Shown: one piece after another, positions 1 to 34,651 of the stretch | Layout: every line of letters begins with the position of its first letter | Numbering within the stretch: position 1 is the stretch's first letter | Position numbers and translations under genes: made by a program | The notes under the pieces: generated by a model | Database searches by the model: none | What the model was told of the DNA's origin: nothing | The model's input: the letters and a program-made list of their open reading frames with translations, nothing else | From: Deltaproteobacteria bacterium | GTDB taxonomy: Bacteria; Desulfobacterota; DSM-4660; Desulfatiglandales; HGW-15 | NCBI GenBank assembly: GCA_016930835.1 | Contig: JAFGGA010000147.1 | Coordinates: 1-34,651, forward strand | Reading direction: 5' to 3' | Length of the DNA stretch: 34,651 bases

Positions 1-2
1 AT

Positions 3-131
3 GGTGAGGATCAAAATCACGAAACAAGCTTTATCGTCAAGGCGCTTCAAGCCGCAGTAGATGATTGGTGCAAGATTCAGGTAATAACATTAAACCGTCA
101 TACTCTACATTTCATTTGGGCTTATTCCTAA
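3..131 (+). CDS. C-terminal end of an unidentified protein (cut by window edge)
   Basis: An open frame enters from the left edge and runs 42 codons to a TAA at 129-131. It ends in HTLHFIWAYS. I do not recognise the family. It lies 43 bases ahead of the RnfB-like fusion on the same strand, so it could be the preceding operon gene. An accidental open frame of this length is also possible, so coding status is uncertain. Confidence 0.35.
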   Translation, partial: GEDQNHETSFIVKALQAAVDDWCKIQVITLNRHTLHFIWAYS

Positions 132-174
132 ATAACAAAGGAAATGATAGAAAAATAAGCATCAAGGAGATACC

Positions 175-2280
175 ATGATTCCAATTCAAGAAGCAACTTT
201 TTTTATGTTGGGACTCGGTGCTTTTTGCGGACTTGTATTGAGTCTCGCTTCTCGAGTATTTTATGTGTATGAAGACCCTCGAATTGAGATGGTGATGGAT
301 TGTTTTGCGGGCGCCAATTGCGGCGGATGTGGCTACGCCGGTTGTTCGGCCGCCGCTGTCGCCGTCGTAAACGGCAATGCTCCACCGAATGTTTGTATCG
401 TAGCAGGCGCGGAAGCAGGTTTTCAGGTTTCGGAAATTATGGGTGTGGCCGTGGGTATTGCGGAACCCGTCAAAGCTGACAACCCGTGCTTTGGCGGAGA
501 CCGGGCATTAGATCGCTTTATATATTTGGGTATCAACAGTTGCCGGGCTCAGAATATGTTATACGGTGGAAAGCGAGTGTGCGATATCGGATGCCTGGGA
601 CATGGAGATTGCGTTCGAGCCTGTTTGTTTGGGGCATTAAAAATTGGAGACCATGGTTATCCTATCGTGGACAAGGAGAAATGTGTTGGATGCGGCGCTT
701 GTGAGAGAGCCTGCCCCAAAGATATTATCGAGGTCAAGACCCCTTCGGAGCGATTACTCCATTTTAATCAGGCCGATGAATGTCTTGCACCTTGCAGACA
801 GACTTGCCCGGCCGAAATAAACATCCCACTTTATATTGCTCAAATTAGAAAAGGGGACTATGAAGGAGCCGTTCATACCATCCGAGAAAGAAATCCCTTT
901 CTGCTATCCTGCGGCCGTGTCTGCCCACATCCTTGTGAAACAAACTGCCGTCGAGGGATAGAAGATGAACCCGTATCCATTAATCAACTCAAACGTTTTG
1001 TGGCTGATTACGAGATGAACTCGGGTCGTCGTTTTCCTGTTTCCATTGCACCCCTTACACATAAACGAATCGCTATTGTGGGAGGCGGTCCAGCAGGTCT
1101 GAGTTGCGCTTATTTTCTGAGACGTTTGGGGCATGATGTGACGATCTTTGAGGCTATGCCCAAGTTGGGAGGGATGCTCCGCTACGGAATCCCCGAATAT
1201 CGCCTTCCCAAAAAAGTCTTGGATTGGGAGATCGAAGGCATATTAGACCTTGGTATCGAACACCATGTCAATACAACCTTAGGCACGGATTTTGATTTAA
1301 GTTCCCTGGTCGCCGAAGGTTACGAAGCCATTTTTTTAGGCGTGGGCGCTTGGCAAGATACGAAGCTTCGTGTTGAAGGAGAGGAACTAAAAGGTTGTTA
1401 CACCGGCATTGATTTCCTATCACGACTCGCCAACAATGAAACCATCCCCATCGGTCGCATCGCTGCCGTCATTGGAGGTGGAAACACGGCCATTGACTGT
1501 TCCCGTAATCTTCTTCGTTCAGGGGCGGAAAAGGTCTATATCGTATATCGGAGAACCCGTAACGAAATGCCCGCTAATGAAATTGAAATAGAGGCCGCTG
1601 AACATGAAGGGGTTGAACTCCTTTTTCTTTCCGCCCCACTCAGAATAAAAGGTGATGAAGATGGAAGAGTCACACATCTTGAATATCAGAAAATGGAACT
1701 TGGGGAACCCGATGCAAGCGGTAGAAGGCGGCCCGTCCCTGTTGAAGGTTCAGAGACTTTGCTAAAAACGGACATGGTCATCACTGCGATTGGTCAATCA
1801 CCGGATGTCTCTTTCACGGGAAAAACACAGCAACGATTAGAGGAACTCAAGACGACTCGATGGAGCACCATTGATGTTGATCCCAACACGCTTCAATCCA
1901 GTATCTCCTATATCTTCGCAGCTGGAGACGCCGCAACCGGCCCCTCACTGGTCGTGGAGGCTATCGGTGGAGGTCGAAGAGCGGCGAGATCCATCCACCA
2001 ATATATAATGGGGGAGACGGTCAGCGCTGAACCATTGGAGCTTAATAAAAAATTGATTCCCGAGACCTTCTTTGACCATGTGCTTGGTGTGGAGAAAAAG
2101 AACCGAGCTAAGATGGTCGAATTGCCAGTTGACGAGCGAATCAAATCCTTTGTGGAAGTCGATCAGGTCCTGACCGAACCGGCCGCACTGGCGGAAAGTG
2201 AAAGATGCCTTTTCTGCGGTCGACTCTGTTATGACAAGGATTTCGAGGAACCCATTCATGAGGAATCAAAGGCGGCATAA
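175..2280 (+). CDS. RnfB-like / ferredoxin / GltD-like (NfnB-like) fusion oxidoreductase
   Basis: Membrane-associated electron-transfer protein of 701 residues, probably moving electrons between ferredoxin, NAD(P)H and an Rnf-type membrane complex. In order: an N-terminal hydrophobic segment (about 6-30) as in RnfB; the RnfB Fe-S domain with Cys49, 52, 57 and 74 (CGGCGYAGC); a two-cluster ferredoxin domain (Cys136/140/146/150 and Cys170/173/176/180); then a complete glutamate-synthase-small-subunit-like module. That module has an N-terminal cluster region (Cys203, 207, 211, 246, 250, 254, 258), an FAD site GGGPAGL at 303-309, a second dinucleotide site GGGNTAI near 434-440, and the FAD-closing motif AAGDAATGPS near 580. 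A last Cys motif CLFCGRLC lies at 678-685. The ATG at 175 follows an AAGGAGA Shine-Dalgarno sequence. RnfB alone is usually under 300 residues, so this is a fusion. NfnB, the partner of NfnA in NADH/NADPH/ferredoxin bifurcation, is the closest family analogy for the GltD part. Function is inferred from domains. Confidence 0.85.
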   Translation: MIPIQEATFFMLGLGAFCGLVLSLASRVFYVYEDPRIEMVMDCFAGANCGGCGYAGCSAAAVAVVNGNAPPNVCIVAGAEAGFQVSEIMGVAVGIAEPVKADNPCFGGDRALDRFIYLGINSCRAQNMLYGGKRVCDIGCLGHGDCVRACLFGALKIGDHGYPIVDKEKCVGCGACERACPKDIIEVKTPSERLLHFNQADECLAPCRQTCPAEINIPLYIAQIRKGDYEGAVHTIRERNPFLLSCGRVCPHPCETNCRRGIEDEPVSINQLKRFVADYEMNSGRRFPVSIAPLTHKRIAIVGGGPAGLSCAYFLRRLGHDVTIFEAMPKLGGMLRYGIPEYRLPKKVLDWEIEGILDLGIEHHVNTTLGTDFDLSSLVAEGYEAIFLGVGAWQDTKLRVEGEELKGCYTGIDFLSRLANNETIPIGRIAAVIGGGNTAIDCSRNLLRSGAEKVYIVYRRTRNEMPANEIEIEAAEHEGVELLFLSAPLRIKGDEDGRVTHLEYQKMELGEPDASGRRRPVPVEGSETLLKTDMVITAIGQSPDVSFTGKTQQRLEELKTTRWSTIDVDPNTLQSSISYIFAAGDAATGPSLVVEAIGGGRRAARSIHQYIMGETVSAEPLELNKKLIPETFFDHVLGVEKKNRAKMVELPVDERIKSFVEVDQVLTEPAALAESERCLFCGRLCYDKDFEEPIHEESKAA

Positions 2281-2342
2281 AAAAGTGGTATGGAGTGTTT
2301 TGCCCGAGTGTTGAAGTACCGTTAAACTTAAAGAGAAATGAT

Positions 2343-3149
2343 ATGATCGGAGTTTTTGATTCGGGTTATGGCGGGCTGACCATCCTCAGGGCTTTTTTAG
2401 ATAACTTATCTGAGTATGACTATTTTTATCTGGGAGATAGTGCGCGCACACCTTATGGAAACAAATCTCTCAATACCATATATGAATACACTCGACAGGC
2501 GGTTGCATTTCTTTTTAATCAAGGGGCTATACTCATCATCCTCGCTTGCAACACGGCCTCAGCAAAGGCGCTTAGAAGAATTCAACAAGAGTGGTTGCCG
2601 ATACATTATCCGGATAGGCGCGTCTTAGGGGTTGTCATCCCTTTGGCCGAAGCGGCCGTGGAAGCCAGTCGTTATGGCCGGATCGGTGTGATTGGAACGC
2701 GAGCTACCATCGAATCAAGGGTGTACGAACAAGAGCTTCATAAACTGGATGCTGGGCTAAAAATATATAGTCAAGCCTGTCCGTTGTTGGTCCCTCTTGT
2801 AGAAGAAGATTGGGTTGGAAAACCAGAGACCAATATGATCCTGAAGAAATATCTTCACCCCTTAAAAAGCAAAAGAATCGATTCACTCATCCTGGGTTGT
2901 ACACACTATCCGTTTTTAAAAAAGGGCATCACACGAATCATGGGAAAAAACTGCCACGTTATGGATGCACCAAGAATTGTTGCGGAAAAATTAGCCGATT
3001 ATTTAAAACGTCACCCGGAAATCGAACAGAGACTTGAGAAAAAGGGGCGGTATATCTTTGTTACATCCGATGATCCGAAACGGTTTAAGGCCTTCGGGGA
3101 TAAATTTCTCGGTAGACGAATCACCGATGTCCAGAATATATCTTTTTAG
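2343..3149 (+). CDS. murI: Glutamate racemase
   Basis: Cofactor-independent racemase converting L- to D-glutamate for peptidoglycan, cytoplasmic, 268 residues from the chosen start. The N-terminus MIGVFDSGYGGLT carries the conserved Asp6-Ser7. The two catalytic cysteines lie in ACNTAS (Cys69) and GCTHYPF (Cys185). The GDSARTPYG motif is also present. An in-frame GTG at 2295 would add 16 residues, but the family begins right at the IGVFDSG motif, so the ATG at 2343 is preferred; its Shine-Dalgarno sequence (AGAGAAA) is modest. It follows the RnfB fusion by 62 bases and ends 23 bases from the convergent DUF3108 gene. Confidence 0.93.
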   Translation: MIGVFDSGYGGLTILRAFLDNLSEYDYFYLGDSARTPYGNKSLNTIYEYTRQAVAFLFNQGAILIILACNTASAKALRRIQQEWLPIHYPDRRVLGVVIPLAEAAVEASRYGRIGVIGTRATIESRVYEQELHKLDAGLKIYSQACPLLVPLVEEDWVGKPETNMILKKYLHPLKSKRIDSLILGCTHYPFLKKGITRIMGKNCHVMDAPRIVAEKLADYLKRHPEIEQRLEKKGRYIFVTSDDPKRFKAFGDKFLGRRITDVQNISF

Positions 3150-3172
3150 TCTCAAGATATTGAAGAGCCATT

Positions 3173-3952
3173 TTAATAATGTGAACCCATTTCATAGGAA
3201 ACCAATTCCGCAATAAAGCTGCCTACTTTAACCCCGCTCTTGATTTTAACGGGCATTTGTCTAGCATCTGCCGTAACCCAGATAAGGAGTTTGGCGTTTT
3301 CGCTCTTTTTAAAGATTCCATTGATTGAACCCATCTCTGGCTCCACGAGATATGTATCAAAGATGCCGCCGGGAACCTGAACCGGCTCCCTCTTTATGAC
3401 TTTAGCGTTACTGATAAGACATCTTTGTCCATCTGTAACAGGTATCTGGATGACAATATTTTCCTTTAACTGATGGGCGCGGAAGGCATAAAAAATCGAA
3501 AGCGGATCGAATGATCCGGGTTGGATGGGTATAGGCTCTTCACTCTTTCCGAAGTTTGAATATCGGGCCCATCCTTTTTCGCAATCCATATCAACAACGA
3601 TCTTATTTTTCAAATGGCCATGCTGTTCCTTCATATACAAAAAAGAATGGGTCATACTGATGTCCGTGTAGGAATCAACCCTATCGCGAATTTGATAAAA
3701 GAAATCCACGAATTCCGTTGTCCTGGCAGACATGACAAAATGATAAGCTTGGACACCTTCGATGGATTCAGTAGGGAGAATTTCCAGGACAACATCCCCC
3801 GCGTGGATAAAGGCCCACCTGACTTTAAAAACAAGTCTTTCTTTTGAATGGAAAGGGCTATGGATATCAGAAGCCCAAGAAGTGGTCTCTATTAAAAGGC
3901 CAATCAAAAGAAAAAAGGCTTTTAATAAAATGCTTCCCTTGAATCTCAGCAT
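3173..3952 (-). CDS. DUF3108-type envelope protein of unknown function
   Basis: A 259-residue protein with an N-terminal signal sequence (basic MLRFKGS, hydrophobic stretch about 8-25, likely cleavage after TSWAS). The mature part has the features of DUF3108 proteins: an early ERLVFKVRW strand, FYQIRDRVDSY, a GSFDPLSIFYAFR segment, and a late LLIWVTADARQMPVKI stretch followed by GSFIAEL. Such proteins are exported, probably beta-rich, and have no settled function. It lies 70 bases upstream (on its own strand, downstream) of the cytochrome gene and may share its transcript. There is no clear Shine-Dalgarno sequence at the ATG at 3952. Confidence 0.75.
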   Translation of the reverse strand: MLRFKGSILLKAFFLLIGLLIETTSWASDIHSPFHSKERLVFKVRWAFIHAGDVVLEILPTESIEGVQAYHFVMSARTTEFVDFFYQIRDRVDSYTDISMTHSFLYMKEQHGHLKNKIVVDMDCEKGWARYSNFGKSEEPIPIQPGSFDPLSIFYAFRAHQLKENIVIQIPVTDGQRCLISNAKVIKREPVQVPGGIFDTYLVEPEMGSINGIFKKSENAKLLIWVTADARQMPVKIKSGVKVGSFIAELVSYEMGSHY

Positions 3953-4022
3953 TTCATAGGGACTCGCACAGGTTAGAATTCTTTAAATGCGTGGCCTCAT
4001 TTGTAATCAAAAAAAGAAAAGA

Positions 4023-4469
4023 CTAATCTCCGGTTTCCTCATGGCATGTCGTACACTTTCGGTAGGCTAAAGGATCCTCGGTCTGCAATATCTTTCTCTC
4101 AGTATGGCATATTTTGCAATTCAAATGGTAGGCAGTCTGGAGTTTCACGATATCACCATCCGCTTCACTGGGATCATGACAGGCAATACATTTTTCCGTT
4201 TCATCCCATGGTGACCAAACATTGGCTTTATCATCATAATTATGATGGCACTCCCAGCAGAGGACCTTGTAATCCAAGGCGTGTTTTCTATGTGGAAAAA
4301 CAACCGGCCCTTTACGGTCTTTTTCGTAATCGGGATTGTTAATTGTAATGGTATCCAAATCTTGAGGATCAACATCCTCTTGACCCGAAGCAATATATAT
4401 CTCACCGATCACAAATAGACAGATGATGAATATAACGGTCGGAATTCGCCATCTCTTATAGGTCTGCAT
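4023..4469 (-). CDS. Membrane-anchored tetraheme class III-type cytochrome c
   Basis: Periplasmic electron carrier of 148 residues. A basic N-terminus and one hydrophobic segment (about 9-28) act as signal or anchor. Four CxxCH heme sites follow: CWECH (71-75), CIACH (94-98), CKICH (118-122) and CTTCH (139-143). An early FPHRKH motif (His60 and His63) supplies axial ligands as in cytochrome c3 and c7. Classical tetraheme c3 has two CxxxxCH sites; here all four are CxxCH, so this is a relative rather than TpI-c3. The start at 4469 is preferred over an ATG 14 codons upstream because GGAGGGG precedes it closely. It lies 89 bases downstream of tRNA-Lys on the same strand. Its likely role is donor or acceptor for periplasmic redox complexes such as Qrc, which is inference. 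Confidence 0.88.
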   Translation of the reverse strand: MQTYKRWRIPTVIFIICLFVIGEIYIASGQEDVDPQDLDTITINNPDYEKDRKGPVVFPHRKHALDYKVLCWECHHNYDDKANVWSPWDETEKCIACHDPSEADGDIVKLQTAYHLNCKICHTERKILQTEDPLAYRKCTTCHEETGD

Positions 4470-4558
4470 TTTCCCCTCCATAGACGTATTAAGATTCATG
4501 CACAAAACCAATCGAATGGTATACTTATAAAAAAGAAAATCCCAAGTTCTTAATTAGT

Positions 4559-4634
4559 TGGTGGGCCTGGAAGGGCTCGAACCTTCGGCCAATTGATTAA
4601 GAGTCAACTGCTCTGCCAACTGAGCTACAGGCCC
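4559..4634 (-). tRNA. tRNA-Lys (anticodon CTT)
   Basis: A 76-nt cloverleaf on the minus strand. The acceptor stem is GGGCCTG paired with CAGGCCC, the D-arm GCTC/GAGC, the anticodon loop CTCTTAA (anticodon CTT, reading AAG), and the T-loop TTCGAGC. The 3' CCA is encoded. It is 28 bases downstream of tRNA-Arg and probably cotranscribed with it. Confidence 0.95.
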
Positions 4635-4662
4635 TCATTAATTATTGCTTCGATCCCTAGAG

Positions 4663-4736
4663 CGCGCCCGGCAGGATTCGAACCTGCGACCTACGGGTTC
4701 GAAGCCCGGCGCTCTATCCATCTGAGCTACGGGCGC
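4663..4736 (-). tRNA. tRNA-Arg (anticodon TCG)
   Basis: A 74-nt cloverleaf on the minus strand. The acceptor stem is GCGCCCG paired with CGGGCGC, discriminator G, D-arm GCTC/GAGC, anticodon loop CTTCGAA (anticodon TCG, reading CGA), and T-arm GCAGG-TTCGAAT-CCTGC. No CCA is encoded. The outermost anticodon-stem pair looks mismatched (C opposite U), which is minor. Confidence 0.93.
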
Positions 4737-4750
4737 GTAGAACGTAAGTA

Positions 4751-4779
4751 TCTCTAGCAAGTCTGCAAAAAGATGTCAA
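4751..4779 (-). promoter_or_regulatory. Probable sigma-70 promoter of the tRNA-Arg/tRNA-Lys unit
   Basis: On the minus strand there is a perfect -35 (TTGACA, 4779-4774), a 17-base spacer and a weak -10 (TAGAGA, 4756-4751). It lies just before the 5' end of tRNA-Arg at 4736. The -35 and spacing are good; the -10 matches at only three positions. Confidence 0.45.
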
Positions 4780-4856
4780 TCCCTCAATTCTGATTTCAGA
4801 ATCTTTAAAAATGATTTTACAGGCTTTATAAATAAATGAAGACACCATTGTGTAAT

Positions 4857-8468
<3,612 letters not shown>

Positions 8469-8628
8469 TCTTTTTATAGTAATAATGAAATCCAGGTAGG
8501 ATCTGATATTATTCGTGGACAACCAGGTTCTAGAGTATTGACAGGATTATGTTCCATGCAAACTATCATTATGGATTAGAATAGAGGACGAATAATCTTT
8601 TTTTGCTACTCTTTCATTATCTGGGTTG

Positions 8629-9294
8629 TTATTTTATCAAATGAAAAATCCTTTTCCAGTTAGGCCAGGAAGACCAATAAATGATAAGCGCTTTCCCTTT
8701 AATCTTGCGAGTTGAAACAAAACCCCAGCTTCTGCTGTCTAGGCTGTTATCACGATTGTCTCCCATCGCAAAAACAGCGTTTGCAGGCACCGTGATCGGC
8801 CCAAAATGTTCTTGCTTTTGATCCTGCCCCAATATATAGTGTTCAACGCCGTACAAAAATTCAACATATCTGTTTTTGATCTCATTGGTTTCGTGATCTC
8901 GATATTTATCGAAATATTTCTCCTGAATTTGCTCTCCGTTTATATAAAGAAAACCTTTTTTTATCTCAATTTCATCTCCTTCAGTTCCTATAATGCGTTT
9001 TATATAGTCTTTTTTTTCATCTTTCGGAAATTTAAATACTATAATATCGCCTTTACTTGGCGTATTAAACTTTAGAATGTATTTATCAATAAATGGGATT
9101 TTGACACCATAGATAAATTTATTCACCAACAGATGATCCCCAATGAGTAAAGTCGGCTTCATAGAACCTGACGGAATTTTAAAGGCCTGGACCACAAACG
9201 TTCTAATGAAAAGGGCAAGGAGAATAGCAATAACCGCCGCTTCCGCATATTCTCTGGCAGTACTTTTTCTGATGATTTTATCATTATGATCCAT
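8629..9294 (-). CDS. lepB: Signal peptidase I
   Basis: Membrane-bound serine protease that removes signal peptides from exported proteins; 221 residues. A single N-terminal transmembrane segment (about 18-36) is followed by the catalytic serine box IPSGSMKPT (Ser44) and the general-base lysine in DYIKRIIG (Lys99). The conserved C-terminal box MGDNRDNSLDSR is present. A strong AGGAGGGG lies upstream. Two starts are possible: this ATG, about 15 bases from the AGGAGG core, or an in-frame TTG at 9306 that sits very close to it. It is about 245 bases from nifJ and probably separately transcribed. Confidence 0.94.
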   Translation of the reverse strand: MDHNDKIIRKSTAREYAEAAVIAILLALFIRTFVVQAFKIPSGSMKPTLLIGDHLLVNKFIYGVKIPFIDKYILKFNTPSKGDIIVFKFPKDEKKDYIKRIIGTEGDEIEIKKGFLYINGEQIQEKYFDKYRDHETNEIKNRYVEFLYGVEHYILGQDQKQEHFGPITVPANAVFAMGDNRDNSLDSRSWGFVSTRKIKGKALIIYWSSWPNWKRIFHLIK

Positions 9295-9570
9295 AATGTT
9301 AATCAAACCCCTCCTGGTATTTTTCTTGCAGCAAATTGATGGTCATCTTCGCACGGAAAACTGGATTGGTTCTTTTATAAAAAATGGCCTATTATTAGAA
9401 CCATGCTGTAACCTGCAAACAAACACGATCTATTAATATAGGGGATTACGAGGTGTAAAGCAATTTGAAAGGTATGTACCAATAAAGATTATTTCTGATT
9501 AACACCTAAAGGTTAGTCGCTCTTTTCAATTTGTGGACCTAAAAAACACAGATCACAATGGTTTAGTATT

Positions 9571-9600
9571 AATTTGCACATACAATATGTAGTGCTAATT
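9571..9600. repeat. Inverted repeat upstream of the pil promoter
   Basis: Arms AATTTGCAC (9571-9579) and GTGCTAATT (9592-9600) are complementary at eight of nine positions. The 12-base centre is itself partly self-complementary (TACA...TGTA). It lies about 65 bases upstream of the -35 box, where an activator or repressor site would be plausible. Confidence 0.45.
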
Positions 9601-9663
9601 TATAATATTATATACGATATATATAGAAATTATGTTAATTTTGGTTAATTTATGAAAAAATAC

Positions 9664-9691
9664 TTGACAAATTATACCATATATATATGAT
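9664..9691 (+). promoter_or_regulatory. Strong sigma-70 promoter of the XRE-pilMNOPQ unit
   Basis: Perfect TTGACA (9664-9669), a 16-base spacer and TATGAT (9686-9691, five of six). The -10 region lies in an alternating AT tract. The next gene starts at 9746, giving a leader of roughly 48 bases. Confidence 0.7.
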
Positions 9692-9745
9692 ATTTATCCG
9701 TCCGATGAGAAATGCTTGTGTTAACTAAAAGAGTCGGAGGATAAA

Positions 9746-9946
9746 TTGGGGAACAATATCGTAAAAGACATCAGAGAGGAATTGTTGATGAGTAAGGCCG
9801 AACTGGCCCGAAAAGCAGGGGTTTCGTCATTAACCATTGACAGGATTGAAAAAGGCAAGAGTTGTCGGATGGAAACAAAAAGGAAAATAATCCTAGCTCT
9901 TGGATATGATTTGTCCGAAAAAAACAAAGTATTTCTGGATGATTAA
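9746..9946 (+). CDS. Small XRE-family helix-turn-helix regulator
   Basis: A 66-residue protein that is essentially one Cro/C1-type DNA-binding domain: IREELLMSKAELARKAGVS, then SLTIDRIEKG (recognition-helix region), then a third helix pair ending near ILALGYDL. The start codon is TTG at 9746, chosen because GGAGG (9736-9740) sits exactly five bases before it; the first in-frame ATG would cut away the first helix. It ends 11 bases before pilM, so it is the first gene of the pil transcription unit. Autoregulation and control of pilus genes are inference from position. There is no ligand-binding domain. Confidence 0.85.
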   Translation: MGNNIVKDIREELLMSKAELARKAGVSSLTIDRIEKGKSCRMETKRKIILALGYDLSEKNKVFLDD

Positions 9947-9957
9947 GAAGGTTGTAT

Positions 9958-11046
9958 ATGCCTGTTCCCAAAAAAAATAAATTAGTTGGATTGGATATCG
10001 GTTCCCATTCAATTAAGTTGGTTGAAATCGATGATACCAAAAAGGGAATGGTCCTGAAAAATTTTGGGATCATCGGGTTGCCAAAGGATGCCGTTGTTGA
10101 AGGAACGGTTCGAGAGATGGAGGTCGTGGCATCCGCCTTAAAAAACCTCTACAAGAATCTAAAGATCAAAAATAAAAATGTTGCGATCGCCATATCGGGT
10201 TTTTCAGTCATCGTTAAAAAAATCAATATCGCCAAACGTGAAGAAGCAGAGCTTGAGGCCAGTATCCATGATGAGGCGGAACAATATATTCCCTTTGATA
10301 TCAGCGATGTCAACCTTGATTATGAAATCCTTTCAGGTAAGGAAGAAATCTCGGAAATCAGGGATGGAGAGGAAAGCGATGAAGAGAGCGTGATGGATGT
10401 GATGCTTGTCGCAGCAAAAAAAGATATTATTGAAGAATATGTCAGTCTGATCCACTTGGCGGGACTTAACCCCGTATTAGTCGATGTGGATGCTTTTGCA
10501 GTTCAAAATGCTTTTGAAATGAGCATGAAAGATGTATCAGGATGCTATGCACTTGTCAATATTGGTGCGGAAGAACTGGGAATAAATGCCGTCAAAGACG
10601 GCGTATCCATATTTACAAGGGATTCTGCTTACGGGGGATCTCAGATTACCGAAGCCATTATGTCCGAATTTGATGTTTCTTTTGAAGAAGCGGAAAATAT
10701 TAAGTTAGGTGGCGCGAAGGTTGATGATAAAAAAGAAGTATTGGAGGAGATCTTTACGACGGTGGTCTCTGGATGGGTGCAAGAAATAAAACGGGCCCTT
10801 GATTTTCTTTCAACAACCTATCCAGATGAATCTATTGAAAAAATTATCTTAAGCGGGGGGGCATGCAGGTTGCCCGGGTTTAAAAAATTCCTTCAGATGG
10901 AAACAGATATTCCAGTGATGGAATTAAAACCATTTGCTGATTTGCAGATTAATGAAAAGGTATTTGATCCGAGATACCTGAGCTATATGGCTCCGCAGGC
11001 CGCGGTTGCCGTCGGCCTGGCATTAAGGAGCATTGACGACAAATGA
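9958..11046 (+). CDS. pilM: Type IV pilus inner-membrane platform ATPase-fold protein PilM
   Basis: Actin/FtsA-fold cytoplasmic protein of 362 residues that binds the N-terminal tail of PilN and anchors the alignment complex. The first nucleotide-binding motif is LVGLDIGSHSIKLVEI near residue 9. There is a later ALVNIGAEELGINAV segment, and IILSGGACRLPGF is the adenosine-site motif. The ATG at 9958 has AGAAGG six bases upstream; a TTG two codons earlier is less likely. The stop codon overlaps the pilN start as ATGA. Confidence 0.94.
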   Translation: MPVPKKNKLVGLDIGSHSIKLVEIDDTKKGMVLKNFGIIGLPKDAVVEGTVREMEVVASALKNLYKNLKIKNKNVAIAISGFSVIVKKINIAKREEAELEASIHDEAEQYIPFDISDVNLDYEILSGKEEISEIRDGEESDEESVMDVMLVAAKKDIIEEYVSLIHLAGLNPVLVDVDAFAVQNAFEMSMKDVSGCYALVNIGAEELGINAVKDGVSIFTRDSAYGGSQITEAIMSEFDVSFEEAENIKLGGAKVDDKKEVLEEIFTTVVSGWVQEIKRALDFLSTTYPDESIEKIILSGGACRLPGFKKFLQMETDIPVMELKPFADLQINEKVFDPRYLSYMAPQAAVAVGLALRSIDDK

Positions 11047-11648
11047 TACGAATCAATCTATTACCCTTTCGGGCAGCCAGAAAAAGAGAGAATATCAGAA
11101 AGCAAGTCACGGTTTCTGCCTTGATCGTCGTATTCTTTATCTTATTAATGGTATATTTTTTCATACAAATCAGCGGCGATTTGTCTACCGTCAAGGAACA
11201 AGAAAATGAAAAAAGACAGGAGCTGGCAACCTATCAAAAGACCCTTAATGAAATCAAAAAACTAGAAAAGCAAATCAAAGAGATTGAGACAAAGCTGAAC
11301 GTTATTCGGGAACTTGAAAAGGGAAAAACCGGACCGGTCAAACTCCTTGATGAGATTGCAGAGGCCGTACCAAGAGACAAGCTATGGCTCAAGACATTAG
11401 ATGAAAACCAAGGCACTTTAAGGATGACAGGAACCGCCATGGATAATGAGACAGTGGCTTTGTTTATGGACAACCTGAAGAATTCTGAGCATATCATTTC
11501 CGTGGAACTCCAAGGCGTCACCTTGAGGGATTTACCTGAGTATCGCTTGAAGGTCTCAGATTTTGGTCTGGATTGCAAGACTTACGCCCATGCGGATCAA
11601 AAAGCAGCGGAACCGGCAAAAACAGCAGCCCCTAAGAAAAGGCGTTAA
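11043..11648 (+). CDS. pilN: Type IV pilus assembly protein PilN
   Basis: A bitopic inner-membrane protein of 201 residues. The N-terminal MIRINLLPFR is the conserved PilM-binding motif. A single transmembrane segment (about 23-43) follows, then a coiled-coil-prone stretch (about 50-95, rich in Glu, Lys and Leu) and a periplasmic ferredoxin-like fold. The C-terminus is Lys/Ala-rich. It overlaps pilM by 4 bases, indicating translational coupling. Confidence 0.92.
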   Translation: MIRINLLPFRAARKRENIRKQVTVSALIVVFFILLMVYFFIQISGDLSTVKEQENEKRQELATYQKTLNEIKKLEKQIKEIETKLNVIRELEKGKTGPVKLLDEIAEAVPRDKLWLKTLDENQGTLRMTGTAMDNETVALFMDNLKNSEHIISVELQGVTLRDLPEYRLKVSDFGLDCKTYAHADQKAAEPAKTAAPKKRR

Positions 11649-11675
11649 CCCTCTGATATAAGGATTAGTCAGGTC

Positions 11676-12251
11676 ATGGCAGGCGAAAATTTTTTTGATA
11701 AAGTTGAAAAGATCAAGATGCCGGTGCGAATCGCGATTGTCTCTGGCACACTTGTCCTTTTAGCCGGCTTATTTGTTTGGTTTGTATGGTTACCCAAGAC
11801 GGAAGAAATAAAGAAAACAAAACAAGAGATTGAAAACCTTGAACGCCAAATCACGCAGGCCAGGATAAAGGCCAAAGATTACGAAAAACTGAACCAAACA
11901 AAGGCGAAGGTGGACAATCAATTCCAAGAAGCTCTCTTACTCTTACCTAACGAAAAAGAAATTCCGAGTCTTTTAAGGAAGCTCACCGAATTAGGGGCTG
12001 AAGCCCAATTAGACGTGCGATCCATTCAACCTCAAAGTGAACGACCGAAAGAATTTTATCTGGAGATCCCCATAGCCATTGAGGTCAGAGGGGAATACCA
12101 TAATGTGGCGGTCTTCTTTGATAAGGTAGGTCACATGGAAAGGATTATGAACATCCATAATGTATCCATGAGGCCCATCTCAGAGCGTTCAACCACACTT
12201 ATTACCAGGTGCAGTGCCGTGACCTATCGATTTAAAGGTGGAACTGAGTGA
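11676..12251 (+). CDS. pilO: Type IV pilus assembly protein PilO
   Basis: A 191-residue partner of PilN. It has a short cytoplasmic tail, one transmembrane helix (about 17-37, ending LVLLAGLFVWFVWLP), a coiled coil (about 40-80) and a periplasmic domain containing the family's LPNEKEIPSLLRKLTELG and EVRGEYHNVAVFFDKV segments. It starts 27 bases after pilN with a weak Shine-Dalgarno sequence. Its stop codon overlaps the pilP start. Confidence 0.93.
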   Translation: MAGENFFDKVEKIKMPVRIAIVSGTLVLLAGLFVWFVWLPKTEEIKKTKQEIENLERQITQARIKAKDYEKLNQTKAKVDNQFQEALLLLPNEKEIPSLLRKLTELGAEAQLDVRSIQPQSERPKEFYLEIPIAIEVRGEYHNVAVFFDKVGHMERIMNIHNVSMRPISERSTTLITRCSAVTYRFKGGTE

Positions 12252-12787
12252 TGCAGCGGGTGAAAAAAAATATGAGGCCCCAAGGTGTTTTATTTATTAT
12301 CGCTTTGATATGGCTTATTTCCAATCCGACTTTCGGAGCTCAAGATGTGGTGTATAAGGAACCAAAACCATTAAAAGAAGTAACCGCTGAAGCACCACCG
12401 ACGGAAACCGGAAATACGGGTGAAAAAAAGACGGAAACTGAAGACGATTACATCTATGATCCCACTGGCAAAACAGACCCTTTTAAATCTTTTATTACCA
12501 TTCGAGAAGAACAACAGGAAAAGAAGAAAGAAAAACCAAAAACATATTTGGAAACCCTGGAGTTATCCCAACTAAATCTCATCATGATCACCATAGGTAA
12601 GAAGGGAAAATGGGCGATGGTGCGTGATTCAAAAGGAGACGGTTACGTGATCAAGGAAGGGACGGCCATAGGGACCAACGGTGGGGTCGTCTACAAAATT
12701 GCCCAAGGAGAGGTGATTATCCGGGAAGAATATACGGATTTCCGAGGCCAAAAACAATACAGGGATATAACCAAAAAGACGCAATAA
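12251..12787 (+). CDS. pilP: Type IV pilus assembly protein PilP
   Basis: Periplasmic protein of about 178 residues linking PilN/PilO to the secretin. It has a signal sequence (hydrophobic VLFIIALIWLIS, about 13-24), an acidic linker, then the PilP core: the family signature YDPTGKTDPFKSF, LETLELSQLNLI and a beta domain ending in QYRDITKK. The ATG at 12251 follows AGGTGG; a GTG one codon upstream is equally in frame. There is no cysteine at the signal-peptide end, whereas well-studied PilP proteins are lipoproteins. Confidence 0.88.
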   Translation: MQRVKKNMRPQGVLFIIALIWLISNPTFGAQDVVYKEPKPLKEVTAEAPPTETGNTGEKKTETEDDYIYDPTGKTDPFKSFITIREEQQEKKKEKPKTYLETLELSQLNLIMITIGKKGKWAMVRDSKGDGYVIKEGTAIGTNGGVVYKIAQGEVIIREEYTDFRGQKQYRDITKKTQ

Positions 12788-12877
12788 CTTGTAGCACGCT
12801 CATGTGAATGATATTTTTCAAACATTTTCAGAAAGGTAAGGGACGAATATTAATCGGTCATTGCAAGGAGATTTTAG

Positions 12878-15217
12878 ATGGATATCAAAGTTTATAACAA
12901 AAAAGGCGTAACCGCTTTTTTCATATCGCTTTTCATTTTGCTGGGGTTATTGACCGGTTGCACATCAACAACAAAAAAAGAGGAACGTACTACTACAGAA
13001 CCGCAAGAAGCCGTTCCAATTATTGAGTCAGTAGATGTGACATCAACCCCAACAGGGTCCGTCTTGGTACTCAATAGCTCCCGTTCCACGCCTTATACAG
13101 CTTTTCAATTGGTGGACCCTCCAAGGGTCGTATTGGATATTCGAGGAAAACGATCCGGGAATATACCTTTATCGAGGGATATCAATAATAATATTTTACA
13201 AAATATTCGTTTTGAAGACAGTGATACCGGAAACGGCATGACACGAATGGTGGCTGCCTTGGCCAATCCGGCAGATTACAGTGTTGTGGCCCAAGATAAG
13301 ATCATTCGGGTTGTTTTTGTCCCCAAGCAGACCGAAGCCAAGGCGCCTCAAGCTGCGCCACCCGCTACAAATAATGATACGCCTGCGACCGCGTCGGAGC
13401 CGAGAATCTATTTTAAGCCTCAAGAATCGAATATCAATCAGGTCCTTGGGATCGACTTTACCATGTTGGACCATGGCAAATCCCAATTGCTGATAACCAC
13501 GGATAAAAAAGTCCCATATTCCCTGGATCAAAAAGGAACAAAAGGTCTTTCCCTAAAGCTTTCAAACAGCACTATACCTCCTTTATTATTGAGGGAAATT
13601 GATGCGACCCATTTTCCCGCCGCACTTGAGCGGGTTAGGCCCGCATTCTCTTCATCCGAAAAAGAGGTTGATTTAGACATCTTTCTTAAAGAGATGGTTC
13701 CCTATCACATCAAACAAACGGATAATCGCATCAGTATAGATTTTGCAAAGACTTCGGTGAAACCGCCTCAACAAGAGATCGTTCCACTACAGCTTAAAGA
13801 AACAAAAGTTACACAGGCATCCGCCCCAACAAAACCGGTTTTATCTCAATCTCCCGCGGCCACAACAACGCTTACACCCACGGCTGCTGCAACAAGGGTT
13901 ATGAAACCCCCCGCTCAGAATGCTTTCTCTGAAAAAAAATATAAAGAAGAGCCCATGTCTTTCGATTTTAACAACACGGAAGTAATCGATTTCCTCAGAA
14001 TGGTTAATACCATTAGTGATGAAAATATCATATGGGATCCGGAAATTGTCGGCAGAAGATTCTCCATGATATTAAAGGATGTCCCGTGGGATCAGGCCTT
14101 GGAGTTGATTTTGACAAATGCCGGATTGGATAAAAGATATGTAGGAAAGAACATTATTTGGGTCACCACCAAGGCGAAGATGAACCAAATCAAGGCAGAG
14201 GAGGAGGCCTCCGCGCTTAAGGAACAACAAAAGATAGAGGAAGAGCTGAAGCGAAAACGAGAGATGGAAGAAAAGGCCAAAGAGGCCGAACCGATCGTTA
14301 CAGAGTATATTCCGGTCGACTTTGCAGCAGCAGAGGAAATAAAGCCCCATATTGATAGTATTAAGACCGAACGGGGTACCATAACTATCGATTCTCGCAC
14401 CAATACTTTTATTATTAAAGATGTTTCTTCGAGTATTGCGGCGGCAAAAGAAATAATTAAACAATTCGATATCCCCGTCAAACAGATCATGATCGAAGCC
14501 AGGATCGTGGATGCCACCACGGATTTCAGTCGTGATCTGGGCATACGATGGGGATCCGACAATCAATATTGGCGTCGAAACGAAAATAATGTTTCTTTTC
14601 CTGTCACGGATGCCAATAGTTATACCAATGATCAAAAAGGCTGGGGGGGAACCTTTTCCACAAGTACCCCTGATGGATGGGCAGGAAATATCGGCCTGGC
14701 CTTTGCGCAAAATTTTTCAGGTTTAGGCGCTTTAACCTTGGATGCAACCCTGGCCTTGGCGGAAACCGAGGGTAAGGCAAAGGTTATGTCCGCTCCCAAG
14801 GTCATTGCCAGGGAAGGAACCGCGGCGACCATCAGCAGCGGTGATGTGATCATCATACCGGCTACGGAAAATGTTCCATCCACCACATTAAACGCCACTT
14901 TGTCACTTACTGTGACACCTGAAGCCGTAAGTTATAATAATTATATCACTCTGGTTATTACGGTCACGGATGACCAGGCACCGTCCACCCAAAGACTCCT
15001 TACAAAGAATATCAACACCACCCTTCTGATAAAGAGCGGTGATACATTTGTAATCGGTGGTATCATTAAAGAGAGTGAAGCGGAAAATGAATCCGGTGTC
15101 CCCGGCCTGAGAAGAATACCTATATTGGGGAAGCTTTTTAATGCGAAGAGAAAAACTTTTCAAAGATCGGAATTATTGATTTTTGTTACGCCAACGGTAC
15201 TGCCGCCCCCGGCATAG
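12878..15217 (+). CDS. pilQ: Type IV pilus secretin PilQ
   Basis: Outer-membrane secretin of 779 residues through which the pilus passes. The signal sequence ends in a lipobox, LLTGC (Cys28), suggesting a lipoprotein. Two AMIN-type peptidoglycan-binding regions follow (about 47-150 and 180-300), with Pro/Thr/Ala-rich linkers. A secretin/TonB short N-terminal domain begins near 360 (MSFDFNNTEVIDFL). A charged helical stretch (about 443-470) precedes an N1 domain from about 477 (EYIPVDFAAAEEI). The C-terminal secretin barrel includes KVMSAPKVIAREG, GDTFVIGGIIKE and VPGLRRIPILGKLF, ending LLIFVTPTVL. AAGGAG precedes the ATG. It follows pilP by 90 bases. Confidence 0.96.
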   Translation: MDIKVYNKKGVTAFFISLFILLGLLTGCTSTTKKEERTTTEPQEAVPIIESVDVTSTPTGSVLVLNSSRSTPYTAFQLVDPPRVVLDIRGKRSGNIPLSRDINNNILQNIRFEDSDTGNGMTRMVAALANPADYSVVAQDKIIRVVFVPKQTEAKAPQAAPPATNNDTPATASEPRIYFKPQESNINQVLGIDFTMLDHGKSQLLITTDKKVPYSLDQKGTKGLSLKLSNSTIPPLLLREIDATHFPAALERVRPAFSSSEKEVDLDIFLKEMVPYHIKQTDNRISIDFAKTSVKPPQQEIVPLQLKETKVTQASAPTKPVLSQSPAATTTLTPTAAATRVMKPPAQNAFSEKKYKEEPMSFDFNNTEVIDFLRMVNTISDENIIWDPEIVGRRFSMILKDVPWDQALELILTNAGLDKRYVGKNIIWVTTKAKMNQIKAEEEASALKEQQKIEEELKRKREMEEKAKEAEPIVTEYIPVDFAAAEEIKPHIDSIKTERGTITIDSRTNTFIIKDVSSSIAAAKEIIKQFDIPVKQIMIEARIVDATTDFSRDLGIRWGSDNQYWRRNENNVSFPVTDANSYTNDQKGWGGTFSTSTPDGWAGNIGLAFAQNFSGLGALTLDATLALAETEGKAKVMSAPKVIAREGTAATISSGDVIIIPATENVPSTTLNATLSLTVTPEAVSYNNYITLVITVTDDQAPSTQRLLTKNINTTLLIKSGDTFVIGGIIKESEAENESGVPGLRRIPILGKLFNAKRKTFQRSELLIFVTPTVLPPPA

Positions 15218-15282
15218 CCCTTCATTGGTTTTAGACGAGTTGTATCAACCTCTCTTTGTGATTCACTCATGGGAAATGGTTC

Positions 15283-16047
15283 ATGATCTTGGCTCCAAAG
15301 CTTACCGCCCTCAAATACATCGTTTGCTTCTTACTCTTTTTTGCAGGTTGTGCAGGCAATCAAGCCGCCATCAATGAAAAGGCAAAGGCCACCGAACAGT
15401 TGGGGATCTCCCATTATCGCCAAGGTAATCTGCGGGAAGCCCTTCGATATCTACTCCAGGCAAAGGATCTCGATCCGGAAAACCCGGATGTGCATCATGC
15501 GTTGGCCCTTGTCTATCGAGACTTGAACGAATATGATGCCTCGTTAACCCATTTCGAGATAGCCTTAAACCTAAGGCCCCGATTCCCGGAAGCGTGGAAC
15601 AATCTCGGCATTTTATACGGATTGCTAGAAAAATGGGACTTGGCGATTGATGCCTTCCAAAAGGCCGTGAATGATATCCTTTTTAAGACGCCTGACATCG
15701 CTTACAACAATATGGGATTGGCCTATTATCATAAGGGCGACTATAAACAGGCTATTAAAAGTTATCAGAAAGCAATAGAGATCTTCCCCTCTTATGCCAT
15801 ATGCCATGCCAATCTGGGGCTCGCTTATGAGGCCCTTAATCAATGGGAGCAGGCCATTGAGGCCTATAAATCATCCATCCGATATGACGGGACCAACCCG
15901 GCCCCCTATCTCCGGTTAGGGGATCTTTATGATCGATTGGGTAAAGAGGCCGATGCCGTCAGTATATTAAAAAAGTTTCTGGGCTTGGTCAAGGAAGGTC
16001 CTGGTGTTGCTGAAGTACAAGAATTATTGAAAAGAATTCAAAGGTAG
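15283..16047 (+). CDS. TPR-repeat lipoprotein, candidate secretin pilotin
   Basis: A 254-residue exported protein. Its signal sequence ends in the lipobox FFAGC (Cys23). The rest is tandem tetratricopeptide repeats from about residue 38 to 240, for example LGISHYRQGNLREALRYLLQA, AWNNLGILYGLLEKWDLAIDAF, and NMGLAYYHKGDYKQAIKSYQKA. It lies 65 bases after pilQ on the same strand. Lipidated TPR proteins (PilF/PilW) act as pilotins that take PilQ to the outer membrane, and the position fits. This is inference, since many TPR lipoproteins do other things. The Shine-Dalgarno sequence at the chosen ATG is poor. Confidence 0.82.
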   Translation: MILAPKLTALKYIVCFLLFFAGCAGNQAAINEKAKATEQLGISHYRQGNLREALRYLLQAKDLDPENPDVHHALALVYRDLNEYDASLTHFEIALNLRPRFPEAWNNLGILYGLLEKWDLAIDAFQKAVNDILFKTPDIAYNNMGLAYYHKGDYKQAIKSYQKAIEIFPSYAICHANLGLAYEALNQWEQAIEAYKSSIRYDGTNPAPYLRLGDLYDRLGKEADAVSILKKFLGLVKEGPGVAEVQELLKRIQR

Positions 16048-16084
16048 TCATTTCCAATAAATAGATTTAGTCTGTTTTTCCCGA

Positions 16085-16714
16085 TTACCTATTCAAATCA
16101 TTTCTGATTATTTTCCCCAATTCGCCCATGGAGTCCGCATAATAGTCCGCCTTTAGGTTCCTGTTCTTATAGGCAATAAAAATAACGCCGGCTCCCATTG
16201 CCGTTTGATAATCGATCAGTGAATCCCCCACATAATAGGCGTCTTTCGATTCAATACCAAAAAAGTCCAGGATCTTGAATAATGATTCCGGATGGGGTTT
16301 CGGGTTCGTTACATCAAGGGATGAAACGACGATATCAAAAACCCTATCCAGGCCATTGGATTCCAATACCTTATTAATGGTCGTACTCCGGTTTGTCGCC
16401 ACAGCCAACCCAAAATCCGGCCTGAGCTTCTGCAGCAGGTCCTTTAACCCAGGCTCGATAATCATATTTGGAATAAAAGGGGTATAATCAATCTCCTTGG
16501 CATATTGCAGGGCTTCATCAATAAGATGGGGAGCATGTCGAAAAATATGACGAATGGATTCATTGGCCGTATTCATGTGCACATGGGTGATCATCTCTTC
16601 CGTCATCAACGGCTGGCCGAAATGGGCCAAAAGGTGGTTATAATAATTGATATTGGCCTGGCGTGAATCGAACATCACACCATCGCAATCGAAAATAACA
16701 GCGGATTTTTTCAT
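16085..16714 (-). CDS. HAD-superfamily phosphatase (phosphoglycolate phosphatase/beta-phosphoglucomutase-like)
   Basis: A cytoplasmic Mg-dependent hydrolase of 209 residues. All four HAD motifs are present: VIFDCDGVMFDS (nucleophile Asp9, acid/base Asp11), VATNRST, KPHPESLFKIL with the conserved Lys, and YVGDSLIDYQTA. The helical cap after motif 1 is subclass I (Gph-like). The start at 16714 has GGAG six bases upstream; an ATG four codons earlier is also possible. The substrate cannot be told from sequence. It is convergent with the TPR gene and divergent from nadB. Confidence 0.88.
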   Translation of the reverse strand: MKKSAVIFDCDGVMFDSRQANINYYNHLLAHFGQPLMTEEMITHVHMNTANESIRHIFRHAPHLIDEALQYAKEIDYTPFIPNMIIEPGLKDLLQKLRPDFGLAVATNRSTTINKVLESNGLDRVFDIVVSSLDVTNPKPHPESLFKILDFFGIESKDAYYVGDSLIDYQTAMGAGVIFIAYKNRNLKADYYADSMGELGKIIRNDLNR

Positions 16715-16861
16715 CTTTGACTCCATGGATCTTCCCGAATAATATCTCTTATGTATAAAGAGTGTTTAAAAATTTCAAGCTGTTTTCATGATTATGTGCT
16801 AATGTGAATAGGTTCCGATTTACTGTTTTCTGGATGTGCAAATAAAAAAAAAGAGGTATAA

Positions 16862-18490
16862 ATGACTGTGGAAATGCGGACGGATTATCTTGTTATTGGA
16901 AGTGGGATCGCAGGCCTGAGTTTTGCTTTGCAGGCTTCCAAGACTGGGAAGGTCGCCATTATCACGAAAAAGGAGCGAACAGAGGCATCCACCAATTATG
17001 CCCAAGGCGGTATCGCTTCAGTATTCGGGTTGGATGACAGTTTTGATTTGCATATCAAAGACACCCTTAAATCAGGCGATGGACTTTGTCACGAGGACGT
17101 CGTACGGATGGTGGTCCAAAACGGCCCCGAACGTATTCGGGAACTGATTTCCCTAGGGGTTCATTTTACGCTTGAGGCAAATCATTCTGACGCTACTGAA
17201 AATCTAGAGCTTGGAATGGAGGGCGGCCATTCCAAAAGACGCATCGTGCATACCAAAGATAAAACCGGCAATGCTGTGGAAGAAGCCCTTTTACAAAGGG
17301 TTGAAGAAGATAAAAATATTACCATATACGAAGATCACATAGCCATTGATCTCATTACCCAATCCAAATTGATTAAAAAAGGGATCGTTACATCCGAGAG
17401 CCGAGAAACCTGTTGGGGGGCCTATGTCCTGGATGTTCAAGCAGAGCAGGTCATCACCTTTTTGGCCAAGGTAACGCTTTTATCCACAGGCGGTGTGGGA
17501 AAGATCTATCTATATACCAGTAATCCGGATATCGCATCCGGCGACGGTGTGGCCATGGGATATCGGGCCGGTGTAAAAGTCGCCAACATGGAGTTTGTCC
17601 AGTTTCACCCCACCTGTCTCTATCATCCTTTGGCCAAGAACTTCCTGATATCGGAAGCCGTGCGGGGTGAAGGAGGGATCCTCACAGACAGCAAAGGAAA
17701 TCGGTTTATGGAGAAATATCATCCCCTTAAGGACTTGGCTTTTCGAGATATCGTGGCTAGGTCCATTGATATGGAGTTAAAAAAAAGTGGTGATGAATGT
17801 GTATATCTGGATATCAGTCACAAGGACGCCGACTTCATCAGGGATCGATTTCCCCATATCTACAACACTTGCTTAAAATTTGGGATAGATATCACCAGAG
17901 AACCCATTCCCGTGGTCCCTGCCGCACATTACATGTGTGGTGGATTGTTGACGGATAATGATGGGATGACCAACATCGGCAACCTTTACGCCATCGGTGA
18001 AACGGCATGCACAGGTCTGCATGGTGCCAATCGCTTGGCCAGCAATTCCCTTTTGGAGGCCCTCGTGTACGCCAAACGAGCAGCTGAAAGATCCGCCCAG
18101 GACCTAATCAATAATAAAAAATTCGGGTTATCAAAGGCCCCTATTTGGGATTCGGGAAGCGCCACGGATATTGAAGAATTGGTGGTGATCTCTCATAATT
18201 GGGATGAGATTCGTCGATTGATGTGGAATTATGTGGGAATCGTCCGGACCAATAAGCGGCTGGAGCGCGCAAAAAAGCGAATAGACAATATCCAGGCTGA
18301 AATAAAAGAATATTACTGGGATTTTACGGTCACTCGAGATCTTCTTGAGCTTCGGAATTTGGCATTGGTCGCTGATTTGATCATTACATGCGCTTCCTTA
18401 CGAAAGGAAAGCCGAGGCCTCCATTATAACCTGGATTATCCCGAGCATGATGATGTACATTGGAAAAGGGATACGGTGATATGGCTTTGA
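16862..18490 (+). CDS. nadB: L-aspartate oxidase
   Basis: Flavoenzyme of de novo NAD synthesis, oxidising L-aspartate to iminoaspartate; 542 residues. The FAD site is GSGIAGLS at 13-20. The succinate-dehydrogenase-like motifs are [37 protein letters not shown] and [20 protein letters not shown]. The C-terminal helical domain ends with the NadB-type [15 protein letters not shown]. Under anaerobic conditions fumarate is the usual acceptor in this family. AGAGG precedes the ATG by about six bases. nadA and nadC are not adjacent. Confidence 0.96.
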
Positions 18491-18628
18491 AAGGGATTAT
18501 GCAGAACAGAGTTTGGGCTGAATCGGGTATGGGTTCTTCCGAATTTTTTGATCAATAGTATGACCTCTTGATACTGGATGCTGAATCACCCGCCCTTCCG
18601 CCGGGAGGTCGAACTCGTCCTTAAAAGG

Positions 18629-18814
18629 TTAGTACTCCGAATACTTTGAGCGATATGAAACCTTAGGAGGGCTCCCTCCTCCTTCACTTTTCCACCATGT
18701 CTTGATATAGGTATAGATCAGACCGCATCCTATGATGATCAAGGCCGTATATAAAAGGCCCATGAAGATAAAATAATCTGCCGTCCAACTCCATTCAAAT
18801 GATAAGGGCGTCAT
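18629..18814 (-). CDS. Small single-pass membrane protein, last gene of the qrc operon
   Basis: A 61-residue protein with one central transmembrane helix (about 13-36: FIFMGLLYTALIIIGCGLIY) and a basic, Ser/Tyr-rich C-terminal tail with YIKTWWKSEGG just after the membrane. AAGGAG lies seven bases before the ATG at 18814, which is strong support for translation. It sits 45 bases downstream of qrcD on the same strand with nothing between. The family is not recognised. A small accessory or assembly subunit of Qrc, by analogy with small subunits such as CcoQ of other respiratory complexes, is possible. Confidence 0.72.
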   Translation of the reverse strand: MTPLSFEWSWTADYFIFMGLLYTALIIIGCGLIYTYIKTWWKSEGGGSPPKVSYRSKYSEY

Positions 18815-18859
18815 ACATTTTCTCCTTATTAAGAAACGACAATACTTTCCTTGCGACCT

Positions 18860-20098
18860 CTATATGCCAACGGTATTTAATTCCGTTTCTTTTGGAAAAA
18901 GCGGTAGATATCGATATGAAAGGGAAAACAACAACATTCCATAACCAACGACCGCCATGGAAAGGCCCCATTCCTGCCAAGTGGGGAGATAGCTCCAAAA
19001 CTTATCAAAAGGCATTACCGGAATGGCGAGATTGACCACGATAAACATGAATCGATTAAGAACAATCCCCGTGCAAGTCATTAAACAGGCCGCAATGAGC
19101 CATCCACTGTGTTGCCTGGTCTTTGGAATCAACAAGATGATCATGGGAATGATTCCCAAAATGATGATCTCGAATACGAGCAGCCATAACCCATAAGGAC
19201 CTTCACGAAAGAAATCCATGAATTGTTGTCCAGCCTTTGGAACCACACCATAGATCCAGCCCAGGGTATCGGCGATCTTTAAAACCATATACAAGGCCAG
19301 CAACCAACCTGATATCTTGGCAAGTAATTGTATGGCACTTGAGGGTACAAGCTTTTTTCTGGTAATGGCCTCCGTTAATTTGGTGCAAAGAATAGTAAAG
19401 CAAGGTCCTGCCGCGATGGCGGACAAGATAAACAGAAAAAAGGTCCAAGGCCAGACATAGAAACCCGCCCTGGCTGCGAAAGGCCTGGCATACATCACGC
19501 CGTACATCCCTCCCAACGAACCTTGGTGAAAAAATGAAAGGAAAACGCCTGTTGCGGCGAAAAGGGCCATAATATGATGCAGGTTATGACCGAATAGACG
19601 AAATTCCTTGATCTCACTCAGTTTTCGATTTTCAAGAATGATCGGTAGATACTCGATAGCCAATACACCCATATAACAAGTGATACAGAAAGAAACCTCC
19701 ACCAACATCGAATGGATATTAGCATGCCAGAATATAAACCAACTCCTCACGGGCTGTCCGAGATCAAACGCCAGCATACCCATGGCCCCCGTATAACAAA
19801 TAAACCCAATAACAACGGCGGCGTTAATAATGTTTTTGAGTTCTTTTTTTCCAATAATGTATGTTAAAAAACCGGTAAAGAATGCACCCGCACCCAAAGC
19901 GATGATAGCCAGATCAAAGACGATCCATAGGGCGAAGGCGAAGATATTACTCATGTTGGTCTGATTCAGGCCTAAACCAAGGCAGAGAATCGCGGAGATA
20001 CCACCCCATGCAAGAAGGGCAAGCCAGGGTACTGTCCAAAGGAAAAAGGATGTGGGTGAACACCTTTTTACACCATCCGGTATCAATGCGGAATCCAT
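18860..20098 (-). CDS. qrcD: Menaquinone reductase integral membrane subunit QrcD (NrfD family)
   Basis: Polytopic inner-membrane protein of 412 residues with about ten hydrophobic helices, PsrC/NrfD family. It holds the quinone site and passes electrons from the Fe-S subunit into the menaquinone pool. Recognisable segments are AMGMLAFDLGQPVRSWF, the HHIMALFAATGVFLSFFHQGSLGG loop pair and IVLNRFMFIVVNLAIP. It contains no cofactor-binding cysteine motif, as expected. GAGGAGG lies eight bases before the start. It is 42 bases downstream of qrcC. Confidence 0.9.
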   Translation of the reverse strand: MDSALIPDGVKRCSPTSFFLWTVPWLALLAWGGISAILCLGLGLNQTNMSNIFAFALWIVFDLAIIALGAGAFFTGFLTYIIGKKELKNIINAAVVIGFICYTGAMGMLAFDLGQPVRSWFIFWHANIHSMLVEVSFCITCYMGVLAIEYLPIILENRKLSEIKEFRLFGHNLHHIMALFAATGVFLSFFHQGSLGGMYGVMYARPFAARAGFYVWPWTFFLFILSAIAAGPCFTILCTKLTEAITRKKLVPSSAIQLLAKISGWLLALYMVLKIADTLGWIYGVVPKAGQQFMDFFREGPYGLWLLVFEIIILGIIPMIILLIPKTRQHSGWLIAACLMTCTGIVLNRFMFIVVNLAIPVMPFDKFWSYLPTWQEWGLSMAVVGYGMLLFSLSYRYLPLFPKETELNTVGI

Positions 20099-20140
20099 CT
20101 CATTAGCCTCCTCATAGTAATCCTGAAATACTTATATTGC

Positions 20141-20962
20141 TTAGCGTGAGCCTACCGCAGCCGTGCTGATAGGCTTAAATTCTCCGGGCAGATAATTATC
20201 CGCCATCTCCCGCACCCAATCCTTTTTGGAGATATAATAGACTTTGGGTTTGGTATTCAACCTTTCCAATAACCTAAAGGCATAAGGGCTCTTGATCAAT
20301 TGTGAAACCTTGTGATTCGGATTATTGAGGTCCCCGAAAGTAATGGCTTGGACGGGACAGGCCTCTGCACAGGCCGTGATATATTCACTTTCTTCAATCT
20401 CCCTTCGACCTTCTGCATAGGCCTTGTTTTTGGCCCGCATCAAACGGTGGTGACAAAAGGTGCATTTTTCCACCACACCCCTTGTGCGAACTGAAACCTC
20501 CGGAGACAGAGAACGTTCCATGCCCTTGGGAAATGGCTGAATAAGTTTATATCCGTCCCACCAATTAAAATACCGGGCATGATAAGGGCAAGCGGCTTGG
20601 CAATAACGGCAGCCCACGCAACGAGTATAGATCTGACTCACTATCCCGGTATTGAAATCGAGTCGCGTGGCCGTTGCCACACAAACGGTAACGCATGGGG
20701 AGGTGTGGTGACCATGTCCATCTTCATCACAATGCATGCACGGTCGGGGGAAATAGCTTACCTCTGTGTGTGGAAAAGCCTTGCCGTTGGTGATCTTATA
20801 AAGTTGCATCCACGTGATACTTCGTTGCTTGTCGGATTCATCGCTTCGAACCGTGACATTATTCTCCGCAGCACAAGCCACCATGCATGTGCCGCAGCCG
20901 GTGCATTTATCAATATCAATGACCATCCCAAATCGATGTCCGTGGGCCAGATTATTTTCCAT
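20141..20962 (-). CDS. qrcC: Menaquinone reductase iron-sulfur subunit QrcC
   Basis: Periplasm-facing ferredoxin-type subunit of 273 residues relaying electrons between the cytochrome/molybdopterin-like subunits and QrcD. It has four cluster motif groups: CTGCGTCMVAC near 20-30, CMHCDEDG...CVTVC, CVGCRYCQAACP, and CTFCHHRL paired with CAEACPVQA. There is no signal peptide of its own, as is usual for subunits exported with a Tat partner. The ATG at 20962 follows GAGGG; an in-frame GTG four codons earlier is less likely. It is preceded by 109 bases without a gene after qrcB. Confidence 0.9.
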   Translation of the reverse strand: MENNLAHGHRFGMVIDIDKCTGCGTCMVACAAENNVTVRSDESDKQRSITWMQLYKITNGKAFPHTEVSYFPRPCMHCDEDGHGHHTSPCVTVCVATATRLDFNTGIVSQIYTRCVGCRYCQAACPYHARYFNWWDGYKLIQPFPKGMERSLSPEVSVRTRGVVEKCTFCHHRLMRAKNKAYAEGRREIEESEYITACAEACPVQAITFGDLNNPNHKVSQLIKSPYAFRLLERLNTKPKVYYISKKDWVREMADNYLPGEFKPISTAAVGSR

Positions 20963-21071
20963 GATTTCCCTCACAGCAGTATAAGCAATATTGTCATTAG
21001 CATTTATTCATCCCGCATAAAAAGACTATGAAGAACCTGAGGAATGTTTAATAAAATTGCTGGACGATTTT

Positions 21072-23570
21072 TTATATTTTAGTCAGTTTTACCGGCGTAC
21101 TCCACCATATAGAATAACCGCTTAGAGGATCTCGCCCTCCTGCGATAATCCGGTTTGGATTAACGCCTTTTCCCCGCAAAAAATCGTCATAGGCCGTGTG
21201 CCCGAAACCCAACGGCATATAGACAATGCCCGGCATGGCCCCTTCAAAAAGATTCACACGAACCTGAACCTCTCCCCTAGATGATCCCACCACAACACGA
21301 TCCCCTTGCCCTAAATGATAATCGGCGGCGGTCCTGGGATTGATCTCAATAAACGACTCATCTCCAAAAAGCTGATTATCGAAAAGGGTTTTATTAAGAT
21401 AAGGCGGATTCGGATAAGGACCACTGGAAAGATTGATCATCTCATAGGGCACCATTTTTAAAGGATAATGCCCATGATCTTCTTCGGAAACAAGGGATTC
21501 AAAATGGGGCATGAACGCATCATCACCCTTTGCATGAATTCCCATGCTCATTAAAACCGTTTCTTTGTCCTGTTGTCGAGAGGCCTCATCGACAGCAAGA
21601 TCAATCTGCATGCTGAAAAACTCGAATTTCCCTGTAGGTGTTTTAAAAATCCCACCCCAATTTCCATATCGGTGCGCAGGGCGATACCATAGATTACCGG
21701 ATATCATCTTCTTCCACATCTCATCAAATGACTTGTAATCAGGGGTGAAGTTTCCGCCTTCACTTATCCGGGACCATGCCTCCGGTCCATTATATTCCGT
21801 AAGACCCGATGAATGATCAAACAAACCTTTTGCCCGGACCTGTAAAACCTCTTCATAGTTTTTCCATGGGAAAGCTTTTCCCACGGTATCACCCATTTGG
21901 GCCGCTAATCGGATGATGATATCCCCCGTGTTCCGGGTGTCATATAGGGGGTTCACGACTGGTTTGGTGATACCATAAAGGGGATACTGGAGACCAATCG
22001 GCCAAACCACGTCATCCATCTTTTCAAGATAATGGTGATCAGGCAAAACCAGATCCGCCATATAAGCGGTCTCATCATGATAGGGTGAAAAACTCACAAC
22101 AAAAGGTATCTTTTGAAGTGCCTTATTGAATGCACCTCCATCCGGCATGGTATAAGCTGGATTCGATGAAAAACAAAGAAGCGTGTCCACGGGTGATTTT
22201 TCAGCGCTTATGACGGCATCCGAAAAATTTTCGATCAAGCTCTGGCTGAAGGGATGGGCGGAACCGCCGATCTGATCCACACGAGGCGTTTTAAGCCCGG
22301 CCGCTGCAACGGCATCCGGCTCTAATTGAGGTAAAAGACCTAAAGGGAGTGGATCATGAAGAAATATCCCACCGGGTGTATTTAGGTTTCCCACCAAGGC
22401 GTTGAGCGCATGGATGGCCATACACTCGAATACGCTTCCGGGTAAAAACCCTTTGCCCCGTCCGCAAAGGGCAATAGGTGCTCTGGCTCGGCCAAAAAGA
22501 TCGGCAAGGCGGCCGATCTCCGCGGCATCTATGCCGGTTATCTCGGCCACCTTTTCGGGAGAATATTTCTCCAGGACCAAACGCCTAAATCCGGCTCGAT
22601 CTTTGCCATCGGAGGTGATCCAATCAGAAAAACCAAAGGCAAATCGATCCACAAATTCGGAATGATACAACTTTTCTCGAATGAGAATATGGGCGATGCC
22701 CAAGGCCAGCGCTGCTTCTGTGCCAGGCTTTACCGGGATCCACTGATCGGCTTTGGAGGCCGTGTTGGAGGCCCTTGACTCAATCTGTACAATCGTGATC
22801 TTTTTCTGTGCAGCATTTTCCTTCCAGATCTTCCAGGCATTTAGAACCCTCCCCGGGGACCCCCATCCCTCGATCAGCCCGCTGCCGAAGCTGAGAATGA
22901 AATCAGCGTTCTCCAGGTCATATGCCATAGGGCCATCGTTTCCGGTCATTAGCATATTCGCCATAGAGTAAGTGTCTTCAGATGTAGGGATGCGCATATA
23001 ATTGGGACTTCCAACGGCATTCATGAAGCGTTCTATTAAAACGGACATGGTGGATCGGCCGGGATTTCCATCGATAGAAGCAAGGGCGGCTGGTTGTCCG
23101 GCCTGTCTGAGGCCTTTGATCCTGTCGACTAGGATCGCCATGGCTTCCTCCCAAGATATGGAAACAAATTTCCCCGCCCCTCTGGCACCCACACGTTTCA
23201 TAGGACTTGTAAAGCGGATCTGCTCATTGTAAAGTAATTGCAATCCTCCCATCCCCAAAGGACACATCCCTCCAGGATTAACCGGAAAATCAGTGCGACC
23301 TTCAATCTTGACGGCCCGGTGATCCACTTTCCGGACTTCAATTCCGCATCCGCCCGGACATAATTTACAGATAGTTTTTTCGTGAACATATTCGCCCTCG
23401 GGGGGAACAGGCACCCATGGCCAATTTTGTGTCCAAATAGCGGTATCATCCGCCAATTTCCAAGGAATGGGGGACAAGCCGGTTCCCACGGCCCCGCCTA
23501 GGATTAATTTTACGAAATTTCTTCTGTTTAGTGCCAAAAGTTCGGTAATATCTTTTCCATTGAATTTCAT
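21072..23570 (-). CDS. qrcB: Menaquinone reductase molybdopterin-oxidoreductase-like subunit QrcB
   Basis: A 832-residue protein of the complex iron-sulfur molybdoenzyme family. The N-terminus has a Tat signal (NRRNFVKLILGGAVGTG, Arg16-Arg17). A [4Fe-4S] site follows: Cys68, 71, 75 and 103 (CKLCPGGC...CPLG). After Cys103 the next cysteine is only near residue 365, so the usual Mo-ligating cysteine is absent. This fits reports that characterised QrcB lacks molybdenum. The start at 23570 is preferred over one 28 codons upstream because that earlier start would overlap qrcA and bury the Tat motif. It begins 13 bases after qrcA stops. Confidence 0.92.
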   Translation of the reverse strand: MKFNGKDITELLALNRRNFVKLILGGAVGTGLSPIPWKLADDTAIWTQNWPWVPVPPEGEYVHEKTICKLCPGGCGIEVRKVDHRAVKIEGRTDFPVNPGGMCPLGMGGLQLLYNEQIRFTSPMKRVGARGAGKFVSISWEEAMAILVDRIKGLRQAGQPAALASIDGNPGRSTMSVLIERFMNAVGSPNYMRIPTSEDTYSMANMLMTGNDGPMAYDLENADFILSFGSGLIEGWGSPGRVLNAWKIWKENAAQKKITIVQIESRASNTASKADQWIPVKPGTEAALALGIAHILIREKLYHSEFVDRFAFGFSDWITSDGKDRAGFRRLVLEKYSPEKVAEITGIDAAEIGRLADLFGRARAPIALCGRGKGFLPGSVFECMAIHALNALVGNLNTPGGIFLHDPLPLGLLPQLEPDAVAAAGLKTPRVDQIGGSAHPFSQSLIENFSDAVISAEKSPVDTLLCFSSNPAYTMPDGGAFNKALQKIPFVVSFSPYHDETAYMADLVLPDHHYLEKMDDVVWPIGLQYPLYGITKPVVNPLYDTRNTGDIIIRLAAQMGDTVGKAFPWKNYEEVLQVRAKGLFDHSSGLTEYNGPEAWSRISEGGNFTPDYKSFDEMWKKMISGNLWYRPAHRYGNWGGIFKTPTGKFEFFSMQIDLAVDEASRQQDKETVLMSMGIHAKGDDAFMPHFESLVSEEDHGHYPLKMVPYEMINLSSGPYPNPPYLNKTLFDNQLFGDESFIEINPRTAADYHLGQGDRVVVGSSRGEVQVRVNLFEGAMPGIVYMPLGFGHTAYDDFLRGKGVNPNRIIAGGRDPLSGYSIWWSTPVKLTKI

Positions 23571-23583
23571 GTTCTCATTCCCC

Positions 23584-24303
23584 TTATTTGTGGCAAACAA
23601 AACAGGCGTTGTTTTCTTCATGGCCTTTTTGGGTATGACATTCCGCACAATCATCCATCTTCATACGATCCCACGTGTTGGATTTAAGGCCCAAGATATT
23701 CTTGCCCCATATATTAATGCTATAACCGGTTATTCTATTTTTTTGAAAAGGCGGTAGTTCCAATGTCTTCCCATGATCTCCATGGCACACTTGGCAATCC
23801 AGCTCCCCTTTTTGGACATGTGCAATGTGGGAAAAATAAACGCAGTCCGGTTGTCGTGAATATAAGAGCCAGGGCACTTCTTTTTCCTGGGCAACATACT
23901 CTGTCATGAACTGTTGTTCAGCTTGTGTCTCACCTAATGGTGAGTCCGGATCATCGTGGCACTCCATGCATAATTCCAACTTAGGGATCCCTGCAAATGT
24001 CCCGTCATCACGAAATGAATGACAATATAAACACTTTTCAGCCTCCGTATCACCTTCAATACCATCGGCAATATCCGAATCCATATGAAGGGCATGATTA
24101 AAGGAAATAGGTTGTGGCTGCTTTGAATATAGGGCAAAGGGGAAAAGAATCCAACCGATAAAGAGTGCCGGAATCAGACCTGCGGCAAAATAGGCCAAAC
24201 CACTCTGTAAAGGATTTGATATCAACCTTGCATAATAAGATAAGACAAGGCCGATCAATAAATCTATGACGAATTTGAGAGAGGAACGTCTAGGTTTTTC
24301 CAT
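23584..24303 (-). CDS. qrcA: Menaquinone reductase multiheme cytochrome c subunit QrcA
   Basis: Membrane-anchored periplasmic cytochrome of 239 residues that accepts electrons from periplasmic c3-type cytochromes. An N-terminal hydrophobic region (about 12-58) includes a clear transmembrane helix (FAAGLIPALFIGWILFPFAL). Five CxxCH heme sites follow: CLYCH (91), CMECH (112), CQVCH (170), CAECH (219) and CFVCH (234). Axial histidines are available in ISFNHALH and VYFSHIAH. Characterised QrcA is described as hexaheme; here a lone Cys154 in DCVYFSH is the only other candidate. It is the first gene of the qrc operon. Confidence 0.9.
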   Translation of the reverse strand: MEKPRRSSLKFVIDLLIGLVLSYYARLISNPLQSGLAYFAAGLIPALFIGWILFPFALYSKQPQPISFNHALHMDSDIADGIEGDTEAEKCLYCHSFRDDGTFAGIPKLELCMECHDDPDSPLGETQAEQQFMTEYVAQEKEVPWLLYSRQPDCVYFSHIAHVQKGELDCQVCHGDHGKTLELPPFQKNRITGYSINIWGKNILGLKSNTWDRMKMDDCAECHTQKGHEENNACFVCHK

Positions 24304-24340
24304 GGAATTAATCCTCTTCTGGCGTTTTGATTGGATGGAT

Positions 24341-24364
24341 TACCCCGCAGCTATAAGCGGGGTA
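24341..24364. repeat. Inverted repeat in the qrc leader (proximal)
   Basis: Perfect 8-base arms TACCCCGC (24341-24348) and GCGGGGTA (24357-24364) around an 8-base loop. It lies about 37 bases before the qrcA start, inside the probable leader. No T-run follows on either strand, so it is not a simple terminator. Confidence 0.6.
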
Positions 24365-24412
24365 TGAAACGGAACCTTTCTGATCGCCCCAGGGTTCGGG
24401 GAATTCAACACT

Positions 24413-24431
24413 TATCCGCCTCCGGCGGATA
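24413..24431. repeat. Inverted repeat in the qrc leader (distal)
   Basis: Perfect 8-base arms TATCCGCC (24413-24420) and GGCGGATA (24424-24431) around a 3-base loop TCC, a stable hairpin. It lies about 110 bases before qrcA, just after the probable promoter. No T-run follows. Confidence 0.6.
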
Positions 24432-24456
24432 CAAATAAGGCTTATTGATTTTTGGC

Positions 24457-24486
24457 TATGTACCTAACTCATTGGTCTTTTGTCAA
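24457..24486 (-). promoter_or_regulatory. Possible qrc operon promoter
   Basis: Minus-strand perfect -35 TTGACA (24486-24481), an 18-base spacer and a poor -10 TACATA (24462-24457). It lies between rpsU and qrcA, where a qrc promoter is expected. The weak -10 makes it tentative; an activator may be needed. Confidence 0.35.
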
Positions 24487-24555
24487 GGAGAAAAGCCTTG
24501 GAGCCACTCGATCATACCTCTATGTTATATGACCCCGACCTTCTGTTCGGGTGGA

Positions 24556-24750
24556 TTAAAATCTGGGAATTTTCCTCATTCGTTTGCGCCGCCTTTTGGC
24601 CGCCTTTGCCTGCTTTTTCTTCTTTTGAATACTGGGTTTATCATAGAATCGGCGCTCTTTGATTTCTGAAAAAAAACCTTCTTTGGTCAATTTTTTCTTG
24701 AGATCTTTGATTGCCCTCTCGATCTGATTGTTTTGCACAATGACTTTCAT
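24556..24750 (-). CDS. rpsU: Small ribosomal subunit protein bS21
   Basis: A 64-residue ribosomal protein of the 30S subunit, involved in initiation. It shows the S21 pattern: MKVIVQNNQIERAIKDLKKK, then FYDKPSIQKKKKQ and a very basic C-terminus KRRRKRMRKIPRF. An open frame continues 14 codons upstream, but the ATG at 24750 has AGAGGA seven bases before it and matches the family start. It stands alone, with a terminator 44 bases upstream of the ATG and the qrc operon downstream. Confidence 0.95.
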   Translation of the reverse strand: MKVIVQNNQIERAIKDLKKKLTKEGFFSEIKERRFYDKPSIQKKKKQAKAAKRRRKRMRKIPRF

Positions 24751-24794
24751 GTAGTTATCCTCTGAACATTTAATGTATTTATTATTGATCAAAT

Positions 24795-24824
24795 AAAAAA
24801 AGCATCCCTTTTAAAAGGTGATGC
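24795..24824 (-). terminator. Rho-independent terminator upstream of rpsU (attenuator candidate)
   Basis: On the minus strand GCATC(A)CCTTTT pairs with AAAAGGGATGC (24824-24802; one bulged A, TTAA loop) and is followed by seven T (24801-24795). It ends only 44 bases before the rpsU ATG, leaving too little room for a separate promoter of good quality between them. Confidence 0.75.
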
Positions 24825-25101
24825 CTTTCTTGCCTTCGATGCCGGCCATATGGCCTTATAGGGTTTCATCTTGACTATAGCAAGTTACCAACCACCTCAC
24901 TCTCTGAATAGAAGGTTTGAAAGCATCCATTTATATAAAAAGGACATACCAGACCCCTGGGAAAAAGATTGGTTCGTGAATGAGCCCGATATGCAGTTTT
25001 AAGATAAATTTTGATCACCCCCTTCTGTGACCTTATTCAATTATCATCCATGGTCTTGAAAAATAACCGAAATAAACCATTGGAATGCTAAGACCTAAAC
25101 G
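24795..25101 (-). ncRNA. Putative leader RNA or small RNA upstream of rpsU
   Basis: A 540-base gap separates rlmD and rpsU. A good minus-strand promoter (25135-25108) and the terminator at 24824-24795 delimit a transcript of about 305 nt with no credible coding frame. It contains a palindrome GGCCATATGGCC at 24844-24855 and a short CCAG/CTGG hairpin near 24950-24960. I could not match it to 6S RNA, SRP RNA, tmRNA or a riboswitch class I know. It may be a stand-alone RNA or the leader of rpsU controlled by termination. Confidence 0.35.
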
Positions 25102-25107
25102 CTAGAC

Positions 25108-25135
25108 TTTATATAATGATTGAATATCTTGTCAA
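25108..25135 (-). promoter_or_regulatory. Strong sigma-70 promoter in the rlmD-rpsU gap
   Basis: Minus-strand TTGACA (25135-25130, perfect), a 16-base spacer and TATAAA (25113-25108, five of six). The start would be near 25101, about 350 bases before the rpsU ATG and about 300 before the terminator. Confidence 0.65.
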
Positions 25136-25292
25136 TCATTTTATTTCGTCACCCTGGTTTTATTCGCCTTCGCCAGAATTCTCTACTGCTTACCACAGGT
25201 ATGACCAGCCTTCGTACAAGGCTATGCTTGAAAAAATAGCGAGATGAGCAATGACGCAATTCCACTTCCCTACCGCTGGCGGTGAGGGAGTT

Positions 25293-26681
25293 TCATTTAC
25301 GAACCATCTTGGCTACTGACTCTATATGATAGGTGTGTGGAAACATATCCACAGGTTGAATCTCAACCACATTGTATTTCCGAATCATTTGGCCCATATC
25401 CCGTGCCAAGGAAGCGGGATTGCAGGAAACATACACTATTCTCGCCGGAGCCGCTTCCATGACACCCTCCAGGACATCCTTGTGCATACCGGCCCGTGGG
25501 GGATCAATGACGATCACATCCGGTGTTACCTTGAGTTCGGATAACTTCTCTTTGATGTCTCCCAGAATAAATCGGCAATTATGGACCTGATTGGTCTTGC
25601 AATTATTGTATGCATCCCTTACGGCGCTCTCTACAAGTTCCATGCCGATGACCTCTTTGGACCGCTCTGATAAAAATATGGGGATAATCCCCGTCCCGCT
25701 GTAAAGATCCAAAACCATCTCTATTCCGCTTAGTCCAGCATAATCAACTACTGTCTCATAAAGTCTCTGCGCCCCCCGGGTATTGGTTTGAAAAAATGAG
25801 TTCGCGGATATCTGAAATTGAAACGGCCCGATCCGATCTAAGATAGATCCTTGACCTTTAAGGATCGTTTCTCTTTCGCCCACAGCAATGGCCGCCTTTC
25901 GCGTATTGATCGAATGGACTATCGTTTTGATGTTGGTGATGGTTTGGCACAATTCCGTGACAAGGGATAGGATCACATCTCTTTTCTCTTCTGATGTTAT
26001 GATATTGACCATCCATTCATCAAAGGCATGAGAATGCCTTAAGGTTAAAAACCGCCAAAACCCTTGATGGCTCTTAAGACCATAAGGTGGCAGACCGCTA
26101 CCCTTTGCGAATCGTTTGACCGCTTGAAGAATTGAATTTCCCGTGTGATGTTGCAAGAGGCAGGCATCCACGTCAATGACCTTATGAAAGGTCCCCGGGG
26201 CATGAAGGCCAAGCCCGAAATCAGACTTTGCAATCCCTCTTTTAAACTCATCCGGTAACAGCCAGCTTCGATCCGAAAAGGAGAATTCCATCTTGTTTCG
26301 ATATTCAAAAATATTTTGAGAAGGGATGGTTGGGTGAACCAATACATTCGCAATCCCGCCGATATGGGCCAAGGTTTCCTTGACATGATCTCGTTTAAAG
26401 TCCAATTGTTTTTGATAATCAATATGCTGCCACTGACACCCGCCGCAATAATCGCTATATGGGCATGGCGCCTGGACCCGATCAATGGACGGGCAAAGAA
26501 GGTTAATCAGACCCGCCTCCGCAAAATCCTTTTTCTTTTTTGTCACGCGGGCCAAGACCCGATCACCCGGTATGGCACCCTTCACAAAGATCACCAGGCC
26601 GTCTGATCGGGCAATGCCGTGGCCGCCAAAGGCCATCTTATCCACCCATAATTCAACAATATCGCCTTTTCGAAGTTTCAT
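25293..26681 (-). CDS. rlmD: 23S rRNA (uracil-C5)-methyltransferase, RlmD/TrmA family
   Basis: SAM-dependent RNA methyltransferase of 462 residues. It has an N-terminal TRAM domain (about 1-60, KGDIVELWVDKMAFGGHGIAR), an iron-sulfur site Cys73-x5-Cys79-x2-Cys82 with Cys174 as likely fourth ligand, the SAM motif LDLYSGTG at 325-332, the catalytic motif DPPRAG near 393, and nucleophile Cys420 in YVSCNPASLARDM. Family members modify U1939 or U747 of 23S rRNA or U54 of tRNA; the Fe-S site favours the RlmD/RlmCD group, but the target base is not certain. There is no clear Shine-Dalgarno sequence at the ATG. Confidence 0.9.
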   Translation of the reverse strand: MKLRKGDIVELWVDKMAFGGHGIARSDGLVIFVKGAIPGDRVLARVTKKKKDFAEAGLINLLCPSIDRVQAPCPYSDYCGGCQWQHIDYQKQLDFKRDHVKETLAHIGGIANVLVHPTIPSQNIFEYRNKMEFSFSDRSWLLPDEFKRGIAKSDFGLGLHAPGTFHKVIDVDACLLQHHTGNSILQAVKRFAKGSGLPPYGLKSHQGFWRFLTLRHSHAFDEWMVNIITSEEKRDVILSLVTELCQTITNIKTIVHSINTRKAAIAVGERETILKGQGSILDRIGPFQFQISANSFFQTNTRGAQRLYETVVDYAGLSGIEMVLDLYSGTGIIPIFLSERSKEVIGMELVESAVRDAYNNCKTNQVHNCRFILGDIKEKLSELKVTPDVIVIDPPRAGMHKDVLEGVMEAAPARIVYVSCNPASLARDMGQMIRKYNVVEIQPVDMFPHTYHIESVAKMVRK

Positions 26682-26782
26682 GTCATCATCATATCATCAT
26701 GATGCCCTTTGGACCAGAAAGATTATTTTATGGTTCAATAAATGTAAAATTTATCAGCCCATATAACCTTTCTGAAATTTTA

Positions 26783-26811
26783 TTGATGATAAATTTCTAA
26801 AATTCTAATAT
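26783..26811 (+). promoter_or_regulatory. Weak candidate promoter of the molybdoenzyme operon
   Basis: TTGATG (26783-26788), a 17-base spacer and TAATAT (26806-26811) in the AT-rich gap divergent from rlmD, about 100 bases before the first gene. Each hexamer matches at four positions, so this is tentative. Confidence 0.3.
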
Positions 26812-26912
26812 AGATCAAGTATGCACAAAGCATGACAAGAGGTATTGAAAAACAATCATTATCCAACCCTCATTATCCGGCATGATGAAGACACCCTGAC
26901 CTGGAGGAAGTC

Positions 26913-27431
26913 ATGGACAAAAAAACAAAACAAGAAGACCCTCAGGAAATTGAAATCATTGTCAACAACATTCCTTATTCATTGACCATTGGGATACATC
27001 CCGATCAGGTCGGCCCTTCGGACACCTTGGCCAAGACCCTCCGTGAAACCCTTGGGTTGACAGGGACCAAGGTGGGTTGTGACCAAGGATCATGCGGCGC
27101 CTGCACCGTGATTATGGATGGTTTACCCATCTTGTCGTGCCTGACCCTGACGATCGAATGTGACGGAAGGCATATCACCACCATAGAAGGACTTCAAGAA
27201 CCAAAAACCGGAAAGCTGGATCCTTTGCAACAAAGTTTTATAGACCACACGGCCTTTCAATGTGGTTTTTGCACACCGGGGATGATCATGGCATCGCGGG
27301 CCTTGCTGGATAACAACCCGTCGCCGAAGACCCATGAGGTAAAAGAAGCCTTGTCCGGTCACTTTTGCCGGTGTATCAGTCATTACCATGTGTTGGATGC
27401 CGTGCTATCCGCATCCAAAAAAGGGGGTTAA
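26913..27431 (+). CDS. [2Fe-2S] subunit of a xanthine-dehydrogenase-family molybdoenzyme
   Basis: Small electron-transfer subunit of 172 residues. A plant-ferredoxin-type cluster is bound by Cys56, 61, 64 and 76 (GCDQGSCGACTV...LSC). A second cluster in the helical C-terminal domain is bound by Cys117, 120, 152 and 154 (QCGFCTPGM and FCRC). This eight-cysteine pattern is diagnostic of the family (HcrC, CoxS, NdhS and relatives). The N-terminal extension of about 12 residues is charged, with no signal peptide, so it is cytoplasmic. GGAGGAA precedes the ATG. The next gene starts 3 bases after its stop. Confidence 0.93.
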   Translation: MDKKTKQEDPQEIEIIVNNIPYSLTIGIHPDQVGPSDTLAKTLRETLGLTGTKVGCDQGSCGACTVIMDGLPILSCLTLTIECDGRHITTIEGLQEPKTGKLDPLQQSFIDHTAFQCGFCTPGMIMASRALLDNNPSPKTHEVKEALSGHFCRCISHYHVLDAVLSASKKGG

Positions 27432-27434
27432 GCC

Positions 27435-29705
27435 ATGCCAAAAGAATATCGATTTATCGGTAAACCCACCCCGCGAAAAGATGCATTGGATATCGTAACA
27501 GGCAGGGCCCGGTATATTGATGACCTGGTCCTGCCGAGAATGTTGCACGGGAAAGTCTTACGCAGTCCTTTCCCTCACGCAAAGATCAAAATGATACAAA
27601 CCGACCGGGCCGAAGCGATGAAAGGGATTCGGGCCGTGTTGACCCATTACAACGTTCCCACTTGGCAAACAGGAATCCCCCGACATGTAAAAGTGCTTGA
27701 CTCCAAGGTGCGTTATGTGGGGGACGCGGTGGCCCTGGTAGCGGCTGAAACGGAAGAGATCGCCAAAGAGGCTCTTGACCTGATTGAGGTGGAATACGAG
27801 GAGTTACCCGCGGTTTATGACGTGGAGGAGGCCATACGGCCGAATGCTCCCCAATTGTATGAGGAGTTCCCCGGGAACCTCCTCCCCCTTGATGTCCCTA
27901 CATTCGGCCCCAAAACCCTTTCACAAGTGGTTTTGGGTGATGTGGAAGCGGGTTTCCAAGAGGCAGACATCATCGAGGAAGGCGTCTATTCCTATGAAAA
28001 TATCCCCAATCCATTGCCCATTGAACCGCCTGGAGTAATTGCTCAATGGGACGGTCCAAAACGTCTAACAGTGTGGTCCGCGACCCAAAGTGCATCCTGG
28101 CATCGGTTTATCATGCAATCCAAGATGGGATTTCCGGATATCCGGGCCATAGGGACCCATTGTGGCGGTAGTTTTGGATCAAAAAATTACGCAGCCCAAC
28201 CCCTGTTTTATGCCGCGGCCCTGGCACAGGTGACCAACAGGCCGGTAAAGGTATATTACAGCAAGGAAGAACATTTCGGGACCTTTTCTCTGCGCTTGGG
28301 ATCCCGCTTTCGGGGCAAAGTGGGTATGAAAAAAGATGGAACCTTAACGGCCGTATCAGGAACATGGTTTGTGGACACAGGGGCCTTCTCCGATATGGCC
28401 CAGGCCCAGGTGGCCGTAGGTTGCGGGGAGGCTCAACTCATGTTGAGATGCCCCAACTGGGACCTGAAAACCAAACTGGTCTGTACCAATCGAAGCGCAT
28501 CCGGGGTGATTCGCGGTTTTGGGGGTCAGGAACTGGAGGCTGCTCTCATGCCCGTTGTAAAAAAAGCACTGGCCAAACCAGATATCGATCCGGTCCAGTT
28601 TATCAAAAAGAACTATGTTAAACCGGGCGATGGCTATTTCTGGCGAGAAGGAAACTGGTGGGTCTCTGAAGGCATGGATTATTCCAAGGCCATCGAGGCA
28701 GGGGCTGCGGCATTTCAATGGAAAGACAAATGGAAGGGATGGTTTAAACCAACGGCCATAAACGGCCCAAAACGAATTGGGGTCGGTGTCGCGGCACACG
28801 GGAATGCGGATGTGGGGGAGGATGAATCAGAGGCCTATGTGAGATTGAATCCGGATGCCACAGCAACCATCCACGTAAGCGTAGCGGAATCGGGGATGGG
28901 ACAACGAAGCAGCCTATGCAAGATGGCCGCGGAGGTCCTTCAAATACCCCTTGAACAGGTTCAGATCACACCGGTGGACTCCTTGGTCAACCCCTTTGAT
29001 TTCGGTCTTGTGGGTTCACGGGGAACCTATGCCGTTGGCTCCGCTGTAATTGAGGCTGCCGAAAATGCCCGACAAAAACTCTTTGAACTGGCCGCCCCCA
29101 TGCTTCAGGCATCCCCCGAATCCCTTGATACCGAAGACGGCATGGTTTTTATCAAGGGGCAGACTGACACCGGGATCCCTTGGCGGCGCATCATCGGTAT
29201 TGCACAAACCTGTACGGGTTTTGGCCGATTTGAACCGGACTATTCCAAACCCAATTTTCTCATCCTGTTTACTGAAGTTGAAGTGGATATGGAGACCGGA
29301 AAAATCGACTTGCTCAAGGTGGTGGCGGCAACCGATGCGGGACAGATTATCGATCCCCCATCCTTGAACGGCCAGATCTATGGAAGCCTGGGCTCTGCTG
29401 GCATCGATACAGCCATTTTTGAGGAATCCATTCTGGATAAAAAGACCGGTCAGATCCTGAACATCAATATGATGGATTATAAGTGGCGGACTTTCTCGGA
29501 ATTGCCCGAATTTCAAAATGTTATACTGGAATCAGGCATACGAACCCATCGATACGGGGCTGTCGGCGTGGGGGAGATCGCCACCTCACCGGGTCCGAGC
29601 GCTGTTTTCATGGCTGTTTCAAACGCTATCGGTAAAACCTTTACGGATTATCCACTGACGCCTGATAAGATTCTTGCGGCAGTCGGGAAAAAGCATGGAG
29701 AATAA
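27435..29705 (+). CDS. Molybdopterin-binding catalytic subunit, 4-hydroxybenzoyl-CoA reductase-like
   Basis: Catalytic subunit of 756 residues, xanthine dehydrogenase family. The N-terminal hammerhead domain begins FIGKPTPRKDALDIVTGRARY. Pterin-binding segments include THCGGSFGSKNYA, VIRGFGGQE and AESGMGQRSSLCKMAAEVL. The C-terminal GVGEIATSPGPSAV contains the conserved active-site glutamate. A cytidine-dinucleotide or MPT form of the cofactor cannot be distinguished here. The FAD subunit next door suggests reductive removal of an aromatic hydroxyl from a CoA-ester substrate, but other N-heterocycle or aldehyde substrates remain possible. GGGGG precedes the ATG. It is 3 bases after the [2Fe-2S] gene and 3 bases before the FAD gene. 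Confidence 0.88.
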   Translation: MPKEYRFIGKPTPRKDALDIVTGRARYIDDLVLPRMLHGKVLRSPFPHAKIKMIQTDRAEAMKGIRAVLTHYNVPTWQTGIPRHVKVLDSKVRYVGDAVALVAAETEEIAKEALDLIEVEYEELPAVYDVEEAIRPNAPQLYEEFPGNLLPLDVPTFGPKTLSQVVLGDVEAGFQEADIIEEGVYSYENIPNPLPIEPPGVIAQWDGPKRLTVWSATQSASWHRFIMQSKMGFPDIRAIGTHCGGSFGSKNYAAQPLFYAAALAQVTNRPVKVYYSKEEHFGTFSLRLGSRFRGKVGMKKDGTLTAVSGTWFVDTGAFSDMAQAQVAVGCGEAQLMLRCPNWDLKTKLVCTNRSASGVIRGFGGQELEAALMPVVKKALAKPDIDPVQFIKKNYVKPGDGYFWREGNWWVSEGMDYSKAIEAGAAAFQWKDKWKGWFKPTAINGPKRIGVGVAAHGNADVGEDESEAYVRLNPDATATIHVSVAESGMGQRSSLCKMAAEVLQIPLEQVQITPVDSLVNPFDFGLVGSRGTYAVGSAVIEAAENARQKLFELAAPMLQASPESLDTEDGMVFIKGQTDTGIPWRRIIGIAQTCTGFGRFEPDYSKPNFLILFTEVEVDMETGKIDLLKVVAATDAGQIIDPPSLNGQIYGSLGSAGIDTAIFEESILDKKTGQILNINMMDYKWRTFSELPEFQNVILESGIRTHRYGAVGVGEIATSPGPSAVFMAVSNAIGKTFTDYPLTPDKILAAVGKKHGE

Positions 29706-29708
29706 AAA

Positions 29709-30683
29709 ATGAAGGCATTTCATCATTATAATGCACGATCCATTGACCAGGCCCTGTCTTTGATCAAAGATCACGACGGACAGGCCCGTTTCATTGCCGG
29801 CGGGACCGATCTACTGGGTGTGCTGAAGGATGATATCCTCCCCCGATATCCGTTAGCCATTATCAACATCAAGACCATTCCTGGTCTGGATGAGATTGAA
29901 GAAAAGAAAGATGGGACGATCACCATCGGAGCTTTATCCAAACTGGCCCATGTCGCGGGTTCTCCTGTCATCCAGAAACACCTTCCCGCCCTTGTGGAGG
30001 CCGCTCAAGCCGTGGCTACACCCGAGATCCGTAATATGGGAACCATAGGCGGAAACTTATGTCAGGACACACGATGTTGGTATTATCGGTATCCCCATCA
30101 GATGGGTGGACGCATTCAATGTTTCCGAAAAGGGAAGGGCCCATGTCTGGCCCTCAAAGGTGATAATCGTTATCATTCCATTGCTGGAGGCAAAGGATGC
30201 GTGGCGGTTTGTCCATCCGACACAGCCATCGCCCTGGTCGCCTTGGATGCGAGAATAGTCATCATCGGACCGCAAGGGGAAAGGGAAATCCCCATAATGG
30301 ATTTCTATACAAACATGGGGACCATATTGAAGCCGGATGAAATATTGAAAACGATCATCATTCCACCCGTACTCGCTGAATCAAAACAAATATTCCTGAA
30401 GTTCACGTTAAGGAAGCCCATCGATTTTGCCGTGGTCAGCGTCGCATCGCTGATTAAGGAGGAAGATGGAATGTGTACCGACGTTCGGATTGCCCTCGGC
30501 GCGGTGGCACCCACACCTGTAAGGGCCTATAGTGCCGAGGATATGTTAAGAGGAAACTCTATTGATACGGCCTTGGCCGAAGAGGCAGCACAACAAGCCG
30601 TTAAGGGATTCAAACCCCTCAGTATGAATGCCTACAAAATCGAAATCACCAAAACACTTATCAAAAGGTCCTTGGTTCAATAG
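29709..30683 (+). CDS. FAD subunit with HcrB-like cysteine insertion
   Basis: FAD-binding subunit of 324 residues (CoxM/HcrB family). FAD motifs are FIAGGTDLLG at 28-37 and NMGTIGGNLCQ at 109-119. Immediately after comes an insertion with Cys118, 123, 138, 146, 164 and 168. Ordinary xanthine-dehydrogenase FAD subunits lack this, whereas 4-hydroxybenzoyl-CoA reductase beta has a comparable loop binding an extra [4Fe-4S] cluster. The length is close to HcrB. The C-terminal domain (CO dehydrogenase flavoprotein type) begins around 215. It is the last gene of the operon, convergent with the purH-type gene. The extra cluster is inferred from cysteine spacing. Confidence 0.88.
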   Translation: MKAFHHYNARSIDQALSLIKDHDGQARFIAGGTDLLGVLKDDILPRYPLAIINIKTIPGLDEIEEKKDGTITIGALSKLAHVAGSPVIQKHLPALVEAAQAVATPEIRNMGTIGGNLCQDTRCWYYRYPHQMGGRIQCFRKGKGPCLALKGDNRYHSIAGGKGCVAVCPSDTAIALVALDARIVIIGPQGEREIPIMDFYTNMGTILKPDEILKTIIIPPVLAESKQIFLKFTLRKPIDFAVVSVASLIKEEDGMCTDVRIALGAVAPTPVRAYSAEDMLRGNSIDTALAEEAAQQAVKGFKPLSMNAYKIEITKTLIKRSLVQ

Positions 30684-30725
30684 ATGAGTTTAAATCTTGG
30701 AATTTGAAATGATAAACCCGGAAGA

Positions 30726-32021
30726 CTAATGTCTAAACGCCCTCTGTCCCGTAAAAACCATGGTCACTTTCGGATCAGCCTCATTGCAGGCCTTGATCAC
30801 CTCAAAATCCCGTAGTGATCCTCCCGGTTGCACAATAGCCCGAATCCCCTCTTTTATCCCGACATCTACACCATCCCGGAAAGGGAAAAACGCATCCGAA
30901 ACCATGGTGGAACCAATCAATCCGGCCTTGGCTATCTGGGTCTCATGATCTATTTCTTCCAGCAACCCCCTGTCTTTCTCACCCTTTTTCACCATCAATT
31001 CAAAATCTTTGTGTGGTAACCCGTGTCGCTTAAAACACAGCGCATCGGCATATTTAATATATGCTTTATACACCGCAATCTCCGCGACACCGACTCTGTC
31101 CTGCTCTCCTGTACCGATCCCGACTGTCACACCGTCCTTGACATATATCACGGAATTGGACGTAACGCCCTGTTCCACCTGCCACCCGAAAAGCATATCC
31201 GCATAATCTGCTTCGGTTGGTTCTCGCTCAATGCGATAGGGTATCCCCTTATATTCCGCGGTGGCTATTTGAAAGTCAACGGATGTTTTTATTCGATTAA
31301 CGGCTGACTGCTGGATAATGATTCCACCATCAATCAGGCTTTTAAATTCAACAAACCGGGTATCCTGATAATATGAGAGATTATCAATCCGATTGATTCG
31401 TACGATTCTCAGGTTTTTTCTTTTTGCAAGGATCGGCACCGTACCTTCTTCAAAATCAGGGGCAGCCACAACTTCAACATAAATCTCCGAGATAAGATCT
31501 GCCGTTTCTTTATCCACTGGCCTGTTAAACACGGCGCATCCCCCAAAAGCCGCTACCCTGTCGGCCATATTTGCCTTACTAAAGGCATCGGCAACGCTGG
31601 TGCCATAGGCGACACCGCAAGGATTGTTGTGTTTGACGATAACCGCTGCAGATCCCTCTGTCAGATATTTCAATATATTTAATGAATTATCAATGTCGGT
31701 CAGATTGGTCTTGCCCGGGTGTTTTCCAGATTGGATCATGTCTTCCTCGGTAATGGCTGAAACCAGACCTTTGCCCGGATCGATAAACCGGCAATCCCCT
31801 AAGACCAGGTTTCCATTCACCAGCTCATAGAGAGCCGCCTCTTGCCCCGGATTCTCACCATACCGGAGACCCTTCTCAATCAACTCCCCTGACTTTTCAT
31901 CAGGTATCTTCCAGGTCCGTTTCCGATAGACAAGTGTCTGGTCCCCAAAGGATATCTTTATTTCAGGGGGAAAATGATCGTCCATTACGGTTCGATACAT
32001 TTGTTTAATATCATTTATCAT
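30726..32021 (-). CDS. purH: Stand-alone AICAR transformylase (PurH C-terminal domain only)
   Basis: A 431-residue enzyme of purine synthesis that formylates AICAR to FAICAR. It carries the AICARFT motifs LRYGENPGQEAALY (52-65) and the catalytic KHNNPCG (Lys130-His131), then AFGGCAVFN, QPGGSLRDFEVI and VFTGQRAFRH at the C-terminus. Bifunctional PurH is about 520 residues with an N-terminal IMP cyclohydrolase (MGS-like) domain; that domain is missing here and the first 45 residues do not resemble it. IMP cyclohydrolase must therefore be encoded elsewhere, or carried out by another protein. GAGG lies close to the ATG at 32021. Confidence 0.88.
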   Translation of the reverse strand: MINDIKQMYRTVMDDHFPPEIKISFGDQTLVYRKRTWKIPDEKSGELIEKGLRYGENPGQEAALYELVNGNLVLGDCRFIDPGKGLVSAITEEDMIQSGKHPGKTNLTDIDNSLNILKYLTEGSAAVIVKHNNPCGVAYGTSVADAFSKANMADRVAAFGGCAVFNRPVDKETADLISEIYVEVVAAPDFEEGTVPILAKRKNLRIVRINRIDNLSYYQDTRFVEFKSLIDGGIIIQQSAVNRIKTSVDFQIATAEYKGIPYRIEREPTEADYADMLFGWQVEQGVTSNSVIYVKDGVTVGIGTGEQDRVGVAEIAVYKAYIKYADALCFKRHGLPHKDFELMVKKGEKDRGLLEEIDHETQIAKAGLIGSTMVSDAFFPFRDGVDVGIKEGIRAIVQPGGSLRDFEVIKACNEADPKVTMVFTGQRAFRH

Positions 32022-32100
32022 ATAAACCTCATGGTTGTTTGTCGTGGATTGTTCTTAGTGGATTGTTATTTCAGGTTATTTTTTAAATCCGTAATTCCCT

Positions 32101-32432
32101 TTATTTTTTGTCTAAGGAATGAATAAATGCACTTGGTTTTGGTGTTAACTCCTCTGCAACCACCCTTAATGAAGAAATCTCATTTTCCGATAATAATTTT
32201 CTGGTATAGGCTCTTCTAAGCCAGTGTTTAACTTCATAGAGAGATACCCTGGCTATCTTAAGGAATCTTTTATTTTCAGCCTTACTAGATCTGCCGGCTC
32301 CTTCTGCTCTATTGTCACCTATATACTATCGACAGCCCTAATCAGTTGTGTACCTACTGTACTCTGGGCCAAATAATTCCATCCATTTACAAAAGACCAG
32401 ATTTCATCTGAAAGCTCGTCTTGTCCATATAA
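32101..32432 (-). pseudogene. Decayed four-helix-bundle protein gene (S23/IVS family)
   Basis: Minus-strand translation in two frames rebuilds most of a four-helix-bundle protein. The first frame gives ELSDEIWSFVNGWNYLAQ and TVGTQLIRAVDSI. The second gives GDNRAEGAGRSSKAENKRF, then LKIARVSLYEVKHWLRRAY and RKLLSENEISSLRVVAEEL, ending in TAA at 32101-32103. The break is at the TATATA run 32320-32325, where removing two bases would join SI to GDN. A TGA at 32433-32435 also closes the first frame, and no start codon is visible. Homologues are small RNA- or ribosome-associated or orphan proteins, some encoded inside 23S rRNA intervening sequences. Confidence 0.8.
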
Positions 32433-32483
32433 TCATTTTAATATATAGATTACAGCTTTCTTATAATTAAACGATCATATTTC

Positions 32484-32516
32484 AAAAATTAAAAAACCGT
32501 CGACAACCAATAACGG
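32484..32516 (-). terminator. Weak terminator candidate after folE2
   Basis: On the minus strand a short CCGT/ACGG stem with a long loop (32516-32497) is followed by TTTTTTAATTTTT. The T-tract is good but the stem is only 4-5 bp. Confidence 0.3.
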
Positions 32517-32543
32517 ACAATCAACAACAAGCAAGGCAAAAAT

Positions 32544-33317
32544 CTATCTTGATTTTTGTCGTTCTATATAGGCATATGCATTGTGGTTGTGAATGGACTC
32601 AAAATTTTCCGATTCCACGGCAAACCAGGTGATATTTGGATCTTTTTTCAACTTCTGGGCAATATCCCTGACTATATCTTCCACAAACATGGGATTGTTA
32701 TAAGCACGCTCTGTGACATATTTTTCATCTTCCCGTTTGAGCACAGAATAGACATCACTGGAGGCCGAATTTTCAACGAGCTTTATCAAATCTTCGATCC
32801 AGATAAATTTTTTAAACCGGACCTGGAGCTTTACCTCTCCGCGTTGATTATGGGCGCCGTAATCACTGATCTCTTTAGAGCACGGGCATAGCGTGCAAAT
32901 GGGGACATGGATGATGGTGACCAGATCACTGCCGACACTTAATGAGCCTTTAAAAGTACATTTATATTCCATGAGACCTTCACTGCCGGATACCGGGGCC
33001 ATCTTTTTAACAAAATAAGGAAAGGTAATCTCCATGTGAGCGCTTTCTGCATCCAATCGCTTCTTCATCTCCTCTAAGATTTCGCTAAAATTCTGGAGCG
33101 ATATGCGGTTGCTGTGCTCGTTCAGGATCTCCACAAAACGGCTCATATGGGTACCTTTATAGTATCGGGGTAGATTCACATACATGTTGATCTTAGCAAC
33201 GGTCTGCTGTTTGCCCATATTTTTATCAAGGACCGTGATGGGGTAACGAATCCCTTTCACCCCCACCTGGTCAATGTCTATGTTCCTGTGATCCTTATGA
33301 TTTTGAATGTCTTCCAT
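32544..33317 (-). CDS. folE2: GTP cyclohydrolase FolE2 (type IB)
   Basis: Metal-dependent GTP cyclohydrolase of 257 residues making 7,8-dihydroneopterin triphosphate for folate and queuosine-type pathways. Family features: GVKGIRYPITVLDK near 19-32, the metal-ligand cysteine motif TLCPCSKEISDYGAHNQRG (Cys144/Cys146), ERAYNNPMFVEDIVRDIA, and the C-terminal ESIHNHNAYAYIE. The ATG at 33317 has GAGGAG close upstream. The isolated position gives no pathway clue. Type IB enzymes can use metals other than zinc. Confidence 0.94.
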   Translation of the reverse strand: MEDIQNHKDHRNIDIDQVGVKGIRYPITVLDKNMGKQQTVAKINMYVNLPRYYKGTHMSRFVEILNEHSNRISLQNFSEILEEMKKRLDAESAHMEITFPYFVKKMAPVSGSEGLMEYKCTFKGSLSVGSDLVTIIHVPICTLCPCSKEISDYGAHNQRGEVKLQVRFKKFIWIEDLIKLVENSASSDVYSVLKREDEKYVTERAYNNPMFVEDIVRDIAQKLKKDPNITWFAVESENFESIHNHNAYAYIERQKSR

Positions 33318-33494
33318 AACTCCTCAATGTGACTCTATAATGATAAATCACTTTTAGATTTCTTAAAAATTAAAGTCAATAAAAAGATGGGATAAAAACT
33401 CTCTGGTGAAAGCGGCGAAGCCGCGTTATATAAAATCGCAAGGCGATTTTATCCCTTGATTTTATCAAGTGAAAGATATACCTTACAAAAAACG
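33318..33494. other. folE2/tRNA-Pro gap rich in stem-loops
   Basis: Contains GCGGC-GAA-GCCGC (33412-33424) and the perfect 10-bp hairpin ATAAAATCGC-AAG-GCGATTTTAT (33430-33452). GGGATAAAA at 33389-33397 is complementary to TTTTATCCC at 33447-33455 and would compete with the second hairpin. No gene is seen. Confidence 0.55.
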
Positions 33495-33571
33495 CGGGGC
33501 GTGGCGCAGACTGGTAGCGCGCCTGCTTTGGGAGCAGGACGTCGGGGGTTCAAATCCCTCCGCCCCGACCA
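33495..33571 (+). tRNA. tRNA-Pro (anticodon TGG)
   Basis: A 77-nt cloverleaf: acceptor CGGGGCG paired with CGCCCCG, anticodon stem CCTGC/GCAGG with loop TTTGGGA (anticodon TGG, reading CCA), T-loop TTCAAAT, and encoded CCA. Its last 23 bases recur at 33699-33721. Confidence 0.96.
33549..33571 (+). repeat. Direct repeat copy 1: 3' end of tRNA-Pro (att-like)
   Basis: T-loop to CCA of tRNA-Pro. It matches 33699-33721 at 22 of 23 positions (C versus T within the acceptor strand). Confidence 0.8.
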
Positions 33572-33981
33572 TCCTTCGTTCGAAACGAAGTGGCAGCCGA
33601 AGGCGGCCGCGAGAAGAAAACAGCTTGATGAATTAGAGTCGGCGCCCGCCAAAGGCGGGTAAAGCAATCCCCAAGGGGGCTTGTGCGCCTCGGGCGTATT
33701 CAAATCCCTCCGCTCCGACCAGCAATTATGACATAATTTCAAAAAGTTATAGATTTTCAACATTGTCCGAAAGCCTTGCTGCTCGTCCAAAAGGTGTCCT
33801 CTTGAAACAACCTTCCCACTATCTAAAATTGTCGTTATATTTTCTCTTTTTCTTTAATGAATACCAAAGTGTGGCAGACAGCAACTTATATGATAAGATT
33901 ATCCAAAAAAGAAGCGATTGCAATAATTCAGGGTGAGGTCACAGAAATCTCGTGAATACCCTAAGATTCAATTCACAGTTC
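33572..33981. other. Region right of tRNA-Pro without an intact gene
   Basis: About 410 bases. The first part (33572-33698) is locally GC-rich, with a hairpin CCCGCC-AAA-GGCGGG (33645-33659), and separates the two tRNA 3'-end copies. After 33722 the sequence becomes AT-rich. A 32-codon frame (about 33857-33955) has no ribosome binding site and is not called. Confidence 0.5.
33699..33721 (+). repeat. Direct repeat copy 2: duplicated tRNA-Pro 3' end (att-like scar)
   Basis: A 23-base near-copy of the tRNA-Pro 3' end, including its CCA, with no tRNA body before it. Integrases commonly target tRNA 3' ends and leave such a copy at the far side of the inserted element; here only 127 bases lie between. 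Confidence 0.7.
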
Positions 33982-34205
33982 ATGTCGGTTAGGTCAACGG
34001 AAAGATTGATCGGTAAGAACTGGCATCACCTCCCGGAAGATGAGGTGCAGGATATATTAGCAGTAACTTGGAGAAGGTCCTGGATGTGTATCTAGCCATA
34101 CCTCGGCAGGAAAAGTTCGGACCGAATATCCTCACCAAAGAAAAGACCAGAGGCTGTTTGTCCTCTTTCTACTCTAGTTCCATCAGTCTGAATAATACCT
34201 TACAC
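33982..34205 (+). pseudogene. Remnant of a cation-transporting P-type ATPase N-terminus
   Basis: Three successive reading frames rebuild the cation-ATPase N-terminal domain. Frame A from the ATG at 33982 gives ERLIGKNWHHLPEDEVQDIL. One missing base near 34062 shifts to frame B, SNLEKVLDVYLAIP then RQEKFGPNILTKEK. Near 34150 it shifts to a third frame, RLFVLFLL-stop-FHQ, resembling the usual LLRFLLQFHQPL with Gln turned into TAG. The WH.L..DEV and RxxxFGPN.L patterns are typical of Ca/Na/H-type P-ATPases. The rest of the ATPase (transmembrane and DKTGT regions) is absent. It ends about where the PsiE gene's ribosome binding site begins. Confidence 0.72.
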
Positions 34206-34217
34206 AAAGGAGCAAGC

Positions 34218-34619
34218 ATGAAATATCTAGAGAAGGTTGAAAGAATGATAGTCGTATCACTCTTGTTTATGATGTTATTGGTTGTTATTCTTTCCACAGT
34301 TGATCTGGGATGGGTTACCATAAAAGATGTTATCACTCCGCCTGTAATTTTGCTAGATATCGATGAAATGTTAGAGGTGTTTGGCATGTTTTTATTGGTG
34401 CTAATAGGTCTTGAGCTATTGGAGACTGTGAAAATGTATTTCAACAAAAAGTCGGTGCATGTTGAAGTCGTGTTCACGGTTGCCATGATTGCCATAGCAC
34501 GCAAGGTCATCATTCTGAATATACAAGAGGTTGCGAGCCTCACCTTAATAGGAATCGGCGTTATTATTGTCGCCCTCGCGGTCGGACACTATCTTTTGCC
34601 GAAAAAACGGAACAGTTAA
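34218..34619 (+). CDS. PsiE-family membrane protein
   Basis: A 133-residue membrane protein with four predicted helices (about 10-27, 48-66, 82-100, 105-126). The central KDVITPPVILLDIDEMLEVFGMFLLVLIGLELL region and the later AMIAIARKVII are characteristic of phosphate-starvation-inducible PsiE-like proteins, whose biochemical role is unknown. AAAGGAG lies five bases before the ATG at 34218. The same frame is open upstream to a TTG at 34068, but that stretch is the ATPase remnant and should not be included. Only 32 bases follow before the window ends. Confidence 0.8.
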   Translation: MKYLEKVERMIVVSLLFMMLLVVILSTVDLGWVTIKDVITPPVILLDIDEMLEVFGMFLLVLIGLELLETVKMYFNKKSVHVEVVFTVAMIAIARKVIILNIQEVASLTLIGIGVIIVALAVGHYLLPKKRNS

Positions 34620-34651
34620 TGCAGGATCATGATTTATTAAGCGAGCCATTA

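Follow-up and report, generated by a model that had tools for sequence, protein, structure and literature searches.

Rnf complexes of a distinct type have been described in Desulfobacula toluolica Tol2 and Desulfococcus multivorans, where the RnfB subunit is about 700 amino acids long and has NAD-binding sites besides its cluster and ferredoxin domains; the RnfC of this type is without NADH and SLBB domains, and its mode of action was said to await verification (PMC5109826). In D. multivorans, five of the six subunits of this complex (Rnf2) were detected in membranes under all substrates tested (PMC5109826), and Rnf2 has been assigned to the core genome of the Desulfobacteraceae, in which it is formed abundantly and constitutively and is given a position between the pools of NADH and ferredoxin (PMC11887813). 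The Desulfobacteraceae rank among the main oxidisers of carbon in marine sediments; the literature found contains no measured activity of any Rnf2. A search of the literature for the wording ‘RnfB-NfnB fusion’ returned nothing, the type having been published as ‘large RnfB’ or Rnf2. That NADH can enter on the RnfB-equivalent side is known from Na+-NQR, in which NqrF has taken the place of RnfB (PMC12174285).

The stretch of DNA analysed here (the window) is a whole contig of 34,651 bases, from a genome of 4.7 Mb in 224 contigs with an estimated contamination of 3.8%. Its first gene (positions 175-2280, forward strand) is an uninterrupted open reading frame of 701 amino acids that starts with ATG and is preceded by a ribosome-binding-like AAGGAG at 164-169, five bases before the start codon. 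Domain matches (Pfam and NCBIfam), relatives and structure alignments identify the product as a large RnfB of the Rnf2 type, with a GltD/StnC-like FAD/NAD(P)H module fused on, and it shares 66% identity with the D. multivorans Rnf2 RnfB (the species' rnf loci lie at 3.10 and 3.11 Mb). The architecture is therefore not new but that of the Tol2-type or Rnf2 large RnfB, which is functionally uncharacterised (PMC5109826, PMC11887813), and the window protein shares with it the length of about 700 residues and the combination of RnfB clusters, ferredoxin and nucleotide-binding flavoprotein in one chain. The reading that we favour, to which we would give a probability of roughly 60% on the basis of sequence comparison, is that this RnfB feeds electrons from NAD(P)H into the Rnf core; that the gene, which appears to lie apart from the rnf operon, serves RnfCDGEA in trans is held with less confidence.

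The protein begins with a membrane anchor (residues 4-28, positions 184-258), a predicted helix within which the single hydrophobic N-terminal segment (residues 7-25) has a mean Kyte-Doolittle hydropathy of 2.04. It is followed by the RnfB 4Fe-4S domain PF04060 (residues 46-75, positions 310-399), whose four cysteines (C49, C52, C57 and C74) are invariant among 108 sequences, and by a two-cluster ferredoxin domain (residues 136-186, positions 580-732; Fer4 match at 139-186) with cysteines 136, 140, 146, 150, 170, 173, 176 and 180, all eight of which are conserved across the 108 full or partial sequences. Next come an Fe-S domain of the GltD/DPD type (Fer4_20, PF14691; residues 188-283, positions 736-1023), in which cysteines 207, 211, 250, 254 and 258 are invariant and cysteine 246 nearly so in the same set, and a two-Rossmann FAD/NAD(P)H module (Pyr_redox_2, PF07992; residues 298-600, positions 1066-1974) that is also recognised from the predicted model and from structural relatives. 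Within the module, the alignment places the NADP(H)-site motifs GGGNTAIDC and YIVYRRTRNEMPAN at residues 432-468 (positions 1468-1578), intact across the clade of the window protein. Close to the C-terminus, the conserved motif CLFCGRLC (C678, C681 and C685; positions 2206-2229), whose three cysteines recur in almost all aligned sequences, may hold a further cluster.

The original prediction described this chain as a triple fusion of RnfB, a ferredoxin and an NfnB/GltD-like flavoprotein. Its list of domains was correct; the count of parts was not, because the ferredoxin domain is a regular component of RnfB, and the fusion is thus one of two parts. Specifically, residues 11-193, ferredoxin domain included, align with RnfB of Clostridium tetanomorphum (7zc6_B) and with subunit B of a Na+-Rnf (9eri_B), and these canonical proteins share with the window protein the membrane helix, the PF04060 cluster and the two-cluster ferredoxin, whereas they have no FAD/NAD(P)H module, the NADH/FMN site being carried by canonical RnfC. 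NCBIfam models divide the chain in the same place, with RnfB models covering residues about 1-213 and GltD-like models 190-690. The whole-protein RnfB cut-offs were missed (177.2 against 252 bits, and 55.5 against 68.7 bits), as expected for a fusion of which these models cover no more than the N-terminal third; such a cut-off is an annotation threshold and not a biological feature, and the assignment to RnfB rests on other features. In the predicted model the RnfB half is of low confidence (mean pLDDT 66.5), too weak for cluster distances to be read from it.

When the same architecture was sought across genomes, as had been suggested with the original prediction, at least 80 Desulfobacterota genomes proved to carry the fusion intact, some of them closed (e.g. 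Desulfonema magnum and Desulfosarcina alkanivorans). More specifically, a scan of bacterial genomes found 202 loci, of which 80 were kept as full-length relatives (residues about 1-690, 64-77% identity). Full-length relatives in so many assemblies and in closed genomes rule out an assembly error that joined two genes. Two further candidates were rejected. The in-frame stops of some relatives (one TGA in G039/G040) do not indicate selenocysteine, as the reading frames merely end there and the terminal stop had been read through; and an apparent pair of unfused RnfB and GltD at another locus (L159) turned out to be an Nqr locus, its 367-residue protein reading as NqrF-like. That locus (its positions 462-10267) holds an Nqr-like operon in which a GltD-like protein, encoded separately, and subunits of a 2-oxoacid:ferredoxin oxidoreductase come after the NqrF-like protein.

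The partner subunit RnfC differs correspondingly between the two kinds of operon. The motif NG.xCEP is absent from all 59 RnfC proteins checked from operons with a fused RnfB (including one, L045, that has a GGAG match) and present in all four from operons with a short RnfB, and in an alignment with the Rnf1 and Rnf2 RnfC proteins of D. multivorans both lost segments are visible. The RnfC of the genome under study likewise keeps both 4Fe-4S motifs, has no NG.ECEP motif and matches PF01512 only below threshold; in being without the NADH/FMN domain, the RnfC of the only Rnf operon of this genome resembles that of described Rnf2 complexes. Since RnfC has lost the FMN/NADH motif in fused-type operons and kept it in those with short RnfB, the NAD(P)H site has moved from RnfC to RnfB. 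The suggestion that the fusion puts an NAD(P)H step on the Rnf path in place of RnfC is well supported by comparison, with the module on RnfB and the RnfC site missing in every fused-type operon checked; an Nfn-like function, as one way of taking that suggestion, is disfavoured by the lysine at residue 273 (see below). The arrangement would parallel NqrF of Na+-NQR in that NAD(P)H enters at the RnfB-equivalent side of the pump (PMC12174285), although NqrF uses an unrelated FNR-type module and a 2Fe-2S ferredoxin. A HydB-like NuoF gene lies upstream of the Rnf2 operon at four loci (L154, L156, L161 and L188) and is a candidate NADH module for an RnfC that lost its own.

In contrast to the described Rnf2 systems, the window gene appears to lie outside the rnf operon. 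Only 174 bases of the contig lie upstream of it, in which there is no rnf remnant, and there are no rnf genes in the 32 kb downstream. The sole rnfD of the genome is on another contig (C151), in a cyc-rnfCDGEA operon that has a fused rnfB of its own, cut short by the end of the contig; the apparent C-terminal part of this second fusion opens a further contig (C134; 62% identity to residues 294-683 of a relative, L136) and has rseC behind it in the opposite orientation, an order shared with relatives. A single Rnf2 core with two large RnfBs is therefore the most likely complement of this genome. The closed genome G040 is like it in this respect, with a single rnfD and a pair of fused RnfB genes at a distance of 2.3 Mb from each other. 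Across the 108 fused proteins, rnf genes lie upstream in 72 cases and downstream in ten, and the available DNA has none in 26 (in some because a contig ends); where linked, the fusion is either the last gene of cyc-rnfCDGEA or sits just upstream of it. In the tree, the window protein groups with unlinked copies and with ten copies just upstream of cyc-rnfCDGEA, a grouping of weak support (SH-aLRT 83).

The two copies belong to different clades, and these differ in their nucleotide sites. The clade of the window protein keeps its FAD and NADP motifs, with Y458-N468 and GGGN intact in 43 of 43 sequences. The clade of this genome's operon copy has lost YRRTR-EMPA (YRRxR-EMPA), and GD..TGPS has become GE..SDYKA or similar, while the Fe-S ligands and K273 are kept; the genome's own operon RnfB is of this decayed kind, its YRRxR-EMPA and GD motifs being gone. 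A third group of fused RnfBs has VCLE instead of VYRR. The best evidence for service in trans comes from two genomes of the same family and a sister genus (G067 and G068), whose Rnf2 operon is without rnfB. Their genes with a PF04060 domain are a canonical RnfB of 271 amino acids in a separate Rnf1 operon, a 576-residue frame elsewhere and an unlinked fused gene; the unlinked fusion is the only RnfB candidate for Rnf2. Both cases probably go back to a single evolutionary event within one genus. The window gene would encode an RnfB that is competent for NAD(P)H and works in trans with the only RnfCDGEA set of the genome, beside an operon RnfB with decayed nucleotide sites, and it is this coexistence of an unlinked, site-intact copy with a site-decayed operon copy that appears to be new. 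A wider proposal, which we hold to be less likely than not, is that one Rnf2 core can take two exchangeable large RnfBs, so that the choice of RnfB would set the cytoplasmic donor of the pump, and that the decayed fusion is paired with a bifurcating module of the HydBC/StnAB type at loci without rnf genes.

As to chemistry, the solved structures that come closest to residues 190-690 are GltD-like chains, namely those of NfnABC (9bov and 9n5u), StnC (8oh5), NfnB/NfnL (4ylf and 5jca), GltD and DPD. StnC, NfnB, GltD and DPD use NADP(H). In StnC, K170 ligates the FAD-proximal cluster and the flavin is non-bifurcating, whereas bifurcating NfnB has a glutamate at this place (PMC10482914). The window protein aligns with StnC here, its K273 (codon 991-993) corresponding to K170 and its R343 to R239; all 108 sequences carry the lysine, and the arginine is invariant or nearly so. 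StnC (8oh5_C) is thus alike in its GltD-like NADPH/FAD module and lysine ligand, although it is itself without membrane anchor or RnfB domain and has StnAB partners and a NuoG-like domain, of which Pfam finds none in the 701-residue protein. Because the ligand is lysine and not glutamate, a linear path from NADPH through FAD and the Fe-S clusters into Rnf is favoured over bifurcation of the Nfn type. Hydride would be exchanged between NADPH (less likely NADH) and the FAD of the large RnfB, and single electrons would pass from the clusters of the module, by way of the RnfB ferredoxin domain, into the ion-translocating RnfA/E-G-D core. RnfC, which has lost its NADH site, would use its two 4Fe-4S clusters to exchange electrons with some other partner. 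This reading leads to testable predictions, namely NADPH and not NADH as the nucleotide, linear and not bifurcating transfer, no nucleotide site on RnfC and, in some genomes, a pair of RnfBs that are not equivalent.

Several other explanations can be weighed against this one. A bifurcating NfnB held on the membrane, coupling NADPH, ferredoxin and a second acceptor, would account for the overall fold and for both nucleotide sites, which resemble those of NfnB/NfnL (4ylf_B and 5jca_L; these also share the FAD and NADPH sites and two 4Fe-4S clusters), and the RnfB ferredoxin domain adjoins the module as such a scheme would have it. NfnB/NfnL is nevertheless soluble and works with a partner, NfnA, of which no counterpart is seen among the reading frames of the window, and its glutamate at the proximal cluster is matched by lysine in every one of the sequences compared; we regard this explanation as improbable. 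A linear, one-electron path is the preferred fit, with the proviso that the lysine could be specific to the group or subfamily-wide. Somewhat easier to entertain, though still unlikely, is that the large RnfB is linked to NAD(H) and that Rnf2 remains a ferredoxin:NAD+ pump with its NAD site shifted to RnfB. The literature points this way in placing Rnf2 between the NADH and ferredoxin pools (PMC11887813) and in speaking of NAD+-binding sites (PMC5109826), and in a distant clade (L131-L134) an acidic residue stands where the arginine pair would be. Against it, the clade of the window protein keeps YRRTR, and YRRT is common to NADPH-binding StnC. NADP(H) is preferred because YRRTR-EMPA is complete and StnC has most of it too, and the motifs and relatives together make NADPH the inferred nucleotide, with NADH less likely.

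The fused protein may also act away from Rnf altogether, as a membrane-anchored NADPH oxidoreductase with a partner such as a NuoE-NuoF pair of the HydBC/StnAB type. Loci without rnf genes do carry a related fused clade: in D. multivorans (L176, positions 6832-12349) and at L197 the order is NuoE-NuoF-fusion-RseC, and at L195 it is NuoF-fusion, without RseC or NuoE. The NuoF proteins of such fused-RnfB loci are closest to StnB and to HydB of bifurcating hydrogenases, and the GltD module is itself of the StnC type. These loci possibly encode a membrane-anchored Stn-like complex; in a search of the literature for a link between NuoF and large RnfB, only the Stn paper was found. These rnf-less copies are nonetheless of the other clade, with degenerate nucleotide motifs, NuoE and NuoF are absent from the window (the NuoEF-like genes of this genome being elsewhere), and in G067 and G068 the unlinked copy of the window clade is the only candidate RnfB of Rnf2, all of which makes independence from Rnf doubtful for the gene studied here. 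Least probable is a redundant duplicate, or an artefact of assembly or binning, without any role. Two fused RnfBs for one RnfCDGEA, the estimated contamination of the genome and the repeat in which the contig ends might suggest as much, but all cysteine, FAD and NADP motifs are intact, the two-copy state recurs in the closed genome G040 and in others, and the protein is full-length in many independent assemblies.

As regards the surroundings of the gene, the downstream neighbour is murI (glutamate racemase; 2341-3149, forward strand, read from an open frame that starts with MIGVFDSGYGG at 2341), which is probably unrelated to it; murI is also found downstream of the rnfB-less Rnf2 operon (L152 and L162). 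One or two cyclic-nucleotide-binding-like proteins, absent from the window, adjoin the fused gene at eight other loci (L141, L142, L143, L148, L025, L026, L038 and L069). Near the fused gene, on the opposite strand, are a class III cytochrome c (4023-4511) and a pyruvate:ferredoxin oxidoreductase (4857-8429), and farther along the same strand (18860-24303) the reading frames suggest an NrfD-type membrane protein, a 4Fe-4S protein, a molybdopterin oxidoreductase and a multihaem cytochrome. Positions 1-88, at the contig end, are a dispersed repeat with about 40 near-identical copies in the genome (93-100% identity), many of them at contig ends; several have a second, inverted copy nearby (76-80%), resembling a hairpin or MITE, and one reading frame of the repeat occurs within a formylglycine-enzyme-like protein at another locus (L022, 3519-4742).
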